A stretch of 64,000 nucleotides of DNA, taken from the NCBI GenBank assembly GCA_036480375.1, contig JAZGGI010000049.1, positions 1-64,000 on the forward strand, given 5' to 3'. Positions 1 through 64,000 of this stretch are shown here, one piece after another. The notes under the pieces were generated by a model, which worked only from the letters and a program-made list of their open reading frames with translations, was not told where the DNA came from and did no database searches. Position 1 is the first letter of the stretch. The number at the start of each line of letters is the position of its first letter. Source of the DNA: Candidatus Zixiibacteriota bacterium (GTDB lineage Bacteria > Zixibacteria > MSB-5A5 > GN15 > JAAZOE01). Both the position numbers and the translations under genes were made by a program.

Positions 1-31
1 GGCCTGTTTTTGGCTGTCGCGCAGTTGACCT

Positions 32-66
32 ACCGTCGGTTCGCCGCTTCGCTAAGGAACCGACGG
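32..66 (+). repeat. Hairpin repeat C, copy 1
   Basis: A long inverted repeat (CGTCGGTTC ... GAACCGACG) around a CGCTTCGC-type loop. The reverse complement of nearly the same sequence lies at 60603-60636, so this is a dispersed hairpin repeat, not a lone terminator. No gene is visible around it; the window begins inside repeat-rich intergenic DNA. Confidence 0.7.
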
Positions 67-83
67 AACAATGAGCAACTTCT

Positions 84-524
84 AAAATGGGTTTGTTTCC
101 TCAGATTAACGTTTTGGGTCATATCAAATCGGTGGTGATTCAGGCAAAAGCCTGTTTTTGGCTGTCGGGGATGTCATCCCTCGGGGAGGTCGTCCCTTTT
201 TGGCTGTCGCGTAATTTATCTGAATTTTTGCCAAGGCGTTGGTCATTTATCTTATTCTACCTTAATGTTTTTTTGTTATTTCCCCGAAAGACCCGAGGGG
301 TCGTTGCGGGTATCCAGAAAAGAATTGGCAATGTCTGGATTCCCGACTCGCTTCGCCCCTAACGGTACTCCGCTCTCGGGAATGACAGGTATTTTTTGCA
401 AAAGTACTCATCCTGGTAAAGAAGATGAATTCGGAAAAAACATCAAAGCTATTGAATAATTGTAAATGCGATATGCGGGAATCCACTCGAAGGGACTTTG
501 TCCCATTCGGATGGGCCACCGGTC
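84..524 (+). repeat. Mosaic dispersed repeat A-B, copy 1
   Basis: A roughly 440-base unit that starts AAAATGGGTTTGTTTCC and ends GGATGGGCCACCGGTC. It recurs inverted at 45521-46040 and in a shortened form at 44064-44345. Inside are several small hairpins, a palindromic stretch around 330-385 (ATTCCCGACTCGC ... CTCTCGGGAATGA), a conserved block at 424-470 (GATGAATTC, then ACATCAAAG and ATTGAATAAT) and the terminal B module (475-524). Open frames inside it are not conserved as proteins between copies. Function and mobility are unknown. Confidence 0.8.
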
Positions 525-590
525 AAATTTGAGCATAAGTAGAAATTATTCTGATGGCAGGAGCCCCTTCACAGGCTCCTGTTAATAAAT
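524..590 (+). pseudogene. Remnant of an enoyl-CoA hydratase 3' end plus its terminator
   Basis: Bases 524-547 match the last codons, stop and first downstream bases of the intact enoyl-CoA hydratase gene near 46118-46141 (opposite strand). The frame here reads PPVKFEHK-stop; the intact gene ends RPPKFEHK-stop. The next hairpin at 558-581 (CAGGAGCC ... GGCTCCTG) also matches the terminator at 46082-46113. Upstream of base 524 the similarity stops exactly at the end of repeat module B. It is best read as a truncated duplicate gene tail joined to a repeat, not a gene. Confidence 0.6.
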
Positions 591-610
591 GTGTGGTGCC
601 CCAAGTCTTT

Positions 611-764
611 AGGGCTTGTTGAAAAAGTCTTGAAATGATCTTCAGCCTAAGGAATGGGGAAATATTTCGAATCGTAAGTTCTTGATACACAGCAGATCAC
701 AATTTTGTTTTCACAAAATCAAGACCTGCCGCAACACCCGAAAGAGGTTTATCAACACGCCCTT
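611..764. mobile_element. Possible MITE-like element
   Basis: About 154 bases bounded by imperfect inverted ends (AGGGCTTGTTGAAAAAG at 611 and, on the other strand, AGGGCGTGTTGATAAAC at 764). TTTA is found at both outer edges and could be a target duplication. There is no coding capacity. It contains a hairpin block (694-735) that is also found at 60648-60690. Size and ends resemble a non-autonomous insertion-sequence derivative, but no parent transposase is in the window. Confidence 0.35.
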
Positions 765-893
765 TAAACATGGGTTAGATTTATTACTTCTCAATTTTGA
801 ATCGACCTTTAGGCCAATAAACATTTTCGAATATTCTTCTTCCTCCACCGCATAAGCGGTGGGACACCGGCTATAAGATTTCGAATAGTGCTT

Positions 894-2009
894 TTATTGA
901 CAACAGTTTTCATCAGGTGGTGGTCCGCCCTTAAAGACATGATTGATTAAATACACAGCGTCTCCAATATTAGTGTCGGAATCGCCATTGGCATTGCCGG
1001 AGCAGATCGGGTCGGGTGCCGGTCCGCCTCTAAACACATTGTTTATAATGAAAACGGAATCACCAATATTAGTATCCCCATCACTATTGGCATCTCCACA
1101 AATCGCTCGGTAATTATTAATTATCTCTGCGCTAACCCAGTGAGTATAATCTCTGACAAAAAACAAATACTTACCATCTCTGGTAACATTCGGACAATTC
1201 TCGTGCCAATTAGGTGTATTAAGCTCCTCTATTGGCACGGCTTCGACCCAGGAACCATCAGATTTACTAAAACTGATATATAAATCTGAATATTGATTGA
1301 CGGCGTTTTCATCGTGCCTGGAAAATATCAAATAGCTTTCATCTGGCGCGATGAATGGGGTCATTTCAAATATAGATCCTCCCTTATTGATATTTGAATC
1401 TAATATCTGGGGTTGAGTGTATTGACCATTAATATATTCGGATAACATTATATCACCTGGAAACTTGCTAAAATATAAGTTTCCATTATCTGCGACCGAA
1501 ATTTGCCAGTGCAAATCGGCATTGTTTATTATCGGTCCCAAAAGTTGTGGTTCGCCCCAACCATCACTAATGCGATCCATGTACCATATATTTTCTTTGG
1601 GAAATTGGCCCCGACCAGTTGAAAGCACAGCTACAAAAAATAGACGATTGCCATCATTAGTAATATGTGGAGAGTCGGAAGTAGTGAATTCAAGAGGAAA
1701 TTCGAAATCTGCCGGGGTTGTCCACTGACTATCTGTCGCTACGGAATACTTCATAGTAGTCATATTACCTGTCAGTATCGACCAATATGCTTCAATTCCA
1801 TCCGGCGTAAATACCGGACAGCTATGAATTGTGGATCCCAGAATATTGGGAGCAAAATACTGAGGAACGTCCCCGGGCGGCTCCTGCCCAAAATAGGGTC
1901 CGGTCAATGAAGCCTTTTGATACTTGTCCTGAGCCAAACACAAAGTTGTAATCAACAATAGAATTGTTGTAGTAAAAGTAATGCGCAATAAAATGGTTAA
2001 ATAGCCCAT
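894..2009 (-). CDS. Secreted PD40/TolB-like propeller protein with C-terminal dockerin
   Basis: A 371-residue protein. The N-terminus has a hydrophobic signal peptide ending near LCLAQ (about residues 8-26). The body contains PD40/TolB-type beta-propeller blades with the pattern 'xxPxxTxDGxxxYFxS' (for example near FTPDGIEAYW, ITNDGNRLFFV, IAPDESYLIFS, VTRDGKYLFFV). The last 65 residues form a dockerin type I-like pair of calcium-binding repeats (GDANSDGDTNIGDSV and GNANGDSDTNIGDAV, each followed by FRGG or FKGG). It is probably exported and held at the cell surface. No cohesin partner is visible in the window. Family assignment is firm for the repeats; the ligand or process is unknown. It stands alone, between repeat-rich regions. 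Confidence 0.85.
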   Translation of the reverse strand: MGYLTILLRITFTTTILLLITTLCLAQDKYQKASLTGPYFGQEPPGDVPQYFAPNILGSTIHSCPVFTPDGIEAYWSILTGNMTTMKYSVATDSQWTTPADFEFPLEFTTSDSPHITNDGNRLFFVAVLSTGRGQFPKENIWYMDRISDGWGEPQLLGPIINNADLHWQISVADNGNLYFSKFPGDIMLSEYINGQYTQPQILDSNINKGGSIFEMTPFIAPDESYLIFSRHDENAVNQYSDLYISFSKSDGSWVEAVPIEELNTPNWHENCPNVTRDGKYLFFVRDYTHWVSAEIINNYRAICGDANSDGDTNIGDSVFIINNVFRGGPAPDPICSGNANGDSDTNIGDAVYLINHVFKGGPPPDENCCQ

Positions 2010-2140
2010 TTTGTTTACTCCTTACGGTTTTTTGGCCAAATGAAATACTAATGTGTTTCTATCACAGTAGACGAATTTTTAATCTATACTTCTAAAATAA
2101 GACGATTTGAATGCATTATTGTTTAATATAGATTCCCCCG

Positions 2141-2322
2141 GGCAAGCCCAGGGTCCTTACCTTTACAGACCCGCGGTCTGACCTGCATTCGCTGCGTCGC
2201 ATAGCTCGCAGCGAATAGCAGGCAGTAGGGCAGCATCCCTGCGATGCTGCCATTATTTGAATTATCGCGCTTTGCACGATTGGCAAGAGCCCGTTGGGCT
2301 CTTTCCCTACCGTTTTGGGGAT
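2141..2322. repeat. Cluster of short hairpins
   Basis: At least five consecutive small palindromes: GGGC around 2141-2150, GACC/GGTC around 2168-2183, TTCGCTGCG/CGCAGCGAA (2188-2216), GCAGCATC/GATGCTGC (2231-2250) and AGAGCCC/GGGCTCT (2285-2301). Each has a different stem, so this is not a CRISPR or a tandem repeat. A comparable cluster lies at 44140-44240. It is probably a mosaic of REP-like units. Confidence 0.6.
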
Positions 2323-2327
2323 CGACA

Positions 2328-2431
2328 GACCGGCGGCCCATCCGAAAAATAAGCGTAGCGTTTTTTGGGTAGGTTCCAGCGTAGAACATTTACATTTATT
2401 CAATAACTTTGATGTGTTTTCAGAATTCATC
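2328..2431 (-). repeat. Mosaic repeat, partial copy (A end plus B module)
   Basis: Read on the minus strand, bases 2431-2386 give the A-end block (GATGAATTCTGAAAACACAT and onward) and 2378-2328 give module B (hairpin AAAACGCTACGCTTATTTT, then GGATGGGCCGCCGGTC). The 5' part of the repeat is absent. From here to base 2755 (about 320 bases) I see no convincing gene or regulatory structure. Confidence 0.7.
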
Positions 2432-2755
2432 CGCTTTTAATAGGATGAAAACAAATAGTTTGGATAATTGTTTCAAAGAGGGATCAACACGGATAATTTT
2501 GCAAAGACTCTTTGGCCTTTTATCCTACGGAATTTGCGAAAAACGAAAAAGGACAAAACGAACCCAATTCCCCGCAACCTAAAACAGTACATTCAGATAC
2601 AAGGAATTTTTAAAATGCAAATGTGGATAACTTTACTTAATATCGGAATCTTTGTCGAATGCATCGCCGAAAAATATCCCCCATACACCTCCAAGATTCT
2701 GAAAAACTCTCCGTATAAATGCAGGTGATAATAAAAATTTTAACGGAGAATACTG

Positions 2756-3961
2756 ATGATATCATTTGAGTTTACAGATAGTCAGTTGGAAGTTCAGCGG
2801 ATGGCCCGCGAACTGGCCGAAAAGAAGATCATACCGCATATATCGGAACAGGACCGAAATCAGGCGCATGACCCGCAATTTCTAAAAGATATGGCGGACG
2901 CCGATCTGCTCGGGTTTTGCCTGCCGGAAAAATACGGCGGATTGGGGATGGATTATATTTCACTGGGGCTGGCTTGCGAAGAAATGGAATACGGCGATAC
3001 ATCCGCTCGAGTCGTCCTTTCCGTTCATGTTGGGCTGTATTCTCTGCCGCTATGCACTTGGGGAAGCGAAGAGCTGAAGCAAAAATATCTGGTACCCTGC
3101 ACCAGCGGCAAAAAGATCGGATGTTTTGGATTGACCGAACCGGCCGCGGGATCGGATGTGGTCGGTATTCAAACCACCGCCGTCAAAGCTGGCGATAATT
3201 ATATTCTCAATGGCGAAAAGATGTGGATATCATTGGCCGACCTGGCTGATTATTCATTAATATTCGCCTGGACCGATTTGGAAAAGAAAAAAGTCCGCGA
3301 CCATCGCGGTATATCAGCTTTTATCATTGAAAACAAATATGAAGGCGTTTCGACCGGTTCGATTCATGGCAAACTCGGAGTACGCGCCGGGAACACCGGA
3401 TACATATCGATGACCGACGTTGTTGTGCCTGCCGGAAATATGCTCGGTGAACGGGGCGAAGGATTCAAAATCGCCATGTTCTGTCTTGACCAGGGCCGCT
3501 ACACTGTCGCCTCCGGATCGACCGGACTTATCCGGGCCTGCCGGGACGCCTGCGTCAAATATGCCCATGAGCGGGAGACGTTCAACTCGCCCATAGCTCA
3601 TCATCAATTAGTCAAACAGATGATCGCCAATATGGAAGCGGGATATGAATATTCGCGGCTACTCTGGATCAAAGCCGGATGGAAAAAGAATCTGGGTGAG
3701 CCCAATTCCCGAGAATCATCACTGGCCAAATGGATCGCCTGCCGTGAAGCGGAACAAGCGGCGGCCGACGCCGTGCAGGTTCACGGAGCTTATGGCTATT
3801 CCGATGAATATCCGGTCGAGAGGTTCTATCGCAACGCCAAAGGCGCGTCCCTGTACGAAGGCACGCGCGAGATTCATACGATTATGCAGGGAGATTACGC
3901 TCTGGGGCTTCGCGAAGATAAACCATTGCGAATCCACCTGCCGATTGTCGAGCAGGGATGA
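2756..3961 (+). CDS. Acyl-CoA dehydrogenase
   Basis: A 401-residue flavoprotein of the acyl-CoA dehydrogenase family, which oxidises acyl-CoA to trans-2-enoyl-CoA and passes electrons to ETF. The order is an alpha-helical N-domain, a middle beta domain with the flavin signature (CFGLTEPAAGSDV, about residues 123-135; WISLADLAD), and a C-terminal helical domain with the family signature around AADAVQVHGAYGYSDEYPVERFYRNAKGASLYEGTREI. In many members the catalytic Glu lies in this YEGT region (here LYEGTREI). Length is typical. The ATG is preceded by GGAG. No partner (ETF, thiolase) is adjacent, so the chain-length specificity cannot be told. A convergent terminator follows. Confidence 0.95.
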   Translation: MISFEFTDSQLEVQRMARELAEKKIIPHISEQDRNQAHDPQFLKDMADADLLGFCLPEKYGGLGMDYISLGLACEEMEYGDTSARVVLSVHVGLYSLPLCTWGSEELKQKYLVPCTSGKKIGCFGLTEPAAGSDVVGIQTTAVKAGDNYILNGEKMWISLADLADYSLIFAWTDLEKKKVRDHRGISAFIIENKYEGVSTGSIHGKLGVRAGNTGYISMTDVVVPAGNMLGERGEGFKIAMFCLDQGRYTVASGSTGLIRACRDACVKYAHERETFNSPIAHHQLVKQMIANMEAGYEYSRLLWIKAGWKKNLGEPNSRESSLAKWIACREAEQAAADAVQVHGAYGYSDEYPVERFYRNAKGASLYEGTREIHTIMQGDYALGLREDKPLRIHLPIVEQG

Positions 3962-3985
3962 TACTAATTATAACAAAAAACAAAA

Positions 3986-4016
3986 AATGCCCTGTCGCTT
4001 TTCACAGCAGGGCATT
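3986..4016. terminator. Bidirectional terminator
   Basis: Nine-base stem AATGCCCTG/CAGGGCATT with an A-run on the left and a T-rich right flank, lying between convergent genes, so it can serve both the acyl-CoA dehydrogenase and the minus-strand LVIVD gene. Confidence 0.8.
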
Positions 4017-4038
4017 AATTTTCTTTTTGTAACTATTA

Positions 4039-6153
4039 CTAATTATAACAGGGAGGATCGCCGCCCTTAAAGATGTAATTAATCAGGTTAACAGCATCTC
4101 CGACATTAATTTCACCGTCACAATTTGAATCGCCTGCTTCCAGAGGCTGAGGAGGCGGGCCTCCTTTGAAAACTGTGTTGACTAAATAAACCGCATCACC
4201 GACATTTACCGACCTGTCATTATTGGCATCACCAGCCAGATAAGTCGGGAGAGTAAGAGACACAACCAAAAGAGCGTATGAATCCGCGACTAAGAAATAA
4301 TTATTGAATGGCACAATAGATTTTGATCTTCCCGGCATGGCAAACTCCCCGACAAAATATGGTTTGGTTATATCCTGTATGTTGAAAACAGTCGCAACGC
4401 CGCTATTTAATTCACCGGGGAAAATTAAAAAATCATTATAAACTGTCGGTTCATGTTGTGACGAACCATTCAGCCGGTGTAAAGCTTGCGGGTTTATCGG
4501 ATCGGAAATATCCGCAATATCAGTAACACCACCACCGCTAAATAATGCATAACCATCGATAAAACTAGTTTTAACGGGGGATCTAATACCAGTATAAGAT
4601 CCAACCTTGATGGGTTCAAATGGATCGGAGATATTAATTATTTCTACTTCATGAGCGTGCATATTGCTCATATAAGCATAATTTCCAAATACATTTACAT
4701 CTTCAATCCAATAATCCCAAAGCCTATCTCCTTCGGGAATATAAGTGCCGATTAATGTGGGATCAGTCGGATCTGAAACATCGACAATATCAAAACCGTG
4801 TGGACAGGCGGTCAGATAGGCCAGATTGTCAATTATCGTAAACTGCTCCAAACTGGTGCTGTCTGCGTCAAGATACCGTCCCAGCATCGTTGGGTTAAGT
4901 GGATCGGAGATATTTATGATATCCAGTCCGCCCGCCGATGTTAAATAGGCCAAACCGTCAATGATTTTTATTGAGTGCGCCCGTCCAAAGGTTGGATAAT
5001 TGGATACAATTTGAGGTGATAAGGGATCGGTAATGTCAATAATTGTCATCCCGGAATAATCCTGAGCCATAAAGGCATAATTACCCGAAACACAAACATT
5101 GTGGTTGTTATCGCCATATACGTCCTCAGATATCAAAGTAATATTGGTTGGATCCGAAATGTCATAAATTTCATTCTTGCCTGAGCAGGCCAATAAATGG
5201 CCATTTGTTACCTTCATGTCGCTCGAAAACAAAATCGGAAATTCCTCTGTCAGGAAAACAGGATTAGCCAGATCTGAGATATCAATCGCGTATAGCTTGT
5301 TATAAGATGATCTGGCAAATAAGGTTGAACCGTTCAGAACTAAATCGCAGGCCTGATGCATTTCAATGGTTGTTACGTATTTTGGACTGTAAGGATTTCC
5401 CATGTTTACAATGTGAATTCCAGCCATTTCCCAATGAGGATATGAATAGTCAGAAATAAAGATAACATCTCCGGATACTTCTATATGATGGTATCGAATA
5501 TCGCCAAGTTCCTTCGCAGTTGAATAATCTTTTACCCAGGTTGGGGCGGCAGGATTCGAAACATTAAAAATTTGCAATCCAGATTCTAACTCAGTTACAA
5601 AGATAAAATCACCAATTTTTATTAATTCGGCTGGGTGGTAGAGAGTATTTATAGTCGAAATTATGCTGGGTGATGTCGGATCGGAAACATCGATCAAAGT
5701 TATACCGGCCGGATTTTCTTGCCATCCGCTTTGCCAGACATATACAATATCTGAATCAAATAAAACTCCTCTATCATGATTGGTAGTTTCAATATTAGCT
5801 ACTAATTGAGGTGACTCTGGATTTGAAATATTGACTATCCGTAATCCTTCATCGGTGTACCATCGTCCGCTGATATAAGCATATTGCCCGGAAATATCAA
5901 TATGAGATGCCCCACAATCCAGAAATAAGCGCGCTGTAAGACTACGATTCAATGGATCACTAATATTGACAACTTCCAGTCCGTAATATTTGCAATAGTA
6001 AGCATAATCACCAGAAACAGCAACATCATAAGCCCTTCCCCATAACATGCTGGTTTCAATACTGGCCGTTAAATTATCTGCTATAGAAATTGATGAAATA
6101 AAAAAAACGAAACAAATTACCAGGAATAATGAACAAATCCGACATCTAAGCAT
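4039..6153 (-). CDS. Secreted LVIVD-repeat propeller protein with C-terminal dockerin (paralog 1)
   Basis: 704 residues. A signal peptide (hydrophobic residues about 7-24, ending SIAD) is followed by many LVIVD-type repeats, each with a 'xxVxGxYAYxxxxxxGLxVVNISDPxxPxxV' pattern of roughly 45-50 residues, predicted to form one or more beta-propellers. The last 65 residues are a double dockerin-like calcium-binding motif (GDANNDRSVNVGDAVYLVN and GDSNCDGEINVGDAVNLIN, each followed by FKGG). It is a close paralog of the 8894-11023 gene, with matching architecture and a shared N-terminal block (the LWG motif, then YGLEVVxISDPLNR). A strong promoter and a GGGGAGGTG ribosome site precede it. It probably displays a propeller on the cell surface; the ligand is unknown. 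Confidence 0.85.
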   Translation of the reverse strand: MLRCRICSLFLVICFVFFISSISIADNLTASIETSMLWGRAYDVAVSGDYAYYCKYYGLEVVNISDPLNRSLTARLFLDCGASHIDISGQYAYISGRWYTDEGLRIVNISNPESPQLVANIETTNHDRGVLFDSDIVYVWQSGWQENPAGITLIDVSDPTSPSIISTINTLYHPAELIKIGDFIFVTELESGLQIFNVSNPAAPTWVKDYSTAKELGDIRYHHIEVSGDVIFISDYSYPHWEMAGIHIVNMGNPYSPKYVTTIEMHQACDLVLNGSTLFARSSYNKLYAIDISDLANPVFLTEEFPILFSSDMKVTNGHLLACSGKNEIYDISDPTNITLISEDVYGDNNHNVCVSGNYAFMAQDYSGMTIIDITDPLSPQIVSNYPTFGRAHSIKIIDGLAYLTSAGGLDIINISDPLNPTMLGRYLDADSTSLEQFTIIDNLAYLTACPHGFDIVDVSDPTDPTLIGTYIPEGDRLWDYWIEDVNVFGNYAYMSNMHAHEVEIINISDPFEPIKVGSYTGIRSPVKTSFIDGYALFSGGGVTDIADISDPINPQALHRLNGSSQHEPTVYNDFLIFPGELNSGVATVFNIQDITKPYFVGEFAMPGRSKSIVPFNNYFLVADSYALLVVSLTLPTYLAGDANNDRSVNVGDAVYLVNTVFKGGPPPQPLEAGDSNCDGEINVGDAVNLINYIFKGGDPPCYN

Positions 6154-6183
6154 GGCACACCTCCCCGTGTTATAGATGTGTAT

Positions 6184-6212
6184 ATTATGTATTATCCCCT
6201 GGCGAGAGTCAA
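6184..6212 (-). promoter_or_regulatory. Sigma70-like promoter of LVIVD gene 1
   Basis: On the minus strand TTGACT and CATAAT are separated by exactly 17 bases, about 30 bases upstream of the ATG, with a strong Shine-Dalgarno (GGGGAGG) in between. Confidence 0.6.
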
Positions 6213-6328
6213 AGTAGAATAATATACATTAATATAGATTAAGCACTCCCTATTTGTCAAGTAATTTTATGAGAATTTTGGACTATTTAAACCCCTTAAT
6301 CTTTTCAAAAAAGCTGTTCTGTGGTGCT

Positions 6329-8734
6329 TTAGGGGAATTTCATCTTCTTAATCAATTCCGAATATCGATTATCGGTGCTTATATTTTTGAGAAAAAAATC
6401 TCTCATGCCGGGCAGCTTGATAAACAACAACTGCGGAGATTTGACATCAAAGGCCTTCTCCAGCCAATGCCAGGCCGAATCCGGCTCATTTAAATTGGCA
6501 TAAAGGCAGGCAAAACAAAACGGATCAATATATTTTTCATTGTCTGCCTGCTCAAGCAATTTCAGAATATCACGAGCTTTGTTTTTATCTCCGTCTTTAG
6601 CGTAAACTGCCCCCAACGAAGCATACAGCCATGGGTCAAACTCGGGATTCAACTCATTCAGAGTCAGGTCGCATTCGGTGACCGCCTGGGGATACATGTC
6701 GTTATAAGCATAAGCCCAGGCAAGTTGCGTATGCGCCCAGATATTCGTCGGATCGATTTCCAGCGTTTTCTTAAATTGATTGATGGCCATCCCGGTCTGC
6801 CCGGTGATATAATAAGCCCAGCCCATCGACTGATTAACCAGTGGCGATAACGGATCGAGCATCACGGCTTTTTCCATCTCAGCCAGTCCTTCGGTGGTTC
6901 GATTCATAGGCAGCAAATATGAAGCGTAAGCCAGATGCGCGGTAGAATTACCGGGAGCCAGATCCAGGGCCCGCGCGAACTGCTTATCGGCCGCGTTCCA
7001 ATCCCGCAGGAGATGACTGTTGACCCACCCCATCACAAAATGCGCTTCAGGAAGCAGGCTGTCTTTCTCCAGCGCTTTGCGGGCGGCATGAACCGCCGGA
7101 GAACGAACATTATCAACCGAAATAACTCCGGTTGTCACCGAAAATGTGTAATAGACCGCCAATCCTGCCCAGGCCAAAGCGAAATTAGAATCGGTCTGCA
7201 GTGCACGATCCAAATACGTTTTTCCTTCGCGAAATCCTTCCACCGTTTGCTTACCGAGATGAAATTGAGCCCTCAGATAATAATTATATGCCTCAAGATT
7301 TTCCGTGGGTACCGTTCGCAATCGCTCATCCTCGATCACCCCCAGAGTAATGCCCAGATTATTGACGATATTCTCGGCGATTTCGGTCTGTAGAGAGAAA
7401 ATCTGCCTCAACGGCCGTTCATAGTTTTCCGCCCATAGCAGCATTTCATCTGATACCCGGATAAGTTGCGGAGTGATCCTGACAATATCAGTGTCGCCCG
7501 TTTTGTCCCATCGAATAGTACCGACCAGGACATACCCCACTTTTAATTCATTCGCTATCTCGGGCAGAGTTTTTTCCGTTATCTTAAAAGTACGGGCGCT
7601 GGTGCGAGAAATAACACCAAGATCGTTGACCGATACCAATCGCGATATTATCTCCTCGGTCATGCCGTCAGCGAAATATTCATCGTCGGGATTTCCCAGG
7701 TTGCGAAACGGCAAAACCGCCAGCATCTTTTTTGATTGTGATGCCGCATCTTTATCTGCCTTGTATAATTCAGAGATTGCCCAATATCCGATAATCACAA
7801 CCAATATCGCCACCGCTCCGAAAACGACATAGCGATTCCACCAGTCGTACAACCGAGCAGCGCCCCCGCCTCGTCCCTCTCGTAATTCGTTCAGGTCGTT
7901 TATTATCTCCGATGCGTTTTGGTATCTCGAGTCGGGAGATTTTTCGAGCATCTTCAGGATGATTTTTTCTATTCCGCACGGGATATTACTTATATGTTCG
8001 GATAAAGGGGCCGGCTTATCATTGAGTATCGAATTAATCATGGTCGCTTCATTATCGCCTCTAAACGGCCTCTTGCCGGTTATCATTTCATAAAACAGAA
8101 CTCCCGCCGAAAATATATCAGAGCGATGATCAATATCTTTCGCCTGAATCTGTTCGGGAGACATATATCCAAATGTCCCCAGTGTTGAACCGGATTTGGT
8201 GATATGCTCGCCCCCTCTGACCGCCGCCAAACCAAAATCGACCAGTTTGGGACGCCCGTCTCCATCCAGAACAATATTGGCCGGTTTAATATCACGATGG
8301 TTTACGCCCTGACTATGAGCTTTTTCCAGCCCTTCGAGAATCCCGATAAACAATTCGATAGATTTTTCAAAATCCAGCTCAGATGATGCGATGACATCCT
8401 TAAGAGTCCTCCCCTCGATATATTCCATGACAAAATAAGGTCGATTCTTGAATTCACCGACTTCAAATACGGTAATTATATTCGGATGATTGAGCCGTGC
8501 CGCCGCCTGCGCCTCGCGTTTGAATCGCGCGCGGTAATCCTCGTTCTCGACGAGGCTTGACGGCAGGAATTTAAACGCGACCTTGCGCTTGAGTTCGGTG
8601 TCTTCGGCAAGATAAACTTCACCCATCCCGCCGACCCCGATTTTACTTATAATCCGGTATTGATTTATTTGAGTTCCGGTTGTCAGGACAAGATGCGAAT
8701 GAGTATTATTATTCGACCGCTCGTCGTTTACCAC
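6329..8734 (-). CDS. Membrane Ser/Thr protein kinase with FlgO/TolB-like and TPR sensor region
   Basis: 801 residues. The cytoplasmic N-terminal Hanks-type kinase domain (about 26-285) is complete: glycine loop IGVGGMGEV, ATP lysine in VAFKFL, catalytic HRDIKPAN, metal-binding DFG, and GTFGYMSPEQ. A single transmembrane helix follows near 305-325. The external part starts with a domain of the kind found in adenylate-cyclase/TPR proteins (AVLPFRNLGNPDDEYFADGMTEEI), then TPR repeats to the end (about 470-790). It would phosphorylate proteins in response to something bound outside or in the periplasm. It lies between two paralogous surface propeller genes, an arrangement that suggests, but does not prove, a link. 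Confidence 0.92.
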   Translation of the reverse strand: MVNDERSNNNTHSHLVLTTGTQINQYRIISKIGVGGMGEVYLAEDTELKRKVAFKFLPSSLVENEDYRARFKREAQAAARLNHPNIITVFEVGEFKNRPYFVMEYIEGRTLKDVIASSELDFEKSIELFIGILEGLEKAHSQGVNHRDIKPANIVLDGDGRPKLVDFGLAAVRGGEHITKSGSTLGTFGYMSPEQIQAKDIDHRSDIFSAGVLFYEMITGKRPFRGDNEATMINSILNDKPAPLSEHISNIPCGIEKIILKMLEKSPDSRYQNASEIINDLNELREGRGGGAARLYDWWNRYVVFGAVAILVVIIGYWAISELYKADKDAASQSKKMLAVLPFRNLGNPDDEYFADGMTEEIISRLVSVNDLGVISRTSARTFKITEKTLPEIANELKVGYVLVGTIRWDKTGDTDIVRITPQLIRVSDEMLLWAENYERPLRQIFSLQTEIAENIVNNLGITLGVIEDERLRTVPTENLEAYNYYLRAQFHLGKQTVEGFREGKTYLDRALQTDSNFALAWAGLAVYYTFSVTTGVISVDNVRSPAVHAARKALEKDSLLPEAHFVMGWVNSHLLRDWNAADKQFARALDLAPGNSTAHLAYASYLLPMNRTTEGLAEMEKAVMLDPLSPLVNQSMGWAYYITGQTGMAINQFKKTLEIDPTNIWAHTQLAWAYAYNDMYPQAVTECDLTLNELNPEFDPWLYASLGAVYAKDGDKNKARDILKLLEQADNEKYIDPFCFACLYANLNEPDSAWHWLEKAFDVKSPQLLFIKLPGMRDFFLKNISTDNRYSELIKKMKFP

Positions 8735-8828
8735 GATTATACTCCCTGCCCGTTTATAAAATATACGCTAAGGTATTGAAATGTATAATTCAACCAGAAA
8801 ATTTTATTTACGGACCCTCTATTAAAAT

Positions 8829-8863
8829 CAAAAAAGTCAGGAGTCCTCAGAACTCCTGACTTT
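8829..8863 (-). terminator. Rho-independent terminator of LVIVD gene 2
   Basis: Ten-base stem AGTCAGGAGT/ACTCCTGACT. On the minus strand it is followed by a run of Ts, 31 bases beyond the stop of the 8894-11023 gene. Confidence 0.8.
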
Positions 8864-8893
8864 GAAATCTCGCTTTCGCATAATTTGTAAAAA

Positions 8894-11023
8894 TTAATTA
8901 TAACAGGGTGCATCGCCGCCTTTAAAGATATGATTTACCAGATAAACAACATCACCTATATTTACATCACCGTCGCAATTGGAATCGCCGGCTTCAATAG
9001 GTTGAGGAGGCGGGCCTCCTTTGAAAACAGTATTGATTATATATACTGGATCACCAACATTGACATCACCATCATTGTTTGCATCGCCGGATTGATAGGT
9101 CGGAAGATTCATTGACATCACCAAGAAGGCATCCCTATCAGCGATAAAAAGATTATCCCCCACAGGTTTTACACTATATGTCCTGCCCTGGGTGTCAATT
9201 TGACCGACAAAATATGGATCGCTGATATCGGCAATATTATAGATTGAAAATCCGAGCAATTCATTTGGGATAAACATAAAATCGCCACTAAAGCTCGGCT
9301 CGTGGCGAAAATATGTATCGAGATGTCCTACCAATATGGGATTTGCCGGATCGGATACATCAAGAATATCAGTCCCTCGTACAGAAGATTGACTGCTAAT
9401 AAACGCATAATTATCGTGGAATGCCGTAATATACGGTCTGGATATTTCATAACTGCTAACCACTATCGGCGACACCGGATCGGAAATATCCACAATATGG
9501 ACGACGTCTGGTCTGTTATAACTAATGTATGCGTAATTCCCATTAATATTGACATTTCTAATCTGATGTCCGCTCTCTATGTCACCGATATATTCGGGGG
9601 TATAAATCCCGCTTACAGTTGGGTGATTTAGATTCGACAAATCAAGGATATATTTTTTGTCTCCGATAGAATAGTATGCCATCTCTCCCTGTATCGTAAA
9701 GTCACCGCCGTTGCTGGGAAGTTCAGGATTAGAAAATTTCCCAAGAAACGCGGGGTTGGACGGGTCGGAAACATCATAAATTTCAAGTGCGTAATGCGCA
9801 TTTATGTAGGCAATGTTTTCAATTACCTGTATAGAAAATGTCAGACCATTAAGAGGGCGATTCGATAAAGGTATGGGAGATTGCGGATTCGAAATATCTA
9901 CAACTGTGAAACCGGAGCTGTGGTGGGCGATATATGCATAATCACCGGAAACGAATACTTCATTCACCCGGGCTGAATACGGCTCGGACGAAACCATCTC
10001 CAGCTCAGAAGGAACGGATATATCAAATATGACATTACCAACGGAGGTTGTGGCCAGATATTGCCCCGACAAGTCGATTGTCTTAATCCATGCCTGCGTT
10101 TCGATATGATCAATAGTAGGCGGGTAGATCGGGCTCGATACATCAATGGCATATAAATTCCAATTATCTGCTAAATACAATACATCTCCGTCCAGTGCTA
10201 TATTATCGATATGATGAAACTCGTAGTTATTAATCAACTCCGGATTAGCAGGATCAATGATGTCTAAAACATGAAGGCCGGAAGTAATTGGCCAGGCGGT
10301 ATTCAACCAAGGGATATATGCTACCTCTCCTTTGATAGCGACACCATAGTAATTTAAGCCATTGGGATTAATTCCATCATAATCACCGGCGAAATAACCT
10401 ACAAGTGACGGGGCAGTCTGGTCGGAAATATCAAATATTTGCAGGCCGTAATTTTTTTCGACAATGAAGAGATAATTATCCAACAAGGTTACACTGTGAG
10501 GTCTGCCAATCGTACTGATAGTTGATATCAATTCGGGAGAAGCGGGATTGGAAATATCCACCAAGGCGACATCCCTGAATTGCTGTGGAGGGTCAAAAAG
10601 GAAAAGATCCCTACCCAAAAAAGCAACATCGTCTTTAACTGTGATATTTATTGAATAATTTTCTGCTTCAAAAGTACTTTTTATAAGGGGCAAATGGGGA
10701 TCTGAAATATCCACAGAATAAAAACCACCTTCTCTGAAAGATATGTATGCATGTGTGCCCGATATGCCGATCGAGTTACACCCTCTGTCAAGCAACAATC
10801 GAGCCACGATATTTCGGTTCAACGGGTCACTAATATCAACGACCTCAAGACCGTACGCCTTAACATAAAAGGTATAATTACCAGATACAGAGACATCCAT
10901 CGCTTCTCCCCACAGAATACTCGATTCGTAGGTTGCAAAGGAATTGTCAGTGGCCGAGGCCAAAGAAGCAAATAAAACTAAGAAACATAAAAGACGAAAG
11001 GAGTGAGACTGGACATATCGCAT
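8894..11023 (-). CDS. Secreted LVIVD-repeat propeller protein with C-terminal dockerin (paralog 2)
   Basis: 709 residues with the same plan as the 4039-6153 gene: signal peptide ending near LASATD, a long series of LVIVD repeats ('VDISDPxxP' recurring about every 45-50 residues), and a C-terminal dockerin-like pair (GDANNDGDVNVGDPVYIIN and GDSNCDGDVNIGDVVYLVN, then FKGG). Both copies end in a CYN-stop tail. The two paralogs flank the kinase gene, so the arrangement could have come from a duplication with the kinase in between. The protein is likely exported and surface-displayed; the partner is unknown. It has its own promoter and terminator. Confidence 0.85.
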   Translation of the reverse strand: MRYVQSHSFRLLCFLVLFASLASATDNSFATYESSILWGEAMDVSVSGNYTFYVKAYGLEVVDISDPLNRNIVARLLLDRGCNSIGISGTHAYISFREGGFYSVDISDPHLPLIKSTFEAENYSINITVKDDVAFLGRDLFLFDPPQQFRDVALVDISNPASPELISTISTIGRPHSVTLLDNYLFIVEKNYGLQIFDISDQTAPSLVGYFAGDYDGINPNGLNYYGVAIKGEVAYIPWLNTAWPITSGLHVLDIIDPANPELINNYEFHHIDNIALDGDVLYLADNWNLYAIDVSSPIYPPTIDHIETQAWIKTIDLSGQYLATTSVGNVIFDISVPSELEMVSSEPYSARVNEVFVSGDYAYIAHHSSGFTVVDISNPQSPIPLSNRPLNGLTFSIQVIENIAYINAHYALEIYDVSDPSNPAFLGKFSNPELPSNGGDFTIQGEMAYYSIGDKKYILDLSNLNHPTVSGIYTPEYIGDIESGHQIRNVNINGNYAYISYNRPDVVHIVDISDPVSPIVVSSYEISRPYITAFHDNYAFISSQSSVRGTDILDVSDPANPILVGHLDTYFRHEPSFSGDFMFIPNELLGFSIYNIADISDPYFVGQIDTQGRTYSVKPVGDNLFIADRDAFLVMSMNLPTYQSGDANNDGDVNVGDPVYIINTVFKGGPPPQPIEAGDSNCDGDVNIGDVVYLVNHIFKGGDAPCYN

Positions 11024-11100
11024 ACTAACCTCCCCGTGCCATTAAGATGAAATTATAATATACAAACTCCGGCTGAATATTATGCGGTAGTTGTGCTTAC

Positions 11101-11129
11101 ATAATACCGTTAAGGAGTTAAACTGTCAA
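11101..11129 (-). promoter_or_regulatory. Strong sigma70-like promoter of LVIVD gene 2
   Basis: On the minus strand TTGACA, 17 bases, then TATTAT. The start codon lies about 75 bases downstream, behind a GGGGAGG ribosome site like that of the paralog. Confidence 0.65.
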
Positions 11130-11199
11130 GGTTATTTTAATCCCCAAATGCCGAGGAAACTTGTTATTTGATGCTTCGTCGAAATAGGATCCTCGCCCA

Positions 11200-13344
11200 T
11201 CAATTATCGAAAACACCCAATTCCGGGATATGCCCGGTATCGGCGTCGATGCCGATACCGAAATTGTTGTGCCCAAAGTTGGGATTATCTTTATCGAGCG
11301 TGAACCAGATAGCATTGTCTTGATATATCTCGGCCGCCGCCTCTTTGTCATCCTGACGCAGGATGTAATTGTCGGTTCCCGAGGCATCGATGAAAATACC
11401 GGCTGATTTGGCGTAGTATGTATAAGGATTCAATAATTTCGGTTCGGCAAAATCGGGGCGAAATGACGCCGCTCCGAATCCCTGCTGTCCCTCGACATAT
11501 TTATATGTATCCGCGCCGCCCATCTCAAAAAACAGAGCAAACGACCTCAACTGCGCCAAACCATAAGAAATCATCTTCGCCTCATATTCATCGTTTCCGC
11601 CTCTGTCTATAAAAAGAGCATTGGTGAAATCCCAGCCAAACGCCAGAGCCGCTCCGGCCGTCTCGTACAGAATATGCTTATCATCGCCCGCCTCGTCGAT
11701 TAACGCGGCATTGCAAAAATGCGCCCCGGAAGCCTGAGTAAAATAAACCGATTTATATAAATCATCCCCCTCGCCGTCGTAGCAGATCCCTGTCCCAAAC
11801 CAGTAGCCGCAGCCCAAAGACCAATTGCCGGATATATATTGATCATCTCCCGAAATATCGACAATAACGCCCAGACCCCCGGCATAGCTATGTCCATCCG
11901 ACCCATCACCACGGCGGCCAAATCCGACTCCCTGGGCGTTGTTGCTGTTGATTACATGCTCACTGTGATAATCGCCCCGATCTACGACACTCGAATATGG
12001 CTCAGCCGTATAAACATCATTTCCCGAATAATCGGCCAGAATGCCAATCCCGCCACCGATACCGCCCATACCCTGACCATCGCCATACAGATAATAATCA
12101 TCATTGCCGGCGGCGTCAATGCATAGACCGATACCAAAATATCCGCATCCCTGAGCCGATGTTTCCGCTTTATAATCGTCAACTCCTTCTTTATCGAATA
12201 AAATGCCGATTCCAAATAGCCCCGCGCCCTGCGAGAAGACTTTGCCACGATAACGATCCGAACCGGAAACGTCATAACAAACTCCAATTCCCAATATACC
12301 GGCCCCGAATGAAATATCGTTACTGTTGGCAGTCGAATAGTTATCATTGCCATCCAGGTCGATCAAAACCGAAACTCCCCGGTCATATCGGCTTGTTGCC
12401 CCGGCTGAGCCCGTATAGTTGTCATCGCCGCCAAAATCGACAATCAAAAAACAATTATTGCCGTCAATCTGATTATTTTCCGTTCCGTTAATGACGATTC
12501 GTCCATAGGGAGTATCAAAATCCAATTCAAAATCTTCAGAGAATTCTAAATTTAGGTCAGAAACTGCTTTTTCAAATTGTTCCGCCGCTGCCACGGCCTT
12601 AAGACCGCCATAAAAAAGAGATTCAAAATCAATCAATCCGGCGGCATCGTCCAGTTCCGGATAATATTTTTGCCCATCGGCTTGAGTTTCGGATAAATCG
12701 CGTATTTGAAAAATTTTGTTGCGGATATCTTCAGATATATTTCTGATTCCCAAATCACGCCAGTAATATGCCTCCCGCAGATTCTCAACCAATTGACCCA
12801 GCAATAATCTTATTTCCAGAGGAATCGTTTCTGTCAGTTCTTCCAATTCAGCAATTGAATCGGTAAATCCATAACGCTGACCGAATGAAATGAATTTTGT
12901 TTTTTCACCGGCGGCCAAAAATATATTCTCAACCGCCCTCACAAACGGTTTTAGACTGTCGGGAGCTTCAACAAGGTTAGCGCCGTAAGACCTCATCCCG
13001 CCGAGTTTCCGTTCAACTCCGAGAAAAAATGTCAGTTGATAAAGATTATCATCAAGCGAATCGAGCCGTTCGGGGTCGCAATAGATTCGCATCGCCTCCC
13101 CGAAAGATTTCCCGAAATCGTACAGCTTGAGAGGTTCGGCGAATAAATCATCAAATGATTTTAATCTGTATGGGACATCATTGGGAAATCGCGTCCAGTA
13201 TCCTTTGGGCTGATAACCGATATCTTCTCTCGTAAATCCTATCGAATCAAGAGCCTGACTCAGCAAATCCATTTCATTCTGACCAAAGACAGCCCCACTC
13301 ATAATCATAATAGCTACCAAAGCCACACCAAACAGCTTCATCAT
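11200..13344 (-). CDS. Large secreted protein with a Gly/Asp-rich tandem repeat, family not recognised
   Basis: 714 residues from the chosen start. An upstream in-frame start at 13425 exists, but ATG at 13344 is followed at once by a signal peptide (KLFGVALVAIMIMSGAVFG) and is preceded by GGAGGGA. Residues about 25-280 are a helical region. From about 280 to 660 runs a repeat of roughly 35-45 residues, with the pattern 'GxGIGILxDxxGNDDYxAxxxxQG', in nine or ten diverged copies. The Asp/Asn-rich turns (GGDDNY, DGNDNY, SGSDRY, AGNDDY, SGNDVY, SGDDQY, EGDDLY, GGNDEY) recall calcium-binding beta-roll turns but do not match the RTX nonapeptide. A solenoid or beta-roll fold is inferred. No catalytic motif is seen. 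It is downstream of the LVIVD/kinase block on the same strand. Confidence 0.8.
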   Translation of the reverse strand: MMKLFGVALVAIMIMSGAVFGQNEMDLLSQALDSIGFTREDIGYQPKGYWTRFPNDVPYRLKSFDDLFAEPLKLYDFGKSFGEAMRIYCDPERLDSLDDNLYQLTFFLGVERKLGGMRSYGANLVEAPDSLKPFVRAVENIFLAAGEKTKFISFGQRYGFTDSIAELEELTETIPLEIRLLLGQLVENLREAYYWRDLGIRNISEDIRNKIFQIRDLSETQADGQKYYPELDDAAGLIDFESLFYGGLKAVAAAEQFEKAVSDLNLEFSEDFELDFDTPYGRIVINGTENNQIDGNNCFLIVDFGGDDNYTGSAGATSRYDRGVSVLIDLDGNDNYSTANSNDISFGAGILGIGVCYDVSGSDRYRGKVFSQGAGLFGIGILFDKEGVDDYKAETSAQGCGYFGIGLCIDAAGNDDYYLYGDGQGMGGIGGGIGILADYSGNDVYTAEPYSSVVDRGDYHSEHVINSNNAQGVGFGRRGDGSDGHSYAGGLGVIVDISGDDQYISGNWSLGCGYWFGTGICYDGEGDDLYKSVYFTQASGAHFCNAALIDEAGDDKHILYETAGAALAFGWDFTNALFIDRGGNDEYEAKMISYGLAQLRSFALFFEMGGADTYKYVEGQQGFGAASFRPDFAEPKLLNPYTYYAKSAGIFIDASGTDNYILRQDDKEAAAEIYQDNAIWFTLDKDNPNFGHNNFGIGIDADTGHIPELGVFDN

Positions 13345-13566
13345 ATCTCCCTCCAATATTATTACCAGCCCAATGTATATGCAAATGCAGGATTCATTTC
13401 CACTAAAATTGCTTGCGTATCCCAATGTGGCCTACAGGATTTTGTAAAAATCAATTTTAAACTATCCGTAAGTGGTTGAAAAATAAGACCCAATATATTC
13501 CCTCCCTTATTGTTAAGTATGTTTGTTTCAAGTGATGGTTAAAAAAATAAAATAAGTGTTTTTTTC

Positions 13567-13595
13567 TTGCGCTTAAATATTCAAAATCGTAAATA
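13567..13595 (+). promoter_or_regulatory. Candidate promoter of the outer-membrane protein gene
   Basis: TTGCGC, 17 bases, TAAATA, in the 380-base AT-rich gap before the 13827 gene. The match is moderate. It would give a leader of about 230 bases containing a hairpin and a tiny open frame. Confidence 0.35.
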
Positions 13596-13659
13596 CTGCT
13601 CGATTTTTAAGCTAATTGGAAAAATTAGAATATAGGGACAGAGGAATCAGGGAAGATAT

Positions 13660-13691
13660 CTCATCAAAATGGATATCTCTATTTTGACGAG
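13660..13691 (+). promoter_or_regulatory. Leader hairpin upstream of the outer-membrane protein gene
   Basis: Eleven-base stem CTCATCAAAAT/ATTTTGACGAG (one G-U pair). An overlapping alternative stem AGATATC/GGATATCT could form instead, so two structures exclude each other. A regulatory role is inference. Confidence 0.35.
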
Positions 13692-13711
13692 AAAATCATG
13701 GAGGACTTTAT

Positions 13712-13747
13712 ATGAAGTATTTCGTTGGATATTCTTCAGGCCATTAA
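13712..13747 (+). CDS. Possible 11-residue leader peptide
   Basis: ATG at 13712 with GGAGG seven bases upstream encodes MKYFVGYSSGH, then stop. It lies 79 bases ahead of the outer-membrane protein gene and right after a hairpin. It may be a chance frame. The good ribosome site is the only support. Confidence 0.25.
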   Translation: MKYFVGYSSGH

Positions 13748-13826
13748 TAACTTTTAATCGTAAATGGAGAAATCCATCTTCTTAAATTGAGATTAACTAA
13801 CTACACCTAAACAAAGAAGGTACAAA

Positions 13827-14996
13827 ATGAGAAAGTTGCTAATTATTACATTAATCGCTTTGCTGGCCGGAAGCTTCGTTATGGCCAGTGATACCCGGGT
13901 AACTACCATGGGTGGCGTCAACAACATCGTCAAGGACGATGCCAATATTTGGCTTTATCCGTCAACCATTAATCAGTACCCCGGCTTATTTTCAACTGAA
14001 ATCATGACGGGCAATCAATGGATGGCTGGCGCCAACCTCGGATTTAACGAAGACAATCCGTGGGTATTGGGCGCTTATTTTTCAAAATTGGAATATTCAC
14101 ATAGTATTTTTGATGCCTACGGAAGTGGAACTAATGCAGATAATAGGCTAAATCTAATATACGGTAGAAATTTCAATGATATGCCGTTTGGTTTTTCTCT
14201 AAGCTATTTTAAGACTGGCTCAAAGGTTGAAAATGACGTTATCATCGGCAATAACGAAAGAGCTTTGACAAAGTTTGGCTTGGGATTTGGACTTTCTCCA
14301 ATGGAAGGAAAACTCGATTTATTACTCGAATTTACTACGACATCCTGGACCGACAAAGCCTATAATCTTACCGAAGATGCTGTATTAGATATGACGAAGC
14401 CGTCTGGTAATACAGAAATATCATTTTTGTTCCGTTACTGGATGGATCCTATGGGTAAATGTATGTTGGTTCCTCATGGCGGCTTACACTTGGATAAGCA
14501 AGGTCTGGAACTATATTCTGACGGAGTCCTTACAAACACCTATACCAACAAGGAAACTCGATTTGAATTGGGACTTGGAATGAATTACGAAGCGAAGGAA
14601 GATGTTTTGGTTGTTACCGATTTTGGTTTCATGATTGAATCGACCAGCTACAAGAATGAGCCTGAGGGAGCATCAGCTATAGAATCTAAAATGAACACCA
14701 AAACAATTCCATTTTTCAAAATTGGAATCGACGCCAAAGTCTTTAAATGGATGGATTTCCGAGCCGGTGTAAGTAATGACTGGGAAGGCTATACCAGTGA
14801 ACCCTCTGATGTAATGAAAAACTCATCTTCAACAGCCTCAACGATGACATATTTAGGCGCCGGGTTCCATTGGGGTGATTTTGAAATTGACGCCAGCGTC
14901 AATCCCTCATTTTTGAATAATGGTCCCGATTTCATTACCGGTACGTCAACCCCGGGATGGGCCAATATGGTATCTGTTTTATACTGGTTTGACTAA
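13827..14996 (+). CDS. Outer-membrane beta-barrel protein, family not assigned
   Basis: 389 residues. The signal peptide (RKLLIITLIALLAGSFVMA) is followed by a mature chain rich in alternating amphipathic strands (for example AGANLGFNEDNPWVLGAYFSKL, FKIGIDAKVFKWMDFRAGVS). It ends in the aromatic-rich strand ANMVSVLYWFD, close to the C-terminal phenylalanine rule for barrel proteins. The N-terminus of the mature chain (DTRVTTMGGVNNIVKDDANIWLYPSTI) resembles the start of FadL/PorV-like and 'OmpP1-type' proteins of FCB bacteria, but I cannot place it more closely. Transport or structural role unknown. It is monocistronic and ends at a strong shared terminator. AAGAAGG precedes the ATG. Confidence 0.7.
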   Translation: MRKLLIITLIALLAGSFVMASDTRVTTMGGVNNIVKDDANIWLYPSTINQYPGLFSTEIMTGNQWMAGANLGFNEDNPWVLGAYFSKLEYSHSIFDAYGSGTNADNRLNLIYGRNFNDMPFGFSLSYFKTGSKVENDVIIGNNERALTKFGLGFGLSPMEGKLDLLLEFTTTSWTDKAYNLTEDAVLDMTKPSGNTEISFLFRYWMDPMGKCMLVPHGGLHLDKQGLELYSDGVLTNTYTNKETRFELGLGMNYEAKEDVLVVTDFGFMIESTSYKNEPEGASAIESKMNTKTIPFFKIGIDAKVFKWMDFRAGVSNDWEGYTSEPSDVMKNSSSTASTMTYLGAGFHWGDFEIDASVNPSFLNNGPDFITGTSTPGWANMVSVLYWFD

Positions 14997-15021
14997 AAAT
15001 CTCACTTCTTAGATTGACACC

Positions 15022-15057
15022 AAAAAAAACCCCGCCGAAATTTGGCGGGGTTTTTTT
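15022..15057. terminator. Bidirectional rho-independent terminator
   Basis: A-run, then CCCCGCC/GGCGGGG stem, then a seven-T run, lying between the plus-strand barrel gene and the minus-strand lipoprotein gene. It works in both directions by sequence. Confidence 0.9.
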
Positions 15058-15078
15058 GATTGCCGATTTTATATTATG

Positions 15079-15603
15079 CTAATTGGTTGATAAATTAATC
15101 GTAGAAAAACCTGCTAATTTTGCCTTTTCTTCCTGAGACAGGAGTTCAAAATCAAAAATTAATACAGCATCATCTGATTCATTTATGGAAATCTGTCCAA
15201 TCGTTTTTTCCGATAAAGTAGCGCTTAACTCATCCGGCGACAGCTTGTATGCGGCGCCATTGGAAAAATCCACAATTAAACCAATTAATCCTCCAAACAC
15301 GATATTACCCCAAATCCATCCATCTGATTTTCTGGAAATTATCAGTTCAACCGGTTCATATCCCTCTTTTGCGATAAATGCCTTATATTCCCGCTTCCTT
15401 TTTAACTCAATTGAGCAGGGTGTTTCACACCAGCCATATGATACTCCCATGGCGTCCTTTACCTCAACTACGGCGCCGGAAGGCGAAGTTTGGAATTTCA
15501 CATTTTGCTTGCTACCATGAATAATCGAGGCACAACCCGCAAACACTAACGATAGTACAATAATGATGATTAGATAGGTTACGTGAACTTTCTGCATATT
15601 CAA
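15079..15603 (-). CDS. PEGA-like lipoprotein
   Basis: 174 residues. A hydrophobic N-terminus ends in a lipobox (VFAGC, Cys at about 25), so it is probably a lipoprotein. The domain CASIIHGSKQNVKFQTSPSGAVVEV ... TPCSIELKRKREYKAFIAKEGYEPVEL is the pattern of PEGA/'CASI' lipoproteins. A short Gly-rich hydrophobic segment follows (WGNIVFGGLIGLIVDF), typical of this group. These proteins are found at the envelope; the exact job is not known. Monocistronic, with its 3' end at the shared terminator. Confidence 0.75.
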   Translation of the reverse strand: MNMQKVHVTYLIIIIVLSLVFAGCASIIHGSKQNVKFQTSPSGAVVEVKDAMGVSYGWCETPCSIELKRKREYKAFIAKEGYEPVELIISRKSDGWIWGNIVFGGLIGLIVDFSNGAAYKLSPDELSATLSEKTIGQISINESDDAVLIFDFELLSQEEKAKLAGFSTINLSTN

Positions 15604-15854
15604 TCCCTTTCAGATTAAAAAAAATTGAAATTGCCATACCCAATAGCCAGACACATGATGAAAGTATACTATTTTATCTGTCTTTGGGCAAGTAATATAA
15701 TAACAATTTTTAAAACTGACTCATACGAACACTTTTGCGTATAGTGCACGGTATTGCATAGTTGGATTGGACATGGCCATACTGGACCTATAATGCATTT
15801 CTCAATGTTAATGAATGACTTACATGAGTATTACGAGCAATAAATAATATCAAA

Positions 15855-15900
15855 AAACGCTCCCCATCCAATCTACGGTTGAGGCATGGGGTTTGCGTTT
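15855..15900 (+). other. Stem-loop in the leader of the 15934 gene
   Basis: AAACGC and CCCCA pair with TGGGG and GCGTTT, separated by an internal bulge, with a loop of about 20 bases. It lies 33 bases upstream of the start codon. No known riboswitch consensus was recognised. It may be a leader structure or a terminator without a T-run. Confidence 0.3.
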
Positions 15901-15933
15901 ACCCTTCCCAGATGACAACTTCAAGGAGGTTTG

Positions 15934-16554
15934 ATGCTGGCTCAAAATTATAGACGTGGTTTTGCGCAGGAATACCTTAAGACAATGTCCGAACCGCGGG
16001 TCAAGTCTGATGACAACGGGTTCTATATGATGACAATTTCGGAAAACGTAAAAGTCTATTTTGACGATTTTTATTATTTTTTGGAAAACAGCTATGAGCG
16101 CTGCATGACCGAGCTGACGCGAATCGACCAGAAATTAACCGAATATTCCAGCGACTGGACCGAAACCGTCGCCTATTATGCCGCCTCAAAAATTATTCTC
16201 GAATTAGTCGCCAAAAATATACGGTCGTTTTATACCGACGGCTCCAATTTTGGAGTTATCATGACGCCCTGGTGTTTCGGCACCGTTATCCTGGAAAAAG
16301 TAGAGACATATAATGAGCGCCTTGCCAAAGGGCAGGTGATCGACGCCAAATTAGCGGATAATCCGTATTACGTCATAAAATACATTGAAGAAATCTACAA
16401 GAAGCAGCTTTTGAATCTCTTTGATTTTCCCGAAGAAGCCTTCAAAATGCGCTGGCAATACAGCGAACTTCTCAAGAGATATTCAAATGTCCTGAAAAAC
16501 ATTTCCGGCTCTTTGCAATCGGTCTTAATGATGATCAAGAGTTACGGAGTTTAA
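15934..16554 (+). CDS. Uncharacterised cytoplasmic helical protein
   Basis: 206 residues from ATG at 15934. AAGGAGGT lies four bases upstream; a TTG just before would sit on the ribosome site and was rejected. No signal peptide or membrane segment is present. The sequence is mostly helical, with charged stretches, and has conserved-looking aromatic clusters (FDDFYYFLENSYERCM, GVIMTPWCFGTVI). I do not recognise a family. It precedes the HD-GYP gene but is separated from it by its own terminator, so it is likely transcribed alone. Confidence 0.75.
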   Translation: MLAQNYRRGFAQEYLKTMSEPRVKSDDNGFYMMTISENVKVYFDDFYYFLENSYERCMTELTRIDQKLTEYSSDWTETVAYYAASKIILELVAKNIRSFYTDGSNFGVIMTPWCFGTVILEKVETYNERLAKGQVIDAKLADNPYYVIKYIEEIYKKQLLNLFDFPEEAFKMRWQYSELLKRYSNVLKNISGSLQSVLMMIKSYGV

Positions 16555-16594
16555 ATATAAAAATATCGCTTCCTCATAGCTTGTTTTTTTTGCT

Positions 16595-16622
16595 GACCCG
16601 TCTGATTTCAGGCGGGTTTTTT
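16595..16622 (+). terminator. Rho-independent terminator
   Basis: GACCCGTCTGA/TCAGGCGGGT stem with one G-U pair, then a T-run, 40 bases after the stop of the 15934 gene. Confidence 0.85.
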
Positions 16623-16705
16623 ATAAAAAAAATATTCTAACCAACCGATACATTTATAGATAAGAATAATAACCATAATTAACCTCAGGGTAATATTTAC
16701 TTATT

Positions 16706-17689
16706 ATGGGTGTCATAAGCAAATCAACGGCGGTAAAAGAAAAATTCCTGCCTGTTTATCTGGAAGCGTTGCGGGTCGATACTATCGTCGAGTTTGATCT
16801 CTATATCAAAATCGGCCGAGACCTGATACTCTACCGCTCATCTAATTTGCCCTTCACCGAAAAAACCCGCACCAATCTGCTCGATAACAACGTTAAGACC
16901 CTCTACGTTCCCACCGGCGAGCGTGAACAATATCAGAAATATATTGAGGGCAATATCAACCAGATCTTAAAAGATGATTCCATAAATCCCACGGCCAAAG
17001 CCGGAATAGTTTATAGCAGCACCAAGCTTCTCGTCAGGGACGTTTTGGCCAATCCCACGTTGGGCAAAAATATCCAGCGCAGTAAATCAATGATAGAATC
17101 GTCGGTAGGATACATTCTGCGTGAAAAACAGGCTTTTTATAATATGCTCAAAGTAATGTCGTTTGACTATTATACCTATACCCATTCCGTCAACGTCTGT
17201 ACTTTCTCGGTCGCCTTCGCCCGGCATCTGGGATACGACGACGAGGAATTTTTAAATCATCTTGGAGTCGGGGCTTTGTTACACGATGTCGGCAAGACCA
17301 AAATCTCCGATCGGATTCTTAATAAACGAGGCGCTCTCAACCCATCCGAAATGTCCCTGATTAAAAAACACCCTGAATGGGGACAGGAGATGCTCGAAAA
17401 AACACGTATGCTAAACACCGATTCAATATATCCGATAATCCAGCATCATGAACGAGAAGACAGCTCCGGCTACCCTTACGGATATAAAGGCAATGATATC
17501 CATATCACCGGTAAAATCGTTGGTCTGGCCGATACGTTTGATGCCATGACTACCGAACGGGTTTATCAGAAAGCGGTCGATACCTACCCGGCTTTGAAAT
17601 CGTTGTTTACCTCCGAAGGTCTTTTTGAACGCAAACTCCTCGAGGAATTCGCCGTGTTGATGGGTCCGTCCGACCTGATGAAGCTCTAA
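16706..17689 (+). CDS. HD-GYP domain cyclic-di-GMP phosphodiesterase
   Basis: 327 residues. The N-terminal ~120 residues resemble the DUF3391-like region that often precedes HD-GYP. The HD-GYP domain (about 145-325) has HSVNVCTFSVAFA, the metal HD in LLHDVGKTKI, KKHPEWG, the HHE motif (QHHERED) and the GYP motif (SSGYPYGYKGNDI). The usual DG before SGYP is DS here. It is expected to hydrolyse cyclic-di-GMP to pGpG or GMP in the cytoplasm, affecting motility or adhesion; motA/motB are in the same window. There is no receiver domain. The start has no clear Shine-Dalgarno and is less certain than the domain call. Confidence 0.9.
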   Translation: MGVISKSTAVKEKFLPVYLEALRVDTIVEFDLYIKIGRDLILYRSSNLPFTEKTRTNLLDNNVKTLYVPTGEREQYQKYIEGNINQILKDDSINPTAKAGIVYSSTKLLVRDVLANPTLGKNIQRSKSMIESSVGYILREKQAFYNMLKVMSFDYYTYTHSVNVCTFSVAFARHLGYDDEEFLNHLGVGALLHDVGKTKISDRILNKRGALNPSEMSLIKKHPEWGQEMLEKTRMLNTDSIYPIIQHHEREDSSGYPYGYKGNDIHITGKIVGLADTFDAMTTERVYQKAVDTYPALKSLFTSEGLFERKLLEEFAVLMGPSDLMKL

Positions 17690-17756
17690 TTCATTCATTT
17701 TAATCTTGTGACAATTGCCTCTCATTCCCTATACTCAATGCAAAAAGTGAGGGAGT

Positions 17757-18143
17757 ATGCAAAAAACAATCATCGCAACCAACGCCGCCCCCAAAGCAAT
17801 TGCGGCCTATAATCAGGCAATAGCGGTTGAAGGGGCAAAATTGCTTTTCATCTCCGGCCAGATAGGTCTTGATCCGCAAACAATGAAAATGGTCGAAGGA
17901 GGCGTTTCAGCCGAAGCCAAACAGGTGCTTGAAAATCTCGGCGGCATCCTCAAAGCAGCCGGGGGCGGCTACGGTTCGGTCGTCAAAGCGACCATATATC
18001 TGGCCGATATAAACGATTTCGCGGCGGTCAATGAAATCTACGCCTCGTATTTTGAAAATGATCCTCCGGCGCGCGCGGCTTTTGCCGTAGCGGCTTTGCC
18101 CTTGGGCGCCCGGGTGGAAATCGAAGCGATTGCCGCGTTATAG
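17757..18143 (+). CDS. ridA: RidA family reactive enamine/imine deaminase
   Basis: 128 residues, the normal length for the RidA (YjgF/UK114) family, which hydrolyses 2-aminoacrylate and related reactive imines released by PLP enzymes. The conserved parts are AIAAYNQAIAVEGAKLLFISGQIGLDPQT, VVKATIYLADINDFAAVNEIYASYF, PARAAFAVAALPLGARVEIEAIA. The substrate Arg is in PPARAAF and the Glu near the C-terminus is in EIEAIA. It follows the HD-GYP gene by 67 bases; a GAGGG ribosome site precedes the ATG. Confidence 0.95.
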   Translation: MQKTIIATNAAPKAIAAYNQAIAVEGAKLLFISGQIGLDPQTMKMVEGGVSAEAKQVLENLGGILKAAGGGYGSVVKATIYLADINDFAAVNEIYASYFENDPPARAAFAVAALPLGARVEIEAIAAL

Positions 18144-18174
18144 AGCTTAATTTCCTATTCGGGATTTATCTGAT

Positions 18175-19356
18175 ATGTTTTCGAATAGAAATATTGCTGT
18201 CTATCTTTCTTGCGAAGGGATCCTGTCCGCCTTCGGAGGGTTCATCCTTCCGATTTATGTTCTCTATTTCCGCGTTTACGATATTACACTATTTGAAATC
18301 GCTATCCTGGCGGCTGTCTTTGAAGCCTCGGTATTGCTTTTCGAAATCCCCACCGGGCTTTTGGCCGATCGATTTGGCCGAAAGCTTTCGGTCAATATCG
18401 GCTTTGTGCTATTCTCTATCAGCGGTATGATTTTTATCGTGTATCGAGATTTTACCGGTTTTCTTCTTGCTGAAATTTTATTCGGCCTGGCTGAAGCCTT
18501 TATATCCGGAGCCGGCGAAGCCCTGGCGGTGGATTCGATTAAAAATGAAAATCGTGACGAAGTTATTAAACGATTGTTTTCTAACCGCGGCCGCGTCAGA
18601 ATAGCAATTACTTCAGTTGCTATGATTGCCGCCGGATATTTTTACTCCCAAAATATCTCGATTACGTTCTATCCGGTTCTGTTGGGCGGTTTGGCCGGGC
18701 TGGGTTTATCATCGCTTTATAAGTCGCAGGGGAGAGGACAATTTGAAAATCCCGGATTTGCCGAACCTCTCAGGCAACTTTTCATTCACATTCGCAAACC
18801 CGGTTTTATCAAAATTACTTTCGTAACAGCTATAATTGCAAATTTTGCCTTTGAAGGCGTCGATCAATTCTGGCAGGTGCTCGCGTCGGAATCTGCTAAT
18901 ATTGACACAAGTTATTTCGGAATCATAACCGCCGCGGGAGCCATTCTCGCCTTTATCCTGATCGGGCCGGTAACCAAAAAACACACCGCCAATATATCTT
19001 CGCTTCTTAATATTCTCCTCCTGGCCGGATTGATTATTTATTTTATGCCCCTTGCTCCGGCCCTGATTTTGGCAGCAATGATTACTTTGTTCTTTGTCAT
19101 TAAGGAAATAGTCGCGTCTCTGTTTTCGGTGTCGATTAATATCTCGATAGGGTCCATCGGGAGGGCCACGTTTTTGTCGGGATTTAATATGGCTTGCTCC
19201 ACCGGGGAAGTTTTTTCTGGGATTTTGATTGGCTTTATCGCTTCAAAGTTGGGACTTGAAGGCGTCTTTATGATTTGCGGAGCCGTCCTGATATTCTTCG
19301 TCCTGCCGTCGATCGCGAAGTTATATATTTCGCGCAAAGAACAAAAAAATCATTAG
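18175..19356 (+). CDS. MFS transporter
   Basis: 393 residues with about 12 hydrophobic segments. The MFS motif A between helices 2 and 3 is clear (GLLADRFGRKLS, about residues 61-72). The N-half shows GFILPIYVLYF and FEASVLLFEIPTG. This is the pattern of drug/sugar-type MFS exporters that group with 'MFS transporter' entries of unknown substrate. It follows ridA by 31 bases and may be co-transcribed. The substrate cannot be told. Confidence 0.88.
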   Translation: MFSNRNIAVYLSCEGILSAFGGFILPIYVLYFRVYDITLFEIAILAAVFEASVLLFEIPTGLLADRFGRKLSVNIGFVLFSISGMIFIVYRDFTGFLLAEILFGLAEAFISGAGEALAVDSIKNENRDEVIKRLFSNRGRVRIAITSVAMIAAGYFYSQNISITFYPVLLGGLAGLGLSSLYKSQGRGQFENPGFAEPLRQLFIHIRKPGFIKITFVTAIIANFAFEGVDQFWQVLASESANIDTSYFGIITAAGAILAFILIGPVTKKHTANISSLLNILLLAGLIIYFMPLAPALILAAMITLFFVIKEIVASLFSVSINISIGSIGRATFLSGFNMACSTGEVFSGILIGFIASKLGLEGVFMICGAVLIFFVLPSIAKLYISRKEQKNH

Positions 19357-19412
19357 AAAATTCAAGATAGCTCACTCTATTTTCCGCCCCGAATTATTTG
19401 CTGAAAAACCAC

Positions 19413-19442
19413 TTGACAAAAACAATTTTTTGTCTTTTTTAA
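19413..19442 (+). promoter_or_regulatory. Candidate promoter of the complex I operon
   Basis: TTGACA at 19413, an 18-base spacer, then TTTTAA at 19437 (a 17-base spacer gives TTTTTA). About 73 bases upstream of nuoA. The -35 box is perfect, the -10 box weak. Confidence 0.45.
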
Positions 19443-19514
19443 CAGCTTAATTTGAGGCCGGTATGTGAAATTCGTCACATAGACAATATAGTTCCGGCAT
19501 CGGGAGATTTGAAT

Positions 19515-19871
19515 ATGCCTGCTCAGTATTTGGCAGTGTTGATTTTTATTCTGGTTGGCACCGGCCTTGTGATTTTTACATTTTTTCTATCTCGGCTGAT
19601 CCGCCCCCGCAATCCTTATCAGGTAAAAAACGAGACATACGAATGCGGCGTACCGATTTTCGGCGAAAGCTGGACGCAGTTCAACAACCGTTTTTATATT
19701 TTCGGCCTGATTTTCGTTATATTCGATGTCGAAGCGGTTTTTCTGTTTCCCTGGGCAGTAGCATATAAATCTTTGGGATTTTTTGCGCTAATCGAAATGG
19801 TGATTTTCATTGCCATACTATTGGTCGGCCTGGTCTATGCCTGGAAGAAGGGAGCTTTGAAATGGGTGTGA
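19515..19871 (+). CDS. nuoA: NADH-quinone oxidoreductase-type subunit A
   Basis: 118 residues from ATG 19515, which has GGGAG eight bases upstream. An in-frame TTG at 19452 would add 21 residues that do not resemble NuoA. Three transmembrane helices. Conserved NuoA motifs: [15 protein letters not shown] (the Cys-bearing loop), [27 protein letters not shown]. It is a membrane subunit of complex I, near the quinone channel. First gene of an eleven-gene operon; its end overlaps nuoB by ten bases. Confidence 0.97.
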
Positions 19872-20368
19872 TCAAAAAGCTTCCGGTATATGCCGAAAAA
19901 GTCCCCGGCGGCGGGATAATTACCACACAGTTAAATAAAGTGTTTACGCTGACTCAGGCCAAATCGCTCTGGTATCTGTTGTTTGGCACCGCCTGCTGTG
20001 CAATTGAACTGATGGCGACCGGAGCCTCCCGATATGATTTTGACCGGCTGGGAATGATTTTCAGGGCCTCGCCGCGCCAGTCCGATTTAATAATCGTCGC
20101 CGGAACGGTGACTTACAAAATGGCGCCGGTCGTAAAGCGTCTCTACGATCAAATGGCCGAACCCCGCTATGTTCTGGCGATGGGCGGATGCGCCTGCGGA
20201 GGGGGACCGTTCTATTACGACAGCTATTCCGTTTTGCGCGGAATCGATAAAGTTATCCCCGTTGACGTTTATGTTCCGGGTTGTCCGCCACGGCCGGAAG
20301 CTTTGCTTCATGGCTGTCTTGAAGTGGGCAAAAAAATCAGAACTCAGAAAATGGATGATTGGAGCTAA
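19862..20368 (+). CDS. nuoB: NADH-quinone oxidoreductase-type subunit B
   Basis: 168 residues. It carries the N2 iron-sulphur cluster next to the quinone site. The cluster cysteines are in GTACCAIEL (two adjacent Cys), [10 protein letters not shown] and [10 protein letters not shown]. Length is typical. It overlaps nuoA by ten bases, so translational coupling is likely. Confidence 0.98.
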
Positions 20369-20378
20369 GTAGAATTTG

Positions 20379-20852
20379 ATGACTAAAGCCGAGCTCCTTG
20401 ATTATATAAAAGAAAACTTCTCGGGCGAGTTGGAAGTTATCGAAAACGAGCACCCTGAGCCGTATTTTATCGTTAAGGCTCAGGACCTGGTCGAATTTTC
20501 CCGCTTCATCCACGACGACGAGAGACTTCTCATGACGTTTTTGATGAATCTCTCGGCGGTTGATACGACCGAACAGTTTGAAATCGTCTATAATGTCTGC
20601 TCCTATCGTTTCAAGCATCGCATATATTTCAAAATCATTTTCGATTACATTAAGCCGGAATTTGATTCCGTGATAGACGTCTGGAGAGCGGCCGACTGGT
20701 ACGAGAGAGAAATCTGGGAGCTTTTCGGTATCAACGTCAAGGGGCATCCGAACCTGAAACGATTCCTGCTCCCCGATGACTGGGATGACGGTTATCCGAT
20801 GAGAAAAGGCTGGCAGGGCAAAAACGTGATACCAATGCCGGAAAGAAAGTAA
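20379..20852 (+). CDS. nuoC: NADH-quinone oxidoreductase-type subunit C
   Basis: 157 residues from ATG 20379 (a TTG codon lies just before it in frame). The 30-kDa subunit of the peripheral arm: motif CSYRFKHRIYFKI and the signature WYEREIWELFGINVKGHPNLKRFLLPDDW. Nuo C and D are separate genes here, not fused as in E. coli. The stop overlaps the nuoD start (TAATG). Confidence 0.97.
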   Translation: MTKAELLDYIKENFSGELEVIENEHPEPYFIVKAQDLVEFSRFIHDDERLLMTFLMNLSAVDTTEQFEIVYNVCSYRFKHRIYFKIIFDYIKPEFDSVIDVWRAADWYEREIWELFGINVKGHPNLKRFLLPDDWDDGYPMRKGWQGKNVIPMPERK

Positions 20853-21961
20853 TGCCGAAAGATTTGCGCACAGAGCGAATGGTCATCAACATGGGCCCGC
20901 ATCACCCGTCCACGCACGGAGTCTGCCGCCTGATTTTGATCATCGACGGCGAAGAAATCATTGATTGCGAACCGGTTATCGGGTATTTGCATCGCTCCAT
21001 AGAAAAAATGTGCGAAAACCGCACCTATTTCCAATGCCTGCCTCTGATGGATCGCTTCGAATACGTTACTTCAATGTCATGCAGCTGGGCGTTTGCGTTA
21101 GCCGCTGAAAAGCTGACAGATTTGGAAGTTCCCGAACGAGCCGAATATCTCCGGGTTATCATGGGCGAGCTCAACCGTATCGCGAGCCATTTATTATGTA
21201 TCGGTGTAACGGGTCTGGATTTGGGCGCCCTGACTCCTTTCCTGTACACTTTCCGCGAACGGGAATTGATCCTCGACCTCTTTGAAATGACCTGTGGACA
21301 GCGTTTGACTTACAATTATATAAGGATGGGCGGTGTCTCCAAAGATATCCCGACGGAATTTATTCCCAAATGCCGTGAATTTCTCGACATCATCGACATC
21401 AAATGCGATGACTACGAAAAAGTATTGACAGAAAATCCAATCTGGATCGCCCGCAACAAGGGCATTGGCATCATCACTGAGAAAATGGTTTATGATTACG
21501 CTGTGTCCGGCCCCTCTGCTCGCGCTTCCGGCGTTTCGTTTGACATTCGCAAAGACGACACATATTCAATTTATGATAGATTTAATTTCGATGCCGTTGT
21601 CTATCACGGATGCGATTCCTACGACCGCTACCGTGTCCGGATGGGCGAAATTCGTCAATCGGCCCGGATAATCAGGCAGGCTCTTGACCAGCTTCCCGAA
21701 GGACCGATTACCGCTAAAGCGGCAATAATGACCTTCAAGACTAAAAAAGGCGAGGTCTATTCTCGTATTGAAAATTCGCGCGGAGAAATGGGTATCCATT
21801 TAATATCTGACGGTACTAAAAAGCCGTTCAGGGTTCGCGCTCGCGGCGGCAGTTATAATCATTTACTGGCGACCCCCGAAATTGTTAAGGGTCTGAAAAT
21901 CGCCGATCTGGTGGCGATTTTTGCCTCACTTGATATTATTATGCCGGAGATTGACAGATAA
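20852..21961 (+). CDS. nuoD: NADH-quinone oxidoreductase-type subunit D
   Basis: 369 residues, similar to the 49-kDa subunit that shapes the quinone-binding cavity. The N-terminal signature NMGPHHPSTHGVCRLI, the HR in GYLHRSIEKMCENRTY, and the C-terminal RARGGSYNHL region with the DIIMPEIDR end are all present. Two TAATG overlaps link it with nuoC and nuoH. In some bacteria NuoD-like proteins belong to energy-converting hydrogenases, but here the nickel-binding CxxC pairs are absent and the neighbours are the full complex I membrane arm. Confidence 0.98.
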   Translation: MPKDLRTERMVINMGPHHPSTHGVCRLILIIDGEEIIDCEPVIGYLHRSIEKMCENRTYFQCLPLMDRFEYVTSMSCSWAFALAAEKLTDLEVPERAEYLRVIMGELNRIASHLLCIGVTGLDLGALTPFLYTFRERELILDLFEMTCGQRLTYNYIRMGGVSKDIPTEFIPKCREFLDIIDIKCDDYEKVLTENPIWIARNKGIGIITEKMVYDYAVSGPSARASGVSFDIRKDDTYSIYDRFNFDAVVYHGCDSYDRYRVRMGEIRQSARIIRQALDQLPEGPITAKAAIMTFKTKKGEVYSRIENSRGEMGIHLISDGTKKPFRVRARGGSYNHLLATPEIVKGLKIADLVAIFASLDIIMPEIDR

Positions 21962-22992
21962 TGGAACTGAAACCGGTATTTGACTGGCTGGGAGAACTTT
22001 TAGTCTCGATAGGACTAAGTCCATACTGGAATGCCATTATAAAAAACGCCGTCCTGGCATTGGTCGTCTTCGGATTACTATCTTTGATTGCTCTGTTCCT
22101 TGTTTGGTGGGAACGCAAAGTTTCAGCTCATATTCAGCAGCGGTACGGGCCAATGATGACCGGTTGGCACGGAGTTCTCCAAACCATTGCCGACGCCCTC
22201 AAACTGATTCAAAAAGAAGACCTTACCCCCACATTAGCCGACCGCTCCGTCTTTTTCTGGGCTCCCGTTATCTGTTTCGTAAGCGCTTTTGCCGCTTACG
22301 TGGTCATTCCCTTCGGCGATGGGCTCATCGTTTCGGATTTGAATATCGGAATTCTCTATATAATCGCGATAACGACTTTTACCATAATCGCTCTTTTGAT
22401 GGCCGGGTGGGGATCAAATAATAAATATGCCTTATTGGGAGGTATGCGTTCGGCCGCTCAGGCGGTCAGCTATGAAGTTCCGTTGGCGCTTTCGATTCTC
22501 GGAGTCGTCATGGTCACCGGATCGATGTCGATGAATGACATCGTTGTGGCTCAATCAGGCTGGGGCGGTTTCCGATGGAATATATTTTTCCAGCCCCTCG
22601 GTTTTGTGATTTACATCATCGCCGCTACCGCCGAAGCCAACCGCACTCCGTTTGATATTCCCGAAGCCGAACAGGAACTGGTGGCCGGATTCAATATCGA
22701 ATACTCGGGAATGAAATTCGCCATGTTTTTCCTGGCCGAGTTTATAAATATGTTCACCGTTTCGGCAATTGCCGCGACGGTATTTTTGGGCGGCTGGAAC
22801 GGCCCGTTCTTCCCGTCATGGATGTGGTTTTTGGGCAAGACGCTCTTTGTCGTCTTTTTACTCATGCTCTTCCGCTGGACTTATCCGCGTGTCAGAGTCG
22901 ATCAATTAATGGAATTTGCCTGGAAGGTGCTGTTGCCCCTTGCGTTTTTGAATATTTTGTGGGTCGGGATTCTTGAATGGTTAAGCTGGTAA
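21961..22992 (+). CDS. nuoH: NADH-quinone oxidoreductase-type subunit H
   Basis: 343 residues, eight or so transmembrane segments. It links the peripheral arm to the membrane arm and forms part of the quinone channel. Conserved parts: WWERKVSAHIQQRYGPMMTGWHGVLQTIADALKLIQKED, GSNNKYALLGGMRSAAQAVSYEVPL, EANRTPFDIPEAEQELVAGFNIEYSGMKFAMFFLAEF. The nuoI start lies 16 bases inside its 3' end. Confidence 0.98.
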   Translation: MELKPVFDWLGELLVSIGLSPYWNAIIKNAVLALVVFGLLSLIALFLVWWERKVSAHIQQRYGPMMTGWHGVLQTIADALKLIQKEDLTPTLADRSVFFWAPVICFVSAFAAYVVIPFGDGLIVSDLNIGILYIIAITTFTIIALLMAGWGSNNKYALLGGMRSAAQAVSYEVPLALSILGVVMVTGSMSMNDIVVAQSGWGGFRWNIFFQPLGFVIYIIAATAEANRTPFDIPEAEQELVAGFNIEYSGMKFAMFFLAEFINMFTVSAIAATVFLGGWNGPFFPSWMWFLGKTLFVVFLLMLFRWTYPRVRVDQLMEFAWKVLLPLAFLNILWVGILEWLSW

Positions 22993-23705
22993 AACAATTT
23001 ACATCGGGGATATACAACCTGATTCTGGGATTGCTTACGACAAGTAAACATCTCGGCCGCCATGCCATTACCATCCAGTATCCCAAGGAACGGTGGGAAA
23101 TCCCCGAACGCTCGCGGGGCATGGTCGTTCTGCTGACCGATCTCGAAACCGGTAAATTAAATTGCACTGCCTGCCTGCTGTGCATGCGCGCCTGTCCCAG
23201 CGGAGCGATTGATATTGACTCTTATAAAGATGAAAATAAAAAACGCCAGCTGAGTGACTTTTCCGTTGATTTCAACCTGTGCTGTTTCTGTGGATTGTGC
23301 GAAGACACCTGTAATTTCGCCGGAATAAAACTCTCGACCAAATATGAATTCCCGGAATACGAAGGCGGCCTTTTAAAATATGATATGAAAAAGCTGGCTA
23401 AGCAGGGACTTGATGTACCCTATGAAAAGCCGGTTAAAAAGAAAAAACCGGTCAAGAAACCGGCGCCCAAACCGGATGAAGCCAAAGCCGAAGTGAAACC
23501 GGAAGAAAAACCAGCCGAGTCAAAAGCCGAAGAAAAACCGGCCGATGCTAATTCTGATGTGAAAGCCGAAGAAAAGCCGGCTGCCCCTGAAACTGAAGCA
23601 AAACCGCCTGAAACTCAGCCTGAACCGGAAACGCCAAAAGCCGAACCGGCACCGGAGAAAACAGAAACCGAAAATCCGCCGGAGAAAAATGAGGGTGAGG
23701 AGTAA
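22977..23705 (+). CDS. nuoI: NADH-quinone oxidoreductase-type subunit I with long charged C-terminal tail
   Basis: 242 residues. Residues 1-145 are a normal NuoI carrying two 4Fe-4S motifs, CTACLLCMRACP (about 57-68) and CCFCGLCEDTC (about 101-111). In the second motif the Pro that normally follows the last Cys is replaced by Asn. From about residue 150 to the end there is an unusual low-complexity tail of some 90 residues made of Pro, Glu, Lys and Ala (KKKKPVKKPAPKP, then repeated EEKPAxxKAE units, ending Glu-rich). Such a tail is not part of the ordinary subunit. It could be a flexible tether or docking arm, or simply a drifting low-complexity extension. Confidence 0.96.
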   Translation: MVKLVKQFTSGIYNLILGLLTTSKHLGRHAITIQYPKERWEIPERSRGMVVLLTDLETGKLNCTACLLCMRACPSGAIDIDSYKDENKKRQLSDFSVDFNLCCFCGLCEDTCNFAGIKLSTKYEFPEYEGGLLKYDMKKLAKQGLDVPYEKPVKKKKPVKKPAPKPDEAKAEVKPEEKPAESKAEEKPADANSDVKAEEKPAAPETEAKPPETQPEPETPKAEPAPEKTETENPPEKNEGEE

Positions 23706-23707
23706 TT

Positions 23708-24220
23708 ATGGATCCGGTCGTATTTGTGATTTTAAGTATTTGCATCATCGCTTCGGCCCTGGCCGTCGTGACGATGCGGAATATTTTCCACTGCGCTCTG
23801 GCCCTGATATTTTGCCTTTTTTGTATCGCCGGTTTATATGTCATGCTCAACGCCGAATTTTTGGCGGTTATTCAGGTTCTCCTCTACGTTGGCGCTGTGG
23901 CTATCCTGATGATTTTCGCCATCATGCTCACTTCCCGATTGGCCGGACGCGAAACGAATATTTCCAATGAACAGCAGGTCATCGGTGGATTTCTCTCGCT
24001 AATTTTCTTAGTGACCATGGTCGGCTCGTATTTAGGAATTCCGGGAATCGTTGATGGAACCTATTTCCGCCCAGCGATCGGAATGTTGCCGGCCAATAAT
24101 ACTCATGCAATCGGAACGCTGTTGATGACCGACTTTGTTCTTCCTTTCGAACTGGTATCGGTACTTTTATTGGCGGCCCTAATCGGAGCAATCGTAATCG
24201 CGAGGCGGGAGGAAAACTGA
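23708..24220 (+). CDS. nuoJ: NADH-quinone oxidoreductase-type subunit J
   Basis: 170 residues, five transmembrane helices. A membrane-arm subunit that contributes to the E-channel. The helix 3 region with the conserved pattern AEFLAVIQVLLYVGAVAILMIFAIML is present. The spacing from nuoI is two bases. Length is normal. Confidence 0.96.
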   Translation: MDPVVFVILSICIIASALAVVTMRNIFHCALALIFCLFCIAGLYVMLNAEFLAVIQVLLYVGAVAILMIFAIMLTSRLAGRETNISNEQQVIGGFLSLIFLVTMVGSYLGIPGIVDGTYFRPAIGMLPANNTHAIGTLLMTDFVLPFELVSVLLLAALIGAIVIARREEN

Positions 24221-24221
24221 T

Positions 24222-24536
24222 ATGACCGGTCAAATGTTTTATATGTTTCTATTCCTGGCCGCCGTTCTCTTTTCTATCGGTCTGTTTGGAATTCTGACCC
24301 GGCGTAACGCCATCGCGATTTTAATGTCTCTGGAATTAATGTTTAACGCCGTCAACATAAATCTGGTGGTTTTCAATCGTTACACCAGCCTTAATGAATT
24401 AACCGGTCAAATTTTCGCGATATTTGTCATCGTTGTCGCCGCCGCCGAAGCGACCGTGGGACTGGCCATTGTAATTCTCATATACCGGAGATGGCACAGT
24501 ATTGACGCCGACCGGGTTAACTTAATGAAGTGGTAA
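24222..24536 (+). CDS. nuoK: NADH-quinone oxidoreductase-type subunit K
   Basis: 104 residues, three transmembrane helices, with the proton-channel glutamates in ILMSLELMFNAVNINLV and the AAAEATVGLAIVI segment. Homologous to MrpC antiporter subunits. It lies one base after nuoJ. Confidence 0.97.
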   Translation: MTGQMFYMFLFLAAVLFSIGLFGILTRRNAIAILMSLELMFNAVNINLVVFNRYTSLNELTGQIFAIFVIVVAAAEATVGLAIVILIYRRWHSIDADRVNLMKW

Positions 24537-24537
24537 T

Positions 24538-26547
24538 ATGCTGGATAATGCCTACATAATTGGTCTGCTGCCTCTTTTTGCTTTTGTTATTATTGTATTT
24601 TTCACGCGCTGGAAAGAAAATCTCTCGGCCGGAATATCAATTGGGGCCATTGGTCTGGGGTGGCTGATGTCGATTTGTGTCATGGCTCAAGTGATAATGC
24701 ATGCCGGGCACGAAGCGTTTCGGCTTGAGAGGGCATTCGATATTGTCACTCTACCGGCCTTCCGCCTCGAACTCGGTTTCCTGATTGATCCCGTCGCGGC
24801 CATGATGCTTGTTGTCGTCACGACCGTATCATTGATGATCCAGATATATTCCCTCGGCTATATGCACGGTGATCCCCGATTTTCGAGATATTTTGCCTAC
24901 CTGTCGCTTTTCACGTTCTCAATGCTGGGATTGGTTCTGGCCAACAATTTCTTTCTCATCTTCATCTTCTGGGAACTCGTCGGTCTCACGTCTTATCTTT
25001 TGATCGGTTTCTGGTTTGAGAAAAAATCGGCATCCGACGCGGGCAAAAAAGCGTTTATTACCACTAAAGTCGGTGATTTGGGATTCCTGTTGGGCCTGAT
25101 GCTGATATATTACTATATCGGCTCATTCAACTATAAAGAAGTTTTCGATGTTGTCGCCGCCGGAGGCGTTCCCACCGCGGCTTTGACTGCCATTGGAATT
25201 TGCATTTTCTGCGGAGCGGTCGGCAAATCGGCCCAGTTCCCGCTCCATGTCTGGCTTCCCGACGCGATGGAAGGCCCGACTCCGGTTTCAGCCTTGATTC
25301 ATGCCGCCACGATGGTGGCCGCTGGCGTTTATCTCGTCGCCAAAACGATGGCTATCTACGTCGCCGCACCGGCCGCGGCCGAGGTTGTCGCCTGGATTGG
25401 CCTATTTACATCGTTATTTGCCGCCAGCATTGCCTTGGTTCAAAATGATATCAAACGAGTATTAGCCTTTTCGACCTTATCACAGTTGGGCTATATGATA
25501 ATGGCTCTCGGCCTGACTCATTTTGTCGCCGGTTCATTCCATCTGATGACGCACGCTTTCTTCAAAGCCCTGTTATTCCTCGGCGCCGGTTCGGTCATTC
25601 ATGCCGTTCACACCAACGACATTCAACAAATGGGCGGCCTGCTGGGCAAAATGAAAACGACGGCGATGACTTTCCTGATTGCCTGTCTGGCCATTGCCGG
25701 AATTCCTCCGCTGGCCGGGTTCTGGTCAAAAGATGAAATTATTGCCTCGACTCTGGGTCATCCGGTCTTTACCGTTGTGGCGCTTATGGTCGCTTTCATG
25801 ACCGCCTTCTATATGTTCCGCCTGTTCTTCCTGACCTTCACCGGCAAACCGCGCGATCAGGAAAAATACGACCACGCCCATGAATCGCCCAAATCAATGA
25901 CTTATCCGTTGATTTTCCTGGCTGTCATGTCAATCTGCGCCGGGTGGGTCGGTATTCCAAAGATTCCAGGAGTAATCGAAATTAAAGGATTTGCCTGGTA
26001 TATTTATGGCGTTGGTGAGCATCCTCACATACCAAGCGTTCATTGGCTTCCGATGATACTTTCAATCGTTATCGCCTCGTCGGGAATCTTTCTGGCCTAC
26101 CTGATGTATTACAAGGGAAAAATTTCACCGGATGCGATGGCACAACGATTCAGCTTCGTTTACAAAGTCCTTTATAACAAATATTACATAGATGAATTTT
26201 ACAATGCCGTAATCGTTCAGCCCTGTTACTGGATGGCGCGTAATCTCTGGCGCTTTGACGCCGGCATCATCGACGGTTTGGTTAATCTGCAGGCAACTAT
26301 CACAATCTGGCTGTCGGATGCCAAACAGTGGTTTGATGTCAATATCGTTGACGGCATTGTTAACGGCCTCGGTATAATTACCGACTGGTTCTCCGCGGCT
26401 TTGCGCCGCATACAAACCGGACGGCTGGCCCATTATCTTCTGGCCGTCGTTTTTGGACTGATACTGATAGCGCTTTTGTCCGCCTCTGACTTGCTGAATC
26501 AAGCTCTGATACACATCGGCATAATAGAGGGACAATTGGGAGGATAA
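24538..26547 (+). CDS. nuoL: NADH-quinone oxidoreductase-type subunit L
   Basis: 669 residues. The largest antiporter-like proton-pumping subunit, ending in the long lateral helix and a last anchor. Motifs: LGLVLANNFFLIFIFWELVGLTSYLLIGFW (helix 5 Glu), GKSAQFPLHVWLPDAMEGPTPVSALIHAATMVAAGVYLV, and QNDIKRVLAFSTLSQLGYM with the conserved Lys. Length is typical. One base separates it from nuoK. Confidence 0.98.
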   Translation: MLDNAYIIGLLPLFAFVIIVFFTRWKENLSAGISIGAIGLGWLMSICVMAQVIMHAGHEAFRLERAFDIVTLPAFRLELGFLIDPVAAMMLVVVTTVSLMIQIYSLGYMHGDPRFSRYFAYLSLFTFSMLGLVLANNFFLIFIFWELVGLTSYLLIGFWFEKKSASDAGKKAFITTKVGDLGFLLGLMLIYYYIGSFNYKEVFDVVAAGGVPTAALTAIGICIFCGAVGKSAQFPLHVWLPDAMEGPTPVSALIHAATMVAAGVYLVAKTMAIYVAAPAAAEVVAWIGLFTSLFAASIALVQNDIKRVLAFSTLSQLGYMIMALGLTHFVAGSFHLMTHAFFKALLFLGAGSVIHAVHTNDIQQMGGLLGKMKTTAMTFLIACLAIAGIPPLAGFWSKDEIIASTLGHPVFTVVALMVAFMTAFYMFRLFFLTFTGKPRDQEKYDHAHESPKSMTYPLIFLAVMSICAGWVGIPKIPGVIEIKGFAWYIYGVGEHPHIPSVHWLPMILSIVIASSGIFLAYLMYYKGKISPDAMAQRFSFVYKVLYNKYYIDEFYNAVIVQPCYWMARNLWRFDAGIIDGLVNLQATITIWLSDAKQWFDVNIVDGIVNGLGIITDWFSAALRRIQTGRLAHYLLAVVFGLILIALLSASDLLNQALIHIGIIEGQLGG

Positions 26548-26554
26548 AACCAAA

Positions 26555-28036
26555 ATGAGTTACAGTTATCCGATTCTGACATACACCATCTTTATTCCGC
26601 TTTTGGGCGCGATTGTGCTTTTGTTTCTGGATAAGGAAAAGCATAATATCATCAGGTGGGTTTCGACTTTTTTTGCTTTTATTGCCTTTATCCTGACGAT
26701 TTTTATCCTTCGCGATTTTGACTGGACCACCAGCCAGATGCAATTCATGGAATCACACACCTGGATTCCCACTATCGGCTCCAATTATCTTCTGGGCGTG
26801 GACGGCATTTCCGTTCCGATGCTTCTTTTGACCAGTCTCCTGTCGCTTATCTCGATTGTCATCAGCTTTAACATCACCAAGCGGGTCAAGGAATACTTTG
26901 TCTTTTTCCTGCTTTTGGAATGCGGTATGATAGGAGTTTTCGCGGCTCTTGATTTCTTCCTCTTCTATGTTTTCTGGGAAATAATGCTGGTCCCGATGTA
27001 TTTCCTGATCGGTATCTGGGGCGGTCCCCGGCGCGAATATGCTGCTATCAAGTTTTTCCTCTATACATTATTCGGCTCCATCTTCATGCTTGTGGCGATT
27101 CTGGTTCTCTACTTCACTTCCGAACCGCATACGCTCAATATGCTTGAAATGACCCAAATCGGCCCCAGCTTCCCGCATAACATCCAGCTTTTTACATTTG
27201 CCTTCTTCTTTATCGCTTTCGCGATAAAAGTCCCCGTCTGGCCGTTTCACACCTGGTTACCCGACGCCCACGTGGAAGCTCCGACAGCCGTATCGATCAT
27301 CCTTGCCGCCGTGCTCTTGAAAATGGGAACCTACGGTATGCTCCGCATCTCATGGCCGATGCTTCCCGAAGGGATACGATTTTTTGCGATACCTATCGCG
27401 ATTTTGGGGGTGATCGCCATCATCTACGGCGCCTTGGTATCAATGGCGCAAAAAGATTTGAAAAGACTGGTCGCCTATTCATCCGTTTCGCACATGGGGT
27501 TTTGTATGCTATCGCTGGCGGCTTTTACATCCGTGACAGCGATGGCCGGTTGCATGTTTCAGATGGTCTCGCACGGACTCATCACCGGCGCCCTCTTCTT
27601 ACTTGTAGGCGTCTTATACGACCGGGCCCACACTCGTGAAATTGCGGCCTTCGGCGGCATCGGTAAAAAACTTCCGGTGTACACTGGTATTATGGCTATG
27701 TTCGCCATGGCTTCGCTGGGACTGCCGGGCATGTCCGGATTTATCTCCGAATACATGATCTTTATCGGATCATTCCCGAGCTATCCGGTAATCGTCGGAA
27801 TCGCGATTTTGGGCGTTGTCCTGACCGCCGCCTACATCCTGCGTATGGTCCAGAACATATTCCTCGGTGAATTTGACCAGGCTAAATGGGGTCATTTGAC
27901 AGAAATAAATGTTCGCGAAATTCTCTGTGTCGCGCCTCTGGCGGTGCTGACACTGGCCATAGGTATTTATCCCAAACCACTGAGTGACTTGATGCGGGCC
28001 ACTTTGGAAAACATTGTAACCCTGATGGCACGATAA
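26555..28036 (+). CDS. nuoM: NADH-quinone oxidoreductase-type subunit M
   Basis: 493 residues, second antiporter-like pump subunit. Conserved WEIMLVPMYFLIGIWGG, KVPVWPFHTWLPDAHVEAPTAVSIILAAVLLKMGTYGMLR and AQKDLKRLVAYSSVSHMGF. Located seven bases after nuoL, with a GAGG-like site in front. Confidence 0.98.
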   Translation: MSYSYPILTYTIFIPLLGAIVLLFLDKEKHNIIRWVSTFFAFIAFILTIFILRDFDWTTSQMQFMESHTWIPTIGSNYLLGVDGISVPMLLLTSLLSLISIVISFNITKRVKEYFVFFLLLECGMIGVFAALDFFLFYVFWEIMLVPMYFLIGIWGGPRREYAAIKFFLYTLFGSIFMLVAILVLYFTSEPHTLNMLEMTQIGPSFPHNIQLFTFAFFFIAFAIKVPVWPFHTWLPDAHVEAPTAVSIILAAVLLKMGTYGMLRISWPMLPEGIRFFAIPIAILGVIAIIYGALVSMAQKDLKRLVAYSSVSHMGFCMLSLAAFTSVTAMAGCMFQMVSHGLITGALFLLVGVLYDRAHTREIAAFGGIGKKLPVYTGIMAMFAMASLGLPGMSGFISEYMIFIGSFPSYPVIVGIAILGVVLTAAYILRMVQNIFLGEFDQAKWGHLTEINVREILCVAPLAVLTLAIGIYPKPLSDLMRATLENIVTLMAR

Positions 28037-28037
28037 G

Positions 28038-29504
28038 ATGAATGTAGATTTTCCAGATATTACGCCGATGATACCGGAGCTATTCCTGTTCGTTATGGCT
28101 CTGGTAGTTTTGCTTCTCGACCTGTTTTCGAAAAAACGCTCGGTTGCGGTCCCTGCTTATACCAGTATGGTTGCTCTGGTTATCACCGGAGCATTGCTAT
28201 ATAAATTTCAAGGCGGTAATCTCTGGAACGGCATGTTCGTTTCCGACGGATTTTCTGTCTTCTTTAAAATTATTTTCCTGGGCTCCGCTTTCATGGCCAT
28301 CGGCTCATCTTTCGGAATTGTCGGAAAGATGTCTCATCATCGGGGTGAATTTTTCTCTCTGATTTTATTCTCGACCGTCGGTATGATGTATCTGGCCTCG
28401 GCCAAAGAACTGATAATGCTCTATATTGGTCTGGAACTTACAACCATTCCGTTATTTGTCCTGGCAGCCTATCAAAAAACCAGAAAGGCTTCAGCCGAAG
28501 CCGGTTTGAAATATTTGATTATCGGCGCCGCATCTTCGGCCATCCTGCTTTACGGACTTTCTATTATCTATGGTCTGGCCGGTACAACCTATTTGAATCA
28601 GATCACGATTAATCTCTCTATTTACTGGTTGTCGCACGGCATGATCGGCCCGGCCTTCTCGGTTGCTCTGATGATGATTATGGCCGGCTTGACTTTCAAA
28701 CTGGCGATTGTTCCGTTCCACATGTGGGCGCCCGATGTTTATGAAGGTGCGCCGACTCCGATTACGGCGTTTTTGTCGGTTGGCTCCAAAGCTGCCGGAC
28801 TGGCCGCTATCGTCAGGATTTTCGACGGCATGCTGATCGCCTTTGCCTCTGATATGATGGCTCCCCGCGACTGGGGTAACATGATGGCCGTTCTGGCGGC
28901 GATTACCATGATTGTCGGAAACGTCATCGCCATTCGCCAGACAAACATCAAGCGCATGCTGGCTTATTCGTCAATTGCCCAGGCCGGATATATTCTTGTC
29001 GGCGTTGTTGCCGCGACTACGATGGGTGTGGCTTCGGTCAGTTTTTACATGTTCGCTTATCTTTTCGCCAACATGGGCGCTTTTGCCGTGGCCGGACTAT
29101 TCGCCGAGAAAACGGGCTCTGAAAATATCAAAGATTTCGCGGGTTTGGCCCAATCCTCGCCAATGGTCTCAATGCTTATGGCGGCCTTTCTCTTGTCGCT
29201 GGCCGGTATTCCACCTCTGGCGGGATTTTTGGCAAAATATTACGTCTTTGCCGCCGCTATCGAAGCTGACTTCACGTGGCTGGTAATCCTGGCTCTGCTG
29301 ACTTCGGTCATTTCGCTTTATTATTACGCCAACGTCATCCGGCTGATGTACCTGGCTCCCGAAAAGAGCCAACATCGGGTCGTGCCGTCATTTCCGGCCG
29401 GGTTAGTCCTGACTATTGCCGGAATCGGCGTTTTGATATTCGGGATTCTGCCGCAATCGATTTTGGAATTGGCCTATGACGCGGCGACCAGCTTCGCCTT
29501 TTAA
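28038..29504 (+). CDS. nuoN: NADH-quinone oxidoreductase-type subunit N
   Basis: 488 residues, third antiporter-like subunit. Motifs ELIMLYIGLELTTIPLFVLAAY, FKLAIVPFHMWAPDVYEGAPTPITAFLSVGSKAAG and RQTNIKRMLAYSSIAQAGYI. It ends the eleven-gene operon A-B-C-D-H-I-J-K-L-M-N. No nuoE, F or G occurs anywhere in the window, and no terminator is seen directly after it. Confidence 0.98.
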   Translation: MNVDFPDITPMIPELFLFVMALVVLLLDLFSKKRSVAVPAYTSMVALVITGALLYKFQGGNLWNGMFVSDGFSVFFKIIFLGSAFMAIGSSFGIVGKMSHHRGEFFSLILFSTVGMMYLASAKELIMLYIGLELTTIPLFVLAAYQKTRKASAEAGLKYLIIGAASSAILLYGLSIIYGLAGTTYLNQITINLSIYWLSHGMIGPAFSVALMMIMAGLTFKLAIVPFHMWAPDVYEGAPTPITAFLSVGSKAAGLAAIVRIFDGMLIAFASDMMAPRDWGNMMAVLAAITMIVGNVIAIRQTNIKRMLAYSSIAQAGYILVGVVAATTMGVASVSFYMFAYLFANMGAFAVAGLFAEKTGSENIKDFAGLAQSSPMVSMLMAAFLLSLAGIPPLAGFLAKYYVFAAAIEADFTWLVILALLTSVISLYYYANVIRLMYLAPEKSQHRVVPSFPAGLVLTIAGIGVLIFGILPQSILELAYDAATSFAF

Positions 29505-29589
29505 AAACTTTGGCCTCTCTTGACATTCTCAGTTCGATTTGGTATTTAGAACCGCTTTTCTATGCCGATTAATATATCAGGGAAAACTT

Positions 29590-30258
29590 ATGCCGTTAAT
29601 ATTAAGTAAAATCATTCCGGTCTTGAAAAAGCAGTTTTTATCCGGCCTGCTGGTAGTGGTACCGCTGATTGTCACCTTTTTTGTCCTGAGATTTTTGTTT
29701 AACACTCTCGACGGCATATTAAATCCTCTCACTCGCGATTTGCTTGGCTACGATATTCCCGGTCTGGGAGCCGTCGTAACAATCTTGATAATTCTATTGG
29801 CGGGAATCATCGCCACTAATTATATTGGGGCCAAACTGTTTTATTGGAGCGATCGCTTTCTGGTTCGGACACCACTGGTTCGAATCGTATATACGGCGGC
29901 CAAACAACTGGTGCAATCAATGGTAGCTCCCCGGGCCCGGGCTTTTTCGGAAGTCGCCTTTATCGAATATCCCCGGCGGGGGATGTTTGTTATCGGGTTG
30001 CTGGCGGGAAAAAGCGAGATTAAAATAAATGATCGCGGCGAAGAAATGAGGCTCGTTTTTGTCCCCTCAACCCCGACGCCATTTACCGGACTGGTTGTAT
30101 TCGTGCCGGAGTGCGATATTCATCGAACCGATTTGGGCGTGGAAGAAGCGATGAAAATTCTGGTATCGGGCGGAATTGTCGTACCGCCGGAGATTAACAT
30201 GGAAGATAATCCCAAAATCAAAGAGGTTGTCAATGCGTCTGGCGAATTTATTGAATGA
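29590..30258 (+). CDS. DUF502 family membrane protein
   Basis: 222 residues from ATG 29590 (AGGGA just upstream). The in-frame TTG-type extension from 29539 lacks a ribosome site. Two transmembrane helices (about 15-37 and 57-80) are followed by a soluble domain with the DUF502 pattern: TPLVRIVYTAAKQLVQSM, FVPSTPTPFTGLVVFVP, VEEAMKILVSGGIV. Function is unknown across the family. It overlaps the following EIIA-CBS gene by 26 bases, so the two are coupled. Its distance from nuoN is 85 bases. Confidence 0.9.
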   Translation: MPLILSKIIPVLKKQFLSGLLVVVPLIVTFFVLRFLFNTLDGILNPLTRDLLGYDIPGLGAVVTILIILLAGIIATNYIGAKLFYWSDRFLVRTPLVRIVYTAAKQLVQSMVAPRARAFSEVAFIEYPRRGMFVIGLLAGKSEIKINDRGEEMRLVFVPSTPTPFTGLVVFVPECDIHRTDLGVEEAMKILVSGGIVVPPEINMEDNPKIKEVVNASGEFIE

Positions 30259-31138
30259 AGAACTGGTAACGCATAATCTATCCGCAACAACGAAAAATGA
30301 AGCCATCATAGAACTTCTTCGAAAAATTGAAACCAAACATCCCCAATACGATTACGACGCCATCCTGAAATCTATTCTCGACCGGGAAGAAATCGAAAAT
30401 ACGTCCTATGGCCGTGGCATCGCCTTCCCGCACGCACGCACCGATGAAGTCGACGATATGTTCATCGCCGTCGGGGTCTCACCCGAAGGCATCATGGAAA
30501 AAACACCGGACGGCAAACCGGTTCACGTCGTCTGTCTCATGCTGACGCCGTCCAATATCGCCAAACTTTATCTCCAGGCGCTTTCGGCCTTTGCCGCCTT
30601 CGCTCGTAATCAGGAAAATATAAAAAATATCGTCAAGGCCACCTCGCCGGGAGGAGTAATCGACGCTGTCTGGGAATCTTCGGTCAGAGTCGAAAAGGAA
30701 CTGACCGCCAAAGATATTATGCATCACAATATCATTACCATCAAACCGGAAGATACCCTCAAGGACGTCGCTAATTTGATGTTCCGCCACAGGCTCTCGG
30801 CCCTCGCCGTCGTCGATGATGATAATAACCTTCTCGGTTTGATAACCGACAAGGAGCTTATTCGGGCCGCCCTGCCCGATTTCAAGTCTCTTATATCCAA
30901 TCTCAATTACTCGCTCGATGTTGAACCGTTCGAAGAGCTCCTCAAAAAAGAAGACAAAATTAAAGTTAAACAGCTTTATGTCAGGGATCATGAAGTCGTC
31001 ACCCGCGATACGAAAATCGTCGAAGTCGCGGCCATGATGCTCTTCAAAGACCTCCGCCGGGTTTTCGTCGTCGAAGAAACCAAACTGGTCGGTATCCTCC
31101 TCCGCAAAGATATCGTCAACATGATCATCCGCGGGTGA
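30233..31138 (+). CDS. PTS EIIA type-2 domain fused to a CBS pair
   Basis: 301 residues from ATG 30233 (AGAGG upstream, in the DUF502 3' end). Residues 1-145 are an EIIA(Fru/Ntr)-type domain with the phosphorylatable His in GIAFPHART. Residues 155-300 are two CBS motifs (AKDIMHHNIITIKPEDTLKDVANLMFRHRLSALAVVD and YVRDHEVVTRDTKIVEVAAMMLFKDLRRVFVVEETKLVGILLRKDIV). CBS pairs usually bind adenosine nucleotides. No EI, HPr or sugar permease is in the window, so a regulatory role, as for PtsN, is more likely than sugar uptake. Coupled to DUF502. Confidence 0.92.
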   Translation: MRLANLLNEELVTHNLSATTKNEAIIELLRKIETKHPQYDYDAILKSILDREEIENTSYGRGIAFPHARTDEVDDMFIAVGVSPEGIMEKTPDGKPVHVVCLMLTPSNIAKLYLQALSAFAAFARNQENIKNIVKATSPGGVIDAVWESSVRVEKELTAKDIMHHNIITIKPEDTLKDVANLMFRHRLSALAVVDDDNNLLGLITDKELIRAALPDFKSLISNLNYSLDVEPFEELLKKEDKIKVKQLYVRDHEVVTRDTKIVEVAAMMLFKDLRRVFVVEETKLVGILLRKDIVNMIIRG

Positions 31139-31500
31139 CTCGTCACTTTTTGGCTGTCGCTTAGATGACCTAAGCTATGTACCTCTGTAATCTAAGTTTT
31201 TTCCATGTGATCTGACTGTGAATGACGAAAGCTACTTTCTCGCTGTCGCATAGATGATCTGACTTTTCTGCCGAAGTAATTTGTCATGCCAGCGAAAGAC
31301 CCGAAGGGGTCGTTGCTGGCATCCATGCGTAATATGCAATAGACAACAAATTTAATAATTTTCTGCGCTTCGTATGGATTCCTGCGTCCGCAGGAATGAT
31401 AATTACTATATTTTGTGTAGCGACAACCCTCGGGTTGTCGTTGATCCAGTGAATAATTTATCTTGCCCTTATCATATAATCACGGTATTATTTAGGTAGG
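31139..31500. repeat. Repeat-rich intergenic segment
   Basis: About 400 bases with no gene up to 31556. It holds two direct repeats of CTGTCGC(A/T)TAGATGA(C/T)CT (31151 and 31241), a hairpin ATGCCAGC...GCTGGCAT around CCGAAGGGGTC (31284-31326) that is shared with the mosaic repeat, a GGATTCCTGCG/CGCAGGAAT palindrome (31376-31397), and hairpin repeat D (31414-31447). It separates the EIIA-CBS gene from a low-GC gene. Confidence 0.65.
31414..31447 (+). repeat. Hairpin repeat D, copy 1
   Basis: TGTGTAGCGACAACCC followed by GGGTTGTCG. The same 25 or so bases recur at 60529-60555. Confidence 0.75.
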
Positions 31501-31556
31501 TCGAAACCTTTTGCTTTCGACAAAAAAGACCATTCATTTTGGGGTATTCAGTTGTG

Positions 31557-32165
31557 ATGGATAGACGATCCAAGCTAGTTAGAATTTGTTGGATTACCGG
31601 TACAATCATACTAATTGTTAGTACTATTTTGATTGGGATTTCTCAATTATGTCTTGAAAATAAAATTGGGCATTATAAAGAGAAGTTAGTTTCTGCCGAA
31701 AATGATTTGAAAATTAGATTTGGCGAAAATAATGTAATCTATCGAAATGAAATCGTGAATTCAAATATAACCCTTAATACTTATCGAATACTCTATGAAT
31801 CTGGAAAAAGTGAAAAATCATTAGAACCAATTTGGAATGAATTTCTTAGACAACGGAAGGTAGCATTTAAGTATTGGTATGCATTTAACACTGGAGATTT
31901 GCCTAACGACAGCATTGTTCGGAGTTGGGATTCTGCTGTGACATTTGAAGATTTAAAAGCAATTAATGATTCTATAATAAAATCAAATACTCATCAGGAA
32001 CTTTTAGATAAAATAGCCAATTTAAAATCGCAGGCAGATAAATATTCTAATACTCAAAATGACATACTAATTATTGCGTTGATTATACAGGTATTTGGAT
32101 TGATTCTTGTTAGCGCTTCTGACCTTTTCAGCGACAAATCGAAATCAGGTAACCAACAAGCCTAA
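31557..32165 (+). CDS. Uncharacterised two-helix membrane protein
   Basis: 202 residues from ATG 31557; an earlier in-frame TTG is less likely. A transmembrane helix near residues 8-32 is followed by a charged, helical middle part of about 130 residues (KEKLVSAENDLKIRFGENN, QELLDKIANLKSQADKYSN) that looks like coiled coil, then a second helix (DILIIALIIQVFGLILVSA), leaving a short polar tail. It is markedly richer in A and T than its neighbours. No family recognised. With repeats on its 5' side, it looks like an acquired gene. Confidence 0.65.
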   Translation: MDRRSKLVRICWITGTIILIVSTILIGISQLCLENKIGHYKEKLVSAENDLKIRFGENNVIYRNEIVNSNITLNTYRILYESGKSEKSLEPIWNEFLRQRKVAFKYWYAFNTGDLPNDSIVRSWDSAVTFEDLKAINDSIIKSNTHQELLDKIANLKSQADKYSNTQNDILIIALIIQVFGLILVSASDLFSDKSKSGNQQA

Positions 32166-32232
32166 TTTGGCAGGAGTCTCCGTATTGAAATACGCTCGGC
32201 TTCTGCCCTATTTTAATTACTACATCAACCCC

Positions 32233-33012
32233 CTACCCCACCAACACCTTCTGCATCTGATTGTGAATCTTGCCGTTGGTGGCGAGGATACTGTTGTCAT
32301 AAATCGAGTATTGGCCGCCGTGGAGGTCGGTAATGCGGCCGCCCGCTTCGGATACGATAATGATTCCCGCCGCCGTATCCCAGGCATGTAGTTTCAGTTC
32401 CCAAAAACCGTCGAATCTCCCGCAGGCGAGATAGCACAAATCGAGCGCGGCTGACCCGGCCCGGCGAATTCCCCGCGACGCCTTATACATCCGCGCGAAA
32501 TTATCAAGATTATCGATATAAGTATCGGCGATATCATAAGGAAATCCGGTCGCCAGAAGCGAATGCGATAATTTGCGTTCTTCCGAAACATGAATCCGCC
32601 GCCGATTCAAAAACGCGCCCTTGCCTTTGGATGCGTAAAACAATTCATCGAGCACCGGATTATAAATCGCGCCGAGCATCATCCGGCCTTCGACTTCAAG
32701 ACCAATCGACACGCAAAAAGCAGGATATCCATGCGCGAAATTAGTCGTCCCGTCGAGAGGATCGATTATCCATTTATAATCGGAATGATTGTCGCTGCCA
32801 CCGCCTTCCTCAGCCAGTATCGAATGACGGGGGAAGGCTTTGCCTATTTTCCCCACGATATATTTTTCCGCTTTAAGATCGAATTGAGTGACCAGATCGA
32901 CTCGACCTTTATAATGCACCCGCCTTTTGGTTTTCAATCCTTTCAAAAGGATATCTCCGGCGGCGACGGCCGTTTCTTTGGCGAATTTTAATTCTTTGCG
33001 AAAATCAGGCAC
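32233..33012 (-). CDS. suhB: Inositol monophosphatase family protein
   Basis: 259 residues. Metal-dependent phosphatase hydrolysing inositol phosphates or similar sugar phosphates. Metal-binding residues are in EEGGGS (Glu near 69), WIIDPLDGTTNF (motif 1) and WDTAAGIIIVSEAGG (motif 2). Length fits bacterial SuhB/IMPase. It overlaps the downstream end of the ABC transporter gene upstream of it by eight bases, so it is probably in that operon. Exact substrate is inference. Confidence 0.93.
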   Translation of the reverse strand: MPDFRKELKFAKETAVAAGDILLKGLKTKRRVHYKGRVDLVTQFDLKAEKYIVGKIGKAFPRHSILAEEGGGSDNHSDYKWIIDPLDGTTNFAHGYPAFCVSIGLEVEGRMMLGAIYNPVLDELFYASKGKGAFLNRRRIHVSEERKLSHSLLATGFPYDIADTYIDNLDNFARMYKASRGIRRAGSAALDLCYLACGRFDGFWELKLHAWDTAAGIIIVSEAGGRITDLHGGQYSIYDNSILATNGKIHNQMQKVLVG

Positions 33013-34807
33013 TGGCTCTTACTCCATTAGCGAATTTGAATTGCGTTTGATGCAATGTATAATAAATGCCTTTCAGCCCCAAAAGTTCCCGGTGCGTGCC
33101 CATCTCGCGGAGCTGTCCCTTATGCATGACCATAATCCGGTCGGCTTTTTCAATCGTCGATAACCGGTGCGCGATAATAATCGACGTCCGGCCCCGCATC
33201 AACTGTTCCAACGCCTTCTGGATCATCCCCTCGGTTTCGGTATCCACCGAACTGGTCGCTTCATCGAGAATAAGTATTTTCGGATCATACGCCAGCGCCC
33301 TCGCGAAAGACAGAAGCTGTTTCTGACCGGTCGATAACGTCGCGCCCCGCTCCTGAACCGCGGCGGCATACTTATCGGGTTGGCGTTCGATAAAATCGGC
33401 GATGCCTACTTTTCGGGCGGCGTCGGATATCTGCGCCGGTTGAATATCATTGTTATACAAATCAATATTACGCGAAAAATCACCGGAAAAAATAAAGACA
33501 TCCTGTAATACCAGGGCCATGTGCGACCGGACATATTCCGAATCCATATCTTTCAATGACACGCCGTCGAGTTTGATATCGCCTTTCTGGCAATCGTAGA
33601 ATCGTAACAGCAACGAAATAATCGAAGTCTTACCGGCCCCGGTGGAACCGACAATCGCGATTTTCTCGCCCGGTTTGACAGTGAAAGATATATTATTGAG
33701 AATATATTCCGGCTCGTTGTAGGCGAAGGAGACATTATCAAAAACGATTTCACCTTTGAAATTCTCGATTATCTTCGCGCGGACAGGAGCGACCACTTCC
33801 GGTTCTTTATCAATCATCCGGAATATCCGCTCCGATGATGCCATCGACGATTGCAGGATATTATATTTTTCCGACAAATCCCTCAGCGGCCGAAAAAACC
33901 TCTCGACCAGTTGAATAAAAGCCACCAATTCCCCGAATGTCAAAAGATCGATGTTGATGCGCACCCCGCCAAAATAAATAAGCAGGACAATAGCAATAGT
34001 CTCGATAACCTCCACTGTTGGGAAAAATATAGCATAACAATAGATTGACCTGAAATGCTGCTTTTGCAGCTTCTCATTGATTTTGTCAAACTTGAAAAAG
34101 ATCCGTTTTTCCTGCCCGAACAACTGAACAATCGAAATCCCGGTCAAATGTTCCTGCAGGAAAGCGTTGATTCGCGCCAGCCTTATCCGGATTTCCCGAT
34201 AAATGTCCCTGACTTTGTTGCGGAAAATCGCGGTTGCGATGATCATAAACGGCAACACCAAAAACGTAATCAACGTCAACTGCCAGCTATAATAAAGCAT
34301 GGCGATAACGATTCCGACCAATGTCAATATATCGCCGACGACCGCTACCACTCCCGAAGAGAACAATTCATTCAGGACGTTGACATCGTTGGTTGCCCGG
34401 GTAACCAGCCGCCCGACCGGATTTTTGTCAAAAAAGGCAAGGTGCATTTTCTGCAGATGTTTGAAAGCCTGCATTCGGATATCGTACATGACCGATTGGC
34501 CGATAACCTGCATCGAGTAGAATTGAATATACCCCGTCACGAACAGCGCAATTAAAATACCCAGGTATAATAGAGATATCCTGAGTAAACCTTCGTTATC
34601 TCCGACAGCGATATATTTATCGATGGCGATCTGGATTATAATAGGCCCCGCCAGTTGCAATGCCGTAACGACAAACAAAAGTGCCACCGACCAGAAGACT
34701 TTCATTTTATACGGTCGCAGGTAGGTCAACAACCGCCGCATCAATTTGGCGTCGTAGGCTTTCCCCAGCACTTCCTCATCGTGATATTTCTTCGCGTTCG
34801 ACGCCAT
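33005..34807 (-). CDS. ABC exporter half-transporter, partner A
   Basis: 600 residues: six-helix transmembrane domain (about 30-310) and an ATPase domain with Walker A VGSTGAGKT, signature LSTGQ, Walker B ILILDEATSS and switch His in IIAHRLS. The signature differs from the consensus (LSTGQ, not LSGGQ) while the Walker B has the catalytic Glu. It is immediately downstream of the next half-transporter (no gap). Pairing with that partner gives one consensus and one degenerate ATP site, as in heterodimeric exporters of the BmrCD or TM287/288 type. Substrate unknown, possibly lipids or drugs. Confidence 0.93.
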   Translation of the reverse strand: MASNAKKYHDEEVLGKAYDAKLMRRLLTYLRPYKMKVFWSVALLFVVTALQLAGPIIIQIAIDKYIAVGDNEGLLRISLLYLGILIALFVTGYIQFYSMQVIGQSVMYDIRMQAFKHLQKMHLAFFDKNPVGRLVTRATNDVNVLNELFSSGVVAVVGDILTLVGIVIAMLYYSWQLTLITFLVLPFMIIATAIFRNKVRDIYREIRIRLARINAFLQEHLTGISIVQLFGQEKRIFFKFDKINEKLQKQHFRSIYCYAIFFPTVEVIETIAIVLLIYFGGVRINIDLLTFGELVAFIQLVERFFRPLRDLSEKYNILQSSMASSERIFRMIDKEPEVVAPVRAKIIENFKGEIVFDNVSFAYNEPEYILNNISFTVKPGEKIAIVGSTGAGKTSIISLLLRFYDCQKGDIKLDGVSLKDMDSEYVRSHMALVLQDVFIFSGDFSRNIDLYNNDIQPAQISDAARKVGIADFIERQPDKYAAAVQERGATLSTGQKQLLSFARALAYDPKILILDEATSSVDTETEGMIQKALEQLMRGRTSIIIAHRLSTIEKADRIMVMHKGQLREMGTHRELLGLKGIYYTLHQTQFKFANGVRASA

Positions 34808-36586
34808 TTACATATTCTCCAGACTCGCTTCCATCAACTGGCGTCGATAGAGGGCTGCATAGGCGCCGTTCAGGCTTATCAATTTATCATGATTGCCTTC
34901 TTCAATGATCCGGCCGTCTTCGAGATAAATAATTTTGTCGCATTTCATCAAGCTGGAAACGCGATGCGAAATTATAATCGAAGTTCGCCCGGGAAGAACT
35001 CGCTCGAGATTTTCAAATATCTGCTGTTCGGTTTCGGTATCGACTGAACTGGTGGCATCATCGAGAATAATAATCGACGGCGATTTTAATATCGCCCGCG
35101 CCAGAGCCGCCCGTTGTTTTTGCCCGCCGGAAAGAGTGATGCCTCGCTCGCCCAGCATTGTTTCGTATTTTTCGGGAAATGATTCGACATCCTCATGCAG
35201 GGCCGCCAGTCGAGCGGTATCGGTTATTTTTTGATGTTCATACGAGTCATCGCTAAATGATATATTCGCCTCCAAGGTGTCGGAAAACAGAAATGTTTCC
35301 TGAGGGACGAATCCAATCGCGTCGCGCAGGGCCCTGATGGAAAGTTCGGTACAATCAATACCGTCAATGAAAAGCCGCCCCTTTGATACCGGATATAAAC
35401 GGGGGATAAGCGATACCAGGGTGGTTTTCCCCGAACCGGTCGGGCCGGTTATCCCCAGCCTGATCCCGGCATCAATCGTAAAATTTATTTTATGTAAAAC
35501 TACTTCAACGTTTTTATCTTCGGATGTCGGATAAGCGAACGATAAATCCTTAAATTCAACCTTGCCTTTAACCTCGCTGCGCTCTTTCCGTTTTTGCCCG
35601 TCATCTGAAACTAAAGGTTCGGCGTCAAGAATTTTATTAATACGCTTGAGCGAAGCCGTGCCTCTTTGATAAAGCGATATAACCCAGCCCAGAGCCATCA
35701 TCGGCCAAATGAGCCAGACGAGATATCCCAAAAAAGCAACCAGGGTACCCAGTGAAAATATTCCGGCGCCGACTTCCCGTCCCCCGACGTATAAAACCAA
35801 AAGCGAAACACCTCCCGCGATGGCAAACAGAAGCGGGCGGAATAATCCGTAAATTTTCATCATGTCGAGATTCATCTCGGCATATTTACGAGATGTTTTG
35901 GCCATGCGGTCGCTTTCGGATTTTTCCCGACCGTAAGCCTTAATCACTCGCATACCGGCCAGGTTTTCCTGAACCTGCGCTGTCATGAAGGCAAAGTGAT
36001 CCTGAATCGCCAAATATTTTTTATGAACCAATTGCCCCAACCGATTATATGATAACGCCAGAAGCAGAAGCGGTAAAACTGTATAAAGGGTAAGCTTGAC
36101 CGAAAGTGTGACCATGAACGCAACGGCAATCACGACCGAAATAATGGTATTAAGAATATGCATAATTCCCGGACCGGTCATCATCCGAATAGCCTCGATA
36201 TCGTTGGTGGCATGAGCCATCAAATCGCCGGTGCGTTTTCGATTATAATACGAGGCATCAAGACCGAGCCATTTGGTGAACATCAAATTCCGCAAATCGA
36301 ATTCGGTTTTTCGGGAAGCCCAGATAATCGTCCGTCTCATGACAAAGCGAAACAATCCCGCGGCAACGGACAAACCGGCCATGTACACACATAACCTGAA
36401 AATAACATCGGTCGCCTGCTTCGATTCGATTGCCTCAAAAGCCAGCTTGATCAGGTAAGGATTTATCAGCATCAGGCCATTGGCAAAAATGGCCGCTACC
36501 CCTCCAATAACAATGTAGCGAGTATTTTTTTTAACCAGGGGTAGTAAATGTACGAATAATCCGCTTTTGTCAGCGTCCATGTCCAA
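34808..36586 (-). CDS. ABC exporter half-transporter, partner B
   Basis: 592 residues: N-terminal six-helix domain and a C-terminal ATPase with Walker A GPTGSGKTT, consensus signature LSGGQ, Walker B IIILDDATSS and switch His in IISHRVS. The catalytic Glu after Walker B is Asp here (LDDATSS), which marks the degenerate site of a heterodimer. It ends at the base before its partner starts. It overlaps the upstream secreted-protein gene by 17 bases, so all four genes from 38819 down to 32233 may form one operon. Confidence 0.93.
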   Translation of the reverse strand: MDMDADKSGLFVHLLPLVKKNTRYIVIGGVAAIFANGLMLINPYLIKLAFEAIESKQATDVIFRLCVYMAGLSVAAGLFRFVMRRTIIWASRKTEFDLRNLMFTKWLGLDASYYNRKRTGDLMAHATNDIEAIRMMTGPGIMHILNTIISVVIAVAFMVTLSVKLTLYTVLPLLLLALSYNRLGQLVHKKYLAIQDHFAFMTAQVQENLAGMRVIKAYGREKSESDRMAKTSRKYAEMNLDMMKIYGLFRPLLFAIAGGVSLLVLYVGGREVGAGIFSLGTLVAFLGYLVWLIWPMMALGWVISLYQRGTASLKRINKILDAEPLVSDDGQKRKERSEVKGKVEFKDLSFAYPTSEDKNVEVVLHKINFTIDAGIRLGITGPTGSGKTTLVSLIPRLYPVSKGRLFIDGIDCTELSIRALRDAIGFVPQETFLFSDTLEANISFSDDSYEHQKITDTARLAALHEDVESFPEKYETMLGERGITLSGGQKQRAALARAILKSPSIIILDDATSSVDTETEQQIFENLERVLPGRTSIIISHRVSSLMKCDKIIYLEDGRIIEEGNHDKLISLNGAYAALYRRQLMEASLENM

Positions 36587-38819
36587 AATTCAATATATTA
36601 GCGAGTAAATGAATTGCATCCACGTCAAGTTTTGAGGCCATATCCAAAAGCGGCAAACCGCAATAGATAACATGACCTTCACCAATTTTGGTAACCCGCA
36701 AATAACTGCCGAGTTCCCCGGCCGAAATAATTTCATCGCCCGCGCTGAATATGGCCGACCAGGAACGGCTCATTTCCAGAGCCGCTTCTGCCAGCCGGTT
36801 TCCTTCAATAGCATACGGCTCATTTATTAGTCTATGGCTATTATTTTTTATATCTAAGGGTACCGGGCCGACATTTTCCGAAGTAAAAATCGAAAAATCG
36901 AAAATATCATGGGGCCATCCGAATGATTGTCCCAGAATAAGAATCTCGCCCCCTTCCCGAACGAATCTCCGCAGTCTCCTTCCCGATTTTCGCAGAGCCT
37001 TCGCGTATTGTTCGCCCGCGTCCGTACCGATTATGAGCAAATCGTACGCTTCCAGAGTTGCCCTTGAAATACTATGCGGCGTAAAAACATGGCCGGAAAC
37101 GTTGACCATGCGCAGAATATCTTCCAATTGTCCCGTCTTATCCGGTACAAATGCGATATCGCGAACAGGCGGCACCTCAAAACGGACGATCCGGGCATCG
37201 GCCGAAGTCGATGAAATCGTATTGCCGTTCGATACCAACCGGGCGACAATCTCTCTCTCTCCATAACCGATAGACCGGCCCGCGGCCAGATGGATATCAA
37301 CCATTTGAGATGTGACGCCTTCGGGTATCACGATATCCTTTTTGTAACTGCCGACCACGATGGCGTCGGGATTGTCAATTAAAAGGCGAGCCTTTAGTTC
37401 TGACTGATATGGTTTAGTAATCAATAACTGCCAATCGAACGGTTGTGCCAGCGAAGTTATATCGCCCTCTCTGAAGGGAGATAAAATCGCGTAACCCGGC
37501 AGCCACGTCAAAGAAAGTTCCTCATCGACGTATTCATTATACGGAACAAACAATTCCATCGGCATCCCTTCAATAACTATTTCAATCGCAAAGAGATGTT
37601 CTTTGTCAGGCTGACCTTCCAGATTTATCTCCGATAGATCAACAGCGTATTCCCGATGCAATTTCTGATGAGGCGTAACGATACTCGATATTGATTCAAT
37701 CTCAACCGGAGCCTGACCCGCCGGCAGGAATTTCAAATGCGAAAGTTCAATTGGTAGCGACCCCGTCAATTCCAGATCAAAAAGGAGCTTCCCGGTTTTT
37801 CCAAAAGGCGTGTTTCTCGATTGCAGATTCCCCGACCAGTTAATCCCAACCGCCTGAGCGACCGCCAGTGAAGTTTTATATCGAACTCTTTTGGCCCGGT
37901 CAGGAACCCGGGTCCTTCTCAAATTACCCGAGCCGGCGTCCAGCATTTGAACCAGACGCGAAATTTCTCCGTACGCGTTTAACAGCAGGCGCAGGCGGTC
38001 AGTCTGGCTCATGCGTTGATTATATGTTGTGCGAATAAATGACATAAACCGGCTCAACCGGTTTAACAGGTTTTTTTGCTCGGGCCCGGCGATAACCTTT
38101 TGGGCAATAATATCCGGAAGGCGGAAAACATCCATCCCAGACAAGAAATCGCCCTTAGTCTGAACGGGATTCTCTTCATCAACTTCCAGAGGATAATACC
38201 AGCGGAATCGATCCGGTTTGTATTCCAACGGGCCGTCGAGTGAAAAAGACTGATTTAGTAAAATTGCCCTGTCTTTAAGCTTGTCGTAAATTTCCGAATC
38301 ATTAAATATAACTCCGCCCGACCCGCTTTTAGTTCCGCGAATGTAAATGCGTTCGAGGTGCGAAAGAGCCAGCGAGTCATCGAGAGTTTTCTGCCGCATG
38401 TCTCTCAAAAAATATGTGATAAATGCCGAATCGGCCGCCTGCGCGGCTTCGAAGATCGCCATATTCGGATAACCGTCCGCAAAGAGCGCGTCGCATACCG
38501 AATCAACCAGCATACTATCACTGTCGGCCGGAGGGTATCCTATATATGCCAGATGAAACTGTCCGTCGGAACTTGTAATCTCTTTACATCCGAAATAAGC
38601 CGACGGATGCAATATCCCGATATAAATCTCGGCGCCATATTGCTGATTAAGATAAAGCAGGGCCGACCATTGAATATAATCTGCATCAATAACCGGGCAA
38701 AAAACAGTAAGATCCGATTCAGCGGCGCGAATTTTACCCGTTAAATCATCAGCGCCCGCATTCCCCATTACAAAAATTACCAGGGAAATAAAAATCAATA
38801 TCGCATTGCGAAGATTCAT
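36570..38819 (-). CDS. Large secreted protein with a C-terminal GATase-like domain
   Basis: 749 residues. The signal peptide (NAILIFISLVIFVMGNAGA) is clear. The N-terminal 200 residues (SDLTVFCPVIDADYIQWSALLYLNQQYGAEIYIG) are an unrecognised alpha/beta region, the middle is beta-rich. The C-terminal ~200 residues show a class-I glutamine amidotransferase-like (ThuA/DUF4159-like) pattern: YDLLIIGTDAGEQYAKALRKSGRRLRRFVREGGEILILGQ and HVIYCGLPLLDMASKL. No catalytic Cys-His-Glu triad is obvious, so this part is probably a binding or structural fold. Exported. It leads the operon with the ABC exporter, which suggests envelope or export work. Confidence 0.7.
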   Translation of the reverse strand: MNLRNAILIFISLVIFVMGNAGADDLTGKIRAAESDLTVFCPVIDADYIQWSALLYLNQQYGAEIYIGILHPSAYFGCKEITSSDGQFHLAYIGYPPADSDSMLVDSVCDALFADGYPNMAIFEAAQAADSAFITYFLRDMRQKTLDDSLALSHLERIYIRGTKSGSGGVIFNDSEIYDKLKDRAILLNQSFSLDGPLEYKPDRFRWYYPLEVDEENPVQTKGDFLSGMDVFRLPDIIAQKVIAGPEQKNLLNRLSRFMSFIRTTYNQRMSQTDRLRLLLNAYGEISRLVQMLDAGSGNLRRTRVPDRAKRVRYKTSLAVAQAVGINWSGNLQSRNTPFGKTGKLLFDLELTGSLPIELSHLKFLPAGQAPVEIESISSIVTPHQKLHREYAVDLSEINLEGQPDKEHLFAIEIVIEGMPMELFVPYNEYVDEELSLTWLPGYAILSPFREGDITSLAQPFDWQLLITKPYQSELKARLLIDNPDAIVVGSYKKDIVIPEGVTSQMVDIHLAAGRSIGYGEREIVARLVSNGNTISSTSADARIVRFEVPPVRDIAFVPDKTGQLEDILRMVNVSGHVFTPHSISRATLEAYDLLIIGTDAGEQYAKALRKSGRRLRRFVREGGEILILGQSFGWPHDIFDFSIFTSENVGPVPLDIKNNSHRLINEPYAIEGNRLAEAALEMSRSWSAIFSAGDEIISAGELGSYLRVTKIGEGHVIYCGLPLLDMASKLDVDAIHLLANILNFGHGR

Positions 38820-38938
38820 CAGCAGGAAAATAGCGGTTTGAAAATTTTATGTCAATTTTTGAATTTGCCGGTAAATAATTTTCACTTGCGCTAAATATCT
38901 CAATCGGTTTAGATTCTTAATCTAAAATTCATTATTGA

Positions 38939-40246
<1,308 letters not shown>

Positions 40247-40251
40247 TCTTT

Positions 40252-40605
40252 ATGATGGCTGATAATTTAAGAAAAAATGTGACGCGCCAGCTGATAAAAA
40301 GGCTGGCCGAACACGAACATGGTTTTAAGCGCAAAACAATTCGTTTCCTTGTATGCCTGGGGGTGCTGTATCTGGCATTTCTCTTCTGTTCGGGAGATTA
40401 CGGCCTCTTTCGCATCCACCGCCTCAAAGCCCAAAAGGAAAACCTCGAAAAGAAATATATGAACACACTCACCGAAGCGGCCGATTATAAGTATCGTCTG
40501 AAACGAATAAATGGCGATCCGCACTTTATCGAATGGTTGGCCCGTACCCGTTACGGATTTTCGCGCCCGGGAGAAACCATTTATCACCTGCGGGTAAAGC
40601 GCTGA
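40252..40605 (+). CDS. Septum formation initiator (FtsB/DivIC-like)
   Basis: 117 residues. One transmembrane helix (about 28-47) then a coiled coil (KAQKENLEKKYMNTLTEAADYKYRLKRINGDPHFIEWLARTRYGFSRPGETIYHL), the standard plan of FtsB/DivIC cell-division proteins. The C-terminal ARTRYGFSRPGE is the family hallmark. It starts five bases after eno, a very common gene order (eno-ftsB). ATG 40255 is an equally possible start. Confidence 0.9.
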   Translation: MMADNLRKNVTRQLIKRLAEHEHGFKRKTIRFLVCLGVLYLAFLFCSGDYGLFRIHRLKAQKENLEKKYMNTLTEAADYKYRLKRINGDPHFIEWLARTRYGFSRPGETIYHLRVKR

Positions 40606-40609
40606 TACA

Positions 40610-41431
40610 ATGGCTATTCATAAAACCGAAGGGATTATTCTCTCCAGCGCAAACTGGTCGGAATCATCGCAAACTCTGATTATCTTCACCCCCGACTGCG
40701 GAAAACTAACCCTCAATGTCAAAGGCTCGCGACAACTTAACGGAAAACGCGGACGGCCTCTCCGTTTTGCCCGCCTCGAATTTACCGGATATTTGCGGGG
40801 CGAAAAAGGCAGCGGCTATTTATCGGATGTTGAGCCGGTCGAGGTATTCCTTTTTGAAAAAGACGGGCAACTGGGACGACTGGCCTTCGCCTCAGCCGCC
40901 ATTGAACTGCTCAATAATTTACTTACCGGGGGGGATCCTCAGTCTGTTTGTTACCAGATAACACTGTCTTTTTTGCGAATGACCGATACGATTGATAAAA
41001 AGCGGTTGCCGGGTCTGTTCGCCGGTTATATATTGCGCCTTGTTTCGCTATTAGGGTTTCGCCCCAACCTGACCGGATGCACTTCCTGTGGAAAGGCAGG
41101 GGACAGCCTGATCCGGGACTCGGAAGAAAGCGATGAAAAACTGATGCTTAGCATCGAGCGAGGCGGGATTGTATGCGTCGATTGCCGCTCGACATTGAAA
41201 GGAGAGAACTCCCTCATCGGCCTTGGATTCGAATTCCACAGTAAACTGGTCCGGCTGATGCAATCCTCGCTGGTGGAAGCGTCAAAAATTCCGGTCTCGC
41301 TGAAGGAACTTCAGGAATTGGTTGAGATTATAACCCTGCTTTTGAAATATCATGCCGAGTCGATGAAACAGTTGAAATCATTTGATTTTTTGGATAAACT
41401 GGCCGCGGCGGTAAAAAACTCCGGAGGATAA
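40610..41431 (+). CDS. recO: DNA repair protein RecO
   Basis: 273 residues. Recombination mediator that helps load RecA through RecFOR. N-terminal OB fold (TEGIILSSANWSESSQTLIIFTPDCGKLTLNVKGSRQ), central helical part, and a zinc-binding four-Cys motif (CTSCGKAG ... CVDCRS). Length is normal. It starts four bases after the DivIC-like gene and its last bases supply the ribosome site (GGAGG) of the following glyS. Confidence 0.93.
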   Translation: MAIHKTEGIILSSANWSESSQTLIIFTPDCGKLTLNVKGSRQLNGKRGRPLRFARLEFTGYLRGEKGSGYLSDVEPVEVFLFEKDGQLGRLAFASAAIELLNNLLTGGDPQSVCYQITLSFLRMTDTIDKKRLPGLFAGYILRLVSLLGFRPNLTGCTSCGKAGDSLIRDSEESDEKLMLSIERGGIVCVDCRSTLKGENSLIGLGFEFHSKLVRLMQSSLVEASKIPVSLKELQELVEIITLLLKYHAESMKQLKSFDFLDKLAAAVKNSGG

Positions 41432-42754
41432 GTGGGTAAGAAGAAAAAAGTCAAAGATGAATTCATGGATAAGTTGGTTTCCCTCTGTAAGAGACGGGGA
41501 TATATTTTCCAGTCATCCGAAATATACGGCGGCATCAACGCCTGCTGGGATTACGGGCCTTTGGGCGCCGAATTAAAACGTAACATCAAGGATTTCTGGT
41601 GGCGCGAAATGGTTCACAAACGTGACGATATCGAGGGTCTCGACGCCGCCATCCTGATGCACCCCAAAGTCTGGCATACTTCCGGCCATGTTGGAGAATT
41701 CACCGATCCTTTAGTCGATTGCAAGAGATGCAAAGCCCGCTTCCGGGCCGATGAACTGGACGCCGATACCTGTCCCAATTGCGGCGGAGAATTGACCGAA
41801 CCGCGGCAATTCAATCTCATGTTCAAAACCTTCATGGGCCCGGTCGAGGATGACGCCAGTGTCGTCTATTTGCGTCCCGAAACCGCTCAGGGTATTTACG
41901 TTAATTTCCTCAATGTCCAGGGTCCCTCCCGCCAGAAGATACCGTTTGGAATCGCCCAAATCGGCAAAGCCTTTAGAAACGAAATCACGCCTGGAAATTT
42001 CATTTTCCGCACCCGCGAATTCGAGCAGATGGAAATGCAGTTTTTTGTTCATCCTTCCGAAGACGAAAAGTGGTTTGAGTACTGGCGCGAAAAACGCTGG
42101 CAATTTTACCTCGATCTGGGCATCAAAGAAGATAAACTTCGATGGCACGAACACGGCCCCGATGAACTGGCCCATTATGCCAAGGCGGCCTATGATATCG
42201 AATACGAATTTTCCTTCGGCTGGAAAGAACTGGAAGGCGTCCACAACCGCACCGATTTTGACCTGACCCGCCACAAAGAAGCAACCGGCAAAGACTTGCG
42301 TTACTGGGACGAACAGACCAAAGGCAAATATCTCCCCTATATCATCGAAACCTCCGCCGGATGCGATCGGACTCTTTTAACCTGTCTGGTTGACGCTTAT
42401 GACGAAGAAGAAGTAAAAAACGAAACGCGAGTTATCCTGCGTCTGTCACCAAAAATCGCGCCTTTCAAAGCCGCCGTTTTGCCACTGGTTAAAAAAGAAG
42501 GTATGCCTGAACTGGCGCAAAAATTATATGATGATTTGCGCGGGAAATTCAAAGTCTTTTATGACGCTGGCGGAGCCGTCGGGCGACGCTACAGGAGAAT
42601 GGACGAAATCGGAACACCATATTGCTTTACCGTTGACGGTCAGACACTGGAAGACGACACTGTCACTCTCCGCGACCGCGACAGCATGGAACAAACCCGG
42701 CATAAAATAGCCGAACTGCCCGATTTGCTTGAAAAAAAGATAAATTCACAGTAG
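41432..42754 (+). CDS. glyS: Glycyl-tRNA synthetase (single-chain class II type)
   Basis: 440 residues, the alpha2-type enzyme that charges tRNA-Gly. It starts at GTG 41432, right after recO, with GGAGG five bases upstream. Class II motifs: [13 protein letters not shown] (motif region at the N-terminus), motif 2 [25 protein letters not shown], motif 3 in [12 protein letters not shown] zinc-finger-like insert ([25 protein letters not shown]) is seen in some bacterial members. C-terminal anticodon-binding domain is present. No separate glyQ/glyS pair is required. Confidence 0.97.
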
Positions 42755-42821
42755 CCTGTGATTTTCCTTGATTCTGAATACATCAAAATTACAAATTACT
42801 GCATTTAATTAATTATTTCCA

Positions 42822-42850
42822 TTGACATAGTGCGATATGTTTGTTATATT
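42822..42850 (+). promoter_or_regulatory. Strong sigma70-like promoter
   Basis: TTGACA, exactly 17 bases, TATATT, ending 65 bases upstream of the dockerin gene start. One of the best promoter matches in the window. Confidence 0.7.
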
Positions 42851-42914
42851 AGTTTACGCTCATCTTGGGGAAGTCTGTGCCAAATATCATTATTTTCATG
42901 TCGGGGAGTTAATA

Positions 42915-43943
42915 ATGTCTATTTTTGTCCCGCTCAAAGTCAAAATCACCCGTAATTTTATTCTGATTTTCCGCTTTTTTCTAATTTGTGTCACATTAGT
43001 GCTTATCCCTCAATTAGTTATTGGCCAACCACTTTGCGGCAACGTAAACAATGATGAAAAAATCAATGTCGGCGATCCGGTCTATCTCGTGTATCATCTG
43101 TTTCGAGGCGGCCAGGGAATTGATCCGATGCTCTGGGGTGATGTCAATCATGACGGCCTGATTAATATGGCCGATATTGTCTATCTCGTTAATTATATCT
43201 TCAAAAGCGGGCCCGCGCCCGGAGAATCATCTTCAAACTGGATCGTCACTCAGGACGGCTCCACTGTTCGGATCGCCTACGGCAGCGATATTTCATACCC
43301 GCAATACGCCTCGCTCGATACCGCCGGCAGCTACTTTCGAATGGTCTCCGGAACAGAATCCGGTTGGGGAACATCAATAGTATTGATGCCCACTTTTTGG
43401 GAAGGTGGCAAACTACTCCAGGGCGGCACAGTGGTATATTCTTATCAGGAAATCTGCAACGATCTTGTGCTCTCGTTTTCCGGTGATATATCGACTCTGC
43501 AAGTCGAAGGCGAAATCATCATCGCGCCGCCCCGGGGCGATTCATCAGTGGCTTCGGTAAAAATTACCGTTACCGGAAGTGTTGAGCCGGATATCCGTCC
43601 ATGGGAGACTTTTAAACCGCTGATGTTGTCTTCGATGCGTGTTTCTCCCGATTCGTTTGATGCCTCGGTATCTTACGTCGAGGATGCGCAATTTACCATA
43701 CCCGATGATAGCTGGATGATTTCACCTCCTGATCGGGGCTGTAAGTTCGGACTGATCGGAGGCTCCTGCGTCTGGAAACAAAACGCGCCCACAATTGAAA
43801 TTATTCTCGAAGATTCTTTGCCGGTAACCGGATGGGTCACGCCGAGTAACGATCCCAACGATGACAATATCGGTTTCTGGCCCGCCTCCGATACGGTTTT
43901 ATATACCTGGCGCTACCGCATCATTGCCAAACAAACCTTGTAA
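42915..43943 (+). CDS. Secreted protein with an N-terminal dockerin
   Basis: 342 residues from ATG 42915, preceded by GGGGAG. An upstream in-frame ATG (42837) overlaps the promoter -10 region and is unlikely. The signal peptide (FRFFLICVTLVLIPQLVIG) is followed directly by the dockerin-like pair (GNVNNDEKINVGDPVYLVYHLFRGG and GDVNHDGLINMADIVYLVNYIFKSG), which in the other window genes is C-terminal. The remaining ~250 residues are beta-rich (an immunoglobulin-like or jelly-roll fold is a guess). Secreted, surface-associated; no enzyme motif seen. Confidence 0.78.
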   Translation: MSIFVPLKVKITRNFILIFRFFLICVTLVLIPQLVIGQPLCGNVNNDEKINVGDPVYLVYHLFRGGQGIDPMLWGDVNHDGLINMADIVYLVNYIFKSGPAPGESSSNWIVTQDGSTVRIAYGSDISYPQYASLDTAGSYFRMVSGTESGWGTSIVLMPTFWEGGKLLQGGTVVYSYQEICNDLVLSFSGDISTLQVEGEIIIAPPRGDSSVASVKITVTGSVEPDIRPWETFKPLMLSSMRVSPDSFDASVSYVEDAQFTIPDDSWMISPPDRGCKFGLIGGSCVWKQNAPTIEIILEDSLPVTGWVTPSNDPNDDNIGFWPASDTVLYTWRYRIIAKQTL

Positions 43944-44063
43944 AAAATCAATAATCTGTATTTCAATAATAGCGTATGCTGGAAACCTATGTTTGGTTGT
44001 AGTCGGCGTAAGCCTCGTGCACCAGCAAATATTATTGTGCCGTACAGGTGTCCACCTACGCCG

Positions 44064-44345
44064 AAAATGGGTTTGTTTCCTCAGATTAACGTTTTGGGTC
44101 ATATCAACTCGATGGTAATTACGACAGGCGAACTCCTGATTTTCCTGTAGGAGTCGCTCGCGAGCGACCAGCAAAACAGGCTTTCGCCTGTTCCCCAACC
44201 AGGCCCCCGCCTGTCTCGAGAGGGGTGCCCGCAGGGGCGGAGTGTGTTTCCATTATTTATTCTCGCCCAATCATCTTATATATGCGAACAAATTAGGTAA
44301 AAACATCAAAGTTAACGAATAATTGCGAAGGCCCCATGCGTGCAT
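44064..44345 (+). repeat. Mosaic dispersed repeat A-B, shortened copy 2
   Basis: Begins with AAAATGGGTTTGTTTCC at 44064 as in copy 1, then diverges into a run of small hairpins (GTCGCTCGCGAGCGAC at 44153-44168, AACAGGC...GCCTGTT 44174-44191, CAGGCCCCCGCCTG near 44201) and ends with the ACATCAAAG block at 44301-44321. The B module is missing. It lies on the 5' side of the DUF2235 gene, in the orientation opposite to copy 3. Confidence 0.7.
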
Positions 44346-44407
44346 ATAGTGGCATTCTAAATTACAGAAAAAGGATATTTTTTGATCCAAATCAAATTTA
44401 TTCATAC

Positions 44408-44430
44408 AGAGTGACAATCCGTGTCACTCT
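44408..44430 (+). promoter_or_regulatory. Perfect inverted repeat upstream of the DUF2235 gene
   Basis: AGAGTGACA and TGTCACTCT, separated by five bases. No T-run follows, so an operator is more likely than a terminator. It lies 26 bases above a candidate -35 box. Confidence 0.4.
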
Positions 44431-44455
44431 AAAGTCTAATTTGCACTTGAATATA

Positions 44456-44484
44456 TTGATCATCCAATATTTATTGTATATATT
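44456..44484 (+). promoter_or_regulatory. Candidate promoter of the DUF2235 gene
   Basis: TTGATC, 17 bases, TATATT, about 75 bases before the start codon and downstream of a perfect inverted repeat. Confidence 0.4.
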
Positions 44485-44558
44485 CACACTGCGCTCACAC
44501 AGCATCATTCAGATATATAAATCGAGCGGGAAAATATAATCCAAAACTGGGAGGCGTT

Positions 44559-45521
44559 ATGTCTAAAAACATTGTCATTTTCTGTGATGGAACGGGTAAT
44601 CAATACTGCAAAACCAAGACGAATGTATCAAAACTATTTGAAAAGATCCCCAACCATACCGATGAGCAAATCGCCTATTATAATCCTGGTATAGGGACGC
44701 TTGGATCGCGCGTTGCTGTTACGAGGCTTGGCAAATTACTGACAAGATTAATGGGATTGGCATTTGCCCACGGCATCACACGTAACATCGAAGATGCTTA
44801 CCGGTTCCTTATGTCTACATTTGAAGAAGAAGATAAAATCTTTTTATTTGGCTTTAGTCGGGGCGCATATACAGTACGAGCCTTAGCCGCAATGATTATG
44901 AAATGCGGCTTACTATATAAAGGACATGAAAACCTTATTCCGTATGCGACAAAATTGTACCGGAGCCGTAAGATTGAAACTAATGACAAAATGGCCATTG
45001 AATTTAGAGAGACATTTTCGAAACAATGTGTACCACATTTTATCGGAGTTTGGGATACTGTCAAAAGCGTCGGCCTATATGATCGCATTAAGTTCAGTGA
45101 TAGAAAACTTAATGCTGCCATAAAATATGGTTATCATGCTCTCTCAGTAGATGAAAAACGGATTAAGTTCAGACCTGTACTTTGGGAACTGCCTGTAGAG
45201 GGCCAAACAATTGAACAGGTGTGGTTTGCAGGAGTTCATTCCGACGTGGGTGGTGGATATATTGAGGATGGTCTTTCAAATATAGCATTGAAATGGATGG
45301 CGCAACAAGCCGACGCTTGTGATTTGACGATAAATATGGAGGAGTTTAATTCAATCAAACTCGATTACAAAGACAAAATTCATAATCCCCTTTGGCCAAT
45401 TTGGTGGATTTTGGGATGGGTGTGGAGATCTATTGCTGAGAAATCGAATATTCATGAAACTGTTAATAAAAGAATGCGAGAGATAAAAAAATATAGACCC
45501 CAGAACTTACACTTTAATTAG
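44559..45521 (+). CDS. DUF2235 alpha/beta-hydrolase (Tle-like lipase fold)
   Basis: 320 residues. N-terminal IVIFCDGTGNQ, the nucleophile elbow FGFSRGAYTVRAL (GxSxG, Ser near residue 106) and a later Asp/His region (GVWDTVKSVG; VHSDVGGGYIEDGLSNIALKWM) match the DUF2235 family, to which T6SS phospholipase effectors such as Tle proteins also belong. No signal peptide, so it is cytoplasmic. GGGAGG precedes the ATG. No T6SS, immunity or adaptor gene is beside it. The gene lies between inverted copies of the mosaic repeat, and the 3' repeat starts directly at the stop codon (TAG-ACCGGT), so the C-terminus may be cut short. Its sequence is AT-richer than its neighbours. Confidence 0.88.
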   Translation: MSKNIVIFCDGTGNQYCKTKTNVSKLFEKIPNHTDEQIAYYNPGIGTLGSRVAVTRLGKLLTRLMGLAFAHGITRNIEDAYRFLMSTFEEEDKIFLFGFSRGAYTVRALAAMIMKCGLLYKGHENLIPYATKLYRSRKIETNDKMAIEFRETFSKQCVPHFIGVWDTVKSVGLYDRIKFSDRKLNAAIKYGYHALSVDEKRIKFRPVLWELPVEGQTIEQVWFAGVHSDVGGGYIEDGLSNIALKWMAQQADACDLTINMEEFNSIKLDYKDKIHNPLWPIWWILGWVWRSIAEKSNIHETVNKRMREIKKYRPQNLHFN

Positions 45522-46040
45522 ACCGGTGGTCCGTCCTCTGACGACAGCCGGAAGGTGGGGTCCCGCATGTGAGCATTTACATTTATCCAGCCGATCTGAT
45601 GTATTTTCAGAATTCATCCTCATATGTAAGATGAAACATATTACAATTAACCAATCGTCCGTAGGGACGCGTTTTCCGCGCCCGCGTGGATATATCAAAC
45701 AATTATTTTTCGGGCCGGGAAACCCTGCTCCTACAGATAATATAATAACCTGTCATTCCCGAGAGCGAAACCCCCGAAAGGGGTGAAGCGAGTCGGGAAT
45801 CCATGCGGAGTAAATTATATACTGGATTCCTGCAACGACCCCTTCGGGTCTTTCGGGGAAATAACAAAAAAACATTAAGGTAGAATAAGATAAATGACCA
45901 ACGCCTTGGCAAAAATTCAGATAAATTACGCGACAGCCAAAAAGGGATGACATCCCCGACAGCTGAAAACAGGCTTTTGCCTGAATCACCACCGACTTGA
46001 TATGACCCAAAACGTTAATCTGAGGAAACAAACCCATTTT
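45521..46040 (-). repeat. Mosaic dispersed repeat A-B, copy 3
   Basis: On the minus strand this runs from AAAATGGGTTTGTTTCC (46040) through the block GACCCGAAGGGGTC and the ATTCCCGA...TCGGGAAT palindrome to the A-end block (about 45580-45622) and module B (45566-45521, ending GGACCACCGGTC). Much of it matches copy 1 (84-524) base for base. It fills the space between the DUF2235 gene and the enoyl-CoA hydratase terminator. Confidence 0.8.
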
Positions 46041-46081
46041 TCAGGGCAAATATGGAATTCTGATGAGCGGTAAATTAGAAT

Positions 46082-46113
46082 AAGCAGGAGCCTGTGAATC
46101 GACTCCTGCTTTA
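46082..46113 (-). terminator. Rho-independent terminator of enoyl-CoA hydratase
   Basis: Nine-base stem AAGCAGGAG/CTCCTGCTT, 10 bases beyond the stop codon on the minus strand. It has a diverged twin at 558-581. Confidence 0.75.
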
Positions 46114-46122
46114 TATAAATTT

Positions 46123-46902
46123 CTACTTATGCTCAAATTTGGGAGGGCGTTTTTCGAGGAAGGCTTTGAGGCCTTCGGTGGAGTCTGAATAGCCGTATGT
46201 AACTCCAAAAGCTCCGCGTTCGAGATTACATCCCGCCGATAGATTTACGCTCATGCCGTGATTGATTGATTCTTTGGCGAGTTTTAATACCGGCCCGCTT
46301 TTGGAGGCGATGTTTTTGGCTATCTCCATGGCTCTGTTCATCAGTTCATCGGGTGCGCATAGCTCATCGACCAAGCCGATACGATAAGCCTCTTCAGCTT
46401 TTATCATATCGCCGGTAAAGATAAGTTTTTTGGCCATGCCGATGCCGACCAGTCTTGGGAGACGTTGCGTTCCGCCGTATCCCGGAATAATGCCGACGTT
46501 GACTTCGGGCTGACCCAGCTTGGCTTTTTCCGAGGCGATGCGGATATCGCAGGCCATGGCCAGTTCGCATCCTCCGCCGAGAGCGAAACCGTTAACGGCG
46601 GCGATTACCGGGCAGGGGAAGTTTTCGATTGTTTTCATCAGGTAATGTCCGATTTCCGATGCATTGGCGGCGGTAGCGGTATTAAGCTCAGACAGTTCGG
46701 CAATATCGGCTCCGGCGACGAAGGCTTTACCGGTGCCGGTTAGAATCACACATCTGAAATCAGGATCGATCCAGTTTTTGGAAAAGAAATCATGCAGTTC
46801 GGCAATCAGTTCATAGTTGAGCGCGTTGAGTGCTTTCTCGCGGTTGAACGTAACGACCGCGACAGCGTCTTTAATCTCGACGATGATATGTTTGTAATCC
46901 AT
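46123..46902 (-). CDS. Enoyl-CoA hydratase
   Basis: 259 residues from ATG 46902 (GAGG six bases upstream; an in-frame GTG four codons earlier was rejected). Crotonase family: hydrates trans-2-enoyl-CoA in beta-oxidation. Motifs: FVAGADIAELSEL (oxyanion hole and first catalytic region), NGFALGGGCELAMACDIRIASEKAKLGQPEVNVGIIPGYGGTQRLPRLVG with both catalytic Glu positions (CE and PE). Length fits short-chain ECH. The C-terminal FEHK and its downstream bases are duplicated at 524-547. Confidence 0.95.
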   Translation of the reverse strand: MDYKHIIVEIKDAVAVVTFNREKALNALNYELIAELHDFFSKNWIDPDFRCVILTGTGKAFVAGADIAELSELNTATAANASEIGHYLMKTIENFPCPVIAAVNGFALGGGCELAMACDIRIASEKAKLGQPEVNVGIIPGYGGTQRLPRLVGIGMAKKLIFTGDMIKAEEAYRIGLVDELCAPDELMNRAMEIAKNIASKSGPVLKLAKESINHGMSVNLSAGCNLERGAFGVTYGYSDSTEGLKAFLEKRPPKFEHK

Positions 46903-47023
46903 GGTAATCCTCACTTAGATATTAAAAAGTCCCACAAACTTTTCTGTCCAGGGAATTAAATCGTAATGATGACAAGTTAATCGATTTTTATCTTAAGTCA
47001 AGAAAGACCGTGACAAATATTAT

Positions 47024-47851
47024 TTACCGTGATATCCTCTGGCATGACGGGCAAAAATGAGCCGAGCGGCTGCCGATTTTCTCACGCCTGATTTTGCGGC
47101 CGCATCGAAAGCAGGGTTCATCTTCGCGCCCGTAGGCCCGAAGGTATTTCTGATAACGCCCCGGTTGACCGTTGACGCCGGCGAATGTATCAACAGAAGT
47201 TCCCATTAATTTGATCGCTTGCTTCAAGACCGATTGAATATGCCCGTGGAGCTCCGTTAGTTTTTTGCTGGATAGCGAATTTGTCAATCTCTGAGGATGG
47301 ATGCGGGACAGGTACAGCGACTCATCGGCATAGATATTGCCGATACCGGCGATAAAAGTCTGGTCCAGAAGGGCAGGTTTGATCATTCGGCTTCGAGATT
47401 GGCACATAGATAAAAAATCTTCTGCCGACAAATCCAGAGGCTCCGGGCCAAGGTCAGCCAGCCCCGGTTGATTATATATTTCATCGGTTGGGAATAATTT
47501 CAAATATCCGAAACGGCGGTAATCATTGAATCTTAAATTGTAATTATTTTTAGTGAAGTCAAAAACAACATGATCATGTTTATCGATCGGAGTTGAAGCG
47601 GGCCGATAATAAAAATATCCCGTCATTTTCAGATGTACCCAGAGCGTGTAGTCATTTGATAGATTTATCAGGATATTTTTGGCCCGGCGATTTATTGATT
47701 TTATTTTGGTGTTTGAGAGACGCGCCTTGAATTTGGCTCTGCCCGGGAAAATTCTGGCGGTATTTTTTATTGTGATTTTTGATATTTGATGCCCGACGAT
47801 AGTCTTTGACAATCCTCGAACAACTGTTTCTACTTCAGGGAGCTCCGGCAT
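47024..47851 (-). CDS. mutM: Formamidopyrimidine-DNA glycosylase
   Basis: 275 residues starting at MPELPEVETV (the catalytic Pro is residue 2 after Met removal, with Glu next). Removes 8-oxoguanine and opened purines. Conserved helix-two-turn-helix region (FIAGIGNIYADESLYLSRIHP) and a C-terminal zinc finger (CFRCGRKIRREKIGSRSAHFCPSCQ). An upstream in-frame start lies inside the iscU gene and was rejected. It begins ten bases after iscU. Confidence 0.97.
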   Translation of the reverse strand: MPELPEVETVVRGLSKTIVGHQISKITIKNTARIFPGRAKFKARLSNTKIKSINRRAKNILINLSNDYTLWVHLKMTGYFYYRPASTPIDKHDHVVFDFTKNNYNLRFNDYRRFGYLKLFPTDEIYNQPGLADLGPEPLDLSAEDFLSMCQSRSRMIKPALLDQTFIAGIGNIYADESLYLSRIHPQRLTNSLSSKKLTELHGHIQSVLKQAIKLMGTSVDTFAGVNGQPGRYQKYLRAYGREDEPCFRCGRKIRREKIGSRSAHFCPSCQRISR

Positions 47852-47861
47852 TAATAATAAC

Positions 47862-48233
47862 TTATTGCGATTTTTTCTTCTGGTAATCCTCGATAGCCGC
47901 CTTAAGAGCATCCATGGCCAGGTTACTGCAATGCATTTTTATGGGCGGCAGCCCGCCAAGACCTTCGGCGACGTCGTTGCGCGTAAATTTTATAACATCC
48001 TCAATCTTCTTGCCCTTGACCAGTTCCGTTGTAAATGAGCTGGAGGCGATGGCCGCTCCGCAACCAAAGGTCTTGAATTTGACGTCAACGAGAATATCGT
48101 CTTCAACTTTTATGTAAAGGGTCATTATATCCCCGCAGGTGGGATTTCCAACGGTTCCGACGCCGTCGGCATCTTCTATTTCACCGGCATTGCGAGGATT
48201 CTGAAAATGATCCATTATTTTTTCGTTATACAT
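47862..48233 (-). CDS. iscU: Iron-sulphur cluster scaffold IscU/NifU-like
   Basis: 123 residues from ATG 48233, which has GGAG seven bases upstream; an earlier ATG (48275) would add 14 residues without similarity. Scaffold protein on which Fe-S clusters are built. The three conserved Cys and the Asp are in GNPTCGD, TFGCGAAIA and MHCSNLA. No iscS or iscA lies beside it. Followed closely by mutM. Confidence 0.92.
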   Translation of the reverse strand: MYNEKIMDHFQNPRNAGEIEDADGVGTVGNPTCGDIMTLYIKVEDDILVDVKFKTFGCGAAIASSSFTTELVKGKKIEDVIKFTRNDVAEGLGGLPPIKMHCSNLAMDALKAAIEDYQKKKSQ

Positions 48234-48413
48234 GTCGTCTCCAGAGGCGCGAACTAAATCAATTTCGGGTGCCATTTATAAAATATGGCCTAAATGCTAA
48301 AAAAATTCAGACCCATATTATCCATTATCTTTGCTCGGCAATATACAATTTTTTTTTAGAATTGCAATACTTTTAGAACTTAAAATAGTCATATTAAAAC
48401 CCCTCTGAACTAA

Positions 48414-48442
48414 CAAAAAACGGCGAACCATTCGGTTCGCCG
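48414..48442 (-). terminator. Rho-independent terminator of the SPFH gene
   Basis: Stem CGGCGAACC/GGTTCGCCG with a T-run on the minus strand, 26 bases after the SPFH stop. Confidence 0.9.
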
Positions 48443-48468
48443 TCAGTCTCACTATTGAAAGGATTGAG

Positions 48469-49419
48469 TTAGGCTTGACCTGAATTTTCCGCCGTGGGGG
48501 CAATATCTTTGTTGCCTTTTCCGGCAATGGTTTCAAAGGCGGTACCCAGAGCGCCAAGGACACCCGAGGCCTCGATCGGCAGAAAGACCTTGGAAGCCTT
48601 TCCGTCGGCGATTTTGGCCAGAGCTTCGAGGTACTTGATCGTTACGACATCCTCGGTCGCCTTCCCGTCATGGATGGCGCTAAAGACATTGACGATTGCC
48701 TTCGCCTCACCTTCGGCAAGGGCGATTTCTTTATATTTATCAGCATCTGCAACCCGCTTGATAGCTTCGGCCTGACCTTCAGCCTCGAGAATCGTGGCTT
48801 GTTTTTCGCCTTCGGCGCGCAAAATCTGAGATTGCTTAACGCCTTCGGCTTCGAGAATCGTGGCTCTTTTAAGACGTTCCGCTTTCATCTGCTGGCTCAT
48901 AGCCTGAGTTATGTCCGCCGGTGGATCAATGCGCTGGAGCTCGACGCGATTGACGCGCACACCCCATTTATCGGTAGCGGTATCGAGAACATCGCGAAGC
49001 TGTCCGTTTATGACATCGCGGGATGTCAGCGTCTGATCAAGTTCCATTTCGCCAATGATATTACGCAGGTTAGTCTGCGCCAGCTTGGTAGCCGCCCGAA
49101 TGTAGTTTCCGATCTCGTAGCGTGATTTGACCGGGTCGGTTACCTGGGCGTAAATAATGGCGTCCACCTCGACGCCGACGTTATCCTTGGTAATCACCAT
49201 TTGCGAGGGGACATCAAGAACGACCTCCCTCATATCGACTTTAATAATCATGTCAAAAAAAGGAATGATTATGTTAAGCCCTGAGTTGAGCGTCTTTTGA
49301 AATTTACCCAGTCGTTCCACCAATCCTTTTTCAAAAGGTCTGATGATGCGAAACGACATTCCGATCAGGATAAAGGCAAAGACAACCAGTACCCCGACAA
49401 ATATGATAAGTCCTGACAT
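48469..49419 (-). CDS. SPFH/band-7 (stomatin-type) membrane protein
   Basis: 316 residues. One N-terminal membrane helix (LIIFVGVLVVFAFILIG), then the SPFH/band-7 domain (IRPFEKGLVERLGKF ... EVVLDVPSQMVITKDNVGVEVDAIIYAQVTDPVKSRYEI), then a helical coiled coil rich in 'RAEGEKQATILEAEGQAEAI' units. The plan is that of QmcA/stomatin-like proteins that form large oligomers at the membrane. It pairs with the upstream NfeD gene, a common partnership. Confidence 0.95.
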   Translation of the reverse strand: MSGLIIFVGVLVVFAFILIGMSFRIIRPFEKGLVERLGKFQKTLNSGLNIIIPFFDMIIKVDMREVVLDVPSQMVITKDNVGVEVDAIIYAQVTDPVKSRYEIGNYIRAATKLAQTNLRNIIGEMELDQTLTSRDVINGQLRDVLDTATDKWGVRVNRVELQRIDPPADITQAMSQQMKAERLKRATILEAEGVKQSQILRAEGEKQATILEAEGQAEAIKRVADADKYKEIALAEGEAKAIVNVFSAIHDGKATEDVVTIKYLEALAKIADGKASKVFLPIEASGVLGALGTAFETIAGKGNKDIAPTAENSGQA

Positions 49420-49440
49420 GTTTTCCTCCTTGTCTATAAA

Positions 49441-49863
49441 CTATTCAGCTTTTTCAACGTTTAATTTGGCGCCCTCGTAGGAAATAACCTTTACCCGGGC
49501 GTCGGCCGGGATTGTTTTTTCGGCTCTGGCCTGCCAGATTTGTCCGTCGATAACCACTTGTCCGGCGATATCGGAAACTTCTTTTTTGACCATGGCGGTT
49601 TGGCCGACATAGGCATCCATGTTGCTTTTGATCGGCGATTCTTTGGTGATTTTATTGGCCAGCGGCCGGGTGAGAGGCAGTAATATCAATGATACGACGG
49701 CGAAAACCGCGCCCTGTAAGACGTATGAATCGGTAAATAAGGCCGTGATTCCTCCGGCAATGGCTCCGACAACAAAACAGGCAAAGATAAAGCTCGGCGC
49801 GAATATTTCGAAGATAATGAAAGCCAGCGCCGCCGCCAGCCATACCCAGATTACTCTATCCAT
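49441..49863 (-). CDS. NfeD-like membrane protein (short form)
   Basis: 140 residues from ATG 49863 (GGGAGG five bases upstream). Three or four hydrophobic helices (about 5-75) followed by a small C-terminal OB-like domain (YVGQTAMVKKEVSDIAGQVVIDGQIWQARAEKTIPADARVKVISYEGAKLNVEKA) typical of NfeD. It has no protease domain, so it is the truncated NfeD1b-type. The SPFH gene follows 21 bases later, so they are an operon likely involved in membrane microdomain organisation. Confidence 0.92.
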   Translation of the reverse strand: MDRVIWVWLAAALAFIIFEIFAPSFIFACFVVGAIAGGITALFTDSYVLQGAVFAVVSLILLPLTRPLANKITKESPIKSNMDAYVGQTAMVKKEVSDIAGQVVIDGQIWQARAEKTIPADARVKVISYEGAKLNVEKAE

Positions 49864-50090
49864 ATCAGCCTCCCGCATCAGGCACGAGCTTTTTTAACTC
49901 ATGCCGACAGGTCTTGTTTGTGTTTTGTATTGTCTAATATACCGGCAGTGACTGATAATATTCAATTAAAAACAGGCGATTTGCTGTCTTTCGTATGTTG
50001 CGATTTCTGTCATTTTTCTATCGATTATCTCATCGCCTTGTTGTATAATTGCTTAAACGCAGAGCAATCAAGCAAAGGCTTTGATATAAT

Positions 50091-51854
50091 ATGAGCGGAC
50101 TATTAGACAGATTAAAAGATTCAAAAGAATCGGTCGAAAAGCTGGCCTTGATCGCCGAATCGTCCCATATGCTCAATTCGACGATTGAATATGAAGACGT
50201 CCTCAAGTCGGTTTTGCAGCTTCTGACTCAGGCGGTCAATGCCGAAGGAGCTATGGTGTATCGCTATGACGCCGCCAGCGATGAGTTGAGAGGCCGATTT
50301 TATTACGGCGATACCGAACCGCAGCGGATGATTATTAAGATGGGTCAGGGATTTGTCGGATGGGTAGCGCAAAACAACCAACCGGTTCTGTCCAACTGTC
50401 CATCTGAGGATAAGCGGTACTATCCGGCCTTTACCAAAAACGAAGATTTTGATCTGACATCAATTATTTGCTATCCCCTGACTTTGCGCGGCGAGTTTTT
50501 TGGAGTTATCGAGGCGGTTAACGCTCGCGACGGCAAGTTCGAGCAATCAGATTTGGATACGCTGGAGATTTTGTCCGATCAAATCGCATTGGCGATTAAT
50601 AATGCTCAGTTGTATCGCTCCGCTGTCCGTAAAGCCCTCGAGAAAAAAACATTATTTGATGTCAGCCGATTACTGATGACGTCGTTGAATCTTGATGAAG
50701 TATTGCATAATATTTTAATCGCTTTGAAAAACATCATAGAATATCATGCCGGTGGCGTTTATTTAATCAAGGAAGAATCCCAGGATGTCGAATCAATTTC
50801 ATCGGTTGGGTATGATGATGTTATAAACGCCGATTTGCATCTGAAAGTAGGACAGGGTATCGTCGGCAACGTCGCCAAAAGCGGACAGGCTGAAATCATA
50901 TCAGATGTTTCCAAAGATAACCGATATATTAACGCCCGCCCGGAAACGAATTCCGAAATCGTTGTCCCCATCATGCTGGACATGAAACTCGTCGGGGTTT
51001 TAAATCTCGAACATAACAATCATGACGCCTTTTCCGATGAAGATAAGGATATCCTGACAACGTTTGCTACTCAGGCGGCAATATCAATCGAGCGGGCCCG
51101 TTTGCATAAGTATATGCTTGATCAGAAAAAGATTGAAGAGCAGTTGCATATCGCCCGAACGATTCAAAAAACTTTCCTGCCCGATGAAGTTCCCCGGATT
51201 GACAGATATGATTTGTGGGGAACCAATATTCCCTCGGGTGAAGTCGGTGGCGATTATTATGATTTTATTAACATAGTGCAGAATCAGTTCGGTATCACCA
51301 TCGCGGATGTATCCGGCAAGGGCATCCCCGCCGCTCTCATTATGGCGTCATTTCGAGCTTCACTTATTGCCGAGATTAGAAACAATTACGCTATCCGTAC
51401 TATTTGCCGCAAAGTAAACAATCTTCTATGTGAATCATTGGAATCGGAAAATTTTGTCACTGCCATCTATGGAGTTTTAGATTCCAAAAATTCAATCTTT
51501 ACTTTTTCCAATTGCGGTCATAATCCGGGTTTGTTGGTCAGGAAAGACAATTCGGTTGAGGAGCTTTTTGAAGGCGGCCTGATTCTCGGCGTCCGACCCG
51601 ACGTCCGTTATGAAGAACGTCCGATTTATATCAATGCCGGAGATATCCTGTGCCTGTTTACCGACGGCATCACCGAAGCGGAAAATAAAAAAGGCGAGCA
51701 GTTTGAAACCGAGCGGATGGTTGAGATTATAAAAAAACACAGGAAGTTATCGGCATCAGAGATTGGTCATAAGATGCTGTCTGCCGTTCACGGATTCGCC
51801 CACCCCGACTTTATAATGGATGATTTGACTGTTATCCTGCTTAAGAGATTGTAA
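50091..51854 (+). CDS. GAF-GAF-PP2C (SpoIIE/RsbU-type) phosphatase
   Basis: 587 residues, cytoplasmic. GAF domain 1 (about 25-165), GAF domain 2 (about 190-340), then a PP2C/SpoIIE-type Ser phosphatase domain (about 375-585) with metal-binding Asp clusters in GGDYYDF, ADVSGKG, FTDGITEA and DDLTVI. The link helix contains ARTIQKTFLPDEVP, typical for RsbU-like regulators. It would dephosphorylate an anti-anti-sigma protein (not seen in the window) in response to ligands bound by the GAFs. The start ATG has a weak ribosome site; the protein frame is clear. Confidence 0.93.
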   Translation: MSGLLDRLKDSKESVEKLALIAESSHMLNSTIEYEDVLKSVLQLLTQAVNAEGAMVYRYDAASDELRGRFYYGDTEPQRMIIKMGQGFVGWVAQNNQPVLSNCPSEDKRYYPAFTKNEDFDLTSIICYPLTLRGEFFGVIEAVNARDGKFEQSDLDTLEILSDQIALAINNAQLYRSAVRKALEKKTLFDVSRLLMTSLNLDEVLHNILIALKNIIEYHAGGVYLIKEESQDVESISSVGYDDVINADLHLKVGQGIVGNVAKSGQAEIISDVSKDNRYINARPETNSEIVVPIMLDMKLVGVLNLEHNNHDAFSDEDKDILTTFATQAAISIERARLHKYMLDQKKIEEQLHIARTIQKTFLPDEVPRIDRYDLWGTNIPSGEVGGDYYDFINIVQNQFGITIADVSGKGIPAALIMASFRASLIAEIRNNYAIRTICRKVNNLLCESLESENFVTAIYGVLDSKNSIFTFSNCGHNPGLLVRKDNSVEELFEGGLILGVRPDVRYEERPIYINAGDILCLFTDGITEAENKKGEQFETERMVEIIKKHRKLSASEIGHKMLSAVHGFAHPDFIMDDLTVILLKRL

Positions 51855-51856
51855 GG

Positions 51857-51905
51857 GGGAAGCCACTCGAAAAAAGCCGCACTTTTTGGGATGGGTCACC
51901 AGTCG
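51857..51905 (+). repeat. Short repeat module B, free-standing copy
   Basis: GCCACTCGAAAAAAGCCGC, then ACTTTTTGGGATGGGTCACC. It resembles the 3' end of the mosaic repeat. A second direct copy lies at 53133-53180, and the two flank a single gene (51935-52939). Confidence 0.65.
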
Positions 51906-51934
51906 TTCCCATCTGACATTTTTCTTTCACAGAG

Positions 51935-52939
51935 TTACATTGACTGTTTCTCCAACGCTTCCTGAAGGCTTTTGGTTACTGCTTCAAGTCGCTCACTTAC
52001 TTTAATGGATAATTCAGACTCTTTACGCATTACCTTATTGAGGATCGATACTTGATTAAGGAAGCTCAAGTATGATACTTGAATCTGAACCAACCGCTGA
52101 GCACTCTTACCTATTGACCTAAGAGGATTAACTATAAGCGATGTTATGATGCCCGCTATCCCAAATCCACCAAAAACTGCTGGTTCCCAACCAGGTTTTA
52201 GAATAGCGATTATAAATGACCCCAAAACGAGTATGGCTCCACAAGCAAGGATTGTCTTATTTATGTTGGCTGTTTTTTCCAATGCCGCAGAGGCTTTTTG
52301 TATCGTTTGTTTAACCAAGATTTGAACGTCCCCTGATTCAAGTCCTGGGACAATTTGATTCGGCGCAGTATCCAGTTCTCTCACTTCTAGTGCATCAATT
52401 GCCATTTGGACTATTTTTTCTACGTCCTCTTTTGTTTTTCCATTATGCGGGACGTAATTTGGACTTAAATCATGAGCCACAATATTTTGCAAATCTCGCA
52501 ATCGGACCCGTGCCTTACGGGATAACCAATATGACGCAAGTTTATTGGCCATAGAATTAGCCAACTGAATGAATTTATCTGCGGCGGTATCGTATGGAAG
52601 TTTATAATAATGGTCAAGAAAGCGCCATTTCCATGAGGTGGGTACATTCGGCATTTCATGCAATTGCTCGCGAGTACCCAGTAGGCAAATCGGTACCTCA
52701 GGCAGGCGATCACGGATGTTCTCGATTAATTTCACGCTATCTGGTGTATTTAGGTCAAATATGTCAATTATTAGTGCATTGGTTTTTTCATTAAGTACTT
52801 GTTTAAGAGTAGAGTCAAGACTATTCGTTAGCATAACTTCTGCAATAAATTCATGTTTTAGTAATATATCTTTTAATGCACCAACAATAGTCCCATTTGT
52901 ACTCGCAATTGCTATGCTTATTATCGTTTTTCTGTCCAT
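51935..52939 (-). CDS. Receiver-like domain, two-TM and coiled-coil orphan protein
   Basis: 334 residues. Residues 1-125 have the alpha/beta pattern of a receiver domain, with the phosphate-site-like Asp in ALIIDIFDL and a Lys in YYKLP, but the acidic pair expected after the first strand is missing. A linker of about 100 charged residues follows, then a pair of membrane helices (ILACGAILVLGSFIIAIL; AVFGGFGIAGIITSLIV) and a C-terminal helical region. The two-TM part recalls the membrane hairpins that accompany bacterial conflict-type proteins in cyanobacteria, but this is only a resemblance. It is flanked by direct copies of module B. Its A/T content is higher than its neighbours. Function unknown. 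Confidence 0.7.
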   Translation of the reverse strand: MDRKTIISIAIASTNGTIVGALKDILLKHEFIAEVMLTNSLDSTLKQVLNEKTNALIIDIFDLNTPDSVKLIENIRDRLPEVPICLLGTREQLHEMPNVPTSWKWRFLDHYYKLPYDTAADKFIQLANSMANKLASYWLSRKARVRLRDLQNIVAHDLSPNYVPHNGKTKEDVEKIVQMAIDALEVRELDTAPNQIVPGLESGDVQILVKQTIQKASAALEKTANINKTILACGAILVLGSFIIAILKPGWEPAVFGGFGIAGIITSLIVNPLRSIGKSAQRLVQIQVSYLSFLNQVSILNKVMRKESELSIKVSERLEAVTKSLQEALEKQSM

Positions 52940-53132
52940 TATAGATCCTCCAAGACCATTTGTACATAATCCCTCTATGGGTTTGGTTATTATTCTCTGA
53001 TCGATTGCGTAGTAATCGCAATCTGCCGTAACAGGAAAAATTTACAGCACGATCAGTATTTGACTTATCATAATGTTTAAGACGCACAACACAAATATTA
53101 ATAAGAATATCTATCAAAGTCAAACACTATTT

Positions 53133-53180
53133 GCGGAAACCCACCCCAAAAAAGCTTCGCTTTTCTGGGATGGATCATCA
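53133..53180 (+). repeat. Short repeat module B, second free-standing copy
   Basis: GCGGAAACCCACCCC, AAAAAAGCTTCGCTTTTCTG hairpin, then GGATGGATCATCAC. Direct orientation relative to the copy at 51857-51905. Confidence 0.65.
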
Positions 53181-53213
53181 CATTTTGTAGCATATTATTA
53201 ACCGAGAACTCAC

Positions 53214-53242
53214 TTGACAAATTGCGAAATTAGGCGATATTT
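53214..53242 (+). promoter_or_regulatory. Candidate promoter of the EB_dh-like gene
   Basis: TTGACA, 17 bases, ATATTT, about 45 bases before the ATG. GGAGGT follows at 53278. Confidence 0.5.
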
Positions 53243-53287
53243 AAGTTAGATAGTCTTAGAAATACTTATCCGTAAACGGAGGTATCT

Positions 53288-54334
53288 ATGTTCAGAAAAA
53301 TCCTTTCATTAATATTTATTATAGCCTTTGCCGCAGTTTGGTATGGTTGCGGCGGCGATGATGACAACGGCGTTGGGCCGACGCCCCCTCCTCCGCCTCC
53401 GCGTTTGGTCGTGGAAGCTCATCAGAGTCCGGGCCTGAATTCGGTCGATCATGCCGTCTGGAATTCGATTGAAGCAGTTGATGTTTCCGTGGGTGATTCA
53501 TCCAAATATAACGCCGGAGTGAGTTTTACCAATAATTTAACCGCCAGCATGAAGGCCTTGACTGCCAATGATTCCATTTTTGTCAGAGTTGAGTGGAATG
53601 ATAATTCCGAGGATAACCAATTCGGGCAGTTACAGGCTCGCTGGCTAAACAATACAATTAACTGGGAAGAAATAGACACTACTCTGTTTGCAAATGAAGA
53701 TCGATTTTATGTAATTATTGACAACGGGGGACCCAACGGCGCTGATTGTTCGGCCTTATGCCACAGTACGGCCAACGCTTCCGGCAGAAAGCTCTACGGC
53801 GCAACTGGTGATGACGCTGATGTGTGGCACTGGAAAGCAAACCGAACGGGACTGGCCAGTTATGCTGAAGATATGCATATTACAACTACTACGACTGCAA
53901 CAGATCCTCAAGCATCAACGGGCGGAGAGTTATACTATAGGAATTTCGGAGCATTTCCCAGCCCCCGGCCACTTTATATGCATCCAGATTCCACAGATTA
54001 TACCGGGCCGGATCTTCTGGAAGGAATATATATAGGCTATATACACAGCCATAGCTGGGCGAGTGTTACCGATTCGAATGGAGTAAAAATGCCCGGTTTT
54101 TATTTAAATCATCTTTCCGGCGCTAACGGTTCTCGCTGGGATGTTCGTGCGGTTTCGGAACATGACGGTTTGGGATGGACGGTTGTTTTCGCTCGTCAGC
54201 TTACCACAGCGGACGCCGATGACGTCGATTTGAGTTTCTCAATCCCGGATTCGCTGCAGATTTCAATCGCGATCGGCAACAATTCGGGCATGAAACATCA
54301 TGGGGCGCCGCCGTTTTATATGGTATTTGAATAA
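53288..54334 (+). CDS. Lipoprotein with an ethylbenzene-dehydrogenase-type haem-binding domain
   Basis: 348 residues. A lipobox (WYGC near residue 20) and a Gly/Asp/Pro spacer precede a domain with the EB_dh (ethylbenzene dehydrogenase gamma-subunit-like) features: WNSIEAVDVSV, FVRVEWNDNSED, DCSALCHSTAN (a CxxxCH motif) and VWHWKANRTG. Such domains bind b- or c-type haem and often act in anaerobic respiration or sensing. The CxxxCH is one residue longer than a usual haem c site, so haem type is unsure. Monocistronic with its own terminator. Confidence 0.82.
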   Translation: MFRKILSLIFIIAFAAVWYGCGGDDDNGVGPTPPPPPPRLVVEAHQSPGLNSVDHAVWNSIEAVDVSVGDSSKYNAGVSFTNNLTASMKALTANDSIFVRVEWNDNSEDNQFGQLQARWLNNTINWEEIDTTLFANEDRFYVIIDNGGPNGADCSALCHSTANASGRKLYGATGDDADVWHWKANRTGLASYAEDMHITTTTTATDPQASTGGELYYRNFGAFPSPRPLYMHPDSTDYTGPDLLEGIYIGYIHSHSWASVTDSNGVKMPGFYLNHLSGANGSRWDVRAVSEHDGLGWTVVFARQLTTADADDVDLSFSIPDSLQISIAIGNNSGMKHHGAPPFYMVFE

Positions 54335-54357
54335 GAATATTCGATGATAAAAGCCAA

Positions 54358-54383
54358 AAAACCCGCTCCTGGCGGGTTTTTTT
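54358..54383 (+). terminator. Rho-independent terminator
   Basis: ACCCGC/GCGGGT stem with a five-base loop, then seven Ts, 24 bases after the EB_dh stop. Confidence 0.9.
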
Positions 54384-54492
54384 AATCGTTGTAAGTTAAA
54401 CAACTACAGGACATAATCTCCAGTATTTTATGTAATACCTATATTTAGGCCATAAAGTACTTGACAATTTTTGACATTTTATTTTATTGAGA

Positions 54493-54585
54493 ATGGAAGT
54501 TTGTCGCCATCCCACAGGTTCTCCTATGGGGACCTTCCCCCTCTGTCCCTACAGAACCCTTGGCCGGCAAGCTTCCATTTTTTTG
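54493..54585 (+). ncRNA. Possible structured RNA
   Basis: A 90-base segment that starts AATGGAAG and ends CTTCCATT followed by seven Ts, with inner pairs GGTTCT/AGAACC. A good -35 box (TTGACA at 54461) and a poor -10 (TTTATT at 54484) lie upstream, 17 bases apart. It does not have the SRP GGAAGCAG loop and was not matched to a known RNA. It may instead be another hairpin repeat. Confidence 0.3.
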
Positions 54586-54655
54586 TTAATATTGAATTCG
54601 GATAATTATGTCAACAAAAAAGACGCCGATTTTTTATATTTGGATGTTTTTTTGG

Positions 54656-55111
54656 CTATTCGCCGTCTCTGACATTGAAGCTATAGATTTTCCAGATATC
54701 GTTTATTTTGCGCAGGCCGAATTTGGTCAGGTATTGAGTATTAGTAGTCGGATTAATAAATGAAACCTCGACTGTGGCGCTGTCGCCGAAATCCTCGGCG
54801 TTATTGACAATCCGCTGCATGGAAAACCACCGCTGCTTGGTGAGCCCCCCATCCATCAAGTCGTCAATTATCTCCGTCGGGAATTTGAAGTTCCGCGCGG
54901 TATCACCGGAGAGGGCGTAATCGGCGGATTGGGGCTTCATCATTCGCTCGAAATCAATATAATGGGCCAACGCCGTGTCATCATTCTCTTCCATAGCTCC
55001 AAAGAACTTGATAACGACTTTTCTCGGATCCTGATCGGTATTAGGCTTTGAAGAACATCCGCCCAAAGCCAGAATCCCGATTAAAAATAAAGCCAGCAAA
55101 TTTTTGTACAT
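54656..55111 (-). CDS. Small lipoprotein, NTF2-like
   Basis: 151 residues. Lipobox LALGGCSS (Cys 19). The domain RKVVIKFFGAMEENDDTALAHYIDFER ... EVSFINPTTNTQYLTKFGLRKINDIWKIYSF has the SnoaL/NTF2 or DUF4878-like shape. Function unknown. The stop of porV and this start are adjacent (one base apart), so it may be in that operon. Confidence 0.72.
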   Translation of the reverse strand: MYKNLLALFLIGILALGGCSSKPNTDQDPRKVVIKFFGAMEENDDTALAHYIDFERMMKPQSADYALSGDTARNFKFPTEIIDDLMDGGLTKQRWFSMQRIVNNAEDFGDSATVEVSFINPTTNTQYLTKFGLRKINDIWKIYSFNVRDGE

Positions 55112-55112
55112 C

Positions 55113-56111
55113 TTAAAAGCCCCCTGTAAATGTTACCCGATGACTTGATCCCAGATCAAGATAAGGCATAAAGGCATAAGAAATTTGAAGTTGTTTGTAA
55201 TCGAGCCCGAAGCCAAACGCGAATCCTCCCAGCCCATCTCTGTCGGAACCGGTTTTATAATTCTGACCAAAGGTCGAATACCCCAGCCTCAGATATAAAG
55301 GCTCCAGTTTATAGAATTCCAAACCGGCGCTGATATACAAGTCATTGTCATTGGGATAAACTCCGTTTAATGAAACTATAACGGGGAGTTCGCGAAGCGA
55401 ATGAGACACTCCGGCGCGGACGCCCGTCGGTAATTTGTCTTTGTGTGAGTAATCCGAAGCGGCTGAAAATCCGGAAAGAACTCCGCCGAAATTATATACC
55501 GAGACACCGGCGTTAGTTAGAGAATCTCCGAAAAAATTCGTCAACATCAGTCCAAAATCAACCGCAATCGCCTGAGATGAATAGCCGTCAGCCGATTCGG
55601 AAATAAATTTCGCGTTGATGCCCGCCGAGAGAAATGAACCAATAAATCGCGAATAGTTGGCGCCGATTAAGAAATCTCCTCCGGAGAATGTCGGATCGGC
55701 GTTATCAACTACGCCATTGACGTCGGTTCGTATAAATTCGCCAAAATTCATGTAGGAAATAAACAGGCCGATATTTCCATAGGTCTTGAAAGGCATGGTC
55801 GCGGCCACGAATCCGGATTGAACATCGAGGACATAATTATGATAACCGGCTAAAAACTGGCGACCGTCAAGGTGGGCGGTTCCGGCCGGATTATAATAGA
55901 TTATCGAAGGATCGCCCGCTATGGAAACAAAGGCTCCGCCCAGAGAAACCGCCCGGGCGCCAACTCCCTGTTTCAAAAACGAGAATCCAGTGGTCCCCGC
56001 GTTTTTGTTTATGTCTCCGGCATTGATCGGGATATTTGACATCATTAGTACAGCGAAGATTATTATCAAAACGGCGGTTTTTCTACTCATACGGTCAAAG
56101 AAATTATTCAT
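55113..56111 (-). CDS. porV: PorV/PorQ family outer-membrane protein
   Basis: 332 residues. Signal peptide then TGFSFLKQGVGARAVSLGGAFVSIAGDPSIIYYNPAG, the clear PorV/UPF0164 N-terminal signature. The rest is a FadL-like beta-barrel. In T9SS organisms PorV shuttles folded cargo bearing the sorting domain; the window also contains such a cargo (61207-62775). It lies downstream of lptE on the same strand. PorV versus PorQ cannot be settled from sequence alone. Confidence 0.88.
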   Translation of the reverse strand: MNNFFDRMSRKTAVLIIIFAVLMMSNIPINAGDINKNAGTTGFSFLKQGVGARAVSLGGAFVSIAGDPSIIYYNPAGTAHLDGRQFLAGYHNYVLDVQSGFVAATMPFKTYGNIGLFISYMNFGEFIRTDVNGVVDNADPTFSGGDFLIGANYSRFIGSFLSAGINAKFISESADGYSSQAIAVDFGLMLTNFFGDSLTNAGVSVYNFGGVLSGFSAASDYSHKDKLPTGVRAGVSHSLRELPVIVSLNGVYPNDNDLYISAGLEFYKLEPLYLRLGYSTFGQNYKTGSDRDGLGGFAFGFGLDYKQLQISYAFMPYLDLGSSHRVTFTGGF

Positions 56112-56195
56112 AGTAACTCATTTCGTGTAGATGCCTGCGGCATCAAATTCAAAATTAAATCGGCCAGTCTATTATACACAATTCAAACTCAAATC

Positions 56196-56684
56196 TCACC
56201 AGCTTTTAGTCGTTTTATCCAAAATATCTGCCGTCAGAAGAGAAATTACGCGATCCTGCCCTTCGCCCTCTTCGGTTTCGGTATTGGCATCATAGACGCC
56301 TTCAGCATAAAAAGTCTCTTCCCAGATAATATCCTCGGTATTGGCTTTGGCGATCTTAACTCTCAGCGAGACTTTAACGGCATATTTGGTAACATTATCC
56401 TGCTGGTCGAAAGTATGCGGATCGCGGCGATAGCTGATAACCGTTCCGTTTAATACCGCTTCGGCTTTATCGGACTCTTTTACCTGAACGGTGTTATCCA
56501 GCACAAAAGCATCAATAACGGCGTCGGTCAACCGGTCGCCCATTTCGTATTGAATGGTATTATTTTCGAACTGGGCGACATATACCGATTGAAAAGCGGA
56601 TTTGCCCGAAGGCGAAAACGAATACGGTCCACATCCGGAAACGATTATCAAAATCAGTAATGCCTGTACGACTAAACGCTTCAT
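56196..56684 (-). CDS. lptE: LptE-family LPS assembly lipoprotein
   Basis: 162 residues. Lipobox VSGC, then YSFSPSG and the LptE pattern SVYVAQFENNTIQYEMGDRLTDAVIDAFVLDNTVQVKESDKAEAVLNGTVISY ... KYAVKVSLRVKIAKANTEDIIWEETFYAEGVYDA. LptE plugs the LptD barrel, so this supports a gram-negative outer membrane with LPS. Its start overlaps the hutI stop by four bases (ATGA), so it is translationally coupled to hut. Confidence 0.88.
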   Translation of the reverse strand: MKRLVVQALLILIIVSGCGPYSFSPSGKSAFQSVYVAQFENNTIQYEMGDRLTDAVIDAFVLDNTVQVKESDKAEAVLNGTVISYRRDPHTFDQQDNVTKYAVKVSLRVKIAKANTEDIIWEETFYAEGVYDANTETEEGEGQDRVISLLTADILDKTTKSW

Positions 56685-57958
56685 TTTTCGATTATGACTT
56701 TCCCGTTTTTAATAACTGTATCCACCAGATTAACGCCGTAATGATATGGCAGTTCCCGATAATCTTCCATATCCCAGATGACGATATCGGCCGGTAGATT
56801 TTTTTCCAAACGCCCGAGACGTTCGCCCTGACCGATCGCGCAGGCGGCATTGACGGTCACCGCCGAGAGAGATTCAGCAGCGGTCATTTTCAGTTTTACG
56901 GCAGCCAGTGATATTATCATCGGTAATGATTCGGTCATTGATGAACCGGGATTGCAGTCGGTCGAGAGCGCAACGATAACTCCTTTTTCAATCATTTCCC
57001 GGGCCGGAGCCGATTCTTTTAGGTCAAGCGCGAATGCGGTTCCGGGAAGAAGCACCGCGACGGTATCCGAATTGGCCAGTTGCCTGATTCCCGCTTTTGA
57101 AATGCATCCGAGATGGTCGGCCGAAACCGCGTCTAATTCAACCGCCAGTTCTGCGCCTCCGGTCGATTTGATTTCATCGGCGTGCAGTTTCGGTTTCATT
57201 CCGGCTTGTCTGGCAGCCATCAGAATTTTGCGTGATTCATCGACGGTAAAGACACCTTCCTCGCAGAAAACATCACAGAACAACGCCAGGTTTTGTTCGG
57301 CCACGGCCGGAATCATTTCATTTATGACCAGATCAACATAAGCGTCTCGGTTATCCCGGTATTCATCCGGTATTTCATGCGCTCCGAGAAAAGTCGGATA
57401 TAGATCCATCGATTCCTGCTCATTGAGCTTTTGAATCGCTTCCAGCATTTTAATTTCGGATTTGGTCGAGAGACCATATCCGGACTTGGCTTCCATTGAT
57501 GTTACGCCGTAAGACATCAGAGTATCGATGGTTTTGCGGGTCCGCTCCATTAGAGATTTTTCGTCGGCTTCCCTCAGACACCGAACCGATGCGCGAATAC
57601 CTCCTCCGGCCCGGGCTATTTCCATGTACGATTTTCCGGAGAGGCGCATTTCGAATTCAAGTTCACGGGTTCCGGCAAAAACCGGATGGGTATGGGGATC
57701 AATCAGACCGGGAGTGACAACCTTGTTTTCCGCGGAAATAACAACACAGTTTTCGGCTGGGTCAATTTTCCCGCTTTTTTTATCGCCCGAGCCGATGGCC
57801 GTAACCGTTTCACCGGAAACGGCGACGAATCCGTTTTCAATCAAACCGATTTCCGACATAGCCGTGCCGCGACGCGGTACGGAACCGCGCATACTGATCA
57901 GTTGCCCGATGTCTTCTATCAGGAGAGTCGTTTTTTTCTGATTATTGGTATTAGCCAT
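56681..57958 (-). CDS. hutI: Imidazolonepropionase
   Basis: 425 residues. Third step of histidine degradation: hydrolyses 4-imidazolone-5-propionate to formiminoglutamate. Amidohydrolase fold with metal ligands in PGLIDPHTHPVF (HxH), AHEIPD, KLHADEI and STDCNPGSSM, and family-specific RxR-type motif RELEFEMRLSGKSYMEIARAGGGI. Length is normal. Followed immediately by lptE. Confidence 0.96.
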   Translation of the reverse strand: MANTNNQKKTTLLIEDIGQLISMRGSVPRRGTAMSEIGLIENGFVAVSGETVTAIGSGDKKSGKIDPAENCVVISAENKVVTPGLIDPHTHPVFAGTRELEFEMRLSGKSYMEIARAGGGIRASVRCLREADEKSLMERTRKTIDTLMSYGVTSMEAKSGYGLSTKSEIKMLEAIQKLNEQESMDLYPTFLGAHEIPDEYRDNRDAYVDLVINEMIPAVAEQNLALFCDVFCEEGVFTVDESRKILMAARQAGMKPKLHADEIKSTGGAELAVELDAVSADHLGCISKAGIRQLANSDTVAVLLPGTAFALDLKESAPAREMIEKGVIVALSTDCNPGSSMTESLPMIISLAAVKLKMTAAESLSAVTVNAACAIGQGERLGRLEKNLPADIVIWDMEDYRELPYHYGVNLVDTVIKNGKVIIEK

Positions 57959-57961
57959 TTT

Positions 57962-59614
57962 CTATTTAATCATGGGAAGTTTAATGCTGTTAGCCCTGGC
58001 AAATTTCGATGCCTCTTTATAACCGGCGTCTGCGTGGCGCATTATTCCCGTGCCCGGATCATTAGTCAGAACGCGATTCAATCTTTTACCCATATCTTTG
58101 GTGCCGTCGGCGCATATTACCAACCCGGCATGAATGGCGTTGCCGATCCCGACTCCGCCGCCGTGATGAATTGAAACCCAGCTGGCGCCCGAGGCGACGT
58201 TGAGCATGCCGTTTAATAACGGCCAGTCGGCGATGGCGTCGGAACCGTCCAGCATCGCTTCGGTTTCGCGATAAGGACTTGCTACCGATCCGCAATCGAG
58301 ATGATCACGACCGATAACAACCGGCGCGGAAATTTTGCCCTTCCTGACGTAATTGTTCAGTATTTCACCAAAGCGCGCTCGTTCGCCGTAACCCAGCCAG
58401 CAAATCCGGGCGGGCAATCCCTGATAGGGGATTTTTTCCCGCGCCAGACGAATCCAGCGCATCAATGATTCATTATCTTTAAACTCTTTCTGGACGATTT
58501 TGTCGGTGACGTCGATGTCTTTGGGGTCGCCGGACAGAGCCACCCACCGAAACGGTCCGCGGCCGCTGCAGAATAACGGCCGGATATATTCGGGCACGAA
58601 TCCCGGATAATCAAAAGCCTGGGTCAGCCCGCCTTTCTTGGCCTGCCCTCTGAGGTTATTGCCGTAATCAAAAACGATTGAGCCGGCTTTTTTGAAGCGA
58701 AGCATTGCTTCGCAATGTCGCACCATTGAGGCGTAAGAGCGCTTAATATAATCGGTGGGATTTTTCTTGCGCAGTTTGATCGCTTCGTTTATAGTCAACC
58801 CTTCCGGGACATAGCCGTTGAGTTCATCATGAGCCGAAGTTTGGTCGGTGACGATATCGGGAATCATACCCCGCCTGAATATTTCAGGGAAAATCTCGGC
58901 GCAGTTCCCGACCAGGCCGATGGATATCGGTTCATTTGAGGCCGTATGTTCTTTAATCAGTTTTAGCGCTTTATCCAGCGTCTTGATTTTGATGTCGCAG
59001 AAACCCGTCTTGATACGGCGGTTAATCTTCGCTTCGTCAACTTCGACGACAATGATCGAAGCGTTGTTCATCGTTCCCGATAAGGGCTGAGCGCTTCCCA
59101 TCCCACCCATGCCGCCGGTTAATATCCATCGCCTCGAGAGATCGCCCTTGAAATGCTTGTCCGCCAAAGCGGCAAAAGTTTCATAGGTGCCTTGAATAAT
59201 CCCCTGGGTGCCGATATAAATCCAGCTTCCCGCCGTCATCTGCCCGAACATAATCAGACCCAACCGCTCCAGCTGCCGGAATTTCTCCCAGGTCGCCCAG
59301 TGAGGCACCAGATGGCTGTTGGCGATTATAACTCGCGGTGAATATTCATGCGTCCGGAAAATACCGACCGGTTTTCCCGATTGTATCAAAAGAGTTTCAT
59401 CGTTTTCCAGTTTTTTCAGCGAGTTCATTATAGCATGGTAGCAGTTCCAATCGCGGGCGGCTTTGCCGGAACCGCCGTAGATAACCAGATTCTTTGGATC
59501 CTCGGCGACTTCCTCATCGAGATTATTGTTGAGCATCCGTAACGCGGCTTCCTGTTGCCAGCCTTTACAACTGATTTTTTGGCCTCGAGGGGCTTTAACG
59601 GGCGTATATTTCAT
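57962..59614 (-). CDS. hutU: Urocanate hydratase
   Basis: 550 residues from ATG 59614 (AGGA upstream; an ATG eight codons earlier has no ribosome site). Second step of histidine degradation: urocanate to imidazolonepropionate with tightly bound NAD. Typical parts: [59 protein letters not shown] and [23 protein letters not shown]. hutU-hutI are three bases apart. hutH (histidine ammonia-lyase) and a hutG/formiminoglutamate gene are not in the window. Confidence 0.97.
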
Positions 59615-59799
59615 CGTTTTTCCTGCCTTAAATTTCACTTACACAGAGCCGTAAGGTAAAAATCGTCGACGCAGAAGTCAAACAATTTCGATATGGGCCT
59701 AAAAAGCAATTGGGACCTTGAAATCGAGAATTAAACAATGAATGCAACATTATGGCTATAATTGGTAGATATATATTTAAATAATATTGGAACTTATTC

Positions 59800-59827
59800 T
59801 TGACTTAAACAATAGAATTGATATATT
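59800..59827 (+). promoter_or_regulatory. Candidate promoter of the thioredoxin-like gene
   Basis: TTGACT, 16 bases, TATATT, 80 bases ahead of the start codon. The stretch 59640-59800 shows nothing else. Confidence 0.45.
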
Positions 59828-59906
59828 GATAAAGAGTCGTTAGTGGGGATTTTTTCTCTATAATAATTTTGCTTATACCTTGTTTTGCAAACATGGAGGT
59901 ATGTTT

Positions 59907-60491
59907 ATGGGTATTAAGGACACGAGTACCAAAACGGGAATAATATACATTGTTGTTGGCGGATTGGTCGCATTTCTCGCCGTCGCGCTGGCGATTCCTG
60001 TCGGCATGGCAATTAGCGGTAAAGCCGGAATCGGCGAAATAACTCCGGAAACTCTTCCCAATCGAACCACTCTCAAAATCGGTCAAACGGCCCCTGCTCT
60101 TGAACTTAAGAATCTGGACGGCCGGCCCGTAAGTTGGGCGGATATCACCGGCGGACGGCCGACGGTCGTCGCCGTTATTTTGCCTGGGTGTCAGCCGTGC
60201 GAGCAGATACTTAACTGGTGGGAGCACAATGAATACAAAAACGGCAAAAACGGTATAAATATGGTCCTTCTGGTCTCGTTATCCGTCGGAAATATTGAAT
60301 TTGAAGAAATTATGATGTATGAGCACCTGTTTCCCATTTATACGACGAGCTTCAAGGACTTGGGCAGTGTTTGCGGCATATCGAGTTACCCCAGCATGTT
60401 CGCGCTTGATGGCCAGGGTAATATTGCCTTTGTGGCCAACGGGCTTCTCAGGGATCTGGATTACGAATTTTTTGAAGAATACTTGAAGTAA
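59907..60491 (+). CDS. Membrane-anchored thioredoxin-like (TlpA/redoxin) protein
   Basis: 194 residues. ATG 59907 is chosen because GGAGG is seven bases upstream. One N-terminal helix (GIIYIVVGGLVAFLAVALAIPVG) anchors a thioredoxin fold facing the periplasm: IGQTAPALELKNLDGRPV, the redox motif GCQPCEQ (CxxC) and a cis-Pro region SSYPSMFALD. Plan and length resemble MauD/TlpA. It is followed, after a repeat-rich gap, by a gene for a small Cys-rich secreted peptide; it may handle that peptide's disulphides, though this is inference. Confidence 0.82.
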   Translation: MGIKDTSTKTGIIYIVVGGLVAFLAVALAIPVGMAISGKAGIGEITPETLPNRTTLKIGQTAPALELKNLDGRPVSWADITGGRPTVVAVILPGCQPCEQILNWWEHNEYKNGKNGINMVLLVSLSVGNIEFEEIMMYEHLFPIYTTSFKDLGSVCGISSYPSMFALDGQGNIAFVANGLLRDLDYEFFEEYLK

Positions 60492-60528
60492 ATCTATCTG
60501 AGTTTCGCTGCCAGGACGTTTGTTGCAT

Positions 60529-60587
60529 TGTGTAGCGACAACCCTCGGGTTGTCGTTTGGTCAGGACAACTCGAGAGTTGTCCCTAC
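60529..60587 (+). repeat. Hairpin repeat D, copy 2 (double hairpin)
   Basis: TGTGTAGCGACAACCC/GGGTTGTCG as at 31414, followed by a second hairpin GGACAACTC/GAGTTGTCC. The ends TGTAG and CTACA complement each other, so the whole could fold as one cruciform-like unit. Confidence 0.7.
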
Positions 60588-60602
60588 ACGGAAACGATGT
60601 GC

Positions 60603-60690
60603 TGTCGGTTCTTTAGCGAAGCGGTGAACCGACGGTTGAAGACCGCCAGGTCACAATTTCGCTTTGCGAAATCAAGACCCGGCGGAACGA
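60603..60690 (-). repeat. Hairpin repeat C, copy 2
   Basis: Bases 60603-60636 are the reverse complement of repeat C at 32-66. Bases 60648-60690 (plus strand) match 694-735, including the ATTTCGC/GCGAAAT hairpin and AATCAAGACC. The gap 60492-60766 holds no gene. Confidence 0.7.
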
Positions 60691-60781
60691 TGAAGGAGTA
60701 TTTGTAAGAAAAATCTTTCTTATTGCTAGTGTAAGGAAGCGTTAACTAATAATCTTAACTTTTTACATGGAGGTAAGAACC

Positions 60782-61057
60782 ATGAAAAAACTAACCATTT
60801 TTTCAAGCCTGTTTCTGCTCGTCTTCAGCCTGACAATCGGTATTACGGTCGGGCTGACAGGAGAGGCACAGGCAATACCATGTCAAGGTATGTGTATCTA
60901 TAGTATTTTCCCTGAATGCAGACCTGATACTCCACCTGAATGTGAACAACATATGGCTGGCCCCAATGGCCTTTACTCACCATGGGAGTGCACTGCTGGT
61001 TACGGTTGGTGTCCCGAACAAAGGATTGGTTGTTGCGACTATATGCCTCCGAAATAA
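60782..61057 (+). CDS. Small Cys-rich secreted peptide
   Basis: 91 residues from ATG 60782 with GGAGGT eight bases upstream. A typical signal peptide (KKLTIFSSLFLLVFSLTIGITVGLTGEAQA) would leave a mature chain of about 60 residues with eight Cys and many Pro/Gly (IPCQGMCIYSIF ... ECRPDTPPECEQ ... ECTAGYGWCPEQRIGCC). The even Cys number suggests four disulphides. I do not recognise a family. Its neighbour is a membrane-anchored thioredoxin-like protein. Two hairpins follow. Confidence 0.7.
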   Translation: MKKLTIFSSLFLLVFSLTIGITVGLTGEAQAIPCQGMCIYSIFPECRPDTPPECEQHMAGPNGLYSPWECTAGYGWCPEQRIGCCDYMPPK

Positions 61058-61080
61058 CTGAATGACTTGTCATTTTTTGA

Positions 61081-61106
61081 CCAGTTGGGGATAATGCCCC
61101 GGCTGG
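61081..61106 (+). terminator. Terminator of the Cys-rich peptide gene
   Basis: Ten-base stem CCAGTTGGGG/GCCCCGGCTGG-like pairing (CCAG...GGGG with CCCC...CTGG), then TTTA, 23 bases after the stop. Confidence 0.6.
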
Positions 61107-61132
61107 TTTAATCACATTCTGACCTAAATTGA

Positions 61133-61165
61133 AATCCGGCTCGGGGACGCCCGGGCCGGATTATT
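61133..61165. terminator. Second hairpin between convergent genes
   Basis: AATCCGGC/GCCGGATT around a GC-rich loop, then TTATTT. It can serve either side, most likely ending the minus-strand FG-GAP gene. Confidence 0.5.
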
Positions 61166-61206
61166 TCGTAATTGTGGATTTTTAAATTGTAGGAGGGAGA
61201 AACTCT

Positions 61207-62775
61207 CTATTTCAACAAAATCATCTTTTTTGTTTCGGAATGATTGTCGGATTTGACGCTGTAGAAATATATCCCGGACGGTAACCGGTTGCCGTTCGAA
61301 TCGGTCCCATCCCAAATAATCTGATGAATACCGGCGGTTAGAGTCATACTTATCGGGATGGCGACGGTTTCGCCCAGCATATTATATATTCTCAATTCAA
61401 CATGACTTCTTTTGGGAATAAAAAATTCAATAATTGTCGCGGGATTAAACGGATTTGGGAAGTTCTGTTTCAGGGATAAAGTATTAGGCAATATTCCAAT
61501 CCCGTTTTCGTCAACATTATTCATGATATCTTCTGAACCGGCTATCACGAATACGGCCCCGGTTCGATCATCACTATCGACATAATTAAACATGAAATCA
61601 TCAATGCCATCGCCATTAAAATCACCGGCTGCAGAAACGGTGTTACAATAGCCTGACGAAAATTCTGGCGGTAAATCCTGATGATAGACAGCTTCATCAG
61701 GTATGGAATCCGCTGAAGGGCCGCCGAGGTAGATATATGCCAATGTATTGTTTGACCTTCTGCCATTGCATATTAAATCATTAAAGCCATCATTATTAAT
61801 ATCGCCTGCACTGGCTAATGAATTGGCCCCATACTCCATTTTCAAATCAAGTAAAGTATCAACACTTGGACCGCAAAAGTATATTAATATATCTGAGTTA
61901 TACATACTTAAACTAATACCAATATCTTCCCAGCTATCACCATTGAAGTCGCCAATATTTTTTAATCTCATGGGAAAATATTCTGCATCCATGTCATAAT
62001 TATACTCTTCCGGCGCTTGTATGATAAAGTCAGGCTCGGTTCCAAACTCAGGCCCAAGAAAAACGCCTATAAAACCAACATGACCCCAAACATATCCAAA
62101 CATTGAATAACAAATATCTTTGTGGCCATCACCGTTAAAATCAATTATCTCAATAAAAATGAGTCTGTGCGAGGAAGGAAGCTCATAAGACCAGTCATGC
62201 TCTCGGTCAATAAGAAGATAGCCCGAATAAAATCGCAAAAACCTTCCAATTACCATATCTTCATAAATCACAACATCTGGGTAGTTATCATCGTCAATTA
62301 AACCTATCTTATAAGCATTGCCTGACCTGGTGTCATTAACAAACGTATCGGGAACTAACGAATCAAACGGAGCGGTTGCCAGAGAATCGGCATATCCTCG
62401 ATAGAAATACAATCCATTTGTATTCAAATTTCCCTGTATGTATGATACACCATCATTTATACCGTCCCCGGTAAAATCTACTGAACATTGAAAACTAGAA
62501 CATGAATCATAAAAGGCATCGGGAATTGTGTCTGCCGGATTTCCACCGTAGAAGATAAAGACTCCAAAGGGACTATTTCTCCTAAGTGCAATATCATCAT
62601 AACCATCGCCATTTATATCGCCCAAAGACCACATAGAAACACCAATCCAGGACAATGAATCGGGCCCGCGGACGTGAAATATAATCCGCTCGGGATCGAT
62701 TTGGGCGTCGGCTTCGGCGACGCCGGAAATCCCCAGAATCAAAATTGGCAAAATTAACAAGATTAAAAAGCGCAT
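61207..62775 (-). CDS. Secreted FG-GAP/integrin-like repeat protein with T9SS sorting domain
   Basis: 522 residues. Signal peptide (FLILLILPILILGISGVAEA). Residues about 35-425 carry FG-GAP/VCBS repeats with calcium-site cores of the 'DxNxDGxxD' type (GDINGDGYDDIAL, DFTGDGINDGV, DFNGDGHKDICY, DFNGDSWEDIGI, DINNDGFNDLIC, DFNGDGIDDFMF), predicted to be a seven-bladed propeller. The C-terminal ~85 residues (LKQNFPNPFNPATIIEF ... LRIYNMLGETVAIP ... IIWDGTDSNGNRLPSGIYFYSVKSDNHSETKKMILLK) are a T9SS type A sorting domain, so it is a likely PorV-dependent cargo. Ligand unknown. Confidence 0.9.
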   Translation of the reverse strand: MRFLILLILPILILGISGVAEADAQIDPERIIFHVRGPDSLSWIGVSMWSLGDINGDGYDDIALRRNSPFGVFIFYGGNPADTIPDAFYDSCSSFQCSVDFTGDGINDGVSYIQGNLNTNGLYFYRGYADSLATAPFDSLVPDTFVNDTRSGNAYKIGLIDDDNYPDVVIYEDMVIGRFLRFYSGYLLIDREHDWSYELPSSHRLIFIEIIDFNGDGHKDICYSMFGYVWGHVGFIGVFLGPEFGTEPDFIIQAPEEYNYDMDAEYFPMRLKNIGDFNGDSWEDIGISLSMYNSDILIYFCGPSVDTLLDLKMEYGANSLASAGDINNDGFNDLICNGRRSNNTLAYIYLGGPSADSIPDEAVYHQDLPPEFSSGYCNTVSAAGDFNGDGIDDFMFNYVDSDDRTGAVFVIAGSEDIMNNVDENGIGILPNTLSLKQNFPNPFNPATIIEFFIPKRSHVELRIYNMLGETVAIPISMTLTAGIHQIIWDGTDSNGNRLPSGIYFYSVKSDNHSETKKMILLK

Positions 62776-63041
62776 AACACAGTTCTCCCCTGCTCTTTCC
62801 TAAATGCAATATACTAATAACTCTTAAATAAGCAATAAACAATAACCATGGTAAGACTACATTATTTTGTCATTCACCTTTTCCATTAAGGGCGCATATT
62901 TTTCTTTCCATGCTTTTTCAAAGTGGAGATAATTTGTGCCCGCTCGAAATCCTTAATTTCCGGCCTAAATAAGCCAACCATTTTGTCGATTTATACTTAT
63001 GGAGCAAGGCCTGAAATAAATAATTTAAGGATAGATAAAAT

Positions 63042-63896
63042 ATGCTGGTTATTGTCGGATTTTTGGTTGTTATCGTGAGTGTTGTAGCGGGATATGTGCT
63101 TGAAGGCGGCCATATCATGGCCCTCTATCAGCCCCTGGAGTTACTGATTATCGGCGGAGCCGCACTTGGTTCGCTGATTGTCATGTCACCCATACCGGTA
63201 CTTAAGGACATGATAAAGCAGGTCATGGGTACGCTCGGTTCGAGTTATAATAGGAAAGACCTTACCGAGCAGATGGTGATGTTATACGAGATATTCAACA
63301 TTGCCCGGCGCGAAGGATTGGTCGGTTTGGAATCGCATATTGAAAAGCCTTATGAATCCGAAGTAATCCGCAACTATCCCAATTTTCTCAAGAATCATCA
63401 TGCCGTGGATTTTATGGCTGACACAATGCGCCTGATTATTACCGGTTCGGTGCAGCCCCATGAGCTCGAATCTCTTCTGGATACTGATCTTGAAATTCAT
63501 CATGAAGAAATCAACAGGGCCCCTTCGATTCTGGGCACCGTGGCCGACTCCCTTCCCGGTTTGGGAATTGTCGCGGCCGTTTTGGGCGTCGTCATTACCA
63601 TGGCGGCTATCGGCGGACCGGCCGAGGAAATCGGTCATAAGGTCGGCGCGGCTCTGGTTGGAACCTTTTTGGGCGTACTCTTGTGCTATGGTTTTGTCGG
63701 GCCGCTGTCGAAAAACATGCAAAATCGCAACGATGCCGACGGCATGTACATGATTTGCCTCAAACAATGCCTGCTGGCGTTCTGCAAAGGATTCCCGCCT
63801 TCAATCGCCGTTGAATACGGACGGAGGTCGATCCCCAGCGAAGTTCGTCCGGGATTTATCGATCTTGAAGAGGCCTGTAAGGAAACCCGCAAATAA
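63042..63896 (+). CDS. motA: Flagellar motor stator protein MotA
   Basis: 284 residues, four transmembrane helices. It forms, with MotB, the proton- or sodium-driven stator. Signature regions: GGHIMALYQPLELLIIGGAALGSLI, TADSLPGLGIVAAVLGVVITM-like segment (VADSLPGLGIVAAVLGVVITM), and ALVGTFLGVLLCYGFVGPLS. Length is typical. No strong Shine-Dalgarno is seen, but the N-terminus is right for the family. motB begins 13 bases later. Confidence 0.96.
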   Translation: MLVIVGFLVVIVSVVAGYVLEGGHIMALYQPLELLIIGGAALGSLIVMSPIPVLKDMIKQVMGTLGSSYNRKDLTEQMVMLYEIFNIARREGLVGLESHIEKPYESEVIRNYPNFLKNHHAVDFMADTMRLIITGSVQPHELESLLDTDLEIHHEEINRAPSILGTVADSLPGLGIVAAVLGVVITMAAIGGPAEEIGHKVGAALVGTFLGVLLCYGFVGPLSKNMQNRNDADGMYMICLKQCLLAFCKGFPPSIAVEYGRRSIPSEVRPGFIDLEEACKETRK

Positions 63897-63908
63897 ATTG
63901 GGGCCGTC

Positions 63909-64000
63909 ATGTCCGACGAAAATCATAAACAACAACCGATAATAGTTGTCAAGAAGATCAATAAGCACGGCGGCCATCATGGCGGAGCGTGGAAAGTGGC
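63909..64000 (+). CDS. motB: Flagellar motor protein MotB (5' end only)
   Basis: The first 30 codons read MSDENHKQQPIIVVKKINKH, then GGHHGGAWKVA, the N-terminus expected of MotB before its single membrane helix. It runs off the window edge. It pairs with motA and implies a flagellum or gliding-type motor in this organism, or a stator used for another purpose. Confidence 0.9.
   Translation, partial: MSDENHKQQPIIVVKKINKHGGHHGGAWKV

Follow-up and report, generated by a model that had tools for sequence, protein, structure and literature searches.

A charged NuoI tail linked to the eleven-subunit complex I of Zixibacteria, with a possible role in donor docking

Within Zixibacteria, a long charged C-terminal tail of NuoI is linked to the complex I that lacks NuoE, NuoF and NuoG, and not to the 14-subunit paralog. 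On the strength of its charge order and distribution, we tentatively read this tail as a disordered, two-part charged arm for docking an electron donor, probably an acidic one such as ferredoxin, on the NuoI of a complex without its N-module, a reading that we regard as plausible rather than probable.

The operon and its NuoI

The window (the whole stretch of 64,000 nucleotides that was analysed) contains an eleven-gene nuo operon, whose genes A, B, C, D, H, I, J and K were named by Pfam and NCBIfam matches, and L, M and N by their translations and gene order. The features are as follows.

19452..29504, + strand: nuoABCDHIJKLMN operon, without nuoE, nuoF and nuoG (open reading frames, Pfam/NCBIfam, gene order)
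22977..23705, + strand: nuoI, 242 residues (TIGR01971 match)
23163..23198, + strand: cluster motif 1, CTACLLCMRACP (sequence)
23199..23279, + strand: inter-motif stretch containing basic KKR, interpreted as the NdhI-type hairpin (alignment with chloroplast NdhI; tailed and tailless copies)
23280..23315, + strand: cluster motif 2, CCFCGLCEDTCN, with a Cys-Asn end (sequence)
23406..23423, + strand: core/tail junction GLDVPY (pattern in 86 of 89 Asn copies and 0 of 10 Cys-Pro copies)
23424..23474, + strand: basic tail root EKPVKKKKPVKKPAPKP, the first 17 tail residues, net +7 (charge count)
23475..23702, + strand: distal K/P/E/A region, the remaining 76 tail residues, net -14 (charge count)

Searched by tblastn with the genome's own copies, the window reveals no NuoE, NuoF or NuoG. 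Contig 45 of the same genome carries a complete nuoA-N operon for a 14-subunit complex (C45:5091-19538), and the NuoI of that operon (L002) has Cys-Pro at the end of motif 2 and only 13 residues beyond the junction point, without such a tail. Two NuoF-domain genes are present in this genome, one in the 14-subunit operon and the other on contig 12, next to a NuoE-like gene, and the sharing of a NuoF-domain protein with the 11-subunit complex is conceivable. On contig 12 (L043:4808-10737), genes for POR_N, TPP_enzyme_C and POR proteins are followed by those for NuoE-like, NuoF-like and Fe-S proteins, a cluster that is possibly a ferredoxin source or a soluble diaphorase. No donor gene is evident in or beside the nuo operon, as annotated by eye and, for two neighbours, by domain search. 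The match of the operon's NuoC (20376-20852) to the NCBIfam model NF005832, which has 430 positions, is limited to positions 307-424, so that the family possesses about 300 further N-terminal positions; in Bacillus, the N-terminal part of NuoC takes the form of charged repeats.

The NuoI of the window possesses the two C-x2-C-x2-C-x3-C motifs, separated by a hairpin, by which members of this family are recognized. Its TIGR01971 score (104.5 bits, residues 18-140) is below the curated cut-off of 113.05, but TIGR01971 ranks first among the 25 families listed for this protein and the gene is positioned in a nuo operon, and we therefore read the low score as divergence, not as membership in another family. 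The stretch between the motifs contains basic residues, as in NDH-1-type proteins (KKR in the window), a feature that is not specific to the tail since the tailless copies have it too. Motif 2 indeed carries the Cys-Asn end that the original prediction had pointed out, in place of the Cys-Pro present in all three aligned PDB relatives (7awt_I, 7eu3_I, 6x89_S8), and it has an extra Cys immediately after the first ligand (CC).

With the core treated as residues 1-142, residues 150-242 (23424-23702) make up a tail of 93 residues, of which K, P, E and A account for 79.6%. The proposed tail of about 90 Lys/Pro/Glu/Ala residues is thus real and lies within the proposed span of 23420-23705, except that low complexity starts at about 23424, not at 23420. 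The repeated EEKPAxxKAE-like units are also there, EEKPA occurring at three tail sites (residues 176, 185 and 198) and KAE at four (residues 170, 183, 196 and 221), while the tail DNA contains one imperfect repeat, with a unit of 27 bases in 2.2 copies. Within the tail, the KPEA content peaks at 82% over 60 residues, versus a maximum of 50% per stretch of this length in the other open reading frames of the window (15,231 stretches from non-overlapping frames of at least 100 residues, the NuoI tail excluded), and the tail sequence finds only itself in the genome at E <= 1. An AlphaFold model of NuoI, from a 12-row alignment, had a mean pLDDT of 45.8 and was discarded.

Distribution and origin of the tail in Zixibacteria

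NuoI matches at E <= 1e-20 are present in 100 of the 132 genomes of the phylum. Ninety-nine copies were read, 98 of them close matches and one the 14-subunit NuoI of the window genome; a partial copy (G091:C262) and 20 weaker second copies, with open frames of 139-179 residues, were left out. Asn follows the last ligand position of motif 2 in 89 of the 99, and all 87 of these that reach the tail region possess a tail, complete in 86 and extending 23-124 residues beyond the junction (median 60), with two copies cut by contig ends before the tail (L074, L088) and one inside it (L057). In three of the 89, Ala replaces the second Cys of the CC in motif 2. The copy L049, from a single-contig genome (G078), has Phe instead of the last motif 2 ligand Cys, which may be a sequencing error. 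The other 10 copies are of the Cys-Pro type, and none has a tail.

A sequencing or assembly artefact is ruled out by the 86 complete copies in which the tail is present. The tailed Asn type spans ten family codes, and the comparison of sister genomes called for by the original prediction finds the tail in all seven family-f1 genomes listed with this NuoI. Absence from close relatives, which had been named as the observation that would speak against the prediction, is thus not seen within family f1; it is seen in the more distant families f12, f13 and f14, which belong to the same class and from which nine of the Cys-Pro copies come, with 0-4 residues beyond the junction point. Among the contigs carrying these nine, the full complement A-D and H-N is present on five, NuoD can be seen upstream of NuoH on another two, and those of L126 and L134 are truncated before D is reached; no NuoE, NuoF or NuoG is found near any of the nine in the stretches examined. 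These tailless copies rule out the tail as a part of every 11-subunit complex. Within about 1.5 kb on each side of the 89 Asn copies, NuoD is found near 66, and a search covering NuoG and NuoF finds neither. In contrast, the NuoI of the 14-subunit complex, matched in 109 of 129 genomes, is Cys-Pro and tailless, with 48-56 residues after motif 2, in all 29 copies read from 30 loci (L253 is outside the 29); further matches of the 14-type, outside the read set, come from G084, G114, G115 and G116, with open frames of 204-272 residues.

In a core tree of 102 rows, the tailed group forms one side of a single branch (support 100/99), with the nine tailless copies branching outside it; this tree is built on few columns, the trait residue is kept in the alignment, and the bootstrap is not fully settled. 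The tail and Cys-Asn thus appear to have been gained on one branch, inside a NuoI lineage that also has tailless members, lacking EFG where this is visible, and, as both lie on this single branch, their coupling counts as one event. The presence of nine tailless copies in the same lineage, seven of them visibly EFG-less, makes the tail a later gain, not a requirement. No loss since that gain is seen among the complete Asn copies read.

What has been maintained since is primarily the order of charges. The first 15 residues are net positive in 85 of the 86 complete tails and the last 25 are net negative in 83 (the two stretches overlap in seven tails shorter than 40 residues). For the 79 tails of at least 40 residues, the charge asymmetry is 8.1, versus a mean of 0.08 in 1000 shuffles (SD 0.46, maximum 1.4). 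Across 17 close pairs, dN/dS is 0.08-0.54 for the tail (estimable in 13) and 0.01-0.11 for the core (estimable in 15), values that are rough, with many dS above 1 and uncertain alignments of low-complexity sequence, and the residue identity of the tail is 0.30-0.88. Both dN/dS and a charge order beyond that of the shuffles argue that the tail is translated and is constrained as a plan more than as a sequence. A tail that serves generally for solubility or as a spacer (an entropic bristle), without a specific partner and kept for its composition only, would agree with such a fall in identity, composition and charge order being all that is clearly kept, but it would not predict that basic-then-acidic order, nor the presence of the tail in every complete Asn copy over ten family codes, nor its absence from the 14-subunit paralogs read, and we find this explanation doubtful.

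NuoI tails and motif 2 changes in other phyla

Outside Zixibacteria, we read 34 NuoI copies from regions at the top of the match listing, plus follow-up loci in the phyla of two of the genomes, G190 and G335. Among the 34, Cys-Pro is present in 33 and Cys-Gly in one (L147, genome G335), and one copy (L178, genome G190) ends in a very long tail rich in Ala and Lys. In the phylum to which G190 belongs, probably Chloroflexota, 301 genomes yield 62 NuoI matches, and the best 28 of these, which cover nearly the whole query (32 others being unread), are all long-tailed, with 141-291 residues after motif 2 (L184-L211; L200 is cut by a contig end and L188 has masked bases), while two further matches (L212, L213) have 63-64. 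The tails inspected are built of Ala/Lys/Arg repeats such as KAARLAAIRAANAAKK. NuoD directly precedes NuoI in all 28 loci, in the order C-D-I in 27, and no NuoE, NuoF or NuoG is seen near them in the stretches examined, or in a 19.5-kb stretch of G190. These copies thus resemble the Zixibacterial ones in having a long low-complexity tail with no E, F or G nearby, but they differ in their Ala-rich repeats, in a net positive charge (27 of 28) and in keeping Cys-Pro, and both the repeat type and the phylum suggest a separate origin.

In the phylum of G335, it is the Pro of motif 2 that varies, being replaced in 15 of 28 loci (by Gly in 8, Asn in 2, Ala in 3 and Thr in 2). All of these copies have short ends (L214-L222, L228, L231, L236-L239), and 13 have NuoD nearby with no E, F or G seen, two being unclassed. 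Cys-Asn is therefore not unique to the Zixibacterial group, as L228 and L231 demonstrate. The occurrence of Cys-Asn without a long tail in these two, and of long tails with Cys-Pro in the phylum of G190, counts against the donor-docking reading of the Zixibacterial tail. The 11-subunit class stands here for NuoD near NuoI and no E, F or G in the stretch examined, and, with 19 of 89 loci unclassable and only three of the 14-type, the link of long tails or Pro loss to EFG-less complexes is weak outside Zixibacteria; a NuoF domain is present somewhere in all 17 genomes tested. It could be imagined that the N-module-less complexes I of unrelated phyla each built a donor-catching arm on NuoI, and that in some lineages the loss of the Pro after the last ligand adjusted the properties of the entry cluster. 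We consider this broader scenario unlikely; if true, one subunit would take on the task for which chloroplast and cyanobacterial NDH-1 employs additional subunits.

Donor docking and the known complexes

The last Cys of motif 2 is, we assume from the 2[4Fe-4S] topology, a ligand of cluster N6a. When NuoEFG are missing, N6a would be the first to receive electrons, and the basic root of the tail, which would lie near it, would most likely form, together with the basic inter-motif stretch, a docking surface that attracts an acidic one-electron donor by its charge. The acidic end, as a spacer or a brake, may extend the reach of the arm, shield the root and speed release. The proposal that the tail recruits a soluble donor draws support from its conservation throughout the clade, its restriction to the EFG-less complex, its basic root, the binding of ferredoxin by this same subunit in NDH-1, and the parallel long tails in the phylum of G190. 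Against it, nine members of the lineage manage without a tail, seven of them in operons that visibly lack EFG; the distal 76 residues of the window's protein are net acidic (-14) and would repel ferredoxin, leaving only the root to attract it; and the operon has no evident donor gene in it or beside it. Donor docking seems nevertheless the most economical reading, a role in packing or solubility being also possible.

Structural packing, with the tail lying over the surface bared by the missing N-module and stabilising the peripheral arm, has a precedent in the E. coli NuoI, whose C-terminus lies ordered over NuoG, NuoF, NuoB and NuoE in the portion of the structural account available (PMC8357420), and, judged by alignment, this extension and the Zixibacterial tail depart from the core at roughly the same point. 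However, a content of F, W, Y, C, M, I, L and H of only 1.5% over the 86 tails, the wide range of tail lengths and the fast turnover of residues are a better fit to disorder, and the tailless relatives of the same lineage manage without a tail, making packing rather improbable. Least likely is that the tail tethers something bulkier than free ferredoxin, for instance a soluble diaphorase of the NuoEF type or a 2-oxoacid:ferredoxin oxidoreductase: the contig 12 cluster described above would supply candidates in the same genome, but it and the nuo operon are on different contigs, and it was observed in this one genome. As a donor-docking arm, the tail would be a bait for finding the donor of the 11-subunit complex I, with the tailless 14-subunit complex of the same cell as a control and the tailless relatives of the same lineage as a natural deletion.

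No paper describing a NuoI tail of this kind was found, in a literature coverage that mostly excludes subscription journals. The closest counterpart by gene content is the 11-subunit complex I (PMC11238625), likewise encoded by nuoABCDHIJKLMN without EFG; in the parts of that source at hand, the identity of the electron donor is described as unsettled, ferredoxin is proposed for this role, and no NuoI tail is described, the comparison with the NuoI of the window being one of descriptions. In E. coli, residues 139-180 of NuoI are reported, in the sections available, to form an ordered tail that stretches across neighbouring subunits (PMC8357420; PMC8762328). NuoI is thus prolonged C-terminally at about the same place as in Zixibacteria, but by 42 ordered residues that contact NuoG, B, F, D and E, and in a 14-subunit enzyme. 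The photosynthetic NDH-1 (NdhI/NdhH/NdhS/NdhV) is also EFG-less (PMC9414918, in the part available), and here, according to the accessible portion of PMC6992706, ferredoxin docks through a basic patch on the NdhI hairpin and NdhH, 9.6 Å from N6a. The NDH-1 site is shaped by extra OPS subunits, whereas in Zixibacteria NuoI itself carries the charged element, as its tail.
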